Of a stretch of 64,000 nt of DNA, positions 1 through 64,000 are shown piece by piece. The notes below the pieces were generated by a model that was not told the DNA's origin, ran no database searches, and saw only the letters and a program-made list of their open reading frames with translations. Source of the stretch: Pedobacter lusitanus (GTDB lineage Bacteria; Bacteroidota; Bacteroidia; Sphingobacteriales; Sphingobacteriaceae); assembly GCF_040026395.1 (NCBI RefSeq), contig NZ_CP157278.1, forward strand, positions 3,844,001 to 3,908,000, read 5' to 3'. The first letter of the stretch is position 1, and each line of letters begins with the position of its first letter. The position numbers and the translations under genes were made by a program.

Positions 1-1
1 T

Positions 2-742
2 TACGAGTTACGTAAACAGAATGGCGCGAACACATCCAAAGCACTACTTTTTGCTTCGGCAGCTTTTATATTTTTGTTTCTTTTACCTAAGATCGTTACT
101 CTGATCAAAGGTCAGCTTCCTGAAGAGGAAATTGTGAAACAGGTTGAAGTTGTTGTTGCACCTCCGCCGCCGGTGGATCCAAAAACACCTCCGCCGCCTC
201 CGGTAGAGCCTCCGCCACCAAAGACGGATCAAATCAAGTTCCCTCCTCCGATTGTAAAACCGGATAATCAGGTACGTGATGAAGATCCTCCGCAGATTGA
301 GCAATTAAAAGCTGCTGACCCAGGTCAGAAAACAATCGAAGGTGATCCGGGAGCTGATATCGTAGTGACTGGTCCTGTAGGTGAAGGTCCTAAACAGGCA
401 GCAGTAGTGGAAGATACTAAAGTTTATGACTTCGTAAGTATCGAAACTCAGCCAGGTTTCCCTGGAGGTATGGAGAAATTCTATGCTTATCTGCATAAAG
501 CAGTAAGATATCCTCCTATGGCTCAGGAAAATAATATCCAGGGTAAAGTGTTCTTGTCTTTCGTAGTTGAGAAAGATGGTCGTCTTACCGATATTAAAGT
601 TGAGCGTAAATTAGGTGGTGGTACTGATGAAGAAGCCATCAGGGTATTAAAGGCCAGTCCAAAATGGACTCCTGGTATCCAGAATGGTAAACCTGTTCGT
701 GTGAAGTATAACATCCCGATCAGTTTTACTTTATCTAACTAA
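2..742 (+). CDS. TonB family energy transducer (5' partial)
   Basis: The frame is open from the first bases of the window, so the true start lies upstream; the TTG at 74 sits inside the membrane helix and is not a start. The visible 246 residues hold one hydrophobic helix (about visible residues 13-35), a proline-rich periplasmic linker with PPPP runs, and a C-terminal TonB domain of about 90 residues (GGMEKFYAYL, ASPKWTPG, PISFTL). TonB links the proton motive force, through ExbB/ExbD, to outer-membrane receptors such as the SusC protein at the far end of the window. The exbB/exbD genes are probably just upstream. The family call is firm; the particular receptor partner is unknown. Confidence 0.93.
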   Translation, partial: YELRKQNGANTSKALLFASAAFIFLFLLPKIVTLIKGQLPEEEIVKQVEVVVAPPPPVDPKTPPPPPVEPPPPKTDQIKFPPPIVKPDNQVRDEDPPQIEQLKAADPGQKTIEGDPGADIVVTGPVGEGPKQAAVVEDTKVYDFVSIETQPGFPGGMEKFYAYLHKAVRYPPMAQENNIQGKVFLSFVVEKDGRLTDIKVERKLGGGTDEEAIRVLKASPKWTPGIQNGKPVRVKYNIPISFTLSN

Positions 743-756
743 TATTATTTACTATA

Positions 757-981
757 ATGTTTGACTTCAATACATTTAAACAGAAATCGCCTCAACAGCG
801 ATTTCTGTTCATTTTAGGGCTAGTGATGCTCACCATGTATCTGGTACTGGGAGCTGCTCTGATCTTTTGGAAAGACATTCCGTTTGAGATTAAGCCGACC
901 TACCGCATTTTATTTGGGCTATTGCTGATTGTTTATGCAATCATCAGATTTTTCCGTTTAATTAATCAAAAAGACAATTAG
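757..981 (+). CDS. Small two-helix membrane protein, unknown function
   Basis: This 74-residue protein has two predicted membrane helices (about residues 16-38 and 48-66) joined by a short loop, with charged ends. I do not recognise a named family. It lies 14 bases after the TonB stop and one base before the next start, so the three genes are very likely co-transcribed. Position between a TonB protein and a PstS-like lipoprotein suggests an accessory role in envelope energisation or transport, but that is inference from neighbourhood only. Confidence 0.75.
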   Translation: MFDFNTFKQKSPQQRFLFILGLVMLTMYLVLGAALIFWKDIPFEIKPTYRILFGLLLIVYAIIRFFRLINQKDN

Positions 982-982
982 A

Positions 983-1888
983 ATGAAGAAGCTAATTTTT
1001 ATCCTGCCATTATTTTTATTTATTGCCTGTAAGCAAAAACCTAAAAATGATGATGGGGGGGGATCTCGTACTTCAGGCACTGTTAAAATGCTTGTCGATG
1101 AAAGCTTTTCTTCAGTTCTTCAGGATCAGATTGAAGTTTTTAAACTGGATTATCCGGATGCCAGGTTTGAACTGATACAGGGCAATGAGAATAAAATCCT
1201 TCCTACTTTTCTAAATGATAGCGTAAGGGTGGCCATTTTATCAAGAATGCTTACTCCGGAAGAAGAGAAAGCCTACAGCAAAAGGAGTATTCCTGTTTTT
1301 ACATCCAGGTTCGCTATTGATGGTATTGCATTGATAACCGGAAATGACAATCCTGACTCTACAATTACTGCGGATGAGGTTGTCTCTATACTGAAAGGAA
1401 CATCTGCTTCAGGAAAACAACTCGTTTTCGATAACGCTTATTCGAGCACACTGCGCTACTTCAAAGACCTTGCAAAAATTAAAGATCTGCCTAAATCAGG
1501 TATTTATACTTTGCAGAACAATAATGACGTTATAAAATACGTTGCAGAACATAAGAACTATATTGGGGTTGTTGGGGTGAACTGGCTACTAAAAAGTAGC
1601 AGGGATCAGCAGGACTTTACCTCTAAGGTGAAAGTTATGGGTGTAAAAAACACCGCGGGCAAAAAAGGGGATAATGCCTTTTATAAACCTACTCAAAAGA
1701 ACTTAATTGATGGTATATATCCTTTTCTGAGGAATATATATATTGTTAATGCGGAAGGTAAAAATGGTTTAGGCACGGGTTTTGCAACGTGGTTAACTGG
1801 CCAGAGGGGTCAGCTGATCGTTTTGAAATCCGGACTGGGACCAAACAAAATGAATCCGCGGGAGATTAATATAAAAAATAAAAATTAA
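983..1888 (+). CDS. PstS-like substrate-binding lipoprotein
   Basis: The 301-residue protein starts with a lipoprotein signal ending in LFIAC (Cys16), followed by a Gly/Asp linker and a periplasmic binding-protein fold of the phosphate-binding (PBP-like) type: a VKMLVDESF strand, a central hinge region, and a GIVGVNWLL-type strand read here as IGVVGVNWLL. No PstCAB transporter genes follow, so import of phosphate by a classical ABC system is not supported here; in Bacteroidota such orphan PstS-like lipoproteins often sit by TonB/TPR genes. A run of eight G at 1055-1062 encodes the Gly residues of the linker. Family moderately sure, ligand unknown. Confidence 0.8.
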   Translation: MKKLIFILPLFLFIACKQKPKNDDGGGSRTSGTVKMLVDESFSSVLQDQIEVFKLDYPDARFELIQGNENKILPTFLNDSVRVAILSRMLTPEEEKAYSKRSIPVFTSRFAIDGIALITGNDNPDSTITADEVVSILKGTSASGKQLVFDNAYSSTLRYFKDLAKIKDLPKSGIYTLQNNNDVIKYVAEHKNYIGVVGVNWLLKSSRDQQDFTSKVKVMGVKNTAGKKGDNAFYKPTQKNLIDGIYPFLRNIYIVNAEGKNGLGTGFATWLTGQRGQLIVLKSGLGPNKMNPREINIKNKN

Positions 1889-2037
1889 TATTATATTGAG
1901 CCCTGACCTGGCAGAGGTTATTGGTGCGCCAAAAACGAATTAGCTAAATACTAAAAACAAATAGAAAACGGATGAAAACTGCATTTTTCCATGCATGCTT
2001 CATCACCCTTAAAAAAACAAACAGAAAAAGGATGAAA

Positions 2038-3750
2038 ATGACAAAGAAAGCAATAACCTTAAGTTTAGGTTTAGTAGTGATGGGTTCTGCCTCTTTTGCT
2101 CAAAACTTGAATGATGCAAAAAAAGCGATTGACGCTGAGCAGTATGCTAAAGCTACTTCTATGCTTAAATCTCTGGTAAGTTCTCAGGCGGGTAAAGGGG
2201 AGAACTATTTTAATTTAGGTGATGTATATCTGCATAATGACTATGTGGATTCTGCTAAAGCGGTTTTTAATAACGGAATTGCAGCTGATCCTAAGTTTGC
2301 GTTAAACTATGTTGGATTAGGACAGGCGGATCTTGCTTCTAATAATGCTGCATCAGCAAAAGCAAATTTTGATAAAGCTATTTCACTGGCTTCTAAAAAA
2401 GATCATACTCCGTATTTATACATCGGTAAAGCTTACATCGCAGAAGCGAAACCTGATTTTACTGCAGCTTTAGCTAACCTGACAAAAGCAGATGAAATTG
2501 ATGCAGCTGATAAAGATCCTGAGACATTTTTGGCTCTGGGTGATTTCTACGCTTTGCAGAAAAAGAATTCTGAAGCATTACAAAACTACATGCGTGCATT
2601 GAATATCAACGAAGGTTTAGTGAGAGCTAAAGTTCAGATCGGTAGAATGTACAAAGAATCAAGAGCGTTTCCTGAGTCTGAAACACAGTTAAAAGAGGTA
2701 ATTACAGCAGATCCTAATTATGGTCCTGCTTACCGCGAAATTGCTGAATTATACATGCAATGGGCAAATTTTGAACCAGCTCATTATGCAGAAAAATCTA
2801 AACAGGCTTTAGAGAACTATAAAAAATACATGGATCTGACTGACAAATCTTTTGATACAAGATTACGTTATGCACAATTCCTGTTTTATGCAAAAGACTA
2901 CAAAGGTCTGGAAACTGAAACTGCTGAAATTGCAAAGTTATATCCAAACAACCAGAAAAGTATGGTAATCAACCGTCTGCAGGCATATTCAGCGGCTGAA
3001 AACAAAAATCCTGAAAGCTTAAAATTGTTGACTGATTTCTTCGCTAAAAATGCTGATACTTCACGTTTAATCGCAGCAGATTACCTTTATTTAGGTAAAG
3101 CTCAGTTAAATGCAGGTCAGGATAGTTTAGCTTTAATCAGCATCAGAAAAGCAATCGTTAAAGATTCTACTAATGTTGAAGCTTTAGAGGATGTTGGTAA
3201 AGCATTATATACTAACAAAAAATACGATCAGGCAGCTTCTGTTTATAAAGATGCTATCAAATTGAATCCAAACGGTAAAGGTTCATTAACTAACTATTAC
3301 TACCTGGCTTCTGCCGATTATTTTGATTATGCAAACAAAGACAGAGACAAAAAGAATCCAAGTAAAACTATTTTAGTGGAGGCTGATTCAGCTTTATCTC
3401 ACTTAAACAAAGTTTCACCTGAATTTACTCTGGCTTATATCATGAGAGCACGTGTTGCCCGCATGATGGATGATCAGACTAATCCTAAAGGATTACTTGT
3501 TCCTTACTATGAGCAATATCTTGACCTGGTAACTGTTAAAAAACCTGAATTAGGTGCAGCAGATGCTGAAAAAAGAAACTTAGTTGAAGCTTATACTAAC
3601 TTAGGATTCTTCTATACTGCAACTGATAAAGTAAAAGCTGGTGATTATTTCAAAAAAGCTTTAGCTATTGATCCTGCAAATGCAAACGCATTGGCAGGTG
3701 CAAAACAATTAGCAGCTCCGGCTCCTAAAGCACCTACCAAGAAAAAGTAG
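2038..3750 (+). CDS. Secreted tetratricopeptide-repeat protein
   Basis: From the ATG at 2038 the protein has 570 residues: a signal peptide ending near ASFAQ, then TPR units over almost the whole length (repeated patterns such as NYFNLGDVYL, TFLALGDFYA, ALEDVGKALYT, AYTNLGFFY). Such proteins are periplasmic or outer-membrane scaffolds for other proteins. ATG codons at 1972, 2032 and 2038 are in frame. I prefer 2038 because AAGGA at 2027-2031 is correctly spaced and the product then begins directly with a signal peptide; start at 1972 would add 22 residues before it. The C-terminus is Ala/Pro/Lys-rich. Probably the last gene of the TonB group, ended by the terminator at 3771. Confidence 0.88.
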   Translation: MTKKAITLSLGLVVMGSASFAQNLNDAKKAIDAEQYAKATSMLKSLVSSQAGKGENYFNLGDVYLHNDYVDSAKAVFNNGIAADPKFALNYVGLGQADLASNNAASAKANFDKAISLASKKDHTPYLYIGKAYIAEAKPDFTAALANLTKADEIDAADKDPETFLALGDFYALQKKNSEALQNYMRALNINEGLVRAKVQIGRMYKESRAFPESETQLKEVITADPNYGPAYREIAELYMQWANFEPAHYAEKSKQALENYKKYMDLTDKSFDTRLRYAQFLFYAKDYKGLETETAEIAKLYPNNQKSMVINRLQAYSAAENKNPESLKLLTDFFAKNADTSRLIAADYLYLGKAQLNAGQDSLALISIRKAIVKDSTNVEALEDVGKALYTNKKYDQAASVYKDAIKLNPNGKGSLTNYYYLASADYFDYANKDRDKKNPSKTILVEADSALSHLNKVSPEFTLAYIMRARVARMMDDQTNPKGLLVPYYEQYLDLVTVKKPELGAADAEKRNLVEAYTNLGFFYTATDKVKAGDYFKKALAIDPANANALAGAKQLAAPAPKAPTKKK

Positions 3751-3770
3751 TATTTAAATATTCTTATATA

Positions 3771-3816
3771 AGAACGGCCCCGGGTTATTTGATGAACCTG
3801 GGGCCGTTCTTGTTTT
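3771..3816 (+). terminator. Rho-independent terminator after the TPR gene
   Basis: A 16-bp stem (3771-3786 with 3795-3810, one mismatch) closes an 8-base loop and is followed by TGTTTT. It lies 20 bases after the TPR stop and ends the TonB group; the minus-strand serine hydrolase converges on it, though T-richness on that side is weak. Confidence 0.9.
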
Positions 3817-3830
3817 ATATTATGGGCAGA

Positions 3831-5330
3831 CTAGATGTTTTCCAGCTTTTTAATTTGTTGTAATGCATTGGTGTTTTTTGAATCCAGTTCAAAAGAGCGT
3901 TTGTAGTTTTTTATGGCTTCTGCTTTGTTCCCGCTTGCTGCCAGTGCTTCGGCATAACTATCATAGGCATTACTGCTCGTAGGGTAGAGGTCAGTATATA
4001 GTTTGAATATCTTTATAGCTTCCTGTGTTTTTTGTTCAGACATCAATCTATAACCAAAGGCATTGATGTCTTCTTCGCTGAGGATGAAATTTGCACCGAA
4101 TTGCTTTTTTAAATTCCGCGCTGTTTTTAAGGCATCGTTGTATTGTTGTTTAATTAAGACTGCTCTTAATTTTTTAACGGAGGATGATAAGCCAAAACCA
4201 TTGGATTCTTTCATGTCAGGGATATAATATCCGGCAATCTCATCAATAAAGTACTCTGGATTGGCTCCCTGGAGATTAGTCAGGATAATGACGGACAGAT
4301 CGTCTTTTGGGTACACGAAATAACAAGTTCTCATCCCACCCACGGGTCCTGCGGCTGGATGTTCATCTCTTACAGCAACAGGCCAGCCAAGGGCATAACC
4401 ATTAAGTAATTTATTAAAGCCTCCGGGTTTTCCGTTATTTAAAGGTACAAAGGCCCATAGTAATTCCAGACTGGATTTTTGTTTCAATATCTTACCGTGC
4501 TGAAGAGCAATGATCCATTGTGCAATCTCTCTGGCATTGGAAATTATACTGCTGGCTGTCCTGAAAAACTGCGGGAATTCGGCGTAGACAATTTTTAAAT
4601 CACCACTGCTGGTCCAGTTACCATTTATATTGTTCAATGTAGAATAAGAGCCTGCGGAATGAGGTATAATGTCATGTGAATCGCCAAAACGGGTTAGTTT
4701 CATCCCTGCTGTACTAAACTGGCGGTCTTCAATAAATTTAGTAAAATGTACTCCACTGAGCTTATTGATAATCATTCCCAGAATAACATAGCCGGTTTGG
4801 TTGTAGCTGAATCTTTCACCGGGCTTAAATTCCATAGGGAGCATTTTTACTTTTGCCCATGCCGCGGATTCGTTACCAGCTCCAAGTACATTTTCGTACT
4901 CATCAATAATATTAGGCAGACCCGAGTTGCAGGCCAGTATCTGTTTTATAGTAACCTCTTTCCAGACCTCAGGTAAACTGTCAAGGTATTTTGATATCGG
5001 ATCATTAATGTTCAGTTTTCCGTCTTCCTGAAGCTGCAAAATAGCTACCCCGACAAATGATTTTGTGCAGGAATTGATAGAGAACATGCTTTCATCAGTT
5101 GCAGGGATGGAGTTTTCCAGATTAGACATCCCATAACTGTTTAATTTGACCAGCTCTCCTTTACTGACAATTGCCAGCTGGAGTGCAGGAATACGAAGCT
5201 GCTGCATTTTGTATTTGAGAAAAACATCTATACTATCACTGGTTAGATGACTTTGTGCTGCTACGGGTGCATAAGAAAAGGTAATTGCTATGAAAGTAAT
5301 CAATAGCTGCTTAGTCAAATTTTTTGTCAT
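3831..5330 (-). CDS. Beta-lactamase-related serine hydrolase with C-terminal TPRs
   Basis: A 499-residue exported protein. After a signal peptide (cleavage near VAAQS) comes a class C beta-lactamase/penicillin-binding-protein fold: the nucleophile motif SxxK is S87-C-T-K90, and the second catalytic motif reads Y176-N-Q where the family usually has YxN, so its third position is altered. The third motif region is GPVGGMRT rather than HTG/KTG. The last about 130 residues are TPR-like (YDSYAEALAASGNKAEAI). This combination is common in Bacteroidota esterase or peptidase homologues and does not by itself mean drug resistance. It stands alone on the minus strand, converging with the TPR gene. Substrate unknown. 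Confidence 0.88.
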   Translation of the reverse strand: MTKNLTKQLLITFIAITFSYAPVAAQSHLTSDSIDVFLKYKMQQLRIPALQLAIVSKGELVKLNSYGMSNLENSIPATDESMFSINSCTKSFVGVAILQLQEDGKLNINDPISKYLDSLPEVWKEVTIKQILACNSGLPNIIDEYENVLGAGNESAAWAKVKMLPMEFKPGERFSYNQTGYVILGMIINKLSGVHFTKFIEDRQFSTAGMKLTRFGDSHDIIPHSAGSYSTLNNINGNWTSSGDLKIVYAEFPQFFRTASSIISNAREIAQWIIALQHGKILKQKSSLELLWAFVPLNNGKPGGFNKLLNGYALGWPVAVRDEHPAAGPVGGMRTCYFVYPKDDLSVIILTNLQGANPEYFIDEIAGYYIPDMKESNGFGLSSSVKKLRAVLIKQQYNDALKTARNLKKQFGANFILSEEDINAFGYRLMSEQKTQEAIKIFKLYTDLYPTSSNAYDSYAEALAASGNKAEAIKNYKRSFELDSKNTNALQQIKKLENI

Positions 5331-5632
5331 ATAGTTTTTTATTCTAAATTAATGCTTTTTATAGTGTGAAGCAGGTTAAGTATGCGGGATAATTTTGCTG
5401 GTTCTTTGTAACATGTTTGTCTGGAACTAACGGGGGGAGCAATTTTGGGCTGATGGAACCTTTTAAAGAATTACAATAAGGGAGCAGAAAGTAATCTGCC
5501 GCTGATAATTAAGAATAAAGGTAAATGTGTATTCTGGCTACAAAATGAGGAGAAAACGGACGTTCTGTTTTTAAAACTGAATATTTGATTTCCCCCTTTT
5601 TTCTTTTACTTTTGTAGCCTAATCAAGATTAT
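5331..5632. other. Intergenic region between serine hydrolase and nuoA
   Basis: About 300 bases without a coding frame worth calling on either strand. It separates two divergent genes. The nuo promoter occupies 5584-5614; I found no clear TAnnTTTG box for the minus-strand gene and no repeat or structured RNA. Confidence 0.6.
5584..5614 (+). promoter_or_regulatory. Predicted Bacteroidota-type promoter of the nuo operon
   Basis: TTTG at 5584-5587 and TACTTTTG at 5607-5614 match the -33 TTTG and -7 TAnnTTTG boxes of the Bacteroidota primary sigma factor with a 19-base spacer, within the accepted range. The predicted transcript would start near 5619, about 14 bases before nuoA. Confidence 0.7.
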
Positions 5633-6004
5633 ATGGAAACGCAGAGTTTACCTTCAGATTTTTTACCTATTATTTTTCAGGTTATTGTAGCCCTGGGTTT
5701 TGTTGTAGTGACTTTGATAGCTACACACCTTTTAGGTCCTGCACGTAAAACGAAAGATAAGTTAAGTACTTTTGAAGCGGGTATTAAAGTCGTTGGTAAC
5801 GCACGTCAGCCATTTTCAATTAAGTATTTCCTGGTTGCAATCCTGTTTGTCCTGTTTGACGTAGAGGTGATCTTTATGTATCCCTGGGCAGTTAATTTCA
5901 GAGAGCTGGGATGGCCTGGGCTGATAGAGATGTTTGTGTTTATGGCGACGCTTTTATTAGGCTTTATTTACATTCTGAAAAAGAAAGCACTAGACTGGAA
6001 TTAA
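5633..6004 (+). CDS. nuoA: NADH-quinone oxidoreductase subunit A
   Basis: A 123-residue protein with three membrane helices and the family's conserved acidic stretch FDVEVIFMYPWA, plus STFEAGIKV in the loop before it. NuoA belongs to the membrane arm of complex I, near the quinone-site junction, which couples NADH oxidation by quinone to ion pumping. It is the first of fourteen nuo genes in standard order (A to N). A 107-base spacer with strong secondary structure separates it from nuoB, unlike the tight packing further on. Confidence 0.97.
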   Translation: METQSLPSDFLPIIFQVIVALGFVVVTLIATHLLGPARKTKDKLSTFEAGIKVVGNARQPFSIKYFLVAILFVLFDVEVIFMYPWAVNFRELGWPGLIEMFVFMATLLLGFIYILKKKALDWN

Positions 6005-6105
6005 TCTATTTAGATCGGTTCTAAATCGAGATAGATTAAACCTATTTGGCTCTAAATATTGTAGATTTGTGGTTCATTCTGTATTAGAATGAGCCTTTTT
6101 TGTTT
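6001..6105 (+). promoter_or_regulatory. Structured spacer between nuoA and nuoB
   Basis: Two RNA hairpins are visible. The first pairs 6001-6009 with 6031-6039 (nine perfect base pairs, including the nuoA stop codon) and can alternatively form an inner stem 6009-6014/6020-6025. The second pairs TCATTCT at 6074-6080 with AGAATGA at 6086-6092 and is followed by GCC and a T-rich stretch, the shape of an intrinsic terminator just before the nuoB start. A TAGATTTG box at 6062-6069 could also be a secondary promoter. It could act in attenuation, mRNA processing or differential subunit dosage; none is proved. Confidence 0.5.
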
Positions 6106-6111
6106 TATGAT

Positions 6112-6654
6112 ATGAGTGACATCAATATAGTAGACGCGCCTCCAGGCATTGAAGGATCTGGCTTTTTTGCTACTTCTTTAGACAAGGTTATCGGTTTAGC
6201 CCGGTCGCATTCATTATGGCCTTTACCATTTGCAACTTCATGCTGTGGAATTGAATTCATGGCTACCATGGGTTCGCACTATGATTTCGGTCGTTTTGGT
6301 TCAGAACGTTTAAGTTTTTCTCCACGTCAGGCAGATTTATTAATGGTTATGGGTACCATAGCTAAAAAAATGAGTCCTGTTTTAAAACAAGTGTATTTAC
6401 AGATGGCAGAGCCCCGCTGGGTAATGGCTGTAGGTGCATGTGCATCAAGCGGTGGTATTTTTGACACTTACTCAGTTTTACAGGGAATCGATGAGATTAT
6501 TCCGGTAGACGTTTACGTTCCGGGTTGTCCGCCAAGACCAGAAGCAATTCTGGATGGATTTGGCAAAATCCAGGAATTAGTGAAAAATGAGTCTGGCAGA
6601 AGAAGAAATTCTGATCAGTATAAACAAATGTTGGCTTCATACGGAATAGAATAA
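6112..6654 (+). CDS. nuoB: NADH-quinone oxidoreductase subunit B
   Basis: Translation from the ATG at 6112 gives 180 residues beginning MSDINIVD; an in-frame TTG at 6100 lies in a T-rich terminator-like tract and is unlikely. NuoB carries the terminal 4Fe-4S cluster N2, which passes electrons to quinone. The four ligands are seen as C44-C45 (ATSCCGIEF), C110 (VGACASSGG) and C139 (PGCPPRPEA). The length is usual. The stop overlaps the nuoC start as TAATG. Confidence 0.97.
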   Translation: MSDINIVDAPPGIEGSGFFATSLDKVIGLARSHSLWPLPFATSCCGIEFMATMGSHYDFGRFGSERLSFSPRQADLLMVMGTIAKKMSPVLKQVYLQMAEPRWVMAVGACASSGGIFDTYSVLQGIDEIIPVDVYVPGCPPRPEAILDGFGKIQELVKNESGRRRNSDQYKQMLASYGIE

Positions 6655-7154
6655 TGGCAGAGGTTAACAATAGTAGCGTAATACAGCTTTTAGCTGACCG
6701 TTTCGGAGCTAAAGTGAGCGGTGTGAACGAACCATATGGCTTGCTTACCGTAGAGACCACTAAGGACGTGATTATTGACGTATTGACGTTTCTTAAAGAA
6801 ACTGAAGGTACAGGCTTTACTTTTCTTACTGATATCACAGCAGTTCATTATCCGGAAACCAAACATATTGCTGTAGTTTACCATTTGCATAATATGGTGA
6901 ACAAAATCAGAATCAGGGTTAAAGTGTTTATTCACGAGCATACGCCTGCAATTCCTACAGCTACTGTTCTATGGAACGGTGCAAACTGGATGGAAAGAGA
7001 GACTTATGACTTCTTCGGCGTTAAATTCGAAGGACATCCTGATTTAAGAAGGATTTTAAATATGGATGAACTGAATGTTCACCCGATGTTAAAACAATAT
7101 CCTTTGGAAGATCCAAACAGAGTTGATAAAAAAGACGAATACTTTGGTAGATAA
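6654..7154 (+). CDS. nuoC: NADH-quinone oxidoreductase subunit C
   Basis: A 166-residue peripheral-arm subunit (30-kDa family). The conserved block from NWMERETYDFFGVKFEGHP to RRILN is present, followed by the YPLED stretch. NuoC packs against NuoD and helps hold the quinone-reducing module. Here it is a separate gene, not fused to nuoD as in enterobacteria. It begins within the nuoB stop and ends four bases before the nuoD start. Confidence 0.96.
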   Translation: MAEVNNSSVIQLLADRFGAKVSGVNEPYGLLTVETTKDVIIDVLTFLKETEGTGFTFLTDITAVHYPETKHIAVVYHLHNMVNKIRIRVKVFIHEHTPAIPTATVLWNGANWMERETYDFFGVKFEGHPDLRRILNMDELNVHPMLKQYPLEDPNRVDKKDEYFGR

Positions 7155-7158
7155 GAAC

Positions 7159-8373
7159 ATGAATCACAATCAACCAGTATATACAGACAACGATCCTCAG
7201 AATGAGTTGGTAACCTTAAACTTAGGTCCTACTCACCCTGCAACACACGGTGTTTTTCAAAACGTACTTCAGTTAGACGGAGAGCGTATTGTGAGCGGAG
7301 TTTCTACCATAGGGTATATTCACCGCGCCTTTGAAAAGATTGCTGAACACAGACCTTTCTATCAGATTACACCTTTGACAGACAGGTTAAACTACTGCTC
7401 ATCGCCTATTAACAATATGGGCTGGCACATGACAGTAGAAAAACTGTTAAATATAACCGTACCTAAACGTGTGGATTATTTAAGAATAATCGTCATGGAA
7501 CTGGCGCGTATTTCAGATCATATTATCTGTAATACGATTATCGCTCAGGATACGGGTGCAACAACCACCTTCTTATATCTTTTCCAGTTCAGAGAGCATA
7601 TCTATGAAATTTATGAAGAGATATGCGGTGCGCGTCTGACGACAAATATTGGCCGTATAGGTGGTTTTGAAAGAGATTTCAATGACATCGCCTTTGCTAA
7701 AATCAATAAATTCCTGAAAGAATTCCCGGTTGCATTAAAGGAATTTGAAAGTCTGCTTAACCGTAACCGTATCTTTATTGATCGTACTGCGGGTGTAGCC
7801 TGTGTTACACCAGAGCAAGCTTTAAGTTACAGCTGGACCGGTCCTTTATTACGTGCTACGGGCGTGGATTACGACGTACGTGTGAGTGAGCCTTATTGTT
7901 CTTATGATGAATTCGATTTCGAAGTTCCGGTAGGTACAAGCGGTGATATTTACGACCGTTATTTAGTTCGTAATGAGGAGATGTGGCAGAGTGTCAGTCT
8001 GATTCAGCAGGCAATGGATAAATTGAAGAACGAACCTGCGGGAGTTTTCCATGCAGATGTTCCTGATTTCTATCTGCCGGCTAAAGAAGAGGTATATAAC
8101 AATATGGAGGCCTTGATTTACCATTTCAAAATTGTAATGGGAGAGATTGATGCACCTAAAGCAGAAGTATATCACGCTGTTGAAGGCGGAAACGGAGAAT
8201 TAGGATTTTACCTGATCAATGATGGTGGAAGAACACCTTACCGTCTGCATTTCAGAAGACCTAGTTTTATCAATTATTCCATGTATGCGAAGATGAGTGA
8301 AGGAATGTTATTATCTGATGCCATTATCAACATGAGTAGTATGAATATTATTGCCGGAGAATTAGATGCTTAA
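7159..8373 (+). CDS. nuoD: NADH-quinone oxidoreductase subunit D
   Basis: About 404 residues from the ATG at 7159; an upstream TTG at 7123 would overlap nuoC and has no support. The 49-kDa subunit shares a fold with NiFe hydrogenase large subunits and forms the quinone pocket with NuoB. The typical N-terminal LNLGPTHPATHG motif, the TPLTDRLNYCS block and the C-terminal IIAGELDA end are all present. Its stop overlaps the nuoE start by eight bases, suggesting coupled translation. Confidence 0.97.
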   Translation: MNHNQPVYTDNDPQNELVTLNLGPTHPATHGVFQNVLQLDGERIVSGVSTIGYIHRAFEKIAEHRPFYQITPLTDRLNYCSSPINNMGWHMTVEKLLNITVPKRVDYLRIIVMELARISDHIICNTIIAQDTGATTTFLYLFQFREHIYEIYEEICGARLTTNIGRIGGFERDFNDIAFAKINKFLKEFPVALKEFESLLNRNRIFIDRTAGVACVTPEQALSYSWTGPLLRATGVDYDVRVSEPYCSYDEFDFEVPVGTSGDIYDRYLVRNEEMWQSVSLIQQAMDKLKNEPAGVFHADVPDFYLPAKEEVYNNMEALIYHFKIVMGEIDAPKAEVYHAVEGGNGELGFYLINDGGRTPYRLHFRRPSFINYSMYAKMSEGMLLSDAIINMSSMNIIAGELDA

Positions 8374-8878
8374 AGTAGAAGAACAACAACCTGTAGAGTT
8401 TTCATCAGCTTTGATTGCAAAGTGTGATGAAATTTCAAATAGATATCCTGAGGGGAAACAAAAATCTGCCCTATTGCCTATACTGCATGAAGTACAGGCA
8501 GAGCTTGGCTGGTTAAGTTCCAATGCGATGGATAAAGTAGCAGCATATCTGAAAATCGAGCCTATTGAAGTTTACGAGGTAGCCTCTTTTTATAGTATGT
8601 ACTTCTTGCAGCCAAAGGGTAAATATGTTCTGGAAGTTTGCCGTACCGGGCCTTGCTGTCTGGTAGGAGCAGAAAAACTGATGGAGCATATGGAAAAATC
8701 TCTTGGGGTAAAGGAAGGTGAGGTTACAGCTGATGGTTTATTTAGCTGGAGAGGTGTTGAATGTCTTGCTGCCTGTGGTTACGGCCCGGTATTGCAGATA
8801 GGCCCTGAATACACTTTTTATGAAAACCTCGACAATCAAAAGGTAGATACATTGATAGAAGAATTACGCAAAAAATAA
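8366..8878 (+). CDS. nuoE: NADH-quinone oxidoreductase subunit E
   Basis: A 170-residue thioredoxin-like 2Fe-2S protein, the 24-kDa subunit of the NADH-oxidising module. The cluster N1a ligands appear as C92 and C97 (CRTGPC) and C133 and C137 (CLAAC), the usual spacing. It partners NuoF and is encoded immediately before it, with the stop and next start sharing a base (TAATG). Its presence, with nuoF and nuoG, shows a complete NADH-dependent complex I. Confidence 0.97.
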   Translation: MLKVEEQQPVEFSSALIAKCDEISNRYPEGKQKSALLPILHEVQAELGWLSSNAMDKVAAYLKIEPIEVYEVASFYSMYFLQPKGKYVLEVCRTGPCCLVGAEKLMEHMEKSLGVKEGEVTADGLFSWRGVECLAACGYGPVLQIGPEYTFYENLDNQKVDTLIEELRKK

Positions 8879-10245
8879 TGGCCCGTAAACTCTTATTAGA
8901 ACATATAAACGTACCAGGCATCAATACTCTTGATGTTTACCGCCAGAAAGGTGGCTATCGTGCTGTGGAGAAAGCTTTGAAAACCCTTACCCCTGATGAA
9001 GTGGTGGAAGAGGTTAAAAAGTCTGGTTTACGCGGTCGTGGAGGTGCAGGTTTCCCTACAGGAATGAAGTGGAGCTTTCTGGCAAAACCAGAAGGTGTCG
9101 CCCGCTACCTGGTATGTAATGCTGACGAATCAGAGCCGGGTACTTTCAAGGACCGTTATCTGATGACACATATTCCTCATGCCTTAATTGAGGGAATGAT
9201 CGTTTCCAGCTATGCATTGGGTGCTAAGACATCTTATATCTACGTTCGCGGAGAGATGATGCCTCAGATCAGAATCCTGGAAAGAGCTATCGCAGAAGCA
9301 AAAGCTGCAGGCTTTTTAGGAAAAAATATTTTAGGGTCAGGTTATGATCTGGAGTTATATGTTCAGCCGGGTGGCGGAGCTTATATCTGTGGGGAAGAAA
9401 CGGCTTTATTGGAATCTCTGGAAGGTAAAAGGGGTAATCCGAGGATTAAACCTCCATTCCCGGCTATTGCGGGATTATATGGCTGCCCGACAGTAGTAAA
9501 CAATGTGGAATCTATCGCTGCCGTAGTGCCTATCATTAACGATGGTGGTGATGAATATATGAAAATCGGTATCGGACGCAGTACCGGAACAAAACTGATC
9601 TCTGCTTCAGGTAACCTGGTCAGACCGGGTGTATATGAAATCGAGCTGGGTCTTCCGGTAGAAGAGTTCATTTATTCTGATGAATATTGTGGTGGTATTG
9701 CTAATGGAAAAAGATTAAAGGCTACTGTTGCCGGTGGATCTTCTGTTCCGGTATTACCAGCTAACCTGACGCTTAAACTGGCTAATGGTGAACCACGTTT
9801 AATGAGTTACGAATCACTTTCTGAAGGTGGTTTTGCTACAGGAACCATGTTAGGTTCAGGTGGTTTTATCGCTTTTGATGAAGATCAGTGTATCGTAAGA
9901 AACACCTGGAATTTTTCTCGTTTTTATCACCATGAAAGCTGTGGACAATGTTCGCCGTGCCGTGAAGGTACCGGATGGATGGAAAAAGTATTACACAGAC
10001 TGGAGCATGGGCATGGAAAAATGAGTGATATTGACTTATTGGTTGATGTGTCTAAAAAGATCGAGGGAAATACAATTTGTCCTTTGGGAGATGCAGCAGC
10101 ATGGCCGGTGGCAAGTGCAATCAGACATTTCAGAGATGAGTTTGAATGGCATGTGAAAGAGCCGGTAAAAAGTCTTCAGGGAAATTATGGTATCGCTGAT
10201 TATGCAGTACCAATTGCTAAAGCAGAAGTAAAACAGGAAAATTAA
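8878..10245 (+). CDS. nuoF: NADH-quinone oxidoreductase subunit F (NADH/FMN site)
   Basis: The 455-residue 51-kDa subunit oxidises NADH with FMN and passes electrons to cluster N3. The FMN/NADH-binding glycine-rich segments are RGRGGAGFPTG (residues 52-62) and GGGAYICGEETALLESLEGK (165-184). The 4Fe-4S ligands are C355, C358, C361 (SCGQCSPC) and C401 (ICPLGD). Length and motifs are standard. A 58-base noncoding spacer follows before nuoG. Confidence 0.97.
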   Translation: MARKLLLEHINVPGINTLDVYRQKGGYRAVEKALKTLTPDEVVEEVKKSGLRGRGGAGFPTGMKWSFLAKPEGVARYLVCNADESEPGTFKDRYLMTHIPHALIEGMIVSSYALGAKTSYIYVRGEMMPQIRILERAIAEAKAAGFLGKNILGSGYDLELYVQPGGGAYICGEETALLESLEGKRGNPRIKPPFPAIAGLYGCPTVVNNVESIAAVVPIINDGGDEYMKIGIGRSTGTKLISASGNLVRPGVYEIELGLPVEEFIYSDEYCGGIANGKRLKATVAGGSSVPVLPANLTLKLANGEPRLMSYESLSEGGFATGTMLGSGGFIAFDEDQCIVRNTWNFSRFYHHESCGQCSPCREGTGWMEKVLHRLEHGHGKMSDIDLLVDVSKKIEGNTICPLGDAAAWPVASAIRHFRDEFEWHVKEPVKSLQGNYGIADYAVPIAKAEVKQEN

Positions 10246-10303
10246 CTATCGGAACTGCGTTTTTTATTGAAAACACAGGAATGATAAAAGAATATCTTTA
10301 ACA

Positions 10304-11308
10304 ATGAGTGAAAAAGTTAAGGTAACCATAGACGGGATAACCGTCGAAGTAGAGCCCGGTACAACAATCCTGAATGCTGCAAGGCAAATAGGAGGGGATA
10401 TTGTGCCTCCTGCCATGTGCTATTATTCCAAACTGGAAGGTAGTGGCGGAAAATGTCGTACCTGTATCGTCAAAGTAAGCAAAGGTTCTGAAAAAGATCC
10501 AAGACCAATGCCTAAACTGGTTGCTTCATGCCGTACCACTGTAATGGACGGAATGGAAGTGCAGAATATTACTTCTCCTGAAGTGATTGAAGCCAGAAGT
10601 GGTGTAGTCGAAATGCTTTTAATTAACCACCCGCTTGACTGTCCTGTATGTGACCAGGCCGGAGAATGTGATTTACAGAATCTGGGTTATGAGCATGGTT
10701 TACAAAAAACACGTTATGAATTTGAACGCCGTACTTTTGAGCGTATTGATATAGGTGATAAGATTCAGTTACACATGAACAGGTGTATTTTATGCTACCG
10801 TTGTGTATTTACAGCTGATCAGATCACTAATAAGCGTGTTCATGGTATCTTAAACAGAGGTGACCATTCAGAAATTTCTACTTATATCCAGACTGCAGTT
10901 GATAATGATTTCTCAGGAAATGTCATTGATGTATGTCCGGTTGGAGCTTTAACTGATAAAACTTTCCGTTTCAAAAACAGGGTTTGGTTTACAAAACCTG
11001 TCGATGCCCATAGAGATTGCCCTACCTGCAGTGGTAAAGTGACTTTATGGTACAAAGGAGAAAATGTTTTAAGGGTAACTGCCCGTAAAGACATTTATGG
11101 TGAAGTTGAGGAATTCATTTGTAACACCTGTCGTTTCGATAAAAAGATGACTGCAGACTGGACTATTGAGCATCCTACAGCTATCAGCGATACTTCCGTA
11201 ATCTCTGCTAATCATTACGAAACGATGATTCCATTACCTGTAATTCAGGAAGATCTTCGTTTGCAGGAAGCTAATAAAGTTGAACTGGAAAAAACCGCTA
11301 AATTCTAA
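10304..11308 (+). CDS. nuoG: NADH-quinone oxidoreductase subunit G, short form
   Basis: Only 334 residues, against roughly 700-900 in canonical NuoG. It keeps the ferredoxin-like N-terminus with a 2Fe-2S site (C39, C51, C54, C76), the His-ligated 4Fe-4S site (H109, C113, C116, C122) and a further 4Fe-4S site (C161, C164, C167, C211). A last Cys pair set, C239-PT-C242 and C273-NT-C276, resembles the start of the molybdopterin-oxidoreductase domain, but the rest of that domain is missing. The frame ends cleanly on the nuoH start (TAATG), with no remnant coding sequence, so this is not a frameshift. It should still carry the electron wire of the peripheral arm. Confidence 0.95.
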   Translation: MSEKVKVTIDGITVEVEPGTTILNAARQIGGDIVPPAMCYYSKLEGSGGKCRTCIVKVSKGSEKDPRPMPKLVASCRTTVMDGMEVQNITSPEVIEARSGVVEMLLINHPLDCPVCDQAGECDLQNLGYEHGLQKTRYEFERRTFERIDIGDKIQLHMNRCILCYRCVFTADQITNKRVHGILNRGDHSEISTYIQTAVDNDFSGNVIDVCPVGALTDKTFRFKNRVWFTKPVDAHRDCPTCSGKVTLWYKGENVLRVTARKDIYGEVEEFICNTCRFDKKMTADWTIEHPTAISDTSVISANHYETMIPLPVIQEDLRLQEANKVELEKTAKF

Positions 11309-12345
11309 TGGATATCTCATTCGTCATAGAAAAATTTGTACTTGTAGCTATCATTTTTGGTATAAGTTTAGTTATCGCTATGTATTCTACATATGCGGAA
11401 AGAAAAGTCGCTGCTTTTTTACAGGACAGGCTTGGTCCTGACCGTGCAGGCCCTTTCGGGATTCTGCAACCACTGGCAGACGGACTGAAAATGTTCATGA
11501 AGGAAGAGATTGTTCCTACTCATTCCAATAAATGGCTGTTTATGGTTGGTCCTGGTTTAGCCATGCTGACTGCCTGTATCGGAACTGCCGTTATTCCATG
11601 GGGAAGCCCGCTTACTATTGGCGGAAAAGTTATTCCTTTACAGGTTACTGATATTAATGTTGGTGTTTTATACATTTTCGGGGTGGTTTCCCTGAGTGTA
11701 TACGGCGTGATGATCGGAGGCTGGGCTTCCAACAATAAATACTCTCTTTTAAGTGCTATTCGTGCGGCTTCGCAGAATATCAGTTATGAGGTAGCTATGG
11801 GACTTTCTATTATTGCCTTATTACTGGTAACGAATACGATGAGTCTTAAAGAAATCGTAGAAATGCAGCATGGCTGGCACTGGAATGTGCTTTATCAGCC
11901 TTTAGGCTTTCTGCTGTTTATCATTTGTGCTTTTGCTGAAACAAACAGAGCTCCTTTTGATTTACCGGAGTGTGAAACTGAGCTGATCGGTGGATACCAC
12001 ACGGAATATTCTTCGATGAAATTAGGTTTTTACCTGTTTGCGGAATACATCAATATGTTTGTGTCTTCGGCAGTTATGGCTACGCTTTATTTCGGAGGAT
12101 ATAATTATCCGGGTATGGACTGGGTACTGATTCAGGTTGGACCTGTCGCTGCACCTTTAATTGGTACGGCAGTATTGTTCGCTAAAATATTCGTATTCAT
12201 ATTTTTCTTTATGTGGGTAAGATGGACAATTCCGCGTTTCCGTTATGATCAGCTGATGCATTTGGGATGGAAAGTATTGATCCCGCTTGCCATAGCGAAT
12301 GTAATTATCACCGGTATTGTGATTGCAATAGTAGAAAAGTTTTAA
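11308..12345 (+). CDS. nuoH: NADH-quinone oxidoreductase subunit H
   Basis: A 345-residue membrane protein with eight or more helices, forming the link between peripheral and membrane arms and part of the quinone cavity. Visible family signatures are STYAERKVAAFLQDRLGPDR near residue 27, the ETNRAPFDLPECETELIGG loop, and the C-terminal VRWTIPRFRYDQLM. It starts inside the nuoG stop. A 33-base spacer with a small CCGC/GCGG hairpin and a strong ribosome site leads to nuoI. Confidence 0.97.
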   Translation: MDISFVIEKFVLVAIIFGISLVIAMYSTYAERKVAAFLQDRLGPDRAGPFGILQPLADGLKMFMKEEIVPTHSNKWLFMVGPGLAMLTACIGTAVIPWGSPLTIGGKVIPLQVTDINVGVLYIFGVVSLSVYGVMIGGWASNNKYSLLSAIRAASQNISYEVAMGLSIIALLLVTNTMSLKEIVEMQHGWHWNVLYQPLGFLLFIICAFAETNRAPFDLPECETELIGGYHTEYSSMKLGFYLFAEYINMFVSSAVMATLYFGGYNYPGMDWVLIQVGPVAAPLIGTAVLFAKIFVFIFFFMWVRWTIPRFRYDQLMHLGWKVLIPLAIANVIITGIVIAIVEKF

Positions 12346-12365
12346 CTATCCGCTCTGCGGAATAT

Positions 12366-12374
12366 AAAAGGAGG
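12366..12374 (+). promoter_or_regulatory. Strong Shine-Dalgarno site of nuoI
   Basis: AAAAGGAGG lies four bases before the nuoI ATG at 12379. Bacteroidota genes seldom use such full anti-Shine-Dalgarno complements, and most neighbours here lack one, so this site stands out and fixes the nuoI start. Confidence 0.75.
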
Positions 12375-12378
12375 TTTA

Positions 12379-12879
12379 ATGGAACCATTAACCAGTAAAA
12401 AGAAAGTATTAATACAAAAGCCGCTTAATCTTGCTGAGCGCATGTATCTGCCGGCGATTACAAAAGGACTGGGGATTACTATCAGCCATTTTTTTAAGAA
12501 AGAGGCAACGATCAGGTACCCTGAAGTTCAGCGTGAAATGTCTATCAACTGGAGAGGGATGCATTCTCTTAAAAGAGATGAGGACGGAAAAGAGCGTTGT
12601 ACTGCCTGTGGATTATGTGCATTATCATGCCCTGCAGAAGCGATCACAATGATTGCTGCTGAACGTAAACCTGAAGAGAAAGACCTGTACAGAGAAGAAA
12701 AATACGCTGCCGTATATGAGATCAATATGCTGCGCTGTATTTTCTGTGGTTTATGTGAAGAGGCTTGTCCTAAAGAGGCTATCTATCTTGACGGGCCTAT
12801 AGTACCATCAGATTATTTACGTAAGGATTTTATCTACGGTAAAGATAAACTGGTAGAACAACCTCTGGAAAAAAAATAA
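12379..12879 (+). CDS. nuoI: NADH-quinone oxidoreductase subunit I
   Basis: A 166-residue ferredoxin-type subunit carrying two 4Fe-4S clusters (N6a and N6b) that relay electrons towards NuoB. The two Cys sets are C74-C77-C80-C84 (CTACGLCALSC) and C120-C123-C126-C130 (CIFCGLCEEAC), each followed by P as usual. The start at 12379 is set by the AAAAGGAGG site. An 82-base noncoding spacer with two small hairpins follows. Confidence 0.97.
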   Translation: MEPLTSKKKVLIQKPLNLAERMYLPAITKGLGITISHFFKKEATIRYPEVQREMSINWRGMHSLKRDEDGKERCTACGLCALSCPAEAITMIAAERKPEEKDLYREEKYAAVYEINMLRCIFCGLCEEACPKEAIYLDGPIVPSDYLRKDFIYGKDKLVEQPLEKK

Positions 12880-12886
12880 TGAAACT

Positions 12887-12942
12887 GAAGCGGTCATACG
12901 CTTCTTGATATAAACAGTTTATACATTTGCCGTTTACACGGC
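12887..12942 (+). other. Two small hairpins between nuoI and nuoJ
   Basis: GAAGCG at 12887-12892 pairs with CGCTTC at 12899-12904, and GCCG at 12929-12932 with CGGC at 12939-12942. Neither has a proper T-tract. They mark the boundary between the last peripheral-arm gene and the run of membrane-arm genes, and might protect or cleave the mRNA; this is speculation. Confidence 0.3.
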
Positions 12943-12961
12943 TTTAAAACAAAAATAATAA

Positions 12962-13459
12962 ATGGGTACATCAGTATTCTATTTGGTCGCTTTTTTAAGT
13001 ATTTTCTTTTCACTGATGGTGATTTTCGCAAAGAACCCGGTGCATAGTGTACTTTATCTGATCGTAACATTTTTTACGTTCACAGTCCATTACATTTTGC
13101 TTAATGCCCAGTTTCTGGCGGTAGTAAACTTTATTGTGTACATGGGGGCAATTATGGTTCTGTTCCTGTTTGTCCTGATGCTCCTTAATCTCAATAAGGA
13201 GAATGAACCTTTAAAGTCTGGTTTGGTAAAGGTCGCCGGTATTGTTGCCGGATGCTGTCTGGTTGTAACACTGATCGGCTCTTTAAAAGCTACAGCAGTA
13301 TCTGATCCGCTGGTTTTGCAGAATCCAAACTTAGGTCTGGTTAAAAACCTGGGTAAAGAATTGTTCGGTCCGTTTATGCTGCCTTTCGAGTTGTCCTCGA
13401 TCTTATTGCTTACAGCTATGGTGGGTGCCGTATTATTAACTAAAAAAGAAAAAGTATAG
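12962..13459 (+). CDS. nuoJ: NADH-quinone oxidoreductase subunit J
   Basis: A 165-residue protein with five membrane helices, including the conserved VNFIVYMGAIMVLFLFVLML-type helix of NuoJ/ND6, which carries the pi-bulge implicated in coupling. It belongs to the membrane arm next to NuoK and NuoA. Its TAG stop shares a base with the GTG start of nuoK. Confidence 0.96.
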   Translation: MGTSVFYLVAFLSIFFSLMVIFAKNPVHSVLYLIVTFFTFTVHYILLNAQFLAVVNFIVYMGAIMVLFLFVLMLLNLNKENEPLKSGLVKVAGIVAGCCLVVTLIGSLKATAVSDPLVLQNPNLGLVKNLGKELFGPFMLPFELSSILLLTAMVGAVLLTKKEKV

Positions 13460-13788
13460 TGAACAACTTGACTCAAACCTTACAGGGTGTACCGCTTAAT
13501 CATTATATATGGTTGAGTGCTATTATTTTCACCATCGGTGTAATAGGGGTACTGACCCGCAGAAATGCTATCGTAATTTTTATGTCGGTAGAATTGATGC
13601 TGAATGCTGTTAATTTACTACTTACTGCTTTCTCTGTACATAGCAACGATCCTTCGGGACAGGTGTTTGTATTTTTCATCATGGCTTTGGCTGCAGCCGA
13701 AGTAGCAGTGGGCCTGAGTATTATTGTAATGGTTTACAGAAATACGCAGTCTACAGATATTAATGTATTGAATCGCCTTAAGTGGTAA
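13459..13788 (+). CDS. nuoK: NADH-quinone oxidoreductase subunit K (GTG start)
   Basis: A 109-residue, three-helix subunit (ND4L family). Membrane acidic residues important for proton transfer are visible in the helices IFMSVELMLNAVNLLL and AAAEVAVGLSIIVM. The only sensible start is GTG at 13459, within the nuoJ stop (TAGTG); this implies coupled translation. Twenty-one bases separate it from nuoL. Confidence 0.96.
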   Translation: MNNLTQTLQGVPLNHYIWLSAIIFTIGVIGVLTRRNAIVIFMSVELMLNAVNLLLTAFSVHSNDPSGQVFVFFIMALAAAEVAVGLSIIVMVYRNTQSTDINVLNRLKW

Positions 13789-13809
13789 TTATTAAGAATA
13801 AATTATAAA

Positions 13810-15702
13810 ATGATAAATTTAGTTTGGCTGGTTCCGTTAATTCCTCTTTTAGGCTTTATCATCAACGGTCTTGGGAGAAATACATTATCCAAAAACCTGA
13901 TCGGTTTTATTGGGAGTAGCGTGATATTCATCTCTTTTGTGATTAGTATCGGCATCTTTTTAGCTTTAGGCAATGATGCTGTAAAATCTCACGAGATTTT
14001 CCTGTTTGACTGGATCAGTGCGGGTACATTAAAAATTCCGGTATCTTTTCTGGTAGATCCGCTGAGTTCAATTATGTTACTGATCATTACCGGAATCGGA
14101 TTCCTGATTCATGTATATTCTATTGGTTATATGCATGATGACGAGGGATTTGGAAAGTTCTTCAGCTATTTAAACCTGTTTATCTTTTTCATGCTGCTGC
14201 TGGTTCTCGGATCAAACTATATCGTGATGTTTATCGGATGGGAAGGCGTTGGTTTATGCTCTTACCTGCTGATCGGCTTCTGGTTTACCAACAGCAGTTA
14301 TGCTACAGCTGCGAAAAAAGCCTTTGTGATGAACCGTATTGGTGATCTTGGGTTCTTAATCGCTGTATTCCTGATCTTCACTACTTTTGGTAGTGTGGAG
14401 TTCTCTAAAGTATTTCCGCAGGCTGGCAATATGCTTTCCGGCAATTCTACTATAGCTTTAATCGCGTTATTATTATTTGTTGGTGCCTGTGGTAAATCGG
14501 CACAGATACCATTGTTTACCTGGTTACCTGATGCGATGGCTGGTCCGACACCAGTTTCTGCCCTGATTCACGCAGCAACGATGGTAACGGCTGGAATTTA
14601 TATGATTGCCCGTTCAAATGTGTTATTTGACCTGGCTCCTGTAGTACAGCATCTGATTGCAATCATCGGTCTGGCAACAGCTGTTATGGGCGCATTGGTT
14701 GCCCTGACACAAACGGATATTAAAAAAGTTCTGGCTTACTCTACGGTTTCCCAGCTTGGTTATATGTTCCTGGGATTAGGTGTTGGCGCATACAATGGTT
14801 CATTCTTCCACGTAATTACACATGCTTTCTTTAAGGCGTTGTTGTTCTTGTGTGCCGGGTCTGTAATTCATGCAATGCACCATGAGCAGGATATGAGACA
14901 TATGGGTGGTTTACGTAAAAAACTTCCTGTTACATTCCTGACTATGCTGATTGGTACGATTGCTATCGCAGGCTTACCACCATTCTCAGGTTTCTTCTCT
15001 AAAGACGAAATTCTTTCTCATGTATATGAGTACAACAAAGTAATGTGGGCTATAGGTGTATTTACTGCCTTCCTGACCGCATTCTATATGTTCAGAATGT
15101 TGTTCCTTACATTTTTTGGTAAATACAGAGGAACTCACCATGCTGAAGAAAAAATTCATGAATCACCAAAAAGCATGACTCTTCCATTAATTGTTCTTGC
15201 CGTGCTTTCTGCTATTGGTGGTGCAATTGGTATTCCTGAGTCATTGGGTGGAAATCATTGGTTATCGCATTGGCTTGCCCCGGTTATCCAGCATCATGGA
15301 GAAGCACCGGATCATGCTACTGAATATATTTTAATGGCGGTCTCAGTTGTAGGGGTATTGATTTCTATCGCATTTGCATATAACAAATATGTGAAGCAGA
15401 ATCATGTTCCTGTGGCAGACGAAGGACAACGTTCAGCATTGGCTAAACTCTCTTATCATAAGTTTTATATTGACGAGATTTACGATACAGTAATCAGAAA
15501 ACCTCTGGATGCTTTATCAGTATTCTTTTATAAGGTGTTTGATAAGAAAATTATTGATGGTATTGTCAATGGTTTAGGATGGGGCACATCAGAAGCGAGC
15601 AAGGGTGTCAGATTATTACAATCTGGTAATGTTGGTTTCTATATCTTTATGATGGTGGTTGGAATCATCTCGTTGTTATTGTATACTTATTTATCTCTAT
15701 AA
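13810..15702 (+). CDS. nuoL: NADH-quinone oxidoreductase subunit L
   Basis: The largest antiporter-like subunit, 630 residues, at the distal end of the membrane arm. The proton-channel core motifs include FIGWEGVGLCSYLLIGFW, the KSAQIPLFTWLPDAMAGPTP segment and the HAFFKALLFL helix. The C-terminal about 100 residues contain the long lateral helix and last membrane helix. Length is normal. It sits 21 bases before nuoM. Confidence 0.97.
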   Translation: MINLVWLVPLIPLLGFIINGLGRNTLSKNLIGFIGSSVIFISFVISIGIFLALGNDAVKSHEIFLFDWISAGTLKIPVSFLVDPLSSIMLLIITGIGFLIHVYSIGYMHDDEGFGKFFSYLNLFIFFMLLLVLGSNYIVMFIGWEGVGLCSYLLIGFWFTNSSYATAAKKAFVMNRIGDLGFLIAVFLIFTTFGSVEFSKVFPQAGNMLSGNSTIALIALLLFVGACGKSAQIPLFTWLPDAMAGPTPVSALIHAATMVTAGIYMIARSNVLFDLAPVVQHLIAIIGLATAVMGALVALTQTDIKKVLAYSTVSQLGYMFLGLGVGAYNGSFFHVITHAFFKALLFLCAGSVIHAMHHEQDMRHMGGLRKKLPVTFLTMLIGTIAIAGLPPFSGFFSKDEILSHVYEYNKVMWAIGVFTAFLTAFYMFRMLFLTFFGKYRGTHHAEEKIHESPKSMTLPLIVLAVLSAIGGAIGIPESLGGNHWLSHWLAPVIQHHGEAPDHATEYILMAVSVVGVLISIAFAYNKYVKQNHVPVADEGQRSALAKLSYHKFYIDEIYDTVIRKPLDALSVFFYKVFDKKIIDGIVNGLGWGTSEASKGVRLLQSGNVGFYIFMMVVGIISLLLYTYLSL

Positions 15703-15723
15703 AAGATCGTCCAAGAAAACATA

Positions 15724-17190
15724 ATGGAACAACTTTTAATACTTCTTATATTTCTGCCAGTAGTTGGTGCACTGGTTACAGCATTTACCGGCAATGCCGC
15801 TAAACATGTAGCCCTGGTTTTTGCTGTTGCTTCACTGGCACTGACAGCAGTTGTTGCCGGACAGTTTGTTCCGGATGCAAGTACACAATTTGTCGTTAAC
15901 TTACCCTGGATTCAGGATCTTGGAATTAGTTTCCATGCAGGTATCGATGGGATCAGCTTAATCACTGTATTACTGACCAACGTATTGGTTCCTGTAATTA
16001 TTCTGGCAAGTTATCAGCATAATTATAAATCGCCGGCTGGCTTCTTTGCATTAATTCTATTTATGCAGGCTGGTTTACTGGTTGTATTTACAGCAATGGA
16101 TGCTTTCCTTTTCTATATCGGATGGGAAGCAGCTTTAATTCCAATTTATTTCATCTGTGCAATCTGGGGTGGTAAGGATCGTATTAAAGTAAACATGAAG
16201 TTCTTTGTTTACACCATTGCAGGTTCTTTGTTCATGTTATTGGGTATTATTTACCTGTACCTGCAGAACCCGGCACATAATTTTGATATACAGGCACTTT
16301 ATCAGCTTCATCTGGATCCTGTTCAGCAAGGCTGGATATTCTGGTCATTCTTTATTGCTTTTGCTATAAAAATGCCGGTTTTCCCATTCCATACCTGGCA
16401 GCCGGATACCTATACTGAAGCTCCTGCTGCAGGTACGATGCTACTTTCGGGTATCATGTTGAAAATGGGTATTTATGGTGTGATCAGATGGTTATTACCG
16501 ATTGTACCGGCGGGTGTACAGGATTGGGGTAATACAGCAATCATCCTTTCTGTTATCGGTATAGTATATGCGTCTTTAATTGCTTTTAAACAAAGAGATG
16601 CAAAGAGACTGGTTGCTTATTCTTCGATTGCTCACGTTGGGCTGATTTCTGCAGGTATTTTTGCTTTAAATATGCAGGGATTACAGGGGGCAATGATTCA
16701 GATGCTGAGTCACGGTATTAACGTAATCGGATTGTTCTTTGTGCTGGACATTGTTTTCTCAAGAGTGAAAACCAATACTATTGCTGAATTGGGTGGTATC
16801 GCAAAATCCGCACCTAAACTGGCTATCGCATTTCTGATTATTGTATTGGGAACAGTTGCTCTGCCAGGAACCAACGGGTTTATCGGCGAGTTCCTGTTAT
16901 TGATTGGTATTTACCAGTACAATATCTGGGCTGTCGTATTTGCCGGTCTTACTGTTATCTTTGGTGCGGTGTATATGTTCCGTATGTACCAGAATATCAT
17001 GTTAGGTAAAACCAATGAGCTTACTGTTGGCTTTGCAGACATTAAAGGAACAGAGCAGATTGTATTAGGTATAATTTGTATTCTGATTATCGTACTGGGA
17101 GTATATCCTAAGCCTATTCTGCATTTATCAGAAGCTTCGGTACAACAATTATTAGAACAGGTAAATCAAAAATTAACATCGGTAAAATAA
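15724..17190 (+). CDS. nuoM: NADH-quinone oxidoreductase subunit M
   Basis: A 488-residue antiporter-like proton-pumping subunit (ND4 family) with about 14 helices. The conserved FYIGWEAALIPIYFI helix carries the key glutamate, and KMPVFPFHTWQPDTYTEAP is the family signature. It lies between nuoL and nuoN with short gaps (21 and 4 bases), as expected for the tail of the operon. Confidence 0.97.
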   Translation: MEQLLILLIFLPVVGALVTAFTGNAAKHVALVFAVASLALTAVVAGQFVPDASTQFVVNLPWIQDLGISFHAGIDGISLITVLLTNVLVPVIILASYQHNYKSPAGFFALILFMQAGLLVVFTAMDAFLFYIGWEAALIPIYFICAIWGGKDRIKVNMKFFVYTIAGSLFMLLGIIYLYLQNPAHNFDIQALYQLHLDPVQQGWIFWSFFIAFAIKMPVFPFHTWQPDTYTEAPAAGTMLLSGIMLKMGIYGVIRWLLPIVPAGVQDWGNTAIILSVIGIVYASLIAFKQRDAKRLVAYSSIAHVGLISAGIFALNMQGLQGAMIQMLSHGINVIGLFFVLDIVFSRVKTNTIAELGGIAKSAPKLAIAFLIIVLGTVALPGTNGFIGEFLLLIGIYQYNIWAVVFAGLTVIFGAVYMFRMYQNIMLGKTNELTVGFADIKGTEQIVLGIICILIIVLGVYPKPILHLSEASVQQLLEQVNQKLTSVK

Positions 17191-17194
17191 GGAA

Positions 17195-18568
17195 ATGAAT
17201 ATCATTATAACAATTGTTGTTACAGCTTTAGCGGTGCTTTATGCAGGTTTATTCAAAGCGAAGAAAGCTTTGTTACCACTAACTCTTTTGGGACTGCTCA
17301 TCTCTCTGACCTTTGCGGTTACTGCCTGGAATTCTAATACGGTGTATTACGGAATGATGGAAATGGACAATTTTGCAATTGCCTTTTCATCTCTTACTAT
17401 TTTAGGGACTATTTTTATCTTTTTGCTGACACAGAATTATTTTTCAAAGAACAGTGAAAATATAGCTGAATATTATACGCTGATCTTATTTGCTCTTTCG
17501 GGTATTGTGATCATGGTTTCTTATACCAACATGTCTATGCTGTTTATCGGTATAGAGATTATGTCTGTTGCACTGTATATCCTTGCAGGTATCAGGAAGA
17601 ACAATTTTGCTTCCAATGAGGCTTCTTTAAAATATTTCCTGATGGGTGCCTTTTCAACAGGCTTCCTTTTATTCGGGATTACTTTGGTTTATGGTGCAAC
17701 CGGATCATTTAGTCTGCATGCCATTAATCAATACCTGATTGGAAACTATCAGGCGGTATCTCCGCTGTTTTATCCGGGTGTAATCCTGATCATGATTGGA
17801 TTATGTTTCAAAATCGGTGCTGCACCTTTCCACTTCTGGACTCCGGATGTATATGAAGGCGCACCTTCTTTAATTACGGCCTTTATGTCTACGGTAGTGA
17901 AAACTGCTGGTTTTGCGGCTTTCCTTCGTCTTTTTGCAGGAACTTTCGCACCGCTTCATGACTTCTGGATGCCACCTTTAATGGCTATAGTATGTATTAC
18001 CCTGTTTATCGGTAACGTTACAGCCCTTTTCCAGAAGAACTTCAAAAGAATGCTTGCTTATTCAAGTATTTCACATGCAGGTTACCTGTTATTCTCTTTA
18101 ATTACACTGACGGCTAATTCAGCTAACAATGTAATGGTTTATGCAGCGGCCTACACTTTTGCGAGTATTATTGCTTTTGCGGTATTAATTCTCGTGAAAC
18201 AAAAAACGGGTCATGATACTTTTGAAAGTTTCAACGGGTTAGGAAAACGTAATCCTTTAGTTGCGCTTGCGTTAACTATTGCTATGCTTTCTCTGGCAGG
18301 TATACCACTTACAGCTGGTTTTATTGGAAAATACATGATGTTCTTAAATGTGATGAATGAATACCAGATTTATCTGGTCGCATTTGCTATTTTAAATGCT
18401 CTTGTAGGGTTTTACTATTACTTAAAGGTGATTGTTGCCATGTACTTTAAAGAAGGTTCTGAGATCGTATTAGAAACACCTGTTCAATATAAGGTTGTTT
18501 TAATTTTATCGGTAATCATCACAATATTCTTAGGGGTTTATCCAACTATAATATTAAATCTGATTTAG
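17195..18568 (+). CDS. nuoN: NADH-quinone oxidoreductase subunit N
   Basis: A 457-residue antiporter-like subunit (ND2 family). Signatures include the IGIEIMSVALYILAGI helix with its glutamate, KIGAAPFHFWTPDVYEGAP, and LAYSSISHAGYLL. It completes the complex I gene set. No terminator follows within the 44 bases before the DedA gene, so transcription may run on into the housekeeping genes downstream. Confidence 0.97.
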   Translation: MNIIITIVVTALAVLYAGLFKAKKALLPLTLLGLLISLTFAVTAWNSNTVYYGMMEMDNFAIAFSSLTILGTIFIFLLTQNYFSKNSENIAEYYTLILFALSGIVIMVSYTNMSMLFIGIEIMSVALYILAGIRKNNFASNEASLKYFLMGAFSTGFLLFGITLVYGATGSFSLHAINQYLIGNYQAVSPLFYPGVILIMIGLCFKIGAAPFHFWTPDVYEGAPSLITAFMSTVVKTAGFAAFLRLFAGTFAPLHDFWMPPLMAIVCITLFIGNVTALFQKNFKRMLAYSSISHAGYLLFSLITLTANSANNVMVYAAAYTFASIIAFAVLILVKQKTGHDTFESFNGLGKRNPLVALALTIAMLSLAGIPLTAGFIGKYMMFLNVMNEYQIYLVAFAILNALVGFYYYLKVIVAMYFKEGSEIVLETPVQYKVVLILSVIITIFLGVYPTIILNLI

Positions 18569-18612
18569 GCATTTCTCAGGAAATTATTTGTAATTTTACG
18601 ATTACTTGAATT

Positions 18613-19257
18613 ATGCACGATTTCTGGACCTCCGTACATCACTTTATTGATCCTGAGAAATTACTTAAAGAAGGCGGTTTTTATGTCCTGATCTTCGTGA
18701 TTTTTGCTGAGACAGGATTATTTTTTGGCTTTTTCTTACCTGGAGATTACTTACTGTTTCTTGCCGGGATGTTCGTGGCGACGGGTAAACTTGATGTGAA
18801 CATCTATGTGCTCATCTTTGGTTTAATTGTTTCTGCCGTTTCAGGTAATTTTACAGGTTATTGGTTTGGGAAGAAGACCGGACCGGTTCTATACGATCGT
18901 AAAGACACTCTTTTCTTCAAAAAGCGTTATCTTAAGGCCGCAGAAGCTTACTATCATAAACAGGGTGCTTTTGCTTTAATCATGGGCAGGTTTGTACCAA
19001 TTGTAAGAACTTTTGCCCCGATTATTGCCGGTGTTGTCAAACTGGACTTCAGGAAATTCGCACTATATAATATTTGTGGTGCTTTTTTATGGATAACATC
19101 TTTAACTTTGCTGGGCTATTTTCTTGGCAAGAAATTTGAAAAGGAAATCAACGCTTACCTGCTTTATATTATTGTGGGTTTTATGGTTATAACTACTATC
19201 CCTCTGCTTATTACTTTTTTAAAAAAGAGGGTACATACAAACGAAGAGAATAAATAA
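18613..19257 (+). CDS. DedA/VTT family membrane protein
   Basis: A 214-residue inner-membrane protein of the DedA family. The signature [18 protein letters not shown] is followed by the [17 protein letters not shown] motif and several helices, and the C-terminus is basic. Members flip undecaprenyl phosphate or phosphatidylethanolamine and help maintain envelope energetics. Which lipid this one handles cannot be read from sequence. It lies between nuoN and pyrophosphatase on the same strand. Confidence 0.92.
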
Positions 19258-19271
19258 TAAGAATAAAAAAA

Positions 19272-19823
19272 ATGCAAATAGACACAAAACATCCCTGGCA
19301 CAGTGTTTCTCCAGGTGCTAATTTACCAGAATCGGTAAATGCTATTATTGAAATTCCAAAAGGATCAAAAGCTAAATACGAAATAGATAAAGACTCTAAC
19401 TTAATTAAATTGGATCGTGTCCTGTTTTCTTCTGTGATGTATCCGGCAAACTATGGTTTCATTCCTCAGACTTACTGTGATGATAATGACCCATTGGATA
19501 TTCTTGTTTTATGTTCTGTTGATGTCTATCCTTTATCTATTGTTGAGGCAAAAGTTATCGGTGTAATGCACATGGTGGATAATGGTGAGCAGGATGATAA
19601 AATCATCGCTGTTGCAAAAAATGATATGTCAGTAAATTACATTAACGATATTTCAGAATTGCCACCACACCAGATGAAAGAAATCGTAAGATTTTTCCAG
19701 GATTATAAAGCTTTAGAAGAAAAGAACGTTACTATCGAAAAACTGATGGGCGTTACTTATGCTTATAAGGTAATTGAAGAAAGTATTGAACTTTATAATA
19801 GTACATTTAGACAAAACTCTTAA
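19272..19823 (+). CDS. ppa: Inorganic pyrophosphatase
   Basis: A 183-residue class I (soluble, Mg-dependent) pyrophosphatase, which hydrolyses pyrophosphate from biosynthetic reactions. The metal-binding signature [11 protein letters not shown] is clear, preceded by [13 protein letters not shown], and E-rich basic residues (KGSKAKYE) near the N-terminus match the active-site set. The stop overlaps the start of the next gene (TAATG), so the two are translated together. Confidence 0.96.
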
Positions 19824-21148
19824 TGGGCTTTCAAATATTCTTAACCTTTTTCTTAGTCGTCTTAAACGGCTTTTTCGTTGCAGCTGAGTTTGCAATCGTT
19901 AAAGTCAGAGCGTCGCAAATAGAAATTAAGGCTAAATCTGGTAATAGAGTAGCTAATATTGCTAAATATATTACACAACATCTTGATGGATACCTGGCTG
20001 CCACGCAGCTGGGTATTACATTAGCATCACTGGGATTAGGCTGGGTTGGAGAATCTGTAATGGAACATCTGTTACACAATTTATTAACCGCATTAAATCA
20101 ATCCCCGGAATTTATCGATTCCTTCTCCAAAACTGCTTCTCCAATCATCGCATTTAGTTTTATTACTATCATGCATATTGTATTCGGAGAACTTGCACCA
20201 AAATCAATAGCTATTCAGCGCCCTGTTGCCACCACACTTTTTATCTCTGTTCCGTTACAGGTTTTCTATATGGTGTTCAGACCGTTTATCTGGTTACTGA
20301 ATGGATTTGCTACTTTTATTTTAAAAGGGTTTGGTATTTCAACAGCCGGTGGGCATGAAGCGGTTCACAGTACTGAAGAACTTTATTACCTGTTAGATCA
20401 GGGAAGAGAGAGTGGTGCCTTAGATAATAATGAGCACGAACTCATCCGCAACGTTTTTGATTTCAATGAACGTGTGGTTAAAAATATTATGGTTCCGAGA
20501 ACTAAAATCTCGGGTATCGAGCTGTCTACACCTAAAGAAGAGGTAGTAAAGCTGATTATTGCTGAAGGTTATTCAAGAATGCCTGTCTATGATGATATCA
20601 TTGACAAGATCATAGGTATTGTCCATGCTAAAGATGTATTACCTCTGCTGGCAGGAAATAAAGAGTGGTCATTAAAAGATATTATCAGAAAGCCTTATTT
20701 TGTCCCTGAGACGAAAAAAATTAATGATCTGCTAAGTGAGCTGCAGCAGAAACGGATTCAGATTGCCATTGTAATTGATGAATTTGGTGGTACTGCCGGT
20801 ATGGTTACCCTTGAAGATATAGTGGAAGAGATTGTAGGAGAGATTCAGGATGAATACGATGAAGAGAAACCTACTGTAGAAAAGATCTCTGATACAGAAT
20901 TCGTGATCAATGCCTACGCAACTGTTTATGATGTCAATGAACATCTGCCTCATGATTTACCTGAAGATCTGGATTTTGATACTGTAGGTGGTCTGGTGTC
21001 TCATGCTTTTGGAAAAATTCCTGATGTAGGAGATAGTGAGGAATGTTATGGATATTTATTTACTATTCTTAAAAAGACAGAACAAAATATTGAGACCATC
21101 AAGCTTGAATTGGTGATCGGTAATAATGATCTGGTAGATAATCACTAA
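19823..21148 (+). CDS. CNNM-type transporter with CBS pair (hemolysin family)
   Basis: A 441-residue protein: an N-terminal DUF21/CNNM membrane domain (about 1-190, with the small-residue motif NGFFVAAEFAIVK), two CBS domains (about 205-330; NIMVPRTKISGIEL, RMPVYDDIIDKIIGIVHAKD, VTLEDIVEEIVGEIQDE) and a C-terminal CorC_HlyC domain. Relatives act in Mg or Co efflux; the old hemolysin name is misleading. The gldE gene of gliding Bacteroidota belongs to the same superfamily, so a related role cannot be excluded. It is coupled to ppa upstream and lies 11 bases before rsmE. Confidence 0.92.
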   Translation: MGFQIFLTFFLVVLNGFFVAAEFAIVKVRASQIEIKAKSGNRVANIAKYITQHLDGYLAATQLGITLASLGLGWVGESVMEHLLHNLLTALNQSPEFIDSFSKTASPIIAFSFITIMHIVFGELAPKSIAIQRPVATTLFISVPLQVFYMVFRPFIWLLNGFATFILKGFGISTAGGHEAVHSTEELYYLLDQGRESGALDNNEHELIRNVFDFNERVVKNIMVPRTKISGIELSTPKEEVVKLIIAEGYSRMPVYDDIIDKIIGIVHAKDVLPLLAGNKEWSLKDIIRKPYFVPETKKINDLLSELQQKRIQIAIVIDEFGGTAGMVTLEDIVEEIVGEIQDEYDEEKPTVEKISDTEFVINAYATVYDVNEHLPHDLPEDLDFDTVGGLVSHAFGKIPDVGDSEECYGYLFTILKKTEQNIETIKLELVIGNNDLVDNH

Positions 21149-21159
21149 AATTTCATACA

Positions 21160-21864
21160 ATGCACGTTTTTTATACGCCAGATATTACTTCTGAAACTTA
21201 TAGTCTGAATGAAGAAGAAAGCCGGCATTGTATGAAAGTACTGCGGCTGGTCATTGGCGATGTTGTTCATCTGATAGATGGTCAGGGTGGCCTGTTTGAA
21301 GCAGAGATCATAGCAGAATCCAAACGGAATGTAACACTGCGCGTACTGAAAACCAGCAGGGAATATCAGAAGAGGAACCACAGTCTTCATATAGCTGTAG
21401 CGCCCACTAAAAATATAGACAGGCTGGAGTGGTTCCTTGAAAAAGCTACTGAGATCGGTATAGATACGATTACGCCGCTGATCTGTGAACGTTCAGAACG
21501 GAAGATTGTCAAAGAAGAACGTCTGAATAAAGTGATAACTTCGGCAGTTAAGCAGTCTTTGCAGGCTTATCATCCCTTGTTAAATGATGCAGTTGGTTTC
21601 AAAGAATTTATCAGTAAAGAAACTGCTGACTATAAAATGATAGCACACTGTGTAGATGATGAACCGCGCGGTTTTATCAGTCAGGTATCCAAACCAGGAC
21701 AGCGTTATCTGATTCTTATTGGCCCTGAAGGTGATTTTACACCAAATGAAATTCAGCTGGCTTTGCAAAATGACTTTAAACCATTAACTTTAGGTAATAC
21801 ACGTCTCAGGACTGAAACTGCTGCTTTGGCAGCATGTTTTGAGGTGAATTACTTAAATCGATGA
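21160..21864 (+). CDS. rsmE: 16S rRNA (uracil-1498-N3)-methyltransferase
   Basis: A 234-residue SPOUT-fold methyltransferase. The N-terminal PUA-like part precedes the knot region with YLILIGPEGDFTPNEI and LGNTRLRTETAA, the SAM-binding trefoil knot of RsmE. The enzyme methylates U1498 of 16S rRNA in the small subunit. The stop overlaps the next start by four bases (ATGA). Confidence 0.95.
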   Translation: MHVFYTPDITSETYSLNEEESRHCMKVLRLVIGDVVHLIDGQGGLFEAEIIAESKRNVTLRVLKTSREYQKRNHSLHIAVAPTKNIDRLEWFLEKATEIGIDTITPLICERSERKIVKEERLNKVITSAVKQSLQAYHPLLNDAVGFKEFISKETADYKMIAHCVDDEPRGFISQVSKPGQRYLILIGPEGDFTPNEIQLALQNDFKPLTLGNTRLRTETAALAACFEVNYLNR

Positions 21865-22520
21865 AAGTCAGACTTATAATCCTTTTTTCTTTATTGGTTT
21901 TACTGACAAGCAGCTTTCGGACACCTGCTTACCAGCTGGCAAGACTTAAATATAATGGCGGCGGAGACTGGTATGGAAACAGAACTGCACTGATTAATCT
22001 GGTCGCTTTCTGTAATCAGCAGCTTCACACCAATTTTGCTCCCGACGAAGCAATCGCGGAAGTTGGTAGTCCTGATCTCTTCAATTATCCTTTTATCTAT
22101 ATGACCGGGCATGGCAATGTAGTATTCAATGCCCAGGAAGCACAAAATCTCCGGCGCTATTTAACAGGCGGCGGGTTTTTGCATATTGATGATAACTATG
22201 GTCTGGACAAGTATGTAAGGGTGCAGATGAAAAAGGTATTTCCGGAATTATCATTTGTAGAATTGCCGGTTAATCATCCTGTTTACAGCCAAAAGTTTAA
22301 ATTTGGGAACGGACTGCCTAAAATACATGAGCATGACGGGAAAAGAGCTCAGGGATTTGCCCTGATCTGGGAAGGAAGAGTAGTCTGTTATTATTCTTAT
22401 GAGAGCGATTTAGGGAACGGCTGGGAAGACTTTGGTACTTATCCTGAGGATACAGCTGAAAAGAGGAATAATGCGCTTAAAATGGGCGCAAATTTAATTA
22501 GTTATGTTTTAACCCATTGA
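21861..22520 (+). CDS. DUF4159 domain-containing exported protein
   Basis: A 219-residue protein with a signal peptide (about residues 1-20) followed by a DUF4159 domain: YNGGGDWYG, a PFIYMTGHGNV strand, LTGGGFLHIDDNYG and a C-terminal WEDFGTYPED segment. The fold resembles glutamine-amidotransferase-like Rossmann domains that lack the catalytic Cys, but the biochemical role is not known. Coupled to rsmE upstream and one base before the biotin-carrier gene. Confidence 0.88.
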   Translation: MKVRLIILFSLLVLLTSSFRTPAYQLARLKYNGGGDWYGNRTALINLVAFCNQQLHTNFAPDEAIAEVGSPDLFNYPFIYMTGHGNVVFNAQEAQNLRRYLTGGGFLHIDDNYGLDKYVRVQMKKVFPELSFVELPVNHPVYSQKFKFGNGLPKIHEHDGKRAQGFALIWEGRVVCYYSYESDLGNGWEDFGTYPEDTAEKRNNALKMGANLISYVLTH

Positions 22521-22521
22521 T

Positions 22522-23025
22522 ATGTATAAGATAAAAGTAAATGATACTTATGATTTTGATTTGTCGGCTGCAAATGACTCCTTACAGCTGAATGGTGAAG
22601 CGATTCCTGTAGACGTCAGAGAACTTAAAGATGGCCATATTCATTTTCTTTACAGAAACAAATCTTATAATGCAGAAGTTGTTTCAGAGAATCATGATGA
22701 TAAGACCTCAGTAATTAAAATAAACGGGAAATTATATGAAGTGGCTATTGAAGATCAGTTTGATAGTTTGCTGAAAGCAATGGGAATGGGTGCGGGTAGT
22801 GGTAAAGGGGCAGCTGAAGTTAAGGCACCGATGCCTGGTCTGGTACTGAGCATTAATGTAACCGAAGGGCAGGAAGTTCAAAAGGGGGATAACCTGCTGG
22901 TGCTGGAGGCTATGAAAATGGAGAATATGCTCAAGTCATCTACGGATGGTACGGTTAAGAAAATCCATATCGTGAAGGGAGATAAAGTAGAAAAGAATCA
23001 GGTTTTAATAGAATTTGTATCATAA
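22522..23025 (+). CDS. Biotin-carboxyl-carrier (biotinyl) domain protein
   Basis: A 167-residue protein ending in a biotinyl domain (about 97-167) with the EAMKMEN motif; K132 would carry biotin. The N-terminal part resembles the region preceding the biotinyl domain in propionyl-CoA or acyl-CoA carboxylase alpha chains. Carboxylase and transcarboxylase subunits are not adjacent, so the partner enzyme lies elsewhere. It is the last gene before a bidirectional terminator. Confidence 0.92.
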   Translation: MYKIKVNDTYDFDLSAANDSLQLNGEAIPVDVRELKDGHIHFLYRNKSYNAEVVSENHDDKTSVIKINGKLYEVAIEDQFDSLLKAMGMGAGSGKGAAEVKAPMPGLVLSINVTEGQEVQKGDNLLVLEAMKMENMLKSSTDGTVKKIHIVKGDKVEKNQVLIEFVS

Positions 23026-23057
23026 AAAAAGAGGAGCTGAAAGGCTCCTCTTTTTTT
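23024..23057. terminator. Bidirectional terminator between biotinyl gene and gldJ
   Basis: AAAAAAAGAGGAGC at 23024-23037 pairs with GCTCCTCTTTTTTT at 23044-23057 around the loop TGAAAG. With an A-tract on one side and a T-tract on the other it can end both converging transcripts; it overlaps the last two bases of the biotinyl-protein stop codon. Confidence 0.92.
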
Positions 23058-23072
23058 ATGATATTTTATGTT

Positions 23073-24677
23073 TTATCTCTTCTTGGCATTAAATGGCTTT
23101 TGTTGTTTAGGCTTAAACTGAGGTTTACCGACAGAGCGGATCTCAGAAGCACCCAGCATTGTCATCGCACAACGGAAGCCTATATCAGCTGTAGATTCAT
23201 CCTGTTGCATAAAACGTCTGGTAGCAGGATTTAACCACAGTGCCTGATCATTCCATGATCCACCTTTATAAACTCTTGATTTATTGTTTACCAGGGTGAT
23301 TTCTCCGTAGAGTTTGCTTTCTTCATCGCGGAAACCTCTCTGGTCAGCATAAGAATTTTTTAAAGTATCGGCTTTAGCTGCAGCTGCCTGTTTTTCTGCC
23401 CAGGTTTGCTTTTTTCCAGATACAGCAGCAGTCATGATTGGTCTGTTATAGGCATCTTTCTCCAGTCTGCCCGTAAGTGCATCTGCTACTTTTTTATCCT
23501 GATAATAGTTTCCTCTGTATGGATTTAATGCATCAGCATCAGCAAAGGTATTGGAACGATAAACATCGGCTACCCATTCGTTTACGTTACCTGCCATATT
23601 ATATAAACCAAAATCGTTAGGTACATAAGAACGTACAGGGACAGTAATACTTCCTTTATCATTCAGCATACCACCAACACCCATATAATCTCCTTTGGTT
23701 CTTTTAAAGTTGGCCAGAATTAAACCGCGGGTCTTGTTTTTTGCAGAACTGATACCTAAACCATCCCATGGATAGATTTTGTTGTTAGAGATGTTCTCAT
23801 AACTCGTATTTCCAATCAGACCTAAAGCTGCATATTCCCATTCAGCCTCAGTTGGCAGGCGGTAAGGCTGTTTAACAATACCGTCTTCCAGTCTCACATT
23901 TCTTGTTGCACCGCCTTTTGGTCCTTTACCATTTGCGTTTGCAGCAGTAGCAGCAGGGCCAAAGTCCTTCATCGCTTTAGTTCCTTTATCATCATACTGA
24001 CCATTCAGATAAATATCCGTATTAAATGGTCCTGTAGGTTTAGCCGCAGTTGCTGCCGCATTGGTCTTTTTGCCGTTTTTGCCAGTGCCGTTCAGATCTT
24101 TATAACTGGTCATATAGTTTTGTTCCCTTAAAAGAGACTCATTCACGATATTGGTTCTCCAGACACAGTATCTTTGTGCCTGTTCCCAGCTTACACCTAC
24201 AACAGGATAATCCTGATAGGCCGGATGTCTTAAATAATTATCAACGTAAGGTTCATTATAAGAAAGAGGTCTGCGCCAAACCAGTGTATCAGGCAGCTCA
24301 TCATAATAGTATTCGTAGTTTGTAGGATCAACTTTTCTGATCCAGTTCAGATATTCTAACCAGTTGGTATTGGAAACTTCAGTTTCATCCATATAAAAGG
24401 AGGATACGGTAGTTTCTCTTTTATGGTTATAATCTTTAAGTTCCTGTCCCGGAACATTGGTTGCGCTGCCGCTCATCACAAATACACCGCCTTCAATTTC
24501 AACCAAACCCGGACCAGGTCCGCGTTTAAATTTATTATTTACCTGAAACCCTCCGTTTTCTGGTCTATTGTATGCTAATCCTGTTTTTTCGGAAGTTGCA
24601 CTTTTTTTAGACGTGCACGAAATTAATGAGGAAACAGACAATAAAAAAGCAAATGAATATAGGTATGTTTTTTCCAT
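23073..24677 (-). CDS. gldJ: Gliding motility lipoprotein GldJ (FGE-sulfatase fold)
   Basis: From the ATG at 24675-24677 the protein has 534 residues and a lipoprotein signal ending LISC (Cys21). An in-frame upstream ATG (24755) would add a 26-residue extension that hides the lipobox, so it is rejected. The body is a formylglycine-generating-enzyme/SUMF1 domain (VGVSWEQAQRYCVWR, RLPTEAEWEYAALG, YKGGSWNDQ, TADIGFRCAM). In Bacteroidota GldJ is an outer-membrane-associated part of the type IX secretion and gliding machinery, with no known catalytic role. The divergent neighbour porV supports the assignment; GldK, a paralogue with the same fold, is the alternative. Confidence 0.85.
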   Translation of the reverse strand: MEKTYLYSFAFLLSVSSLISCTSKKSATSEKTGLAYNRPENGGFQVNNKFKRGPGPGLVEIEGGVFVMSGSATNVPGQELKDYNHKRETTVSSFYMDETEVSNTNWLEYLNWIRKVDPTNYEYYYDELPDTLVWRRPLSYNEPYVDNYLRHPAYQDYPVVGVSWEQAQRYCVWRTNIVNESLLREQNYMTSYKDLNGTGKNGKKTNAAATAAKPTGPFNTDIYLNGQYDDKGTKAMKDFGPAATAANANGKGPKGGATRNVRLEDGIVKQPYRLPTEAEWEYAALGLIGNTSYENISNNKIYPWDGLGISSAKNKTRGLILANFKRTKGDYMGVGGMLNDKGSITVPVRSYVPNDFGLYNMAGNVNEWVADVYRSNTFADADALNPYRGNYYQDKKVADALTGRLEKDAYNRPIMTAAVSGKKQTWAEKQAAAAKADTLKNSYADQRGFRDEESKLYGEITLVNNKSRVYKGGSWNDQALWLNPATRRFMQQDESTADIGFRCAMTMLGASEIRSVGKPQFKPKQQKPFNAKKR

Positions 24678-24829
24678 AAGTGCGTATTGAGCTATTCTAA
24701 CTGTTAAAATTACACAAAAAAAGATCGAAGCAACAAAATAATTGAATAATATCATCTTAGATTAACATCTTGCATAAATATACAGGCGTAAATCTTAAGG
24801 CTTAGCTTAAATAAATTGCTTAATTAAAT

Positions 24830-24837
24830 TATATTTG
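24830..24837 (+). promoter_or_regulatory. Possible -7 box upstream of porV
   Basis: TATATTTG matches TAnnTTTG about 60 bases before the porV start. No -33 TTG at the right distance is visible, so only the -7 box supports it. No matching box for gldJ was seen in this shared 221-base region. Confidence 0.4.
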
Positions 24838-24898
24838 AAGAAGCGAGTCAACACTGATTCAAACCTATCTATGAACCTGAAAAAAGAAAATCAATTAA

Positions 24899-26089
24899 AT
24901 GAGGATAATAAATTTTAAGTGCTCTTCAAAGTTTCTATTGATTTGCTTCTTTTTTGCTGCAGAAATATTCACTCTGCAGGCACAGACACCTGAAACACAA
25001 ACAAATGGCAGCAGGCTTAACAGTCTGAGGACAGCAGTGCCGTTTTTGCAGATTACTCCTGATGCAAGAGTCGGAGGTATGGGGGAAGCAGGCGTAGCTA
25101 TTGCGCCTGATGCGAATTCAAATAGCATAAACCCTTCGAAAATGGCATTTCTGGATCAGAAATATGGGTTCTCTGCTTCTTACAGTCCATGGCTCAGAAG
25201 TATCGCATCAGATATTAATCTCGGATACCTCAGTGGATTCTATAAAATTGATGAAAGAACTACGCTGGGTGCGTCACTTCGCTATTTCTCTCTTGGGAAA
25301 ATTGAGATGACGGATATCAATCAGCAGGATCTGGGGACATATAATCCAAATGAGTTTGCGATTGATGCGACCTTTGCCCGCCGTTTCGGGGATTCTTTCT
25401 CCCTGGGTACCTCAGCAAGATATATTTATTCAAATCTTGCTTCAGGTCAGTTTTCAACCGGACAACAATCAAAAGCAGGTAAGTCTTTTGCGATGGATGT
25501 TTCAGCCTATTTTAAAAAGCCAACGATATTGTTTGGGTATGATGCTATTGTATCCGCCGGTGCGAATATTTCTAATATAGGGACAAAAATGAGCTATATA
25601 GATGGGGGAGAGAGTTATTTCCTGCCTACAAACCTGAAAATTGGGGGTGCTTCGACTTTTATTCTGGATGATTATAATGAAATTACCATAGCGCTTGATT
25701 TTAATAAACTTTTAGTGCCAACACAACCAATTTACAACCAGGATGGAAGTATACAGTCCGGGAGAAATCCCGATCGTTCGGTCCCTTCTGGTATCTTTGG
25801 ATCTTTCAGTGATGCACCAGGAGGTTTCAGTGAAGAGGTCAAGGAAATTAATATCGCATCCGGACTGGAATACTGGTACAATAAGAAGTTTGCTTTAAGA
25901 GCGGGATATTTTTATGAAAGCCCGCAAAAAGGAGACAGAAGATATTTCACACTGGGCACAGGCTTTAAGTACGAAAATTTTAATCTCGACGTGTCTTATC
26001 TGGCAGCGACTGCCCGAAAAAGTCCGCTGGCCAATACATTAAGATTTACGCTGTTATTCAATTTCGGAGATACAGGTACCAGTAAATAA
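24899..26089 (+). CDS. porV: Type IX secretion outer-membrane protein PorV (LptO)
   Basis: A 396-residue exported beta-barrel protein. A signal peptide ends near LQAQ, and the PorV N-terminal signature follows: FLQITPDARVGGMGEAGVAI, then SINPSKMAF. The barrel ends in a phenylalanine-containing strand (LRFTLLFNF). PorV shuttles type IX cargo from the translocon to the surface attachment complex with PorU. It is divergent from gldJ, as the two are neighbours in other Bacteroidota, but the sortase gene porU is not between them here. Confidence 0.9.
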   Translation: MRIINFKCSSKFLLICFFFAAEIFTLQAQTPETQTNGSRLNSLRTAVPFLQITPDARVGGMGEAGVAIAPDANSNSINPSKMAFLDQKYGFSASYSPWLRSIASDINLGYLSGFYKIDERTTLGASLRYFSLGKIEMTDINQQDLGTYNPNEFAIDATFARRFGDSFSLGTSARYIYSNLASGQFSTGQQSKAGKSFAMDVSAYFKKPTILFGYDAIVSAGANISNIGTKMSYIDGGESYFLPTNLKIGGASTFILDDYNEITIALDFNKLLVPTQPIYNQDGSIQSGRNPDRSVPSGIFGSFSDAPGGFSEEVKEINIASGLEYWYNKKFALRAGYFYESPQKGDRRYFTLGTGFKYENFNLDVSYLAATARKSPLANTLRFTLLFNFGDTGTSK

Positions 26090-26141
26090 TTTGTCTGTAA
26101 AGGCTTTGAGGATATCCGTAGTAAATAATATATAATTAAAA

Positions 26142-26618
26142 ATGAAGATTAAAGTAGGATTTGGGTTTGACGTACATCAGTTAAAAGATGGTCATCCATT
26201 TGTAGTTGGAGGAGTGAATCTTGAACACCATAAAGGGGCATTTGGACATTCTGATGCCGATGTTTTGTTACATGCGATTTGTGATGCGTTGCTGGGGGCA
26301 GCAAATCTTCGGGATATTGGTTTCCACTTTAAAAATACAGACCCGCAGTGGAAAGGGATCAGCAGTGTAATTCTTTTGCAGGAAACGGTGAAACTGATTG
26401 CTGCGAAAGGCTGGCAAATTGGAAATATTGATGCAATGCTTTGTCTGGAAGCACCAAAGATTAATCCGCATATTCCGCAGATGCAGGAAAATATTGCAGC
26501 AGCTATAGGAATGTCAGTAGAAGATATTTCAATTAAAGCAACGACCAATGAAACCATGGGCTTTATTGGCAGGGAAGAAGGTGTGGTTGCTTATGCAGTT
26601 TGTCTGATTGAAAAGTAA
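26142..26618 (+). CDS. ispF: 2-C-methyl-D-erythritol 2,4-cyclodiphosphate synthase
   Basis: A 158-residue enzyme of the non-mevalonate isoprenoid pathway, which cyclises CDP-methylerythritol phosphate and releases CMP. The metal-binding GFDVHQL motif and the GHSDADVLLHAICDALLGAA block are intact, as are LRDIGFHF and the C-terminal ATTNETMGFIGREEG. Length is normal. It stands alone between porV and a shared terminator. Confidence 0.97.
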   Translation: MKIKVGFGFDVHQLKDGHPFVVGGVNLEHHKGAFGHSDADVLLHAICDALLGAANLRDIGFHFKNTDPQWKGISSVILLQETVKLIAAKGWQIGNIDAMLCLEAPKINPHIPQMQENIAAAIGMSVEDISIKATTNETMGFIGREEGVVAYAVCLIEK

Positions 26619-26636
26619 TTTGTCTGATTAAAAAAT

Positions 26637-26687
26637 AAAAAGGAGAAAGCCGTTGAATTATCTAAAATCAACGGCTTTCTCCTTTTT
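26637..26687. terminator. Bidirectional terminator between ispF and pirin
   Basis: A 20-bp perfect stem (26637-26656 with 26668-26687) encloses an 11-base loop and is A-rich on the left and T-rich on the right, so it can serve both converging genes. Confidence 0.92.
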
Positions 26688-26691
26688 ATTT

Positions 26692-27564
26692 CTAGTCTTC
26701 AAGATAACCAAACCGCCCCTCATTATAATCACTGATTGCGAGTCTGATCTCTTCTGGTGTGTTCATTAAAAATGGCCCGTATTGTGCGATGGGTTCATTA
26801 ATCGGTTCACCGCTTAATATCAGGATAGTGCTGTCTGATGAAGCTCTAACATGAATATCTTCTCCGTCATTTTTAAAATATACGAACTGATTACCTGATG
26901 CCTTTTCCTGATTGATAATCAGGTTGCCTTCTACAATCAGTATCCCGGTGTTAAAGCAGGCAGGAAAGCTGAATTCAGCTTCTCCACCAGTGTTTAGGTG
27001 TGCATTGTATACATTCAGGTTGCTGAAGGTACTTGCTGCTCCTGTGATGTTGCCATAGGCTCCTGCGATGACTTCTACAAATCCGGCGTTGTCCTGTAAG
27101 ACATATTTCCCTATACTATCATTTTTAATTGCCTGATATTTAGGTTTGCTCATTTTATCTTTCGCAGGCAGATTGACCCACAGTTGAACCATCTGAAAAA
27201 GACCACCTTTTCTGCTGAATTCTTTTTCATGATATTCCTTATGGAGGATACCGCTTGCTGCAGTCATCCACTGTACGTCACCTGGGTAGATTACCCCGCT
27301 GTTTCCTGAGCTGTCATGATGGGCAACTGCCCCATGATAAGCAATGGTCACTGTTTCAAATCCACGGTGCGGATGCACACCGACACCGCGCAACTGATTA
27401 GTTGGAAGGAGTTCAGTTTTATCATTAAAATCGAGCAAATAAAATGGGCTCATTTTAATCTTATAACCTCCGGGAAAAAAGTTACTTACTTTGAACCCAT
27501 CACCTACCATATGTGGTGACGGAGCGTCGAGTACAGCCGAAATGGATTTTATATTGGATCCCAT
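26692..27564 (-). CDS. Pirin family protein
   Basis: A 290-residue bicupin. The N-terminal metal-binding signature is GVGVHPHRGFETVTIAYHG followed by HHDSSGN and GDVQWMTAASGILHKEYHE, giving the usual His/Glu ligands. Bacterial pirins often have quercetin-dioxygenase-like or redox-sensing roles; the true substrate here is unknown. It lies 26 bases downstream of the YceI gene on the same strand and probably shares its transcript. Confidence 0.93.
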   Translation of the reverse strand: MGSNIKSISAVLDAPSPHMVGDGFKVSNFFPGGYKIKMSPFYLLDFNDKTELLPTNQLRGVGVHPHRGFETVTIAYHGAVAHHDSSGNSGVIYPGDVQWMTAASGILHKEYHEKEFSRKGGLFQMVQLWVNLPAKDKMSKPKYQAIKNDSIGKYVLQDNAGFVEVIAGAYGNITGAASTFSNLNVYNAHLNTGGEAEFSFPACFNTGILIVEGNLIINQEKASGNQFVYFKNDGEDIHVRASSDSTILILSGEPINEPIAQYGPFLMNTPEEIRLAISDYNEGRFGYLED

Positions 27565-27590
27565 AAGAATTTATTGTTTACAAAATGGTC

Positions 27591-28121
27591 TTAAGCTTGT
27601 TTTGCAAATTGCAATTCACCTAAAATGCGGACCTCTTCACCCAGCATTACACCACCTGTTTCCAGCGCAGCATTATAGGTAAGACCAAAATCTGTTCTGT
27701 TTATTTTTCCTTTGATCGTAAAACCAGCTTTGGTATTACCCCATGGATCCTGTGCAGTACCGCCAAATTCAACGTCCAGAGTAACTGGTTTGGTTGCATC
27801 TTTGATAGTCAGGTTTCCTTTTAATTTATAATCTCCACCTTCTTTGGTAAATGAAGTAGATGCAAATGAAACAGCTGGGAATTCTGCTGCATTAAAGAAA
27901 TCACCGCTTTTTAAGTGGCCATCTCTGTCTTTATTTCCTGTGTCGATAGAATCAACTCCTGCTTTAAAAGAAACTATTGAATGCTCAAAATCTTCATTAT
28001 CTGTTTCTAATTCGGCAGAGAATTCATTGAAGCTACCTGTAACAGTAGAGATCATTAAATGTTTTACTTTAAACTGAAGTTCACTGTGTGCGGGATCTAA
28101 TACCCATTTAGTAGTTGCCAT
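27591..28121 (-). CDS. YceI-like lipid-binding domain protein
   Basis: A 176-residue YceI protein, a lipocalin-like barrel that binds polyisoprenoids. Family segments are WVLDPAHSELQFKVKHLMIS at the start, KLKGNLTIKDATKPVTLDVEF in the middle and FTIKGKINRTDFGL near the end. There is no obvious signal peptide, so it may be cytoplasmic, unlike E. coli YceI. It precedes pirin in a likely two-gene operon, a pairing suggesting stress or redox response. Confidence 0.93.
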   Translation of the reverse strand: MATTKWVLDPAHSELQFKVKHLMISTVTGSFNEFSAELETDNEDFEHSIVSFKAGVDSIDTGNKDRDGHLKSGDFFNAAEFPAVSFASTSFTKEGGDYKLKGNLTIKDATKPVTLDVEFGGTAQDPWGNTKAGFTIKGKINRTDFGLTYNAALETGGVMLGEEVRILGELQFAKQA

Positions 28122-28156
28122 AATTTTTGCTTTAAATATTGATTTATATTATAACA

Positions 28157-28164
28157 CAAAATTA
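28157..28164 (-). promoter_or_regulatory. Possible -7 box of the YceI-pirin transcript
   Basis: The minus strand reads TAATTTTG here, matching TAnnTTTG, about 36 bases before the YceI start. No good -33 box is seen. Confidence 0.4.
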
Positions 28165-28205
28165 GGCCTATTGTTAGACAGGGGTGTTGATGTATGATAA
28201 GAAAG

Positions 28206-28793
28206 TTAAACTTTGAAATGTTTATGTGCCAGGTCTTTACGAACACGGCTTAAAGATTCAGGGGTAATGCCAAGATAAGACGCGATCATCCATTGTGGTA
28301 CACGAAGTGTCAGGTTTGGATATAATTTGATAAAATCAAGATACCTTTCTTCGGCGGTAGCACTTAACAGCATATTGATCCTTTTTTGCATAAAACGGAT
28401 CGAATTATTCAGCATTTTATAATTGAGATCTGCAAAGCAGGGAATAGTTTGTGCTGCATCCTGAATATAGTTTTTTGGAATCAGCAGAGCTGTGGTAGGT
28501 TCTACCGTATCAATATAAAAATCTGAAGGTTCATTAAAGAGACTGTTTCTTTCTGAGATCCACCAGTTTTCGGGAGCGAACTGAATAATGTTCACTTTAG
28601 CTTTACTATCAATGGAGTAGCAGCGCATCAGTCCTTCAGTAATAAAATAAGCTTTCGGACTAATTTCACCCGGGGCAACAAGGACTTTGTTTTTTTCAAA
28701 AGTTTTAACCTTTATATCTTTTGAGATCATTTCAAACTGCTCATCGGTGACTGCAATCCTCTTCTGTAAGTATTCTTTGAGCTGTTCAAACAT
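28206..28793 (-). CDS. Crp/Fnr family transcriptional regulator
   Basis: From the ATG at 28791-28793 the protein has 195 residues beginning MFEQLKEYLQKR. An in-frame start at 28859 would overlap the small Cys-rich gene and is not preferred. A cyclic-nucleotide-binding-like domain fills about residues 20-120 (KAYFITEGLMRCYSID) and a winged helix-turn-helix ends the protein (MIASYLGITPESLSRVRK). No Cys cluster for an Fnr iron-sulfur centre is evident. The regulon is unknown; the adjacent YceI/pirin pair and the upstream Cys-rich membrane protein are natural candidates. Confidence 0.9.
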   Translation of the reverse strand: MFEQLKEYLQKRIAVTDEQFEMISKDIKVKTFEKNKVLVAPGEISPKAYFITEGLMRCYSIDSKAKVNIIQFAPENWWISERNSLFNEPSDFYIDTVEPTTALLIPKNYIQDAAQTIPCFADLNYKMLNNSIRFMQKRINMLLSATAEERYLDFIKLYPNLTLRVPQWMIASYLGITPESLSRVRKDLAHKHFKV

Positions 28794-28810
28794 ATTGATA
28801 TAGATGAAAA

Positions 28811-28969
28811 CTATTTGTTCTTGGGTTCGATATTGGAAAAGTCGACACCACATTTGCAATTAGATGCGCATCCGCCACTTTTTGGGGACACGGCACGGTA
28901 AATGATGCGGCCAATATAGAAAAGGGCAGCAACAAATAAAAGTCCAACTAAAATAGTCTGAATATCCAT
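28811..28969 (-). CDS. Small Cys-rich membrane protein (FeoB-associated type)
   Basis: A 52-residue frame: MDIQTILVGLLF at the start gives one membrane helix (about residues 5-23), followed by a basic stretch and a Cys motif C34-ASN-C38-K-C40. This layout is that of the FeoB-associated Cys-rich membrane proteins. No feoAB genes are near, so an iron role is inferred from the motif alone. It ends 17 bases before the Crp/Fnr start and starts 38 bases after the end of the amide-ligase cluster, on the same strand. Confidence 0.75.
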   Translation of the reverse strand: MDIQTILVGLLFVAALFYIGRIIYRAVSPKSGGCASNCKCGVDFSNIEPKNK

Positions 28970-29007
28970 AATGCAATTATAATTAATTCATTGGTGTCAG
29001 GGGTCTG

Positions 29008-30213
29008 TTAATTGTCAATTTCTCTTGCCATCAGTCCAACGGTGCCTCCTACCCAGTCAAAATCAGCATTATAGCGAACACCTATCATCTTTCCCCTGCT
29101 TAACCTGGCCAGGTTAATGCAGAGCTGAGGCTCTTCGCCATCCGGCCAGATATATAAAAGTCTGATCTCTGTCTTTACATATCCGTCAGGGGATTTAACA
29201 ACAGGTTCATAATCTACTTTTCGTTGTAATATCCAGTTCTCAGGATCGGTTATGTTTGCAATATCGGCTTGGGTTACATCTATAATAACACCCATTCCGG
29301 CAAATGAAAATAAGGGTTTAAGGACGTAATTTTCCAGGTCAGCAGGAATAGTTTCCAGCGCATTCAAAAACTGTGTTTCCGGTACAAATTCATTCTTTAA
29401 AAAAGGCATGGTGAATTTACTGATCCGGTAAAACCAGTTGGGATGGGTAATCCATTCTACATCTAAAGGTTCGCGGGGGTCAAAGCTTGTTTTAAACAGT
29501 TCCTGCTGTGTACTGACCTCGTCAAAAATCAGCCGGTTATAAATTCTTCTCAAACGTACTTTTTCGTCCTGTTCCTGATAAAAGAGCTGGCCATTTTCAC
29601 TAAAAATATCAGTTAAGCTTAGTATTTTAATCCCCAGATGTTTTGCTGTTACAAAAAAGTCAATAGCAGTTTTCTGGTTCGGAGCATCTATATCCATTAA
29701 GGCTACTTCCTGTGGAGCAAATGGCCCAAGGATTACTTTTTTTAATAAGCTGATATAGGTCTGCTGATCCATGCCATGAAAAAACGGGCTGAAATCAGCG
29801 AGCTTATTCAGTTCAAATGCTTCTTTATAGGTGTCAGCGAGGTGTAACTGAAAAGCAAACAAGGACGGGAATCCCTGCATTTCTATCAATCTTGGAACCA
29901 GTCTGCCTTGCTCATCTTTACAAATGCCAAAGTCGAAAGCTAAAAAATGGGGGTGATCATTTTCATTTGGGACAATCCAGTCTTTAGGGATTGCACTGGC
30001 TGTAAGTTCTTTGAAACCGGGCTGTTTGATTAATCTGATGATCTCTTCACCTGCTGCGATCAGCTGGTTTTTCAGGTCTTCGGGAATAAATACGGGAGTT
30101 TCAGCAAACCTGATCGGTACCGGAGGATAGTCTTTTTCCAGCAGATGTAAAAAATTTGCATACTTCTCTCTGGTGAAATTCCGGTTAAAATATTCTCTGT
30201 AGGTATGGACCAT
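29008..30213 (-). CDS. ATP-grasp-like protein, last gene of the amide-ligase cluster
   Basis: A 401-residue soluble protein that I do not match to a named enzyme. The C-terminal half looks like an ATP-grasp fold: YVLKP (residues 296-300) with a glycine-containing loop SFAGMG, WILQRKVDYEP (327-337) as the nucleotide-binding strand, KTEIRLLYIW (347-356), and NLARLSRGKMIGVRYN (367-382). The N-terminal PRLIEMQGFPSLFAFQ (108-122) resembles the acidic strand of glutathionylspermidine-synthase-type ligases. If active it would form an amide bond using ATP. One base separates it from the amidotransferase gene, so it belongs to that operon. Confidence 0.72.
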   Translation of the reverse strand: MVHTYREYFNRNFTREKYANFLHLLEKDYPPVPIRFAETPVFIPEDLKNQLIAAGEEIIRLIKQPGFKELTASAIPKDWIVPNENDHPHFLAFDFGICKDEQGRLVPRLIEMQGFPSLFAFQLHLADTYKEAFELNKLADFSPFFHGMDQQTYISLLKKVILGPFAPQEVALMDIDAPNQKTAIDFFVTAKHLGIKILSLTDIFSENGQLFYQEQDEKVRLRRIYNRLIFDEVSTQQELFKTSFDPREPLDVEWITHPNWFYRISKFTMPFLKNEFVPETQFLNALETIPADLENYVLKPLFSFAGMGVIIDVTQADIANITDPENWILQRKVDYEPVVKSPDGYVKTEIRLLYIWPDGEEPQLCINLARLSRGKMIGVRYNADFDWVGGTVGLMAREIDN

Positions 30214-30214
30214 A

Positions 30215-31045
30215 TCAGGCTTCTTTAAGCGCTTGAATAGCTTCAGTTAAAAAATTAGGTAAGATAGATTTTTGAGTCAGGAGAATTCTGTCTGGGTTAT
30301 CAATACTGTCCAGCATGTCCAGGTATTTGTCTTCTCCATGGGCGGCGATAATGCTCTTTTTCTTCTCTTCTTCCAGAAGATATAGCCTCATGCCATCCGG
30401 ATCCGCTTCAGGATGAAATTGTGTGCCGACAAACTCTTTAGAGAAACGAATAGACATGATACAGCGTTCCAGGTCAATATACGGACGTTCTTTTTCCAGT
30501 GCTAAAATTTCTGCACCGGTTTCATTAAAAGTTTCATCCTCAGCATCTACCACCTGCCAGTCCCTGCTGTCAATGGCATAAAAGGGATTAGTCAGGCCGG
30601 CATATATGATGTCATTTTCACCCTCCTGCGTTAAGGTAACAGGGAAAATGCCGAAAGCAGTTGATTTTCTTCTGGTAACCATACCCAGGCCATATTTACG
30701 GCATGCCATCTGGAAAGAGTGACAGATTAAGAAAATATACTTTTTATCCGGATGAGTTTTGTTATAATCTTCGATCTGGTCGAGCAGGGCAAAAAATGAG
30801 TTCTCCCAGGCCTGGCCTTCACCATCATAGGGGCTGCCAGGGCCGCCACTCGAAATATAGATGTCATATTCAATTCCCGGTATTTCATCTTTTACCCTTA
30901 AATCGAATACTTCGCAGGATAAATCCAGTGAATGCTCTTTCTTATACGTTGCTACAATATCGAGAATACCTCTTAGTCCCTGGTTAGGAACTCCTTTATT
31001 CATGTCTATAACGGCAACTTTAATTTCTTTTTTTTCTCCTGTCAT
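30215..31045 (-). CDS. Class I glutamine amidotransferase-like protein
   Basis: A 276-residue protein with the class I (triad) glutaminase fold. The nucleophile elbow is LICHSFQMACR with Cys108, and the second motif is GTQFHPEADPDG with His211 and Glu213. A GGPGSPYDGEG loop (67-77) matches the oxyanion region. No synthetase domain is fused, so it either feeds ammonia to a separate ligase or cleaves gamma-glutamyl amides. It overlaps the carboxylate-amine ligase gene by four bases, evidence for a joint function. Confidence 0.88.
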   Translation of the reverse strand: MTGEKKEIKVAVIDMNKGVPNQGLRGILDIVATYKKEHSLDLSCEVFDLRVKDEIPGIEYDIYISSGGPGSPYDGEGQAWENSFFALLDQIEDYNKTHPDKKYIFLICHSFQMACRKYGLGMVTRRKSTAFGIFPVTLTQEGENDIIYAGLTNPFYAIDSRDWQVVDAEDETFNETGAEILALEKERPYIDLERCIMSIRFSKEFVGTQFHPEADPDGMRLYLLEEEKKKSIIAAHGEDKYLDMLDSIDNPDRILLTQKSILPNFLTEAIQALKEA

Positions 31046-32148
31046 GCGTGTGCTCCTATTAAGGTTTGCGATGTAATGTAGTCCACAACAGATTCAAAGC
31101 TTCCTGTCTGTGAGTAAATTGCCAGCTGTCTGTCTGCGCCGGTACCATTTTCCAGGATCTTGTGTATATAGTTCAGATCTTCTCTGCAGCCCAGTTCATC
31201 GACTACGTCATCTACAAAATCCAATAATTCTAATACAAGATTACGGCAGTTGATTTCCATTTCTTTACCAAAATCAATCAGATTTCCATCAATACCATAA
31301 CGGGCAGCACGCCACTTGTTTTCGTTAATCAAGGCTCTGGAATAATTGATGAAACTCATGTTTTGCAGACGTAGTTTGTACAGTTTTGCGCAAAGAGACT
31401 GGAAAAGGGCAACAAAAGCCATCGTTTCATCAATCAGCATCGGGCAGTCGCAGATTCTGAATTCTATAGTTTCAAAAAACGGATGTACACGAATATCCCA
31501 CCAGATTTTTTTTGCATTATCGATACTGTTGGTTTTGATCAGTAACTTGACATAGTTATCATAGTCTTCAATGCTGTTAAAAACATCCGGGATACCAGTT
31601 CTTGGAAACTTATCAAAGATTTTGGTCCGGTAAGATTTATAACCTGTATTTCTTCCTTCCCAAAAGGGAGAGTTGGTTGATAAGGCAAAAACGTGGGGTA
31701 AAAAATAACGGACCTGATTGGCAATATGAATTGCGAGTTCTCTGGATTGAAAGCCCACATGCACATGCAGTCCGAAAATCAGGTTGGAACGTGCTGCTTC
31801 CTGTAGTTCATTGACAATTTCACTGTATCTGGGATGTTCTGTAATCAGCTGTTTTTCCCAATGCGAGAAAGGATGTGTTCCGGACGCTCCGATACGTAAA
31901 CCCTGTTCTCCGGCCAGTACTGAAACTGTATGACGAAGCTGGGAGATTTCCAGTCTTGCCTGTTCTGTGTTTTTACAGATACCGGTACCTACTTCCACCA
32001 CGGCCTGATGCATCTCGGCTTTTACCTGATCTTTATGGATCTTTTGTGCAGCCTCTACTATTTTCTGGTCATGTGAGGTTAATTCACGGGTGACCGGGTC
32101 AATGACCATATACTCTTCTTCTACACCAAGCGTAAATTCATTCATCAT
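31042..32148 (-). CDS. Carboxylate-amine ligase, YbdK/GCS2 family
   Basis: A 368-residue enzyme of the glutamate-cysteine ligase 2 family. Family motifs are GVEEEYMVID (8-17), GLHVHVGF (126-133), SPFWEGRNTGYKSYRTKIF (160-178) and WWDIRVHPFFETIEFRICD (216-234). Members join an amino-acid carboxylate to an amine using ATP; YbdK has weak glutamate-cysteine ligase activity, but the physiological substrates of most are unknown. The start at 32148 is supported by AAGGAGGT six bases upstream. It is the central enzyme of the cluster. Confidence 0.93.
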   Translation of the reverse strand: MMNEFTLGVEEEYMVIDPVTRELTSHDQKIVEAAQKIHKDQVKAEMHQAVVEVGTGICKNTEQARLEISQLRHTVSVLAGEQGLRIGASGTHPFSHWEKQLITEHPRYSEIVNELQEAARSNLIFGLHVHVGFQSRELAIHIANQVRYFLPHVFALSTNSPFWEGRNTGYKSYRTKIFDKFPRTGIPDVFNSIEDYDNYVKLLIKTNSIDNAKKIWWDIRVHPFFETIEFRICDCPMLIDETMAFVALFQSLCAKLYKLRLQNMSFINYSRALINENKWRAARYGIDGNLIDFGKEMEINCRNLVLELLDFVDDVVDELGCREDLNYIHKILENGTGADRQLAIYSQTGSFESVVDYITSQTLIGAHA

Positions 32149-32154
32149 CTTGAA

Positions 32155-32162
32155 ACCTCCTT
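32155..32162 (-). promoter_or_regulatory. Strong Shine-Dalgarno site of the GCS2-family gene
   Basis: Read on the minus strand this is AAGGAGGT, six bases before the ATG at 32146-32148. Such full sites are rare in Bacteroidota and suggest raised translation of the ligase relative to its neighbours. Confidence 0.7.
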
Positions 32163-32169
32163 ATCGAAT

Positions 32170-33255
32170 TTATTTTTTCTTTGCTGCTGCTTTACCTGTC
32201 GCTGCAGGTTTTGTTTTTTGAGCAGATGCCGGACTTTTTGTTGCAGATTTAGTTGCAGGTGGAGTTTTGACAGATGCTGTTTTTGCCGGCGTACTTTTAG
32301 CCGTCAGTGATTTTCCGGCAATGGCCGATTTAATATATTCTCCCCAGGTCAGGTTATCCTGTCCGTCGATCTGTGCTTTAGCCCTTTCAATGGCATATTT
32401 GGCTGAGGTTTCTACCACCCAGTCAAAGTTTTCCTGTCCTACACTGGCTATATCAGCATCAGGGGCGGGATTACAAAAATCAATTGCATAAGGAATGCCA
32501 TCCCGTACGGCAAATTCTACAGTATTAAAATCATAACCCAGATACTGATTGAGTTTGATAACGTAGTCATGAATTGTTTTGATTAGTTTTTCACTTGAAG
32601 GTTTATGATCTACTGCATATCTTAAATGAGCAGGATTACGTGGCTCATATTGCATAATACGTACATATTTTCCGCCAATACAATAACACCTGAAATATTC
32701 ATCAAATTCAATTTCTTCCTGCAGCATCATCACGTATTGATGTGTCTGGCTATGTTTATCGAAAAACTCTTCTTTGTTGTTAAGCTTATAAACTTCTTTC
32801 CATCCGCCTCCATCAAAGGGTTTCATGTATGCAGGGAATCCGGTATAGCTGAAAATGTTGTCCCAGTCAAAAGGAAAAGCCAGATTGCTGAAAGAATTTT
32901 CTGTAGTGTCGTCTGGCCTGGCATGCGAAGGGATCAACGCTGTTTTGGGAACAGGTATTCCCAGCTTAACAGCCAGTGCGTTGTTGAAAAATTTCTCATC
33001 AGCACTCCACCAGAAAGGGTTATTGATAACTGCTGTACCTGTAATTGCAGCATTTTTTAAGGATGCTCTGTAAAAAGGGACATCCTGGGAAATACGATCA
33101 ATAATTACAGCATAGTCCAAAGGTTCTGCCTGGAATATTTTATCAATATTCACAAATTCTGCCTTGAAGTCATTTCCCCCTAATTCATTTACACGCTTTA
33201 CGAAGGCCTCAGGAAATGATCGTTCCTGTCCGAATAAAATACCTATTTTCTTCAT
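32170..33255 (-). CDS. RimK-like ATP-grasp ligase with Lys/Ala/Pro-rich tail
   Basis: A 361-residue protein. Residues 1-312 form an ATP-grasp ligase: KKIGILFGQE at the start, AYMKPFDGGGWKEVY (142-156) as the ATP-binding loop, MLQEEIEFDEYFRCYCIGG (177-195), and VEFAVRDGIPYAIDFCNPAPDAD (246-268) with metal-ligand Asp/Asn. From residue 313 to the end the sequence is almost only Lys, Ala, Ser, Thr and Pro, like histone H1 tails, with no hydrophobic residues to fold. Such a tail might bind nucleic acid or polyanions, or be itself modified. It lies 21 bases before the GCS2 gene, in the same operon. Confidence 0.9.
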   Translation of the reverse strand: MKKIGILFGQERSFPEAFVKRVNELGGNDFKAEFVNIDKIFQAEPLDYAVIIDRISQDVPFYRASLKNAAITGTAVINNPFWWSADEKFFNNALAVKLGIPVPKTALIPSHARPDDTTENSFSNLAFPFDWDNIFSYTGFPAYMKPFDGGGWKEVYKLNNKEEFFDKHSQTHQYVMMLQEEIEFDEYFRCYCIGGKYVRIMQYEPRNPAHLRYAVDHKPSSEKLIKTIHDYVIKLNQYLGYDFNTVEFAVRDGIPYAIDFCNPAPDADIASVGQENFDWVVETSAKYAIERAKAQIDGQDNLTWGEYIKSAIAGKSLTAKSTPAKTASVKTPPATKSATKSPASAQKTKPAATGKAAAKKK

Positions 33256-33295
33256 AGAATTTTTTAATTAGGTGATGAAGCTTATATGATCTTGT

Positions 33296-34000
33296 TTATA
33301 TTTTTGATAAGTATTCCGGAAACTGCTGTAACCAGACGGGCCAGTCATGGTCAGCATCAGGTCTGATATCCAGCCAGTGATTTATGTTTTTTTGATGAAG
33401 AATACCTGATAAACGTTCGTTAAATGGTTTACATATATCCCTGTCACCGGTGCCCAGTATAATTCCAATATTCCAGAGATCCGGATCCTGGTCACCTGGC
33501 AGGAAATCAACAGGATTATTATAATAAATATCACTGTCATAGAAACCATCAACCTGTGAACTGATATCAAAAGTTCCGCTCATGCTAAACAGATGGCTGA
33601 CTAATGAAGGATGTTTGAATGCGAAATTTGCAGCGTGATAACCTCCAAAACTGCAGCCTGCCGTAATTACTTTTTGGTACCCGGTTTCACAGACAGCAAG
33701 AGGAAAAAGCTCCTGAGCAAGCATTTTATCATACCAGGTATGATTTTGCGCCCGGTCTGACGGGGAAATAGATTTGTTATACCAGCTCAGCGCATCGACA
33801 CTGTCCGGACAATATATTTTGACTTTGCCTTCCTCAATCAGATGTTGTACCGAAGCAATCAGACCAAAGTCTTTTGTTTCATAATAACGCCCCTTACTGG
33901 TTGGGAAAAGAAAAACAGGATGTCCGCTATGTCCGTAAATCAGAAATTCTATGTCGCCGCTTAAATTAGGACTGTACCATTTTTTATATTCTTCTTTCAC
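33296..34000 (-). CDS. Esterase, alpha/beta hydrolase fold
   Basis: An esterase of the type-D family. The nucleophile elbow is AGCSFGGYHA, with Asp in GTGDRDICK and His in ADHDWPVW as likely triad members. I chose GTG at 33998-34000 (product starting KEEYKKWYSPNL after the initiator, 234 residues) because AGAGGGA precedes it closely and the family usually starts there; ATG at 34045 would give 249 residues. It heads the amide-ligase operon, 40 bases before the RimK-like gene. It may hydrolyse or transfer the product of the ligases. Confidence 0.85.
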   Translation of the reverse strand: MKEEYKKWYSPNLSGDIEFLIYGHSGHPVFLFPTSKGRYYETKDFGLIASVQHLIEEGKVKIYCPDSVDALSWYNKSISPSDRAQNHTWYDKMLAQELFPLAVCETGYQKVITAGCSFGGYHAANFAFKHPSLVSHLFSMSGTFDISSQVDGFYDSDIYYNNPVDFLPGDQDPDLWNIGIILGTGDRDICKPFNERLSGILHQKNINHWLDIRPDADHDWPVWLQQFPEYLSKI

Positions 34001-34031
34001 AGATTCCCTCTTTTGATGTATTGAATATAGA

Positions 34032-34061
34032 CAAAACCCGTTCAAACCCCAAAAGGTTTTG
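34032..34061. promoter_or_regulatory. Operator-like inverted repeat between the two esterase genes
   Basis: CAAAACC at 34032-34038 is the exact reverse complement of GGTTTTG at 34055-34061, a 7-base dyad with a 16-base gap. It lies in the divergent control region of the amide-ligase cluster and could be a regulator site, but short dyads arise by chance. Confidence 0.3.
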
Positions 34062-34185
34062 CCGATTTATTCTTATTAAACAATAATTAGTTATTCTGTT
34101 TAGATATTTGTCTGAAAGCATCAACCGAATACGGTTAAATCCTGCTTACTGTTAAAAATATAGATACTTTATTACAGAGATTGTT

Positions 34186-34193
34186 AAATTTGC
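34186..34193 (+). promoter_or_regulatory. Possible -7 box of the divergent esterase
   Basis: TAAATTTG matches TAnnTTTG and lies 33 bases before the ATG at 34227. A clear -33 box is not visible. Confidence 0.4.
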
Positions 34194-34226
34194 ATCGAAT
34201 TTGTGAGAAAGGGAATTCGTTGAATT

Positions 34227-35048
34227 ATGTATAATACTGTGTCAGTCCTTGGGGCAAACCCCGTAATCCGTCAGTTGGAATCCGTTCATTTACAGCGGGT
34301 AGTGGAAATAGAGATATTTTATCCTTCCGGCTTACTTGGAAATGAAAAACTAAATTTATTGCTGTTGAACGACGGTCAGGATGCTGATGGATTAGATTTG
34401 AAGGAGACGCTGAATAATTTATACGAAGATCAGAAAATTGAGCCTGTAGTTGTGGTTGCCATTAAAGCGTCTGCAGACCGGCTTCAGGAATACGGAGTTG
34501 CAGGAGTTCCTGACTTTGCAGGAAGAGGAGGAAAGGCTGCGGATTATACCAGATTCATCACTTCAGAATTAATGCCTTTTATAGAAAAAGAAGCCGGAAT
34601 GCCTTTTCTTGGTAAACGTGCCTTTGCCGGATGTTCACTTGGTGGACTTACAGCATTTGATATTGTCTGGAAGAATGATGGTTTTTTTGATATTGCCGGT
34701 GTCTTTTCAGGTTCTTTCTGGTGGAGGAAAAAAGATCTGAAAGATGGTTATACAGATAATGACCGGATTATGCATGAGGTTATCAGGGAAACTGAAAACC
34801 AGCCCTCAGTTAAGTTCTGGCTGATGACGGGTACAGAAGATGAAACTGCTGACCGCAACCGTAATTTCATCATTGACTCCATTGATGATACGATTGATAT
34901 TATCAAGGAACTAACCAAAAAGGGTTATAAAAGACAGGATGACATTTTTTATTATGAAATGGTGGGAGGTAAGCATAATGTAGCTACCTGGGCTAAAGCT
35001 ATTCCATCATTTTTATGCTGGGCTTTTGCCAGAAAAACGTTTTTGTAA
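34227..35048 (+). CDS. Putative esterase, alpha/beta hydrolase fold
   Basis: A 273-residue cytoplasmic hydrolase of the esterase-D type. The nucleophile elbow is AGCSLGGLTAF; acidic and His members are probably in TGTEDETADRN and GGKHNVATW. It lacks a signal peptide. It is transcribed away from the amide-ligase operon with a shared 226-base control region, and together with the first esterase brackets the cluster, as if two hydrolases act on ester or thioester intermediates. Substrate unknown. Confidence 0.88.
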   Translation: MYNTVSVLGANPVIRQLESVHLQRVVEIEIFYPSGLLGNEKLNLLLLNDGQDADGLDLKETLNNLYEDQKIEPVVVVAIKASADRLQEYGVAGVPDFAGRGGKAADYTRFITSELMPFIEKEAGMPFLGKRAFAGCSLGGLTAFDIVWKNDGFFDIAGVFSGSFWWRKKDLKDGYTDNDRIMHEVIRETENQPSVKFWLMTGTEDETADRNRNFIIDSIDDTIDIIKELTKKGYKRQDDIFYYEMVGGKHNVATWAKAIPSFLCWAFARKTFL

Positions 35049-35063
35049 AAGAAGATATTCATC

Positions 35064-35744
35064 TTAAGCCGGGGTTAAGACATCGCTTAGGGCCTGAATC
35101 TGATCTGACTGATGGATAAATATACCCTTTTGTTCATTTAATGATTGTGCCTGCATAACTTTTGCAACAGCCTCAACTTTGATGCTTCTGTATTTTTTCC
35201 ATTTACCAATCAGTAACGGATTGATAATATGCATCAGCCTGTTCATCATGCCCTCTCCAAAACGTTGCTGAGATCTTTTACTATCCAGTAGAGAAGGACG
35301 GTAGATATGAATGCTTTTAAAAGGAACATCTTTGAGATCCCTCTCTACTTCTCCTTTAGTTTTATTATAGAAAAAAGAAGAGTTTTTATCTGCACCCATT
35401 GCGGAAACCAAATGATAACTTTCTGCGCCATTGGTTTGTGCGATCCAGGCGATATCCAGTGGGTACTGATAATCTATCCGACGGTATTCTTTCTGGTCGG
35501 GGGTCTGACTTTTTGTGGTTCCCAGGCAGCAGAAAACAGCATCTCCTTTAATTTCTGCTGAATAATCACTAAGGCGGTTAAAATCAATAACCAGCTGATT
35601 TAATTTAGGATGTTGTATGTTCAGATTTTTGCGGACCAGTACAAGGACTTCTGTATAATTATTATCATTTAATAAGTCCTGCAGCAGGCAACTGCCTATT
35701 GATCCACTGGCACCAGCCAGTATTGCTTTCCTCTTCTTCTCCAT
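35064..35744 (-). CDS. NAD(P)-binding Rossmann-fold oxidoreductase
   Basis: A 226-residue protein of the atypical short-chain dehydrogenase type (HTATIP2/YbjT-like). The cofactor loop GASGSIG occupies residues 11-17, and YNKTKGEVERDL supplies the usual Tyr-Lys pair region. It converges on the esterase, with 15 bases between the stops, and there is no clear functional link. Substrate unknown. Confidence 0.85.
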   Translation of the reverse strand: MEKKRKAILAGASGSIGSCLLQDLLNDNNYTEVLVLVRKNLNIQHPKLNQLVIDFNRLSDYSAEIKGDAVFCCLGTTKSQTPDQKEYRRIDYQYPLDIAWIAQTNGAESYHLVSAMGADKNSSFFYNKTKGEVERDLKDVPFKSIHIYRPSLLDSKRSQQRFGEGMMNRLMHIINPLLIGKWKKYRSIKVEAVAKVMQAQSLNEQKGIFIHQSDQIQALSDVLTPA

Positions 35745-35956
35745 TTTAAACAGTCAGTGAGTTTAGATTAATATTTTAAATATCACGTTTTCTGTTAAAA
35801 GAATGGGTGTTATCATTTTCTTTCTTTGCGGATTATACGTTTTTGTGACAGAAATAAGTTTATCGGCCGAAAAGAAAATTGGCAATATCAAACATTTTTA
35901 TGCTAAATATATTGACATTGCCCTAGTTAATAGGCTGATATATCAATTATTTACGT

Positions 35957-35964
35957 TATCTTTG
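35957..35964 (+). promoter_or_regulatory. Predicted -7 box of typA
   Basis: TATCTTTG matches TAnnTTTG 22 bases before the typA ATG; a weak CTG at 35935-35937 lies 19 bases upstream in the -33 position. Confidence 0.5.
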
Positions 35965-35986
35965 CGCCAAAATTTAGGCGCATTTT

Positions 35987-37789
35987 ATGCAAAAAATAAG
36001 AAACATAGCTATTATAGCACACGTTGACCACGGTAAAACTACATTGGTTGATAAGATTTTACACACTTGTTCTATTTTTCGTGACAACGAGCAGACAGGT
36101 GACTTAATACTTGACAATAACGACCTGGAAAGAGAACGTGGTATTACCATCGTATCTAAAAACGTTTCAGTAATGTATAAAGATGTTAAAATTAACATCA
36201 TTGATACACCTGGTCACGCCGATTTTGGTGGTGAGGTTGAACGTGTATTAAAAATGGCTGATGGTGTATTGTTGTTATGTGATGCTTTTGAAGGTGCAAT
36301 GCCTCAGACTCGTTTCGTAACTCAGAAAGCTTTGGCTTTAGGTTTGAAACCAATTGTTGTTGTAAATAAAGTAGATAAAGAAAACTGTCGTCCTGAAGAG
36401 GTTTATGAGCAGATTTTTGAATTGTTCTTTAACCTTGAAGCTACAGAAGATCAATTGGATTTCCCTGTAATCTATGGTTCATCTAAACAAGGATGGATGA
36501 GTACTGATTACACTAAACCAACTACAGATATTTTCCCTTTATTAGATGCGGTTGTTGCTAATATTCCAGCGCCGAAATTACTTGAGGGATCACTTCAGAT
36601 GCAGATCACTTCGTTAGATTATTCATCTTTCGTAGGTCGTATCGCAGTTGGGCGTGTTCACCGCGGATCGATTAAAGAAAACCAGCCGGTTACTTTAATT
36701 AAACGTGATGGTAAAATGGTAAAATCAAGAGTAAAAGAATTATATACTTTCGAAGGATTGGGTAAAATTCGTACTACTGAAGTAAGTTCAGGTGATATCT
36801 GTGCAGTTGTAGGTATTGATGGATTTGATATCGGTGATACAATTGCTGATTTTGATGCTCCTGAGCAATTGCCTGTAATCAAGATTGATGAGCCGACAAT
36901 GAACATGTTGTTCACGATCAATAACTCACCATTCTTTGGTAAAGAAGGTAAATTTGTTACATCTCAACGTATTAAAGAACGTTTGTACAAAGAGATGGAG
37001 AAAAATCTTGCACTGAAAGTTGTTGAAACTGAATCTCCTGATGCATATCTGGTATACGGAAGGGGTATTCTGCATTTATCAGTATTAATCGAGACTATGC
37101 GTCGCGAAGGATATGAAATTCAGGTAGGACAGCCACAGGTTATTATCAAAGAAATTGATGGTAAAAAATGTGAGCCGGTTGAGACGCTGATCGTAGATGT
37201 TCCTGGTGAAGTTGCTGGTAAAGTAATTGAGCTGGTTACTCAACGTAAAGGTGAATTACTGATCATGGAACCAAAAGGAGATTTACAGCATTTAGAGTTT
37301 GAAATCCCTGCACGTGGTATCATCGGATTGAGAAATAACGTGTTAACTGCTACAGGTGGTGAAGCGATTATGGCTCACCGTTTCAAAGCTTACGAGCCTT
37401 GGAAAGGTACTATTCCGGGAAGATTGAATGGTGTATTGGTTTCTATGGAAAAAGGAAGCACAACAGCTTATTCAATTGATAAATTACAGGATCGTGGTCG
37501 TTTCTTCGTTGATCCGGGTGTTGATGTTTATGAAGGTCAGATTATGGGTGAGCACATCCGTGATAATGATTTAGTAGTAAACATTGTTAAAGGAAAAGCT
37601 TTAACTAACATGCGTGCATCAGGTACAGATGATAGTAACCGTATTGCTCCTGCAATTAAGTTCTCTCTGGAAGAAGCGATGGAATATATCCAGGCTGATG
37701 AGTACATTGAAATCACTCCGTTAAGTATGCGTTTACGTAAAATCTATTTAACTGAGAACGAACGTAAAATCAAAGGTAAAAACTTATAA
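35987..37789 (+). CDS. typA: Translational GTPase TypA/BipA
   Basis: A 600-residue ribosome-binding GTPase of the EF-G superfamily. The G1 loop is AHVDHGKTTLVD, the switch II/G3 motif DTPGHADFGGEV, and G4 NKVDKENCRPEE. The later domains include GRGILHLSVLIETMRREGYE and the TypA-specific C-terminal region (SMEKGSTTAYSIDKLQDRG). It helps 50S assembly and growth at low temperature in other bacteria. A clean terminator follows. Confidence 0.97.
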   Translation: MQKIRNIAIIAHVDHGKTTLVDKILHTCSIFRDNEQTGDLILDNNDLERERGITIVSKNVSVMYKDVKINIIDTPGHADFGGEVERVLKMADGVLLLCDAFEGAMPQTRFVTQKALALGLKPIVVVNKVDKENCRPEEVYEQIFELFFNLEATEDQLDFPVIYGSSKQGWMSTDYTKPTTDIFPLLDAVVANIPAPKLLEGSLQMQITSLDYSSFVGRIAVGRVHRGSIKENQPVTLIKRDGKMVKSRVKELYTFEGLGKIRTTEVSSGDICAVVGIDGFDIGDTIADFDAPEQLPVIKIDEPTMNMLFTINNSPFFGKEGKFVTSQRIKERLYKEMEKNLALKVVETESPDAYLVYGRGILHLSVLIETMRREGYEIQVGQPQVIIKEIDGKKCEPVETLIVDVPGEVAGKVIELVTQRKGELLIMEPKGDLQHLEFEIPARGIIGLRNNVLTATGGEAIMAHRFKAYEPWKGTIPGRLNGVLVSMEKGSTTAYSIDKLQDRGRFFVDPGVDVYEGQIMGEHIRDNDLVVNIVKGKALTNMRASGTDDSNRIAPAIKFSLEEAMEYIQADEYIEITPLSMRLRKIYLTENERKIKGKNL

Positions 37790-37809
37790 TACCTTATAAA
37801 ATAAGATGA

Positions 37810-37845
37810 AGCCCGTAAGCATTTGCTTACGGGCTTTTGTTTTTA
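37810..37845 (+). terminator. Rho-independent terminator of typA
   Basis: AGCCCGTAAGC at 37810-37820 pairs with GCTTACGGGCT at 37825-37835 over the tetraloop ATTT, followed by TTTGTTTTT. Confidence 0.95.
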
Positions 37846-37988
37846 AGCTAAATTTTGAGCTGACTGGGTAGTGTTTTTCCTGGGATTCATATTATAGATA
37901 AAAACTATGATAATCAGATTTAGTAATAGATAATTGTGTAATACTAACATATCTTTCCTGCAGAAATCATTTAAATTTTCAAATTTCT

Positions 37989-37996
37989 TAGTTTTG
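37989..37996 (+). promoter_or_regulatory. Possible -7 box of the SDR gene
   Basis: TAGTTTTG fits TAnnTTTG and lies 19 bases before the ATG at 38016. No convincing -33 box. Confidence 0.4.
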
Positions 37997-38015
37997 CTTT
38001 CAATAAAATAATATT

Positions 38016-38732
38016 ATGGAATCTTTAAGAGGAAAAAATGCGCTGATTACAGGTGCAGGTAAAGGAATTGGTCGTGCTGTGGCTATAGCACTGGCACAGG
38101 AAGGTGTGAATGTGGGCCTGATTGCAAGAACAGCAGCTGATCTGCAAAATCTGGCTGAAGAGCTGAAAGCTTTTAATGTGCAGATTGCAATTGCTGCTGC
38201 AGACGTATCTTCCATTGATTCCGTGAATACAGCTGTTACAAAGATCAAAGCTGATTTAGGTGTAATTGATATTTTGATCAATAATGCCGGAACAAGTACT
38301 TTTGGTTCATTTATGGAACTGGAGCCTGCCAGATGGGAAGAAATTGTTAAAGTAAATTTATTTGGTGTTTATTATGTGACGCGTGCTGTTTTGCCTGAAA
38401 TGATCGACAGAAAAACAGGTGATATCGTGAATATCTCTTCGACGGCAGGTCAGCGTGGAGCTCCGGTAACCAGTGCTTACAGTGCATCTAAATTTGGTTT
38501 AATCGGACTTTCTGAATCCCTGATGCAGGAAGTTCGCAAGCATAATATCAGAGTAACTACTTTAACGCCAAGTACAGTAGCGACTGATCTGGCAAAAGAG
38601 CTGAAACTTACCGATGGAAATCCTGACAAAGTTATGCAACCCGAAGATCTGGCAGAATTAATAGTTAGTCAATTGAAATTAAGCCGGAGAGTTTTTGTGA
38701 AGGAAGCCGGACTCTGGTCTACAAACCCATAA
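38016..38732 (+). CDS. Short-chain dehydrogenase/reductase (3-ketoacyl-ACP reductase-like)
   Basis: A 238-residue classical SDR. The cofactor loop is GAGKGIG (about residues 12-18), NNAG follows in [10 protein letters not shown], and the catalytic triad is in NISSTAGQ and YSASKFG. It resembles FabG-type 3-oxoacyl reductases, but the family covers many substrates and no fatty-acid genes adjoin it. The next gene starts one base after its stop. Confidence 0.9.
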
Positions 38733-38733
38733 T

Positions 38734-39951
38734 ATGAAACGGATTCTATACCTGCTTGCGGCAGTTGTTTTATTGGTTGTTCTGCTTTTTGCCATGTTGT
38801 TTACCTGGCGCCCGGAACTGGTGCGGGTTGTGCGTTATCAATCGCCGGATGCCAATACCTATAAGATATTTCCGCAGGCTGTGATTCAGCCGTCAGATAC
38901 GGCTTTTCATTTTGTAAAAGCTGCGGTAAACAGAGATGATCTGGATACCCTTCATGTGCTGAACTGGAAAAATGAATCCGTTCCTTTTACTACCTATCTT
39001 AAAGATGGGAAGGCTAATCTTTTTATGGTGATCCGGAATGATACCATTATCTATCAGAGATTTGCTCCCGGATATAGTGATACTACGCTGACTACACTTT
39101 TCTCTGTAGCGAAAACTATGGTTTCCATAATGGTTGGTGAAGCTCTTGAAGAAGGGAAAATCAAAAGCCTGGATGATAAACTGGTTAACTATGTTCCTGA
39201 ATTAAAAGTGAATCCTGCATTTAACGGTATTACTTTAAAGAATTTGCTGGAAATGAAGTCTGGTCTGGAATTTAAGGATGTGTACGGTGGTTTGATAGCT
39301 GCATTTTTATCAGATGAAGCTAAATATTATTATACAGATGATATTAAAAAAGAGCTGATTAATGTCAAAGCAGCGAACGCACCCGGTACTGTCTGGAAGT
39401 ATAAAAGTATTGATGCCTTTCTGCTGACCTGGGCTCTGGAAAATGCAACCGGAAAAAAAGCCGCCGCTTATTTCCAGGATAAGATCTGGAAAAAAATAGG
39501 TACTGCTTATCCGGCGGGTTTTGGTCTGGATCATGAAAATGGGTTGGCCAATACTGCCAGCAGATTTCAGTCTACAGCGATTGATCTGGCCAAGCTGGGC
39601 CGTCTGTATTTAAATAAGGGAAAGTATAATGGAAATCAGGTCATTTCTGCCGATTGGGTTATACAATCTGTTAATCTGGGGAATGACATCCCGGCAAACT
39701 CCAAAGGCTGGCAGAAGTCAGCGCATCATTATTTATGGTGGGTGCCTCAGCAGGGTATTAACGGAGATTATGCAGCAGAAGGTATGAGAGGACAAAGATT
39801 ATATATTGATCCTTTAACCCGTACAATTATAGTCCAGTTTTCGGGTAAAGGGGCAGGGGGATATCCTTTCAGAAAGATCAGCCGTTATTTATCAGGTTTG
39901 CCGTTTACCTATCCGGCTGAATTGCCCTCAGAATCTGCTATAAGTCAATAA
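38734..39951 (+). CDS. Beta-lactamase-related serine hydrolase, membrane-anchored
   Basis: A 405-residue protein with one N-terminal membrane helix (about 3-24) and a class C beta-lactamase fold. The nucleophile motif is S124-V-A-K127 and the second motif YKS (in WKYKSIDAF). The C-terminal part contains the HHYLWWVP and GGYPFRK segments. It is co-transcribed with the SDR, one base apart. It is probably a periplasmic esterase or peptidase; a resistance role is not indicated. Confidence 0.88.
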   Translation: MKRILYLLAAVVLLVVLLFAMLFTWRPELVRVVRYQSPDANTYKIFPQAVIQPSDTAFHFVKAAVNRDDLDTLHVLNWKNESVPFTTYLKDGKANLFMVIRNDTIIYQRFAPGYSDTTLTTLFSVAKTMVSIMVGEALEEGKIKSLDDKLVNYVPELKVNPAFNGITLKNLLEMKSGLEFKDVYGGLIAAFLSDEAKYYYTDDIKKELINVKAANAPGTVWKYKSIDAFLLTWALENATGKKAAAYFQDKIWKKIGTAYPAGFGLDHENGLANTASRFQSTAIDLAKLGRLYLNKGKYNGNQVISADWVIQSVNLGNDIPANSKGWQKSAHHYLWWVPQQGINGDYAAEGMRGQRLYIDPLTRTIIVQFSGKGAGGYPFRKISRYLSGLPFTYPAELPSESAISQ

Positions 39952-40013
39952 GAAGCTGTGTAGTCTCAATAAATTAAGAAACCGGATCAAATAATAATAA
40001 CCAGGTGGTTGTT

Positions 40014-40745
40014 TTATTCAAATAAGAAACGGAAATAGGATTCAGGATTGTCCAGAAAACTTTTGGTCAGCTGATAATGCTCCGTATCCTTATAACTTGT
40101 TTCTTCAGGACCATTTTCAGTAAAATTATAAATACTGGCATTGGGATAACAGAGCAGCATAGGCGAGTGCGTAGCAATCAGAAACTGGGCTTTGCCTGAT
40201 TTTTCCAGGTTGTTGATAATAGACATAAAAGTCATTAGCCTGTTGGGTGAAAGGGCGGCTTCGGGCTCATCCAGAATATAAATACCACTATGAAACTGAT
40301 TGCTGAACAGAGAGAGAAAAGACTCTCCGTGAGATTGCTGATGAAGTGATTTTCCGCCATAAGCCCCTAATACACGTGCATCTTCAGCTGCTATTTCGTC
40401 GATATAATCTGCGAAATTAAAAAAGCTCTCTGCGCGCATGAAAAAGCCCTGATTTATGCGTTTGGGGGTCCATCCTAAAGTTAAATGTGAGCTCAATGGT
40501 GTTTCGTAACCATCGAAATTCTGTGCTGCGTTTAAATTATGATTGCGGTTTCCTCCTCTTAAACTGAATCCGCATTGCTCAGCAATAGCCTCCATTAAAG
40601 TTGATTTTCCCGAGCCGTTTTCTCCGACAAAGAAAGTGACGTTATTTCTCAGCGTCAGATTTATACCTTCCTTAAAAGCCGGAATAGCAAAAGGGTATTC
40701 GTCTATTGCGATTTTAGGTAGTGATATATGAGAAAGGAAAGGCAT
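40014..40745 (-). CDS. ABC-type ATPase, RecF/SMC-like AAA domain
   Basis: A 243-residue soluble ATPase. Walker A is GENGSGKST (41-49), the signature region reads SHGESFLSLF and Walker B is GIYILDEPEAAL followed by an ATHSPML switch. The arrangement with no transport or coiled-coil domain matches the COG3910-type AAA family, whose function is obscure. No partner nuclease gene lies next to it, so an anti-phage role is not supported. A short run of polysaccharide genes follows on the same strand. Confidence 0.88.
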   Translation of the reverse strand: MPFLSHISLPKIAIDEYPFAIPAFKEGINLTLRNNVTFFVGENGSGKSTLMEAIAEQCGFSLRGGNRNHNLNAAQNFDGYETPLSSHLTLGWTPKRINQGFFMRAESFFNFADYIDEIAAEDARVLGAYGGKSLHQQSHGESFLSLFSNQFHSGIYILDEPEAALSPNRLMTFMSIINNLEKSGKAQFLIATHSPMLLCYPNASIYNFTENGPEETSYKDTEHYQLTKSFLDNPESYFRFLFE

Positions 40746-40772
40746 AGGCAGCAGAGATGAAGATCAGACAGA

Positions 40773-41525
40773 TTAGTCGTTTGTTCTTTTATGCTTTACA
40801 TAATACTGTGTCAGATTAACAGCTATCCAGAAGTGATTAATCAGGTTTGGGAGGAATCCGTAGTACTTTTGAAATATGCGGAAGCGTTCCTTTAAGCTGG
40901 CCAGATGTTTTTGTTTGGAAATACCTCCAACCAGATATTTAGCTACATAAAGCTGTGTATTCACAATGCTGGAAGCTTTTTTAGCTGCTTTAATGATCCA
41001 GTCGATATCCGAACTGTATTTATATTGCAGGTCATAGGGTTCTGTTAAGCTGCGTTTAACATAAATCGCCTGATGGCTGATGCTCATTCCATGTTTAAAA
41101 CTGCGCCAGCTGAAACATTCAGGAGCACGGTGTCTTCTTTGTCCCAGGCTCTGCCAGTTATCATTAAACATTTCCGTTTCCCCATAATAAATATCTGCTC
41201 CGGGGGCAGTTTCAAATATTTCAGTCACAGTTTCAGGTGCATAAATCTCATCTCCCGAATTCATAAACAGGACATAATCTCCTGTTGCCAGTTTCAGACC
41301 CTTATTCATTGCATCATAAATTCCTTTGTCTTTTTCAGAGATGAACTGGCCGAGGCGGGATTTGTATTTATAGATAATATCTTTTGTCCCGTCAGTAGAA
41401 GCCCCGTCAATAATAATATACTCAATATTCGGGTACGTCTGATTTAATACAGAGCGCATAGTCCGTTCAATATCCCTTACATTATTATATACGATGGTAA
41501 TGACACTAAGTTTTGGCTGCAGCAT
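40773..41525 (-). CDS. Glycosyltransferase family 2
   Basis: A 250-residue GT-A fold glycosyltransferase. The N-terminal LSVITIVYNN and IIDGASTDGTKDI motif and the acidic MNSGDEIY region are clear. The C-terminal part has no membrane helix. It resembles WcaA-like enzymes that add a sugar during polysaccharide assembly. It lies 19 bases downstream of a GT4 gene on the same strand. Sugar donor and acceptor unknown. Confidence 0.92.
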   Translation of the reverse strand: MLQPKLSVITIVYNNVRDIERTMRSVLNQTYPNIEYIIIDGASTDGTKDIIYKYKSRLGQFISEKDKGIYDAMNKGLKLATGDYVLFMNSGDEIYAPETVTEIFETAPGADIYYGETEMFNDNWQSLGQRRHRAPECFSWRSFKHGMSISHQAIYVKRSLTEPYDLQYKYSSDIDWIIKAAKKASSIVNTQLYVAKYLVGGISKQKHLASLKERFRIFQKYYGFLPNLINHFWIAVNLTQYYVKHKRTND

Positions 41526-41544
41526 GAAGGATAAATATAATGAG

Positions 41545-42816
41545 TTAATGAGGATGTAAATTGATCAGAGACTGGTATAAACTGATATGTTTTTCAGCAA
41601 TTACTTCTTCCGAAAAATGAGTAAGTATAGTTAGCCTGGCTTGTTTTTGAATTTCGGCAGCACTTTCCTCATGGTATAGCCATTCCATTCCGGTAGCCAG
41701 ATCTTCTGAAGATTCATAGTCTGCCAGATAACCATTAACCAGATGCTCTACCATATCAGGAATTCCACCTGTTTTAAACGCGACTACGGGAGTTGCACAA
41801 GAAAGACTCTCCATAACCGTATTCGGAAGATTATCTTCCAGAGAGGGGGTGATAAACGCGTCAGCAGCAGAATAACATTTAGCCAGGTGATCGTCATTAT
41901 CTATTTTGCCCAGAAAGGTTGTTTTAAATGGGAAAACGGGCATGTCTGTATTATCCTTATTGCCGAAAATGAGCAGTTCGATGTTTTCTTTTACAATGCC
42001 GGGTCTGTTTGCCAGGTCGTTCATGGCCTCAATCAGGTAGGTTGTGCCTTTATGTTTGTCATTTTTAGAGGGCATAAAGCCACTCATTAAGACGAATTTC
42101 TCAGGGGATATCTTTAGTAGTTTTTTGGCCTCCGCTTTTACATAAGGCTTAAAAACATTTGTTTCAATAGTATTGGGGATAACGGTTACTTCCCTTGCCC
42201 CCATGAGGCTGCTGAATTTTACAGATCTGGCCATCCAGTGGCTTGGAGCGACGATATGAAAGGGGAGGTTTGCGTATCCCTTTTTTTTGCTTACCCAGTT
42301 CCAGTGGGAGATGTCGTTTTTACCGCTTATTTTCAGCAGTGGACAAAAGCCGCATTGCTTATGAAAATTCTCGCAGGAGTAGCGTACATGGCATCCGCCG
42401 GTAAAGGCGTTGCTGTCATGAAAAGTCCATACGATTGGTTTGTCCAGTTCTTCCAGTTCGGCCAGGTCCTTAGGTCTTAAAAAGCCATGATTGATCCAGT
42501 GAATATGAATGAGATCGGCTTCCTGCAGTGCTTTGCTGGAGATTACAGATCTGCCAAACCATTGTAAAGAAAAAGGAGTTTTAAGGGCTTTGGTGAGGCC
42601 TTTGGCCAGGTATCTTTCCGAGAGGATATTAAAAATAGCTTTTCCTTTCTGGAAGGGGTTTTTGCTGAATGAATCAGCTTTTGAGCTTTCTTTAAACTGA
42701 TAATAAACCATGACACGCGATTCGACGCCACTGGTTTGCAGCGCGTCACTTAACCTGAGGCAAGCCCTTCCGGCGCCTCCGTTTCCTTCGTATGTATTTA
42801 AATGGATTACTTTCAA
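41545..42816 (-). CDS. Glycosyltransferase family 4
   Basis: A 423-residue GT-B glycosyltransferase. The nucleotide-binding N-terminal motif NTYEGNGGAGRACLRL and the C-terminal SLEDNLPNTVMESLSCATPVVAFKTGG with the E-x7-E motif are standard for GT4. The HVRYSCENFHKQCGFC segment is a Cys-rich insertion seen in some colanic-acid-type enzymes. It probably works with the adjacent GT2 in surface polysaccharide synthesis. The predicted promoter leaves almost no leader before the ATG. Confidence 0.92.
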   Translation of the reverse strand: MKVIHLNTYEGNGGAGRACLRLSDALQTSGVESRVMVYYQFKESSKADSFSKNPFQKGKAIFNILSERYLAKGLTKALKTPFSLQWFGRSVISSKALQEADLIHIHWINHGFLRPKDLAELEELDKPIVWTFHDSNAFTGGCHVRYSCENFHKQCGFCPLLKISGKNDISHWNWVSKKKGYANLPFHIVAPSHWMARSVKFSSLMGAREVTVIPNTIETNVFKPYVKAEAKKLLKISPEKFVLMSGFMPSKNDKHKGTTYLIEAMNDLANRPGIVKENIELLIFGNKDNTDMPVFPFKTTFLGKIDNDDHLAKCYSAADAFITPSLEDNLPNTVMESLSCATPVVAFKTGGIPDMVEHLVNGYLADYESSEDLATGMEWLYHEESAAEIQKQARLTILTHFSEEVIAEKHISLYQSLINLHPH

Positions 42817-42821
42817 CAGCT

Positions 42822-42829
42822 CAAAATTA
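42822..42829 (-). promoter_or_regulatory. Possible -7 box of the GT4 gene
   Basis: The minus strand reads TAATTTTG five bases before the ATG of the GT4 gene, so the predicted message would be almost leaderless. No -33 box is evident. Confidence 0.35.
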
Positions 42830-43060
42830 CATATAATTGTTATCCTTAGCGCTTATAAACAATTTTATCCGCTAAATTTAGGCACCTTCTTAAAAAACCT
42901 ATTGTTTTCAGCTGAATATAATTATTTTTACGCCTCCCAAAATAAGCAATTGAGATATATTTTTCTTTCATAACGCAGGATTACAGCATACTAGTACCCC
43001 GGTTTAACGTTATCTGTCAGAAGAGTAGAAAAAAACGAAAACCAGAAAAGAAAACAGCGC

Positions 43061-43813
43061 ATGGATAACCTTTTAACAGACAGACAATTTTGGGTAAATT
43101 ATTGGGAAAGTAAAACGGGATTGTCGGTTAATATCCCTGCAAATTATTTATTTCATCAGGAGCTTGGTTCTATAGTGAATACCCAAAAGGTAAAAACTGC
43201 GATAGAGCTTGGAGGTTTTCCCGGCTATTACGCTGTCTTTCTTAAAAAGTATCTGAAGCTTGATGTTACGCTGCTGGATTATTTCGTTCATCAGCCCGTA
43301 ACGAACTCTTTGCTTGAGGCAAATAAGCTGACAGAGAGTGATATTCATATTATTGAGACCGATCTCTTCAACCATCAGGAGACCCGGCAGTATGACCTGG
43401 TTTTATCCTGTGGTCTTATTGAGCATTTCAATGATACTGCGGATATTATTCAGCGGCATATTGATTTCGTAAAACCTGGGGGGACTCTTTTTATAACGCT
43501 TCCTAACTTCAATGCAGTTAACGGATGGTTTCAAAAATCCTTTGACCGTGCCAATTACGACAAGCACAACATTAGTTGTATGGACCCTGAACTTCTGGCA
43601 TCCATCTGCAGAAAAGCTGGCCTTGAGGTAATCCAGTCCAAATACTTTGGGCATTTCAGTGTGTGGCTTGAGAATGAAAAACAAAGATCCGCTGGTGTAA
43701 AACTCTTAAAGAAATCCATCTGGCTGGCCGGGAAAGTATTCACAAAAATATTCCCTTTCAACTCCCGTCAGTTGTCCCCTTACATTATCCTGGAGGCTAG
43801 AAAACAGAAATAG
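43061..43813 (+). CDS. Class I SAM-dependent methyltransferase
   Basis: A 250-residue Rossmann-fold methyltransferase. The SAM motif is AIELGGFPGYYA (motif I with a GxPG variation), and LSCGLIEHFND is the post-I motif. It stands alone on the plus strand between divergent glycosyltransferases, with a long repeat-rich noncoding region behind it. A role in modifying a polysaccharide or a lipid-linked sugar fits the setting; the substrate is unknown. Confidence 0.85.
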   Translation: MDNLLTDRQFWVNYWESKTGLSVNIPANYLFHQELGSIVNTQKVKTAIELGGFPGYYAVFLKKYLKLDVTLLDYFVHQPVTNSLLEANKLTESDIHIIETDLFNHQETRQYDLVLSCGLIEHFNDTADIIQRHIDFVKPGGTLFITLPNFNAVNGWFQKSFDRANYDKHNISCMDPELLASICRKAGLEVIQSKYFGHFSVWLENEKQRSAGVKLLKKSIWLAGKVFTKIFPFNSRQLSPYIILEARKQK

Positions 43814-43868
43814 TTAGAACTTATTCAGTGAGTCCGTTCAAATAGTTGTTCCTGTAAAACAGGCGATC

Positions 43869-44171
43869 AACTGACCTTGTACTGTAAACAGTTGAGGGCA
43901 TCAGCGGTGGTGTATTATTGTTCTGTATTAAGACTACTCATGAAGTTTGTTCAATCCGGCAGGTAAATTAGTAGTCCTTGTGCTGTAGATAGTTGAGATC
44001 ATCAGCAGTGGTGTATTATTGTACTGTATTAAGGCTGCTCATGAAGTTTGTTTAATCCGGCAGGTAAATTAGTAGTCCTTGTGCTGTAGATAGTTGAGAT
44101 CATCAGCAGTGGTGTATTATTGTACTGTATTAAGGCTGCTCATGAAGTTTGTTTAATCCGGCAGGTAAATC
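43869..44171. repeat. 101-bp tandem repeat, three copies
   Basis: Copies at 43869-43969, 43970-44070 and 44071-44171. Copies 2 and 3 differ only at the last base; copy 1 is diverged. A degenerate partial fourth copy follows at about 44172-44191. The common core runs from CCTTG (43875, 43976, 44077) to GGCAGGTAAAT. The unit holds no reading frame of note, no CRISPR-like alternation of repeat and spacer, and no coding neighbour that continues it. Confidence 0.95.
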
Positions 44172-44324
44172 AGTAATCTTTATCATGTAAAAGGCTAATC
44201 ATTATACATCATCTAAGCTAACCATCATGCATAACTCAATTATGCTCCCAGCCAACCAATTCCCCTTCCTATCTGAAAGCGGATGCTCTTTTCCAAAGTA
44301 AAACGGGAGGATTTTAAGTGTAAA

Positions 44325-44403
44325 AAAATAAAACCATGTCTGTATTGCCGGCCATTGTTGATGAAATCAACGCGGGCCGGCAATACAGACATGGTTTTAT
44401 TTT
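44325..44403. terminator. Very long perfect palindrome, probable bidirectional terminator
   Basis: A 29-bp perfect stem (44325-44353 with 44375-44403) encloses a loop that itself folds: GTTGAT at 44356-44361 with ATCAAC at 44365-44370. The stem ends in A-rich and T-rich tracts on the two strands, so it can end the minus-strand glycosyltransferase transcript and possibly read-through from the other side. It is much longer than an ordinary terminator. Confidence 0.85.
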
Positions 44404-44426
44404 CCCCTTAGAATCACCCCTCCGTT

Positions 44427-45332
44427 TCACCTGAAAAGCTTCATCTCTTTCAGATACCTCTTCACTCTTTCGAAGAAACTCCCCTTCCTCGTACTCAGAA
44501 AACCCTTAATAATCCTGTAAGCCTCTTCATTTTCTGCGATAACCTCAGGAAAAACCTTCACCGGTTTCGGGTTAATAATTACATTATAAATATCATTTAT
44601 ACCTGAATGTACTCCAGTACCATCATGGCCAATATTATTGACCAGTGACTGGCTTGGATTCAGAGTAAGACCACCTTTTAAAAAGATTGAAGCGTACCAT
44701 CTGATTGCCCAGGAATTATTTTTGCCATTTTTAAAATCCTTCATCTGTTTCCAGAAGTTCATTTGATGATCAATCGAAAAATCTGCTTTTTTCTTTGCGT
44801 TAAACTGTCCCATCAGTGTATCGATGTTCGGTTCGAAATGTTGCCAGGCTCTTTCCCAGGTTGCCCATCCCCAGCTTGTTGCAGCGCGGTAGAAAAAAGA
44901 TTCCGGTAAAGTATTCTCTTTAAGATGGTACATATAAGCACCAATATGCATAACCTTATCCTCCTGGCGGTAGCGGTTCAGTGCGTCATTAAAATAAGTC
45001 AGTGTATAAGGCGAAGTTACCAGGTCATCTTCAAAAACAATAACCTGTTTATAATCTTTCACTAATCTGCTTACACCAGCGATTACAGATTCAGCGAGGC
45101 CCATATTTAGTTTTCTTTCAATGATCTCTACCGATTTGAATCCTTCCACATGTTTCAGTAACTCCCTTACTTCCTGTACATTTTCCTCGTCGGCTGGTGT
45201 TTTAGGGCCGTCAGAGAAAATGAATAGGCGGCTTTCAGCTGCCAGTTCATTCTGTTTCAGAAACTTAAGCGTACGTTCAGTATGCTTGGGTCTGTTATAA
45301 ACAAATAAGGCAATAGGAGCGAAACTTTGCAT
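44427..45332 (-). CDS. Glycosyltransferase, GT-A fold
   Basis: A 301-residue protein with a GT-A start FVYNRPKHTERTLKFL and the acidic VFEDDLVTSP motif, then ATSWGWATWERAW, seen in Bacteroidota sugar transferases. No membrane helix. It lies three bases after the methyltransferase and ends just before the long palindrome, making it the last gene of a likely seven-gene minus-strand transcript. Donor sugar unknown. Confidence 0.88.
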   Translation of the reverse strand: MQSFAPIALFVYNRPKHTERTLKFLKQNELAAESRLFIFSDGPKTPADEENVQEVRELLKHVEGFKSVEIIERKLNMGLAESVIAGVSRLVKDYKQVIVFEDDLVTSPYTLTYFNDALNRYRQEDKVMHIGAYMYHLKENTLPESFFYRAATSWGWATWERAWQHFEPNIDTLMGQFNAKKKADFSIDHQMNFWKQMKDFKNGKNNSWAIRWYASIFLKGGLTLNPSQSLVNNIGHDGTGVHSGINDIYNVIINPKPVKVFPEVIAENEEAYRIIKGFLSTRKGSFFERVKRYLKEMKLFR

Positions 45333-45335
45333 GGA

Positions 45336-46097
45336 TTAAAATATTTGGAGAGTCTGACTTGATTTTTTTGTTAAAACGGTATATGCATTCCCATATTGTT
45401 CCTGTTTTTTTATTCCCAGGATATTTCCGATTGTCTTTTTGATTCTATATTCCAGTTCTATCCTTAAAACCCTGGAAAAAGTTTTAGGCGTTTTATTATT
45501 GACAAACTGGTTGAATTTAATTGTTGCAGTGGGGGTCATTGAAACTTTATCATCAATAATTTCCAGCCCTTCACTCTGTAATAAAAAGCGTATTGCAGTA
45601 GGCGTGTACATATTGATATGGCCGTAATCCAGAAAATGTTTCATCCGTTTATCCACGCCAAAGCGATAATCCAGCGGAACTTCGATGACCAGATTTTTTG
45701 CCACACGTTTCAATTCCCTGATCAGTATACGCTCATGTTCCACATGTTCCAGTACGTGCGCCAGAATGACCAGGTCAAACTCATTGTCTGCATAAGGTAT
45801 TTTATAGCCGTCAAAACTCTGTACCTCTTTAAGGCGACTCAGATTACGGTTTTTGATCAGAGAAACACCAGTATCAGCAATTTCCAGTGCATACAGTTCT
45901 TTGCCAAAATCCCATTCATTTAAGAAATGCAGGATGCTGCCGTCGCCGGCGCCAACTTCCAGTACTTTGTCAGGGCGGATACTTTTACAGACATCCATTA
46001 TGTTTTTTGCTTTGGCTTCTGCTCCAAGCATGCGCCATGTGGTATCGGTTTGCGTATAAAAATTATCGTATGCAGATTTTACTTCATCGCTTAACAT
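45336..46097 (-). CDS. Class I SAM-dependent methyltransferase
   Basis: A 253-residue methyltransferase with motif I VLEVGAGDGSILHFL and the post-I LVILAHVLEHVEH segment. It lies between a flippase and a glycosyltransferase, so it probably methylates a sugar or lipid-linked intermediate. It is not similar to the solitary methyltransferase at 43061, which has a degenerate motif I. Confidence 0.9.
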   Translation of the reverse strand: MLSDEVKSAYDNFYTQTDTTWRMLGAEAKAKNIMDVCKSIRPDKVLEVGAGDGSILHFLNEWDFGKELYALEIADTGVSLIKNRNLSRLKEVQSFDGYKIPYADNEFDLVILAHVLEHVEHERILIRELKRVAKNLVIEVPLDYRFGVDKRMKHFLDYGHINMYTPTAIRFLLQSEGLEIIDDKVSMTPTATIKFNQFVNNKTPKTFSRVLRIELEYRIKKTIGNILGIKKQEQYGNAYTVLTKKSSQTLQIF

Positions 46098-46154
46098 AGC
46101 AAATTTCTTTTTTTAGGTGTAAATAAGGTTGGATGTATGAAAAATTGTAGCAGG

Positions 46155-47495
46155 TTATACATGCGGTGAATTTTCCTGGCGTTTGAATATTTTTTGAAAC
46201 ACAGTAAACAAAAATAATGATTTTAACATCATTATACCCTGCTGTCTGGTTTTGGGAATAAATAAAAGATAAAAGGCGCTGGACGCACAGGCAACCAGGG
46301 TTGCAATGGATGCGCCAATACCACCACAGGCAGGAATCAGCCAGAAGTTCAGCAGGATATTCACAATCGCTCCCAGCATGGTCCGCTGAAAAGAAATCAT
46401 CGTATAACCCTCTGCCAGTAAGTACTGTGAACTCGCACTGCCTAAGAAAACGAATATGCCAGACCAGATATGTATGGATAACATCTGCCCGGCACCATTA
46501 TAAGTATCTCCATAAAGAAACTGAATGATAAAAGGGCCCAGGAAACTAATTACGATAGCTACCGGTAAACTGATAAATACCAGTAAGTCGTATAGATTTC
46601 TTAGTCTTTTTGTATATCTGCCGGTATCCGTTTTGCGCGCATGGATCAGTGCCGGGAATACCGAAGTTACTATCGCAACAGGAATAAAAAACCAGGCCTC
46701 GCTGATTTTGGCTGCGGCACTGTAAATTCCTACTTCAACACTGCCAACACTCTTTAACATGACCTGGTCAATCTTCATATAAATAGAAACCATAACCGCA
46801 GAAAGAATCAGTGGGAAGGACTGTTTTAACAGATTAATCGCTCTGATACGGTTAAAGCTCCAGGTAAACAGACTATAACCTCTGCTATGATACATATAAA
46901 CCAGACCAGCCGCAAGCGCAAAACTGTCAAAGGTGAGTGAAGCTGCAAAATAAATCAGCGGCATTTTGAAAACGACCAGTAATATCTTGACTGCAGCAGA
47001 TAAAATGACACAAATATTCTGAACTTTTACCACATATTTTGAAGCAACCTGCGATTGAAAATAAGAATCAATCACATTAAAGGATTTGAAAAAAGAAGCG
47101 AAGGACAGAATTAAAATAATCCAGGTCAGGGAGTCTCCTGGTTTTTCAGAATAATGATGAAAAAGCAGATAGATACCTACGGTGATTGGGATCAGTAAGG
47201 CATTTACTGCTAAACGCATCAATAAAGCAGTACCTAAAATCTCATCTTTTTTATGTGGTTCATTCAGAATCTCCCGGATGATGAAAGTGTCCAGACCTAA
47301 TGCACCAACTGCAGCAATGATTACAGTAAAGGCATCAGCAAAACTGAGTTCTCCAAAAGAAGAAGCTTTAAGATATCTCGCAATAACAAAACCAATAACC
47401 ATGCTCAGAATTTTTCCAAACATCAGCCATCCGGTATTTTTAAAATACTTGTTAAACGCCTCCTCATCAAAACCTTTTAAACCGGGTAGTTTCAT
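46155..47495 (-). CDS. Wzx-type polysaccharide flippase
   Basis: A 446-residue membrane protein with about 12-14 helices and the N-terminal region typical of the MATE/MVF superfamily of polysaccharide exporters (YFKNTGWLMFGKILSMVIGF, then ADAFTVIIAAVGALGLDTF). It should move undecaprenyl-linked oligosaccharide to the outer face of the inner membrane. A Wzy polymerase and Wzc are not in the window. It follows DinB by 18 bases. Confidence 0.9.
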   Translation of the reverse strand: MKLPGLKGFDEEAFNKYFKNTGWLMFGKILSMVIGFVIARYLKASSFGELSFADAFTVIIAAVGALGLDTFIIREILNEPHKKDEILGTALLMRLAVNALLIPITVGIYLLFHHYSEKPGDSLTWIILILSFASFFKSFNVIDSYFQSQVASKYVVKVQNICVILSAAVKILLVVFKMPLIYFAASLTFDSFALAAGLVYMYHSRGYSLFTWSFNRIRAINLLKQSFPLILSAVMVSIYMKIDQVMLKSVGSVEVGIYSAAAKISEAWFFIPVAIVTSVFPALIHARKTDTGRYTKRLRNLYDLLVFISLPVAIVISFLGPFIIQFLYGDTYNGAGQMLSIHIWSGIFVFLGSASSQYLLAEGYTMISFQRTMLGAIVNILLNFWLIPACGGIGASIATLVACASSAFYLLFIPKTRQQGIMMLKSLFLFTVFQKIFKRQENSPHV

Positions 47496-47513
47496 CCGCG
47501 CAAATATGTGAAA

Positions 47514-48026
47514 TTAAAAACTCTTCTCAATCCGCTTTAATTGTTTCAGATGATGATTTAAATGGATTTCAGTAAAACGGAACCATTGTCTGGCATTCAA
47601 ATAGCCCAGACGAGGATGCCGTGTTTTAATGGCAGAATCAGCCAGATGCAGCTGAGAATAGACTATATTCAGTTGTTCAAGGAATTTTTCTATAAAATCT
47701 GCGGCGGCTGCTTTGGTTATTTTCTGCTCCCTGCCCTGTAAAGCTTTTGGGACTTTATATTTGGCTTTAGGAGGAAAACTGCCTAAAAATAAGATCATTT
47801 TTACCACAAAGGCAGTAGGTTTTATTTTTCCCTCTCCCTGAATACATTTCTCAATTTCTCCAAGAGAAAGCAGACTAAGATCAAAAATATGCGAGTAGAC
47901 TTCACTGTAAGACCAGCCACCAATAGGAGGTGTTAACTGAAACTGATCTTCAGGAATTTCCTGTAATGTTGCATTATAGGCTGCCACAATTTTTTTCAAT
48001 GAAGAATATACAGAAGAATTACGCAT
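47514..48026 (-). CDS. DinB/YfiT-like putative metal-dependent protein
   Basis: A 170-residue four-helix-bundle protein of the DinB superfamily. Three His-rich spots fit the metal site: SEVYSHIFDLS, then HLADSA, and TEIHLNHHLKQL near the C-terminus. Some relatives are bacillithiol-dependent transferases; here the substrate is not known. It sits between the HAD gene and the flippase in the same direction. Confidence 0.85.
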   Translation of the reverse strand: MRNSSVYSSLKKIVAAYNATLQEIPEDQFQLTPPIGGWSYSEVYSHIFDLSLLSLGEIEKCIQGEGKIKPTAFVVKMILFLGSFPPKAKYKVPKALQGREQKITKAAAADFIEKFLEQLNIVYSQLHLADSAIKTRHPRLGYLNARQWFRFTEIHLNHHLKQLKRIEKSF

Positions 48027-48106
48027 AAAGTCAGATAAAGATTAACAGTGCCGGTCAAAATTCAGTAAGCTGATTAAGCCGGCTCTTAACGTAAAACAGT
48101 AAAAAG

Positions 48107-48796
48107 CTAAAAATGTTGCATCAATTCTTCGAGATGCAGAATCTGCCAGTCTACATCGGCTGGACGGGCAATGTTCAGCGGGTTAAAAAAAATAGCTTTT
48201 ATACCAAAGCTCTGCGCACCACGGATATCAGCTTCAAGACTGTCACCAATCATAATACTTTCGTGTTTCTGTGCACCTGCTTTATTTAAGGCATATTCGA
48301 AAATTGCGCTATCAGGTTTATTCACCCCTACATCTTCCGAAATAATTACATTGGAGAAATAAGGATTCAGCTTACAGGTTTCCATTTTGGTCAGGGTCGT
48401 TTCTTTAAACCCGTTCGAGATAATATGGAGCGTGTACTTTTGCTGCAGATAGGCCAGGACTTTTTCAGATCCTTCAAAGAGATTCTTTTTTCTCGGACTC
48501 TGATTGACATAATCTTCTTCAAAACCATGTGGAACCAGCTCCGGTGATACGTTCAACTGAACAAAAGTTCTGCTGAACCTTTCAGATCTTAACTCTTCTT
48601 TGGTGATTTTTCCCAAATGATATTCTGCCCAGAGCGCATGATTATTTTCAGTATAGACATCAATAAATACTTCGCAGGCCGGAAGACCAAGCAGATTTAA
48701 CTGGTACTGATGATATAATTCAGTTAAGGTTTCCCGGGCATTTTTATCAAAATCCCAGATGGTATGATCTAAATCAAAAAAGATATGTTTAATCAT
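48107..48796 (-). CDS. HAD-superfamily phosphatase, YjjG type
   Basis: From the ATG at 48794-48796 the product has 229 residues; an in-frame start at 48841 would overlap upp and place the catalytic motif deeper. Motif I is FFDLDHTIWDFD with the two catalytic Asp, the motif II Thr/Ser is in HIISNG, and motifs III/IV are GVNKPDSAIF and MIGDSLEADIRGA. It resembles YjjG, a 5'-nucleotidase that removes non-canonical pyrimidine nucleotides; the adjacency to upp, a pyrimidine salvage gene, fits that role. Confidence 0.9.
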   Translation of the reverse strand: MIKHIFFDLDHTIWDFDKNARETLTELYHQYQLNLLGLPACEVFIDVYTENNHALWAEYHLGKITKEELRSERFSRTFVQLNVSPELVPHGFEEDYVNQSPRKKNLFEGSEKVLAYLQQKYTLHIISNGFKETTLTKMETCKLNPYFSNVIISEDVGVNKPDSAIFEYALNKAGAQKHESIMIGDSLEADIRGAQSFGIKAIFFNPLNIARPADVDWQILHLEELMQHF

Positions 48797-48803
48797 CTGA
48801 TAC

Positions 48804-49448
48804 TTAGATTTTGGTTCCGTAAGCAAGATCTCCTGCGTCACCTAATCCAGGTACAATATATGATTTAACGGTCATTTCGTCGTCTATAGCACCTAACCAT
48901 AATTTGGCATGAGGTAAATTAGCGCGTACATGTTTTACACCTTCTGCACTTGCAATGGCAGCAATGATATGCAGTTCTTTGATTTTATATCTTGCCATCA
49001 GTTCCTTACAGCACAATACCATGCTCAGGCCGGTAGCCAGCATAGGATCTGCTATAATCAATATCCTGTCTGTTAAATCAGGAGCTGAGATATAATCTAC
49101 GTGAATTTCTATCGTTCCAGCCGGATTTGATTTCCTGTAGGCAGTTACAAATGCGGCATCAGCACGGTCAAAAATATTCAATAGTCCCTGTTGCATAGGT
49201 AAACCCGCACGTAAAATAGTAGCCAGCACCGGCTGATCGCCCAGAGCTTTGGTTTTAGCAATACCCAGCGGTGTTTGCGTTTCTGAATCTGTATAAGTCA
49301 GATTTCTGCTGATTTCCCATGCAAAAAACTCACCGAGTCTTTCCAGGTTTTTACGGAAGCGCATGGAATCCTTCTGTATATTTTCATCACGTAACTCCGC
49401 CACGAAAATATTAGCAATAGAATTTGTTTTACTCAGGTCAAATATCAT
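48804..49448 (-). CDS. upp: Uracil phosphoribosyltransferase
   Basis: A 214-residue salvage enzyme converting uracil and PRPP to UMP. The PRPP-binding loop is ADPMLATGLSM, and the uracil-binding C-terminal motif YIVPGLGDAGDLAYGT ends the protein. It overlaps the upstream DUF7033-like gene by 11 bases and lies seven bases before the HAD phosphatase, suggesting a pyrimidine metabolism pair inside the operon. Confidence 0.95.
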   Translation of the reverse strand: MIFDLSKTNSIANIFVAELRDENIQKDSMRFRKNLERLGEFFAWEISRNLTYTDSETQTPLGIAKTKALGDQPVLATILRAGLPMQQGLLNIFDRADAAFVTAYRKSNPAGTIEIHVDYISAPDLTDRILIIADPMLATGLSMVLCCKELMARYKIKELHIIAAIASAEGVKHVRANLPHAKLWLGAIDDEMTVKSYIVPGLGDAGDLAYGTKI

Positions 49449-50559
49449 TTGGCAAAGATAAAAAATTGCTTAACAATTGTGTGTATAGTCTTCTGCCCAC
49501 TTTCCCCTTGCCAAATTCCGGCAGCGATTCTTTATGCCATAACAGATAAAAATGGCCATTTAGCAATTTTACATTTTCTATGAGTCTGCCCCATTTATAC
49601 AAGGTTTCATCGATATTAAATGTCCTGTCTTTTAATAGAATAATATCATTTACAGCAATCGGATAAACCTGCAGGTGAGTGGTTTTTTCCAGCTGAAGAT
49701 CATACCAGAAAAATGGAGTACAGGTGCCGGCCCTGAAACCGATAGAGGCCGGATAACCCATTCTGTAATCTTTACTGACTCCATTTTTTAATAGTTGCAG
49801 ATAGCTTTTGGGGAAACTGATCTGTCTGTCACAAATCAGGTCAATTTCAGCAGAAGGTTTAAAAAAATAAACCGGGTTCAGTTTGTGTTTTTCATGCTCT
49901 GCATTCAGAAATAATGACAATCCGCTGCCCTTTGTTTGTTCGGCGCTCCTGCTTCGTGAAACAAAAGGGATATTTCTTAAAAAGTTAATCGCATGCCTGA
50001 ATATATTAAATGAGCTCATTCCCGGTGCATCGTACATACAGACCAATGGAATAAACTCAAATTTTTTCTGTCCGAAATGCAATTTGGGATAGCGCTTTAA
50101 CAGCATGTTTTTGAGCATCAGCGCCCAGCCGTCAATAACAGGGAATTCCAGCAGTTTCAGTTTGAACTGCAAACTTGCTTCAACCGGATAATTACCATCA
50201 GGGTCAGCATCAAAAGGCAGGTATTCCTCATACCTGCTCACAAAATAAAAAGCTGCGGCAAAAACATCAAATGGTAAACTGCTGTTATCAACAGCAAAAG
50301 GGACAATCATATCCCCAAAAGTGGTGGTCTTTATATTTGGCGGGGTAATTGTATGTGCAAGCAGGAAATCTGAGTTTTTAAAAAATGGCTCATCCCCGAC
50401 AGGAAGATCTGAATAAGTTATTTTGGGTAATGATGAAGCTTTGAATTCCTGCACGTTAGAGCTGAACCCTGCCTGTGTTTTGAGGATATCGGTGAAAATA
50501 AAGTTGAAAACATACTTAATCCTTGGTGAAAGTATGGGAACATATACCAGTAATTTCAT
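49438..50559 (-). CDS. DUF7033-like protein with degenerate polysaccharide-deacetylase region
   Basis: A 373-residue protein. The N-terminal domain, with FVSRYEEYLPFDADPDGNYP (about residues 108-127), matches a Bacteroidota domain found in front of polysaccharide deacetylases. In the following region the usual catalytic Asp-rich start is replaced by VCMYDAPGMSS, with only one acidic residue, and the metal-ligand HxxxH motif is not seen, so deacetylase activity is doubtful. It heads the upp-HAD-DinB-flippase group and overlaps upp. Function uncertain. Confidence 0.75.
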   Translation of the reverse strand: MKLLVYVPILSPRIKYVFNFIFTDILKTQAGFSSNVQEFKASSLPKITYSDLPVGDEPFFKNSDFLLAHTITPPNIKTTTFGDMIVPFAVDNSSLPFDVFAAAFYFVSRYEEYLPFDADPDGNYPVEASLQFKLKLLEFPVIDGWALMLKNMLLKRYPKLHFGQKKFEFIPLVCMYDAPGMSSFNIFRHAINFLRNIPFVSRSRSAEQTKGSGLSLFLNAEHEKHKLNPVYFFKPSAEIDLICDRQISFPKSYLQLLKNGVSKDYRMGYPASIGFRAGTCTPFFWYDLQLEKTTHLQVYPIAVNDIILLKDRTFNIDETLYKWGRLIENVKLLNGHFYLLWHKESLPEFGKGKVGRRLYTQLLSNFLSLPNDI

Positions 50560-50612
50560 GATGCCAATAAATTTAGGATATAATCACGACAATCCAATAC
50601 ATCAATAATTGT

Positions 50613-50620
50613 TATCTTTG
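50613..50620 (+). promoter_or_regulatory. Predicted -7 box of uvrB
   Basis: TATCTTTG matches TAnnTTTG and ends seven bases before the ATG of uvrB at 50628. Transcription would begin almost at the start codon, so the mRNA is probably nearly leaderless. Confidence 0.45.
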
Positions 50621-50627
50621 AATAGCT

Positions 50628-52676
50628 ATGAAATTTCAACTTGTTTCAGATTATAAACCTACGGGTGATCAACCAGCCGCCATTGAACAACTGGTTACAG
50701 GCGTTAACAATAATGAAAATTATCAGACTTTACTGGGTGTTACCGGATCTGGGAAGACATTTACTGTGGCCAATGTAATACAGCAGACACAGAAGCCTAC
50801 ATTGATCCTGAGCCACAATAAAACGCTGGCAGCACAATTATATGGAGAGTTCAAAAACTTTTTCCCTGAAAACCAGGTCAATTATTTTGTCTCTTACTAT
50901 GATTACTATCAGCCGGAGGCTTATATGCCCAGCAGTAATACTTATATCGAAAAGGATTTAAGTATAAATGAAGAAATAGAAAAATTAAGACTGAGAACAA
51001 CTTCAGCATTAATGTCCGGCCGCAGGGATACAATTGTAGTTTCTTCTATTTCCTGTATTTATGGTATGGGAAATCCGGAAGATTTCTCCCGCTCAGTATT
51101 TCGTTTTTCGGTTGGAACCAGGGTCTCCAGAAATTCATTTCTGCATAGCCTGGTTGAAATTTTATACGCCCGTACGATCAACGATTTTAAAAGAGGAACT
51201 TTCAGGGTAAAAGGTGATACAGTTGATATTTTTCCGGCTTATCTGGATACTGCTTACCGGATTTCTTTTTTTGGAGATGATATAGAAGAACTGAGTGTTA
51301 TTGATCCCGTAACAGGGAAAACCATAGAGAAAGTGGAAGATATGGCTGTCTATCCGGCAAATCTGTTTGTAACACCAAAAGATAGATTTACTTCGTCGAT
51401 CTGGGGAATACAGGAAGAGCTGGAGGTACGTAAAAATCAACTGATAGGAGACAGGCAGCTGCTGGAAGCCAAGAGACTGGAAGAAAGAGTGAATTTTGAT
51501 ATAGAAATGATGAAAGAACTGGGTTATTGTTCAGGTATCGAGAACTATTCGAGGTTCTTTGATGGCCGTCAGCCCGGTATGCGTCCTTTCTGTTTACTAG
51601 ATTATTTTCCTGATGATTATTTAATGGTTATTGATGAAAGTCATGTGACTGTTCCACAGATCAGGGCGATGTATGGCGGAGACAGATCCCGCAAACTTTC
51701 ATTGGTTGAATATGGATTCCGTTTGCCGTCTGCACTGGATAACAGGCCTTTAAATTTTGAAGAATTTGAGAGTCTTGCACCCCAGACAATTTATGTAAGT
51801 GCAACACCTGCAGATTATGAATTGCAGAAATCTGAAGGTATAGTTATTGAGCAGGTAATCAGACCTACCGGGTTGCTGGATCCGCTGATAGAAGTAAGAC
51901 CGGCAGTAAATCAGGTAGATGACTTACTGGATGAAATAGATAAAACTATTAAAATGGGTGACCGTGTGCTGGTAACCACGCTGACCAAACGTATGGCAGA
52001 AGAGTTAACCAAATACATGGACAGACTGAATATTAAGTGCCGTTATATTCACTCTGAAGTGAAGACCCTGGAACGGGTAGAGATTCTGCGTGGTCTGCGT
52101 CTGGGAGAATTTGACGTATTGATCGGGATCAACCTATTAAGAGAGGGACTGGATTTACCGGAAGTGTCATTTGTGGCCATTCTGGATGCTGATAAGGAAG
52201 GGTTTTTAAGATCTGACCGGGCATTAATTCAGACTGTCGGACGGGCGGCAAGAAATGACAGGGGCCGGGTAATTCTCTATGCAGACAAGATTACGGATTC
52301 TATGGCCAGAACCATAGATGAAACCAGCCGTCGCAGAGAAAAACAAATAGCTTATAATACTGAAAATGGTATTACCCCTAAAACAGTAGGGAAAAGCAGA
52401 GAGGCGATCCTTGAACAGACATCGGTACTGGACTTCTCGGCAACAACAGATCATAAAAAGGCTTATGTGGAAACTAACCAGGCAAGCATTATTGCTGATC
52501 CGATTGTACAGTATATGACTCAGGCAGAGATGCAGAAATCAATTGATAAGACCCGTAAGGAAATGGCTAAAGCAGCCAAGGATATGGATTTCTTAATGGC
52601 AGCGAGATTGCGGGACGAAATGTTCGCTATGGAGACTGTATTTGAAGAAAGATTTGGTAAACAAAAAGTTAAATAA
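50628..52676 (+). CDS. uvrB: Excinuclease ABC subunit B
   Basis: A 682-residue DNA helicase-like repair protein. Walker A is GVTGSGKTFTVANV, the beta-hairpin region FVSYYDYYQPEAYMPSSNTY follows, Walker B is VIDESHVTVPQ, and the helicase motifs INLLREGLDLPEVSFVAILD and QTVGRAARN complete it. The C-terminal UVR motif that binds UvrC is in RKEMAKAAKDMDFLMAARLRDEM. With UvrA and UvrC it repairs bulky lesions. The stop overlaps the ywbE start. Confidence 0.97.
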   Translation: MKFQLVSDYKPTGDQPAAIEQLVTGVNNNENYQTLLGVTGSGKTFTVANVIQQTQKPTLILSHNKTLAAQLYGEFKNFFPENQVNYFVSYYDYYQPEAYMPSSNTYIEKDLSINEEIEKLRLRTTSALMSGRRDTIVVSSISCIYGMGNPEDFSRSVFRFSVGTRVSRNSFLHSLVEILYARTINDFKRGTFRVKGDTVDIFPAYLDTAYRISFFGDDIEELSVIDPVTGKTIEKVEDMAVYPANLFVTPKDRFTSSIWGIQEELEVRKNQLIGDRQLLEAKRLEERVNFDIEMMKELGYCSGIENYSRFFDGRQPGMRPFCLLDYFPDDYLMVIDESHVTVPQIRAMYGGDRSRKLSLVEYGFRLPSALDNRPLNFEEFESLAPQTIYVSATPADYELQKSEGIVIEQVIRPTGLLDPLIEVRPAVNQVDDLLDEIDKTIKMGDRVLVTTLTKRMAEELTKYMDRLNIKCRYIHSEVKTLERVEILRGLRLGEFDVLIGINLLREGLDLPEVSFVAILDADKEGFLRSDRALIQTVGRAARNDRGRVILYADKITDSMARTIDETSRRREKQIAYNTENGITPKTVGKSREAILEQTSVLDFSATTDHKKAYVETNQASIIADPIVQYMTQAEMQKSIDKTRKEMAKAAKDMDFLMAARLRDEMFAMETVFEERFGKQKVK

Positions 52677-52876
52677 TGAACGGAAAAAACAGGTCGGATA
52701 TTTATCCCGGACTAGAAGTAGATATCATTTTGAAGAAAGATCAGCGCAGCGGGAAGCTGACCAGAGGAATCGTAGCTAACCTGCTGACTTCGTCAGCTTT
52801 TCACTCCCGTGGAATTAAAGTCAGGCTGGAAGATGGGCAAATAGGCAGGGTTGCAGAGATCGTTGAGGAAGATTAA
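52676..52876 (+). CDS. YwbE family protein
   Basis: A 66-residue protein of the YwbE family (IYPGLEVDIILKKDQRSGKLTRGIVANLLTSS, then GIKVRLEDGQIGRV). It starts within the uvrB stop codon (TAATG), so the two are translated together. The family is an OB-like small domain of unknown function; the uvrB link is lineage-dependent and gives only a hint of a nucleic-acid role. Confidence 0.9.
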   Translation: MNGKNRSDIYPGLEVDIILKKDQRSGKLTRGIVANLLTSSAFHSRGIKVRLEDGQIGRVAEIVEED

Positions 52877-52884
52877 GATTTTAA

Positions 52885-52920
52885 ATATGGCCTTAAGCAT
52901 TATCTAAGGCCGTATTTCTG
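52885..52920 (+). terminator. Probable terminator after ywbE
   Basis: An 11-bp stem with one G-T pair (52885-52895 with 52905-52915) is followed by only a weak T-stretch, so its strength is uncertain. Confidence 0.55.
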
Positions 52921-52956
52921 TACAGATTGTAATTATTGTGCAACAAACAGACAGAC

Positions 52957-52992
52957 TTTGTAATTATTCAACTTGAATTCTGTCTATATTTG
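52957..52992 (+). promoter_or_regulatory. Predicted promoter of the DUF4834 gene
   Basis: TTTG at 52957-52960 and TATATTTG at 52985-52992 match the -33 and -7 boxes with a 24-base spacer, slightly wide. The gene starts at 53013. Confidence 0.45.
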
Positions 52993-53012
52993 TAGATTAA
53001 CTTGGAAAATAA

Positions 53013-53282
53013 ATGGGATTAATTAAATTTCTTTTTTTTACTATACTGATACTCTGGATTATCCGTCTTTTGTTGAGACTGGTTTTTCCTATGATAGTCA
53101 AAAATATCTTTGGTAAAATGCAGCAGTCTTCGGGTTATGCCGGACAACAGCATCAGCAGCAACAACAACGTCAGTCTAACAGACCCGAGGGCTCGTTGTC
53201 AATCGATTATGTACCACCACAGCCTAAGCAGGGGAACGCCGATAAATTGGGTGATTTCGTTGATTACGAAGAGGTTAAATAA
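53013..53282 (+). CDS. DUF4834 family small membrane protein
   Basis: An 89-residue protein with one N-terminal membrane helix (about 4-27), a Gln/His-rich linker (QQHQQQQQRQ) and an acidic C-terminal FVDYEEVK. This is the DUF4834 layout, known only from Bacteroidota. Function unknown. It has its own promoter and lies 84 bases before the large YfhO-type gene. Confidence 0.85.
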   Translation: MGLIKFLFFTILILWIIRLLLRLVFPMIVKNIFGKMQQSSGYAGQQHQQQQQRQSNRPEGSLSIDYVPPQPKQGNADKLGDFVDYEEVK

Positions 53283-53331
53283 AAATATACCGCTAATCGA
53301 GATATTTCCTTCCTAATCTGTATCAATTTTA

Positions 53332-53339
53332 TATTTTTG
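53332..53339 (+). promoter_or_regulatory. Possible -7 box of the YfhO-type gene
   Basis: TATTTTTG fits TAnnTTTG and ends 27 bases before the ATG at 53367; no -33 box is evident. Confidence 0.4.
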
Positions 53340-53366
53340 GGGTTAGTTTAATATAAACAGACCTTA

Positions 53367-55832
53367 ATGAACAATTGGTTAAAAAGGAATGGCATACACT
53401 TAGCCATCAGTGCGTTTTTTGTAATTTTATGTTTCGTCTATTTTAGTCCTGTTTTACAGGGTAAAGTTCCGATTCAGGGTGATGTAATGCAGGCTAAAGC
53501 CATGCAAAGGGAGATCATGGAGTACAAAGCCAAAGATGGTAAAGGCCCTCTCTGGACAAATGAAATGTTTGGCGGTATGCCTGCCTATCAGATCTGGGTT
53601 CAATACCCACTGAACTTAACTACTTATGGGATAGCTGTAATCACAGATGTTCTGCCTAATCCGGTAGGTACAGTCTTGATGTATCTTCTTGGTGCTTACC
53701 TTCTTTTTTGCGTGTTAAAAGTAAATCCGTGGCTTGCTGCTGCGGGAGCAATCGCCTTTGCATTTACTTCTTATAATTTTATTATTATCGGTGCCGGACA
53801 CAGTAATAAAGCCCTTGCGATTGGCTTTTTTGCGCCGATCCTGGCAGGAATTATTCTGACACTTCGTGGCAAATACTGGATGGGTGCCAGTCTGACGGCC
53901 CTTTTCCTGGCTCTGCATATCAGAGCTAACCATATCCAGATGACTTATTATTTTCTGCTTGCGCTGTTAATCTATATCGGAATAGAAATATACCACGCGG
54001 TTAAAGCTCACCGAACAAAAGAACTGACTAAGTCTCTTGGATTTTTAGGCGCGGCCATACTGCTTTCAGTAATGGTTAATGCCAGTAACTTATGGACTAC
54101 CTATGAATATGGGAAAGAGACCATTCGTGGTAAATCTAATTTAACTGCTGACGCAGCTGAACCGGATAACGGTCTTCCAAAAGACTATGCTTATCAGTGG
54201 AGTCAGGGTGTCAGTGAATCCTTCACATTCTTAATTCCGAATTTATATGGTGGCGGAACAAACCGCCTGGATGGAAAATCAAACGTAGCTAAAGCTATTG
54301 AAAAGGTAGGTGCATCACCAGAACAGGCTGCAGGTTTTGCCGCTCAGATGCCGGTATACTGGGGAGATAAACCAGGTACTGCAGGGCCTTACTATTTCGG
54401 CGCTATCATTTGCTTCCTCTTTGTATTCGGCTTGTTTATTGTGCGTAACCGCATTAAATGGTGGATTTTATCGACTACGATTTTATTCCTTTTCTTATCA
54501 TTTGGTAAAAACCTGCCATTTATATCTGATATTTTCTTTGACTATGTACCGCTTTACAATAAATTCAGGGCAGTTGAATCCATATTGGCTGTAGTTGGAC
54601 TGTTGTTCCCGATTTTAGCCGTGCTTGCTGTTAAAGAAGCTCAGGAAGGACTATACGATGAAAAATACCTTGTTAAAAAATTAACCTGGTCGGCAGGCAT
54701 TACAGGCGGTTTCGCTTTGATCGTTGCTGTTATTCCAACGCTGTTTTTCAGCTTTAAAACTTCTGACCATGAAGCGTTTTTAGGCACGCTTAGTCAGGCG
54801 ATGAATAATGATAAAAATATTGCGCTTACCGTAGGGAACGCGCTGATACAAGACAGAGCAGAGCTGGCAAGAGCCGATGCTTTGAGAACGTTGATCTTTA
54901 TTGCTATCGGTTTTGGATTAACATGGGCATTTATCACTAAAAAGATGAAAGCCGAGTACGCTTTTGGTTTACTGGCTTTGTTTACACTGATTGATATGTG
55001 GCAGGTAGACCGTCGTTATTTAAATAACGAGAATTTTGTGCCTAAAGCTACTCTGACCAGCCATTATCAGCCAAGAGATGTAGATACTTTTATCCTGGCA
55101 GATAAAGATCCTGATTTCAGGGTTTTTGATACGACTATTCCTACTTTTACCAGTGCGGATGCTTCGTATTTCCACAAGACAGTTGGGGGAGCACATTCTG
55201 CGAGGTTAAAACGTATTCAGGAACTGGTTGATCATCAGTTTACGAAAAGTGTAAATCATGATGTGCTGGATATGCTGAATACAAAATATATCATTACGCA
55301 GGATCAGCAGACAGGATCATATAAGATGCAGCGCAATGAAACAGCGGCAGGTAATGCATGGATCGTTGATCAGGTGCAGTTTGTGAAGAATTCAGATGAG
55401 GAAATGAAAGCAATCAGTAGCTTTGATCCTAAAAATGAAGCCATTGTGGATATTAAGTACAAAAATTTAATTGATACTGCGAAAGCTGGTCTGGGTGGCC
55501 CGACTGCAATGATTAAACTGGATAGTTATCATCCTGATCATATGGTTTACTCTTACAGTGCTCCAAGAGACGTGATTGCTGTGTTCTCAGAGATTTATTA
55601 TGACAAGGGATGGAAAATGTACGTAGATGATGTGGAAAAGCCTTATTTCAGAGCTGATTACGTGTTACGTGCTGCACAGCTTCCGGCGGGTAATCATAAA
55701 ATAGACTTTATTTTTCACCCTGTTTCTTATTATACAGGAGAGAAGATCTCTCTGGCGGGTTCAGTCCTGTTAATGTTAGGTTTGGGATTTGCTGTTTATA
55801 CCGATCAGAAAAAGACCAAGAAGAATAGTTAA
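53367..55832 (+). CDS. YfhO-type multi-spanning membrane protein
   Basis: An 821-residue integral membrane protein with many helices and a large non-membrane domain in the last third (about 570-790). The N-terminal helix with YFSPVLQGKVPIQGDVMQAKAM, and the long loop GKGPLWTNEMFGGMPAYQIW, match YfhO/GT-C-like proteins. Such proteins are thought to be glycosyltransferases that use lipid-linked sugars; the closest studied homologue is involved in lipoteichoic-acid glycosylation in Bacillus. Substrate in this organism is unknown. Confidence 0.88.
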   Translation: MNNWLKRNGIHLAISAFFVILCFVYFSPVLQGKVPIQGDVMQAKAMQREIMEYKAKDGKGPLWTNEMFGGMPAYQIWVQYPLNLTTYGIAVITDVLPNPVGTVLMYLLGAYLLFCVLKVNPWLAAAGAIAFAFTSYNFIIIGAGHSNKALAIGFFAPILAGIILTLRGKYWMGASLTALFLALHIRANHIQMTYYFLLALLIYIGIEIYHAVKAHRTKELTKSLGFLGAAILLSVMVNASNLWTTYEYGKETIRGKSNLTADAAEPDNGLPKDYAYQWSQGVSESFTFLIPNLYGGGTNRLDGKSNVAKAIEKVGASPEQAAGFAAQMPVYWGDKPGTAGPYYFGAIICFLFVFGLFIVRNRIKWWILSTTILFLFLSFGKNLPFISDIFFDYVPLYNKFRAVESILAVVGLLFPILAVLAVKEAQEGLYDEKYLVKKLTWSAGITGGFALIVAVIPTLFFSFKTSDHEAFLGTLSQAMNNDKNIALTVGNALIQDRAELARADALRTLIFIAIGFGLTWAFITKKMKAEYAFGLLALFTLIDMWQVDRRYLNNENFVPKATLTSHYQPRDVDTFILADKDPDFRVFDTTIPTFTSADASYFHKTVGGAHSARLKRIQELVDHQFTKSVNHDVLDMLNTKYIITQDQQTGSYKMQRNETAAGNAWIVDQVQFVKNSDEEMKAISSFDPKNEAIVDIKYKNLIDTAKAGLGGPTAMIKLDSYHPDHMVYSYSAPRDVIAVFSEIYYDKGWKMYVDDVEKPYFRADYVLRAAQLPAGNHKIDFIFHPVSYYTGEKISLAGSVLLMLGLGFAVYTDQKKTKKNS

Positions 55833-55857
55833 GAACTTATAAATATTAAAATTGTGA

Positions 55858-55890
55858 GGGTTGTTGCTTAATGCAGCAACCCTTTTTTTT
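55858..55890 (+). terminator. Rho-independent terminator after the YfhO-type gene
   Basis: GGGTTGTTGC at 55858-55867 pairs with GCAGCAACCC at 55873-55882 (one G-T pair), loop TTAAT, then eight T. Confidence 0.92.
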
Positions 55891-55918
55891 GCTGGCTGAT
55901 TTTCTTTGAGAACGGTTA

Positions 55919-55930
55919 AAACAGCTGTTT
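55919..55930. repeat. Short 12-bp palindrome
   Basis: AAACAGCTGTTT is a perfect palindrome in the noncoding region. It could be a protein site; no gene start lies close enough to support one. Confidence 0.3.
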
Positions 55931-55972
55931 GAGCAAGAGACAAGAAGGTTTGTGGCTATGTTGTGCTTAACC

Positions 55973-56062
55973 TTGATACGGGTTTGAAGCGGGTTTGAAA
56001 CGGGGTTGATACGGGTCATAGCGTTTCAACCCCGTATCAACCCCGTTTCAAACCCGTATCAA
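55973..56062. repeat. Palindrome built from 11-bp units (4 forward, 4 inverted)
   Basis: Forward units TTGATACGGGT, TTGAAGCGGGT, TTGAAACGGGG, TTGATACGGGT fill 55973-56016. Reading the other strand, the units TTGATACGGGT, TTGAAACGGGG, TTGATACGGGG, TTGAAACGCTA occupy 56062 back to 56019. The inner 22 bp of each arm (55994-56015 with 56031-56052) pair perfectly across a 15-base loop and the stem continues outward with one mismatch. The 11-bp spacing continues loosely as ACTACAACCTA/ACTACAACTGT at 56068-56089. No gene occupies it. Confidence 0.95.
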
Positions 56063-56242
56063 ATATAACTACAACCTAACTACAACTGTATTTCTGTATA
56101 GTGTTTTTATCTGTAACGATAAAGTTTAACCGCATTCAGTGTTGAGTTTAACAGGTAAATTGGAGGGTGTTTATACCATAATATTCATTTAACACATTGT
56201 TAACCTGAGTTTTGCACATTTGTGTATATAAACTGAAATGAT

Positions 56243-56335
56243 ATGCAAGAAGTAATTACGGTTGTCTGTGTTATCGCTCTTGTAGCATTCTTTTTCAGTC
56301 CTTATGATTTAACCATTGATGAAGACGATGTGTAA
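56243..56335 (+). CDS. Predicted 30-residue membrane peptide
   Basis: An ATG at 56243 opens a 30-codon frame: a hydrophobic stretch VITVVCVIALVAFFF (residues 4-18) followed by an acidic tail DLTIDEDDV. Its TAA (56333-56335) overlaps the ATG of the phosphoesterase at 56328 by eight bases. The single-helix design and tight coupling suggest a real microprotein. I do not recognise a family. Evidence is layout only. Confidence 0.5.
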   Translation: MQEVITVVCVIALVAFFFSPYDLTIDEDDV

Positions 56336-57179
56336 AAGAGAAGTTGATATTGTAGTGATTTCTGATGTCCATCTGGGCACTTATGGTTGTCATGCAAAAG
56401 AACTCCTTAAATATTTGAAAAGTATTAAGCCTAAAATGCTGATCCTTAATGGAGATATCATTGATATCTGGCAGTTTAGTAAAAGATACTGGCCGGAAAC
56501 GCATATGAAAGTAGTCAGGAAACTGATGAAATTTGTAGTGGAAGGTGTGCCTGTGTATTATCTGACCGGTAATCATGATGAGCTGCTGCGTAAATTCGCA
56601 GATATGCACCTGGGAACCTTCCATATTCAAAATAAACTGGTTTTAGAACTTGACGGTAAAAAGGCATGGTTTTTCCATGGTGATATTTTTGACGTAACCA
56701 TGCAGCATTCCAAATGGCTTGCCAAACTTGGAGCTGTCGGATACGATAGTTTAATCCTGATTAACAGTTTTGTAAACTGGGGTCTGAAACTGTTTGGCAG
56801 AGAAAAGATGAGTTTCTCTAAAAAAGTTAAAGCGCAGTTTAAGGATGCAGTTAAGTTTATCAATAAATTTGAAGACACAGCTGCAGAACTGGCAGCAAAA
56901 AATGGTTATGCATTTGTGGTATGCGGACACATTCACCAGCCGGAAATGAGAACTGTAACTACCGAAGACGGGCAGGTTCTTTATTTAAATAGTGGAGACT
57001 GGGTAGAAAACCTGACTGCACTGGAGTATAACCAGGAAAGCTGGACTATTTTTAAATATGATCATAAAGATTTTCAAACTGATGAGGTAGAAGAAGGAAT
57101 TCTATCAGATAGTGAGGATTTACATAGTAAGCTGGATATCAATATGTTGCTACAAAAGATAAAATTAGAAATTGTCTAG
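56328..57179 (+). CDS. LpxH-like metallophosphoesterase
   Basis: From the ATG at 56328 the product has 283 residues starting MCKREVDIVVISDVHLG; ATG at 56319 is possible but overlaps the peptide frame further. Calcineurin-like motifs are SDVHLGTYG, LNGDIIDIW, GNHDELL and GHIHQPEM. It resembles UDP-2,3-diacylglucosamine diphosphatases of lipid A synthesis, though this subfamily may act on other substrates. A glycosyltransferase follows 28 bases on, in the same direction. Confidence 0.9.
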   Translation: MCKREVDIVVISDVHLGTYGCHAKELLKYLKSIKPKMLILNGDIIDIWQFSKRYWPETHMKVVRKLMKFVVEGVPVYYLTGNHDELLRKFADMHLGTFHIQNKLVLELDGKKAWFFHGDIFDVTMQHSKWLAKLGAVGYDSLILINSFVNWGLKLFGREKMSFSKKVKAQFKDAVKFINKFEDTAAELAAKNGYAFVVCGHIHQPEMRTVTTEDGQVLYLNSGDWVENLTALEYNQESWTIFKYDHKDFQTDEVEEGILSDSEDLHSKLDINMLLQKIKLEIV

Positions 57180-57207
57180 CAAATAAAATTACAGATATTC
57201 GGCAGGG

Positions 57208-58194
57208 ATGAAGATACTTTATGCTATTCAGGGTACGGGAAACGGCCATATCAGCCGTGCCAGGGAAATTGTTCCCTTATTACAGCAGCATGGTGATGTA
57301 GAGTTACTGATTAGTGGTACACAGGCAGATGTCAAACTAAGTCAGCAGGTGGCTTATCAGCTTCATGGATTCAGCTTTATTTTTGGAAAAAAGGGTGGGG
57401 TAAACCATTACGAGACCTGGAAATCGATGAATCTTCCAAGATTTGTTAAGGATATGCGCATGCTGCCCCTGAAAAACTATAACCTTATTTTAAATGACTT
57501 TGAGCCTGTTACGGCCTGGGCTTGTAAACTCAAAGGTGTGGAAAGTGTAGGATTGAGCCATCAGGCTTCCTTTCAGTCAAAAAAAGTCCCGAAGCCAAAA
57601 AGTATAGACTGGGCACAGCTGGTGATGAAATATTACGCGCCATCCACCCATTACGTGGGCTTTCATTTCAAAGAATACGACGATTTTATACATACCCCGG
57701 TTATTCGTTCAGAGATCAGAAATCTCCAGACCAGTAATCTTGGCCATTATACAGTATACTTGCCCGCCATTGACGATAAATTGCTGGTTCCGGTACTGAA
57801 ACAGGTTCCGCAGGTAAAATGGGAAGTGTTTTCCAAACATACACGGACTAGCTTCACTGATGGAAATGTTTATGTGCGTCCGGTTAACAATGAGCAGTTC
57901 AATAGCAGTCTTGCCAGTTCTGAAGGGTTATTTACCGGCGGTGGTTTCGAAGGACCTGCAGAGGCCTTGTTTTTAGGGAAAAAGCTTTTGGTTGTTCCTA
58001 TGAAGTTCCAGTATGAGCAGCAGTGTAATGCCTATGCTTTACAGCAGATGGGCCTGCCGGTAATCTGGGGCTCTAATAAAAACTGGTTACCAGTAATTCA
58101 GAAATGGGTAAATGAGCCACAGGAACATCAATTTAATTTTCCGGATGAAACAGCTGCGGTGATTGAAAAAGTTGTAAGGACTTTTGCCAGATAA
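57208..58194 (+). CDS. Glycosyltransferase, MJ1255/GT28-like
   Basis: A 328-residue GT-B protein with the N-terminal MKILYAIQGTGNGHISRARE motif and a C-terminal FTGGGFEGPAEALFLGKKLLVVP donor-binding region, as in MJ1255-like and MurG-like enzymes. It lies between the LpxH-like phosphoesterase and a DUF6427 membrane protein, so a lipid-linked glycosylation step is likely. Donor and acceptor unknown. Confidence 0.88.
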   Translation: MKILYAIQGTGNGHISRAREIVPLLQQHGDVELLISGTQADVKLSQQVAYQLHGFSFIFGKKGGVNHYETWKSMNLPRFVKDMRMLPLKNYNLILNDFEPVTAWACKLKGVESVGLSHQASFQSKKVPKPKSIDWAQLVMKYYAPSTHYVGFHFKEYDDFIHTPVIRSEIRNLQTSNLGHYTVYLPAIDDKLLVPVLKQVPQVKWEVFSKHTRTSFTDGNVYVRPVNNEQFNSSLASSEGLFTGGGFEGPAEALFLGKKLLVVPMKFQYEQQCNAYALQQMGLPVIWGSNKNWLPVIQKWVNEPQEHQFNFPDETAAVIEKVVRTFAR

Positions 58195-58224
58195 ATTTCT
58201 TTACTTTGCCCTTCTATTTATGGC

Positions 58225-59205
58225 ATGATCAATCAATTCAAAACGTTAAACCCTATCAACCTGCTGTTGCTGTTCGCATATACTTTTTTTATGCGGATCT
58301 CTATTCTTATTAATCCGCCAGTGCGGTTGAATTTTGAATTTCTGGAATCCTATACCAAATTTATGGTTCAGATTCCTATAGGAGACAGTCTGCCGGTGAT
58401 CAGTAATATTCTGCTGGCAGGGGTTTTGGTTTTTATTCAGGCTATTATTTTTAACAGAATCGTTAATAATCATGCATTGCTGGCTAAACCCAGCTTTCTG
58501 CCTGCATTGCTTTATATTACAGGAGCAAGTTTATTCGGACCTTTTCTGATTCTGAGTCCGGTACTGATCTGTAATTTTATGCTGATCCTGATTATGGATA
58601 AATTGCTGAAAATAGGGAAATCGCCCAATGCAATTATGATCATGTTTGATATCGGGATATTTATTGCAGTGGGCACTTTAATTTATTTTCCCTTTGTCAT
58701 GATGCTGCTGCTGATCTGGCTGAGTTTGCTGTTGTACCGGTCATTTAACTGGAGAGAATGGGTCTCAGGGCTGGTGGGTTTTCTTTCTATTATCTTTTTT
58801 CTGGCTGTTTTTTATTACTGGAATGATAACCTCGGGATGTTTTATAAAATATGGCTTCCGTTAAAGAATAAGTTTCCGTCAATGTTTAAAATCAGGTATG
58901 ATGATTACCTGGTATTGGTTCCGGTGGCAATTACCATGGTTCTGGCAGCAATACAGCTGAGGGAAAACTTCTTCAGAAGTTTTATCAGTACAAGAAAGGC
59001 CTTTCAGATGCTGTTTTTTATGTTTCTGATAGCCATCTTAAGTGTTTATACCAAATCGAACTTTAAACTTTATCATTTTTTACTGTGTGTGCCGCCGGGT
59101 GCAGTTTTGCTGGCTTACTATTTTTCAAACGCTGCAAAACGCTGGTTTTATGAAAGCCTGTTCCTTATTTTGGTTCTGACAATACAGTTCTTTTTGTTTG
59201 TTTAA
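58225..59205 (+). CDS. DUF6427 family membrane protein
   Basis: A 326-residue protein with about eight helices; the N-terminus (FKTLNPINLLLLFAYTFFMR) and the INPPVRLNFEFLES loop match the Bacteroidota DUF6427 family. Function unknown. It lies 30 bases after the glycosyltransferase, and the pair probably act together on envelope glycolipids. Confidence 0.82.
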   Translation: MINQFKTLNPINLLLLFAYTFFMRISILINPPVRLNFEFLESYTKFMVQIPIGDSLPVISNILLAGVLVFIQAIIFNRIVNNHALLAKPSFLPALLYITGASLFGPFLILSPVLICNFMLILIMDKLLKIGKSPNAIMIMFDIGIFIAVGTLIYFPFVMMLLLIWLSLLLYRSFNWREWVSGLVGFLSIIFFLAVFYYWNDNLGMFYKIWLPLKNKFPSMFKIRYDDYLVLVPVAITMVLAAIQLRENFFRSFISTRKAFQMLFFMFLIAILSVYTKSNFKLYHFLLCVPPGAVLLAYYFSNAAKRWFYESLFLILVLTIQFFLFV

Positions 59206-59227
59206 CTTTTTTTAACAATTTGACGGC

Positions 59228-59256
59228 TTGAAACTTGGTAAAGATTAATAGCTTTG
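59228..59256 (+). promoter_or_regulatory. Predicted promoter of the coaX operon
   Basis: TTG at 59228-59230 and TAGCTTTG at 59249-59256, 18 bases apart, match the Bacteroidota -33 and -7 boxes. The coaX ATG is at 59280, giving a leader of about 20 bases. Confidence 0.6.
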
Positions 59257-59279
59257 TAACATGAAGCGTGGATTGGTAA

Positions 59280-60035
59280 ATGCATAATCTTGTTATAGAT
59301 ATCGGCAATACTAACAGTAAAATAGCTGTTTTTAAGGATAAGGTGCTGGTATTTTTTCAAATCCTTGAGCATTTTGATCAGCAGGTGCTGACAGCTTTAA
59401 TTGCAACATATAAAATAGCAAATTCTACTGTTTCCAGTGTGAAGAAGTCTGATGCTGATTTAATAGCTGTTTTAAAAGCCAAAACTAATTATTTGCCTTT
59501 TTCTACCAGTCTGAATACTGGCATTAATAATTATTATAAAACAGTATCTACCCTTGGGCAGGACAGATGGGCTAAGATAATAGCTGTTCATCACGCTTAT
59601 CCCCGGCAAAATTGTTTGGTCATAGATGCAGGAACCTGTATCACTTATGACTTGTTAAACAAGGAGGGAGCCTATTATGGAGGCAGTATAAGTTTGGGGT
59701 TTAAGATGAGATTCAATGCCTTAAATCACTACACGGGTAAGCTGCCACTGGTAAAATGGGATAGGGAAATGGAAATTATTCCTCCGGGTACTGATACGGA
59801 GACAGCCATCATAAATGGCGTTTTACAGGGTGTAATCAACGAAGTTGAGGGTTTTATTGCGCTCAATGCCAAGAATAATAAAGAACTGAAGGTAGTTATA
59901 ACTGGAGGGGATGCTACTTTTTTGCTGGAACAATTAAAAAACAGCATCTTTGCACCTCAAATTATACACGATCCCTATTTAGTATTAAAAGGATTAAATG
60001 AAGTCATTGCATTTGAATATGTACAAAAAAATTAA
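59280..60035 (+). CDS. coaX: Type III pantothenate kinase
   Basis: A 251-residue acetate-kinase-fold enzyme catalysing the first step of coenzyme A synthesis. The nucleotide motif is DIGNTNSKIAVFK, the pantothenate-site motif LGQDRWAKI is seen as TLGQDRWAKI, and DAGTCITYDL carries the second catalytic acid. Its 3' end overlaps the next gene by 17 bases. Grouping with an outer-membrane protein and lptC is a layout seen in relatives. Confidence 0.95.
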   Translation: MHNLVIDIGNTNSKIAVFKDKVLVFFQILEHFDQQVLTALIATYKIANSTVSSVKKSDADLIAVLKAKTNYLPFSTSLNTGINNYYKTVSTLGQDRWAKIIAVHHAYPRQNCLVIDAGTCITYDLLNKEGAYYGGSISLGFKMRFNALNHYTGKLPLVKWDREMEIIPPGTDTETAIINGVLQGVINEVEGFIALNAKNNKELKVVITGGDATFLLEQLKNSIFAPQIIHDPYLVLKGLNEVIAFEYVQKN

Positions 60036-61338
60036 CTATATAACTGCAGTTTTAGTTCTGCTGGCCAGCATTTCTGTGAACGCACAGGTTACTACTCAAT
60101 CGCCATATTCCAAGTATGGAGTCGGAAATCTAAAAGGAATTCTGCTTCCCCAGTTCAGAGCAATGGGTGGTATTTCAACAGCGGTAAATAAACCTACAGG
60201 CTACAATAACATTAATATCCAGAATCCTGCATCTTATGCCGGGATTACTTCAACGACCATTGACGTGGGTATTGGAGGTACTTTTACCAATTTAAAGAAG
60301 AATGGTGCTACTGAAAACAGTTTTAATGGTACATTAAGTCACCTGGCACTTGCTTTTCCGGTAAATCAGCATTCAGCATTGAGTTTTGGTATACTGCCAT
60401 ATTCAGAGCTGGGCTACAATTTTTCCAATCAGCAAACGATTACCAGTACTCCCGGAAATCCTTCAAGTTCTGTAGTCAATAACGTTTATTCCGGTGAGGG
60501 AGGTTTGACAAAAGCTTATATCGGTTATGGTTATCGCTTTGGAGAACATTTCAGGGTAGGTGGTAATATCGAATATCTTTTCGGGAACCTGATGGAAAAT
60601 AAAGGTGTCGAGTTTGTTAATGATCCGGGTGCCTTTGCTACGCGGCTGCAGAATAAAAACAGTATTGGCGGAATCAGCTTTTCTTATGGTGCACAATATG
60701 ATATCCGTCTGAACACAAAAACATTACTGACTTTTGGTTATTCTGGTTCATCCGCCTCTACGATCAATTCAACAAGAACGTTCATGGCCAGTAAGTACTT
60801 ATATGACGGTGCTTCGGGAGAGAGCAATGTAACTGTTGAAACTGTGGATTCTATTGCAAGCGGTAAATCCAATCTGAAACTTCCTTTAGTGCATAACTTT
60901 GGGATTGCCCTTCAAAAAGACAATAAATGGTTGATTGGAGCAGATTTCAGAACAGGTAAATGGTCTTCTTATTCTATCAACGGAGTAAATCAGGGATTAC
61001 AGAATAGTCAGGGTGCATCAATTGGGGGTCAGATTACACCAGATATTACGTCTATCAATAGTTATTTCAAAAGAGTTGATTATCGTCTGGGCTTTAGTTA
61101 CGATAAAACATATATTAATATTTCTGATAAAGATGTTAAGCAGATGGCTATATCTTTTGGTCTTGGTCTGCCATTGGCTAATGCACAAACCAGAGGGACA
61201 TTCTACAAACTGAATTTCACTACCGAACTTGGTCGCAGAGGAACTATGCAGACTGGTGCGCTTCAGGAAAACTATGTCAGCTTTCATTTAGGCTTTACGC
61301 TTAATGATACATGGTTCAAAAGATTTAAATTCGATTAA
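60019..61338 (+). CDS. Outer-membrane beta-barrel protein, unknown function
   Basis: From the ATG at 60019 the product has 439 residues and a signal peptide ending near VNAQ; ATG at 59998 would put seven more residues in front, so I prefer 60019. The mature part looks like a FadL/PorV-like barrel: SPYSKYGVGNLKG, FRAMGGISTAV, NIQNPASYAG and alternating amphipathic strands to the C-terminal VSFHLGFTLNDTWFKRFKF. Not assigned to PorV because the domain differs. The stop overlaps the lptC start. Confidence 0.82.
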   Translation: MYKKINYITAVLVLLASISVNAQVTTQSPYSKYGVGNLKGILLPQFRAMGGISTAVNKPTGYNNINIQNPASYAGITSTTIDVGIGGTFTNLKKNGATENSFNGTLSHLALAFPVNQHSALSFGILPYSELGYNFSNQQTITSTPGNPSSSVVNNVYSGEGGLTKAYIGYGYRFGEHFRVGGNIEYLFGNLMENKGVEFVNDPGAFATRLQNKNSIGGISFSYGAQYDIRLNTKTLLTFGYSGSSASTINSTRTFMASKYLYDGASGESNVTVETVDSIASGKSNLKLPLVHNFGIALQKDNKWLIGADFRTGKWSSYSINGVNQGLQNSQGASIGGQITPDITSINSYFKRVDYRLGFSYDKTYINISDKDVKQMAISFGLGLPLANAQTRGTFYKLNFTTELGRRGTMQTGALQENYVSFHLGFTLNDTWFKRFKFD

Positions 61339-61910
61339 TGAACAGTGCCGGTATATTATCACGTATAGTTATACTGTGCTTTATTCCGCTTTTTTTAAGC
61401 TCCTGTAATGAGGATGACTTAAAAAAAGCGGCTACTATTTCTTCTAAAAAAGTTACGCTCAGTAAGGACAGGTCTTTAAAGGTAGAAATCGTTTTCAGCG
61501 ACTCTGCTGTAGTTAAAGCAAAGGGATATGCTCCCGTTCTGGATCAGGTCAATCCATCTTCAGGCAGTAAATATCAGGAAATGCCCAAAGGTGTGAAAAT
61601 TACCTTCTTTGATCCTCTTCAAAAAGTTACAGGTACAATTACTTCAGACTATGCAATCAGAAAAGAAACCGAACAGGTTACGATTTTTAGGAAAAACGTA
61701 GTTGTTGTAAGAGATGAGCTGACTTTTAATACCGAAGAGCTGACCTGGAACCAGCAAAAGAAAATGTACTTTTCTCCAAAGGGGATTGTAACCAGGCCTG
61801 ATGGGACTGTCTTAAATGCAATTAATTTTACTGCTCCTGAAGATTTTAGTTCAGTCGCTTTTGAGCAGGGCTCTGGCGAGACTTATGTTAAAGGTGATTT
61901 AACACAGTAA
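61338..61910 (+). CDS. lptC: LPS export periplasmic protein LptC
   Basis: A 190-residue protein with a lipoprotein-type signal (LFLSSC) and an LptC-like beta-jellyroll: KVTLSKDRSLKVEIVFSDSAVVKAKG, then GVKITFFDP and VTIFRKNVVVVRDELTFNTEELTWNQQ. LptC links LptBFG to LptA for lipopolysaccharide transport. The start shares a base with the OMP stop (TAATG). LptA is not adjacent here. Confidence 0.9.
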   Translation: MNSAGILSRIVILCFIPLFLSSCNEDDLKKAATISSKKVTLSKDRSLKVEIVFSDSAVVKAKGYAPVLDQVNPSSGSKYQEMPKGVKITFFDPLQKVTGTITSDYAIRKETEQVTIFRKNVVVVRDELTFNTEELTWNQQKKMYFSPKGIVTRPDGTVLNAINFTAPEDFSSVAFEQGSGETYVKGDLTQ

Positions 61911-62468
61911 AAAAACAGATCTGGCCTCTTCCTGGCCATGTGATATCTTAACTCTTCTCTTCCCGGTAAATCCTTCTGGTGTGCCTCTTTTTTAGGGTCT
62001 GCATACTATTGTATTGGTCATAATAGGTTGGTCTCTTGATTTTGTGCCTTTTGATTTCTCTGTATAACTGGCTTTATTTTCTTTTTTTCGTAAGTAATTA
62101 CATTTATAACTTATAATTTATTTTTAAGGTTGTGTTAAACTCGTTTCTTAACCGGGACAAATGACACATTATTGTGTTTTTATGCATATAAGTTAACATT
62201 TGTTCCGATTATTGAGATTTATACTGTTTTTGTGTTTTATTCGTGTTTTTGTTAATATGTGGTTAATGTTTGTTAAAATAATATAGCTTAATGTTGTGAT
62301 TGTTCTTTATAATAGAAGATTTGTTTTATTTGTGCACAAATGGTTCTAGTTATTAACAAATAATTTGATAATGATTTGCAAATGTTATATTAGGTACTGG
62401 TAGTTTATACCAATAATCGACTAACAAGTAACTATAATTAACATTTATTAACTAAATTATTTCTAATT
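61911..62468. other. Long noncoding region before the SusC gene
   Basis: About 560 AT-rich bases separating lptC from the SusC/RagA gene. I see no reading frame, riboswitch-like element or clear TAnnTTTG box. A regulated long leader is usual for SusC genes, so regulatory sites likely exist that sequence alone does not reveal. Confidence 0.6.
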
Positions 62469-64000
62469 ATGAAAAAACTTCTCCAAAGTTTGTTCGTGCT
62501 CTTGTTTTTTGCAGTGTCTGCGATGGCTCAGGAACGGACAATTACTGGTACGGTTACTGCCCAGGAAGATGGGCTGCCGCTTCCAGGCGTAAGTGTTAAA
62601 GTAAAAGGAACAGCAATCGGAACAAGTACATCCGGAGCTGGAAAATATACTATTCGTGTGGGAGGCCAGGCGGTATTGGTATTTTCTTTTATCGGTTATC
62701 GGCCCAAAGAAGTAGCAGTAAGTGCGGCATCTTCAACTCTTAACTTGTCTTTAATAGCTGATAATACTCAGCTTAATGAAGTTGTCGTAACGGCCATGGG
62801 GCAAATCAGAACAAAAAACTCTCTGCCTTTTGCAGCGCAACAGGTTAAAGGGGATGAATTAACGCAAACCAGGACAGCCAATGCAGCATCTGCACTTTCT
62901 GGTAAGGTTTCCGGATTACAGATTATTCAGGGTAACTCCATAGGTGGATCCACGAATGTTGTGATCAGAGGAAATAAATCGCTGACAGGTAACAATCAGG
63001 CCCTGTTCGTAGTGGACGGCGTGCCTATTGATAATTCAAATAATAATACCACTACTCAGAAAGCTGGTGGTGGCGGGTACGATTATGGTAATGCAGCAGC
63101 AGATATCAATCCTGATGATATTGAATCAGTAAACGTGTTAAAAGGTGCTGCTGCAAGTGCGCTTTATGGTTCAAGAGGAGCAAATGGTGTAATTATGATT
63201 ACTACCAAAAGCAGAAAGCAAGGCGGCATGGGGATAGTCATCAACAGTGGTCTGACTATAGGTGCGATTGATAAAACGACATTTCCCAAATATCAGAAAG
63301 AATACGGAGCAGGTTATTCAAGCGGTTATGAAAGCGGCGATGGTTTCCTTTTAATCGATGTTTTGGGAAAAGGGATAAAGGAAAGGGTTGCGCCAACCGG
63401 AGAGGATGCTTCATACGGGGCAAGATTTGATCCGAATTTACTGGTTTATCAATGGGATGCTTTTGATCCGCTTTCTCCCAATTATCATAAACAAACGCCC
63501 TGGGTTGCAGCTGCCAATGGTCCGGCATCTTTTTATCAGACGGCTGTTTCCAACAGTAACAGTATTATGCTGGACGGGGCATCTGATAAAGGGACAATCA
63601 AACTTGGTTATAGCAGAAATGATGAAAGAGGTACCTTACCTAATAGCAGGATTTTAAAGAATATTGTGAATTTTGGGGCTACTTATAAGATTACGGAACG
63701 TCTGACTGCTTCGGCCAGTGCCAATTTTTCAAAAGTAGACGGAACCGGCAGATATGGTACTGGTTATGATGGTTTAAATGTGAATCAGAATTTCCGGCAG
63801 TGGTATCAGACCAATGTTGATATAAAAGCTCAGAAAGAAGCTTATTTCAGAGAAGAGAAGAATATCTCATGGAACTGGAAAGACCCGTCCAGACCTGAAG
63901 GCCTGGTTGCAAGGTTCACTGATAATTATTACTGGACAAGATATCAGAATTATCAAAATGATACCAGAAGCAGGACTTTCGGAAATGCATCGGTGAATTA
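62469..64000 (+). CDS. SusC/RagA family TonB-linked outer-membrane receptor (3' partial)
   Basis: The ATG at 62469 opens a frame that continues to the window edge without a stop (510 codons). A signal peptide ends near SAMAQ, then comes a CarboxypepD_reg-like domain (about 25-105; PLPGVSVKVKGTAIGTSTS) and the TonB-dependent plug (EVVVTAMG, then FVVDGVPIDN, VNVLKGAAASALYGSRGANG). Such receptors import glycans or peptides with a SusD lipoprotein partner, probably encoded just downstream. No sigma/anti-sigma pair is visible before it. Substrate unknown. Confidence 0.95.
   Translation, partial: MKKLLQSLFVLLFFAVSAMAQERTITGTVTAQEDGLPLPGVSVKVKGTAIGTSTSGAGKYTIRVGGQAVLVFSFIGYRPKEVAVSAASSTLNLSLIADNTQLNEVVVTAMGQIRTKNSLPFAAQQVKGDELTQTRTANAASALSGKVSGLQIIQGNSIGGSTNVVIRGNKSLTGNNQALFVVDGVPIDNSNNNTTTQKAGGGGYDYGNAAADINPDDIESVNVLKGAAASALYGSRGANGVIMITTKSRKQGGMGIVINSGLTIGAIDKTTFPKYQKEYGAGYSSGYESGDGFLLIDVLGKGIKERVAPTGEDASYGARFDPNLLVYQWDAFDPLSPNYHKQTPWVAAANGPASFYQTAVSNSNSIMLDGASDKGTIKLGYSRNDERGTLPNSRILKNIVNFGATYKITERLTASASANFSKVDGTGRYGTGYDGLNVNQNFRQWYQTNVDIKAQKEAYFREEKNISWNWKDPSRPEGLVARFTDNYYWTRYQNYQNDTRSRTFGNASVN

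Follow-up and report, generated by a model that had tools for sequence, protein, structure and literature searches.

Do the closely packed genes for three ATP-dependent ligases, a glutamine amidotransferase-like protein and two esterases in Pedobacter lusitanus serve a common product, and of what kind might that product be? The window that we analyzed, 64,000 nucleotides of contig NZ_CP157278.1, carries these genes at positions 29008-35048, and all six ORFs are intact. The original prediction had listed five colinear genes and a divergent sixth, and this gene set held up in our analysis. The features, with their positions in the window, are as follows.

28811..28969, minus strand: FeoB_associated Cys-rich membrane protein, 52 aa (ORF listing and PF12669); a local addition, not core
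29008..30213, minus strand: cpAG, circularly permuted ATP-grasp ligase of the YgiC/glutathione synthetase fold, 401 aa
30215..31045, minus strand: GATase, class-I glutamine amidotransferase-like protein, 276 aa (PF00117, triad)
31042..32148, minus strand: GCS2, YbdK/GCS2-family carboxylate-amine ligase of the PRK13515 type, 368 aa (PF04107, PRK13515, PDB matches)
32170..33255, minus strand: RimK-type ATP-grasp ligase, 361 aa
33296..34045, minus strand: EstA, alpha/beta-hydrolase (ORF listing and PF00756)
34001..34226, no strand: divergent intergenic region, presumed promoter region
34227..35048, plus strand: EstB, divergent PF00756 esterase, 273 aa

The spacing had been described as 4-base or near-zero, which is accurate for GCS2-GATase (-4, an overlap) and GATase-cpAG (1 bp) but not for EstA-RimK (40 bp) and RimK-GCS2 (21 bp). 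Promoters in the cluster region are presumed, and the evidence for them is not strong: a single TAAATTTG at 34185 on the plus strand of 34001..34226, which we take to be a -7-like site on the basis of the Bacteroidota -7 consensus, has no spaced -33 partner, the sigma-70 scan found 24 sites against a shuffle mean of 20.6 and thus did not rise above the shuffles, and terminators likewise showed no excess over shuffles.

Catalytic residues were intact wherever they were checked in the cluster enzymes, with family assignments that differ in firmness. GCS2 matches PF04107 (203.9 bits), exceeds the curated PRK13515 cut-off (537.6 versus 371 bits), which places it in the YbdK/PRK13515 family, and aligns with PDB entries 1tt4 (E 3.8e-49) and 1r8g, YbdK (E 2.3e-46); it is the single GCS2 match in its own genome (one contig, 6,049,699 bases). 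It shares 92% identity with both counterparts at two further loci of the genus, compared with 91 and 94% for the GTPase BipA, 62-70% for flanking Crp, YceI and Pirin, and 62% for GATase in the same comparison. Since GCS2 evolves as slowly as BipA within the genus, a core rather than strain-specific role is suggested for at least this enzyme. The RimK-type ligase retains K145, GGG149-151, E180, E247, D259 and N262 but falls below the TIGR00768 RimK-family cut-off (29.5 versus 143.4 bits) and is therefore not a canonical RimK S6 ligase; the reading that it works like RimK rests on fold. Its alignment retrieved general ATP-grasp matches among solved structures, all of them weak, and single-sequence searches with the RimK-like protein, cpAG and GATase against the sequences of solved structures returned nothing useful. 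PF08443 has a single RimK match in the own genome (C1:3376124-3376435, L180), inside a 904-aa frame that presumably resembles cyanophycin synthetase, and at another locus (L173, 8649-10184) an aromatic amino acid lyase (PF00221) directly follows the RimK-type gene. Spread by plasmids was considered and rejected, as the RimK protein had no match among 72,556 plasmid records.

The protein originally called a second ATP-grasp-like protein is indeed an ATP-grasp enzyme, and its assignment can be sharpened: over its whole length cpAG has the fold of the circularly permuted YgiC/glutathione synthetase/glutathionylspermidine synthetase (GspS) enzymes, with D94, E111, Q113, K299, G306, G308, E349, R351 and R370 as its residues. 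Identity in the alignments with YgiC, YjfC and GspSA is low (12-15%), YgiC is matched weakly at the profile level (E 0.0084), no family in Pfam or NCBIfam was found at E 0.1, and the nearest named homologue is from Pedobacter cryoconitis (87% identity). The fold alone does not assign a substrate. In one locus (L053, 8136-10739), a single 867-aa open frame joins cpAG to the end of a transporter-like membrane protein, either as a genuine fusion or as an artefact of the frame. As predicted, the ligases are suited to NRPS-independent amide formation, with three present and all of them unrelated to NRPSs. GATase is a class-I glutamine amidotransferase by PF00117 (40.9 bits, cut-off 22.8), and its predicted Cys108-His211-Glu213 triad, invariant in 19 of 19 aligned sequences, occurs without a fused synthase domain. 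EstA, whose probable start is a GTG at 34000 (giving 234 aa), matches PF00756 with 27.0 bits, and EstB does so with 88.5 bits and a nucleophile motif GCSLGG (Ser137). The Ser, Asp and His columns are invariant in 20/20 rows of the esterase alignment (12 EstA-type, 8 EstB-type), and the EstA triad is taken by us, from known motifs, to be Ser117-Asp188-His218 in the 234-aa numbering. In the Cyclobacteriaceae-type loci L112, L115, L116, L119, L121 and L124, an alpha/beta-hydrolase gene lies upstream of RimK; domain scans covered L116 and L124.

Whether these genes belong together was addressed with 148 evenly drawn Bacteroidota genomes, 49 of which carry cpAG; the 48 besides the window's own were inspected around cpAG. 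As a control, 60 ORFs of the window were compared (tblastn, 1e-10) with the 45 cpAG loci outside its own family. RimK recurred in 25 of these loci, GCS2 in 24, GATase in 17, EstA in 17 and EstB in 6; the best ORF outside the cluster recurred in 2/45 and 48 ORFs in none, so that only the six cluster genes (the bait cpAG and the five others) exceeded 2/45. Among the flanking genes, Crp, YceI, Pirin, SDR and BipA travel with the cluster at the loci L032 and L033 of the same genus, and the Crp/YceI/Pirin flank is present in 18/79 loci; outside the own family, however, these five flanking genes appear in at most 1/45 loci, and local synteny alone was rejected as an explanation. The persistence of clustering in distant Bacteroidota agrees with the original prediction, which had named separation of the genes in related genomes as evidence against a joint pathway.

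The genes were also co-inherited. Across the 148 genomes, the RimK alignment matched in 60, the GATase alignment in 40 and PF04107 in 85, and GCS2 was counted as strong at 190 bits or more (52 genomes, leaving out 33 weaker ones). cpAG and RimK co-occurred in 48 genomes, cpAG and strong GCS2 in 47, RimK and GCS2 in 50, cpAG and GATase in 30, and GATase and GCS2 in 32, and RimK was present in 40/40 GATase genomes. Fisher values ranged from 1e-10 to 1e-30, with related genomes treated as independent. Pairs lay within 10 kb in 30/48 genomes for cpAG-RimK, 29/47 for cpAG-GCS2, 33/50 for RimK-GCS2, 29/40 for RimK-GATase, 21/30 for cpAG-GATase and 18/32 for GATase-GCS2 (in G066, where cpAG is split across two contigs, the N-terminal piece was used for distances). 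The 60-ORF control and this co-occurrence led us to reject a chance neighbourhood. Across Bacteroidota, the genes for three different kinds of ligase, for the cysteine amidotransferase and for both serine hydrolases thus cluster and are inherited together. A loose grouping of ligases and hydrolases, each useful on its own and with no common product, would fit the 18/48 genomes in which RimK and cpAG, although both present, lie apart (>10 kb or on separate contigs), as well as the unrelated genes found beside cpAG in several lineages; near-complete co-inheritance despite this dispersal, together with the 60-ORF control, makes such a reading improbable.

When named genomes were scanned with the RimK alignment, the best 80 of at least 581 loci, a set biased toward near relatives, showed the order RimK-GCS2-GATase-cpAG on one strand in 44/80, RimK-GCS2 in 26, nothing but RimK in 4, RimK-GATase-cpAG in 3, RimK-GCS2-GATase in 2 and GATase-cpAG alone in 1 (L084, where RimK was overlooked by ORF picking). 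No reordered gene set was seen among these 80, several of which stop at contig ends. Titles among the matches listed include Pedobacter, Mucilaginibacter, Cyclobacteriaceae, Chitinophagaceae, Saprospiraceae, Pontibacter, Spirosoma and Cryomorpha. Among the same listed matches, the GATase-cpAG gap had a median of 14 bp (<=10 bp in 20/45) and the GCS2-GATase gap a median of 7 bp (<=10 bp in 30/44), compared with a median of 296 bp (n=17) for cpAG-Crp.

The short GCS2-GATase gap also fits a protecting-group or amine-salvage route, in which GCS2 would add gamma-Glu to an amine and the GATase-like cysteine hydrolase would remove it once other enzymes have acted, as gamma-Glu is installed and then removed by BtrJ/BtrG and PuuA/PuuD; the intact triad free of a fused synthase domain points the same way. 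Such a route leads one to expect joint loss of the two genes, but strong GCS2 occurs without GATase in 20 genomes and the reverse in 8, which leaves this alternative rather unlikely. GATase is missing from 20/60 RimK genomes, and strong GCS2 is missing from G037 and G064, which retain RimK, GATase and cpAG. Because GCS2 and GATase are each missing where other genes remain, neither is obligatory and there is no fixed six-enzyme set; the predicted joint pathway is partly supported, by the clustering, the ligases and the triad, but not as a fixed set of six. In one lineage (L067, L069, L071, L072 and L075-L079), cpAG lies by itself next to members of a single gene family, of which those in L067 and L075 are Amidohydro_3 proteins, and RimK and GCS2 are located elsewhere in most genomes of this type.

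Three genomes of another lineage lack cpAG. Named RimK homologues of this lineage are of Rhodothermia type with one KSB1 entry, and in the three genomes a CP_ATPgrasp-like protein is encoded between RimK and GATase (L160, 6575-7930; L161, 7642-9057; L165, 8628-10052). An esterase gene follows these three genes in all three loci, another precedes RimK in L160 and L165, and an ATP-grasp_4 protein lies behind the esterase in L161. The CP_ATPgrasp-like protein of L161 scores above the PF14403 cut-off (37.3 versus 32) and also matches 3n6x (E 9.9e-10), that of L160 stays below the same cut-off (23.7), and the own genome has no PF14403 match; the GATase relative in L160 is likewise below the PF00117 cut-off (21.2 bits). 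Since GCS2 is found elsewhere in G022, G104, G112 and G123 (strong GCS2 is absent from G013), the CP_ATPgrasp-like protein more plausibly stands in for cpAG than for GCS2. Both here and in the cpAG-bearing clusters, the window's own included, the usual neighbour of the GATase gene is one for a circularly permuted ATP-grasp enzyme, and we therefore tie the role of GATase to that enzyme.

Taken together, we lean toward reading the locus as an operon-like module for the stepwise, ATP-dependent synthesis of a small peptide amide independently of ribosomes and NRPSs. The bond made by GCS2 would be of gamma-glutamyl type or another carboxylate-amine linkage, the RimK-type ligase would add an amino acid via an acyl phosphate, and cpAG would join the C-terminal carboxylate of the peptide to an amine, which may be an amino acid, a polyamine or ammonia. 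GATase may either pass ammonia to cpAG or cut the amide that cpAG forms, much as E. coli GspSA cleaves its own amide product with its amidase half, and EstA and EstB could hydrolyze an ester or amide of an intermediate or of the product. The overall logic would resemble the route from glutathione to glutathionylspermidine, assembled from other parts. Our confidence is moderate because the losses of GCS2 and GATase are independent, the genes are dispersed in part of the sample, cpAG can stand beside Amidohydro_3 genes and the link to YgiC is weak. A more specific version, for which we see only a small chance, is a phylum-wide gamma-glutamyl peptide-polyamine metabolite made by GCS2 and the RimK-type ligase, closed by cpAG and reopened by the GATase-like amidase; this putative product would be the Bacteroidota counterpart of glutathionylspermidine or trypanothione. 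The deoxyhypusine/homospermidine-synthase-type family PF01916 occurs in 46/48 RimK genomes with cpAG versus 4/12 without it, a contrast confounded by descent, and in 47/49 cpAG genomes versus 72/99 others, a comparison that still includes lineage effects; as a pointer to polyamines, the pattern is at most a weak hint.

A glutathione-like low-molecular-weight thiol was also considered: GCS2 and a GshB-like RimK enzyme would yield a thiol tripeptide, with the PF00756 hydrolases acting in the manner of S-formylglutathione hydrolase. In its favour, GCS2 belongs to a family related to gamma-glutamylcysteine ligase, and PF02955 finds no GshB in the own genome. However, the bacillithiol enzyme BshC is encoded in 147/148 genomes, the own one included, which makes a second main thiol unnecessary, and no feature of the cluster points to cysteine; we regard this reading as very improbable.

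Structural comparison places RimK and the macrocyclases PsnB and MdnC near the RimK-type protein, which would fit the modification of a protein or ribosomal peptide, by RimK-like tailing or as a graspetide. A 52-aa Cys-rich membrane protein, missing from the original list, lies 38 bp downstream of cpAG in the window, also follows cpAG in Pedobacter-type loci, and would be the candidate partner. It is nevertheless a member of the known family PF12669 (31.0 bits, cut-off 27), present in 32/149 loci and absent from distant clusters; these loci are of Pedobacter/Mucilaginibacter type where named, apart from one Flavobacteriaceae title (L104) and one title each at Bacteroidetes or family level where so named. 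When small ORFs in the short flanks of 78 loci were clustered at E 1e-4 (12 groups listed), PF12669 was the only annotated family among the conserved ones, and none matched NCBIfam; a divergent precursor could have escaped this clustering. As the operon gaps of the window are also too small to house a precursor, modification of a ribosomal product is an improbable alternative to the small peptide amide.

Stand-alone amide-ligase pathways as such are already known, and Iyer et al. in 2009 reportedly surveyed amidoligases and predicted pathways from conserved neighbourhoods of ATP-grasp enzymes, GCS/GS-type ligases and hydrolases; that survey lay outside the coverage of our literature search, which returned no description of this gene neighbourhood. 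A slow-evolving multi-ligase module that is carried by many environmental Bacteroidota and has no product in the searched literature would form part of core small-molecule metabolism. The class-I GATase and the glutathione-synthetase-fold ligase offer a testable pairing, and the stand-alone amide ligases could possibly be used in biocatalysis.

Relative to the glutathione pathway (gamma-glutamylcysteine ligase and glutathione synthetase), for which the own genome lacks GshB, the cluster adds a RimK-type ligase, GATase and a pair of esterases. It differs from RimK/LysX/ArgX systems in having neither an S6 nor a LysW gene and in a RimK-type enzyme below the family cut-off. The fungal E-64 pathway uses an ANL amide synthetase together with the ATP-grasp enzyme Cp1B and carries an epoxysuccinate warhead; unlike for our cluster, no GCS2, RimK or GATase is described for it (PMC12568646). 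The same article describes YgiC and YjfC as peptide-spermidine ligases of E. coli (PMC12568646). cpAG is set apart from these enzymes and GspSA by its 12-15% identity, the YgiC profile value and the lack of a Pfam match. Its metal-site motif reads E-x-Q, where enzymes of the YgiC/GspSA type have E-x-N, and the cysteine hydrolase encoded beside it is a class-I GATase, in place of the CHAP amidase of GspSA.
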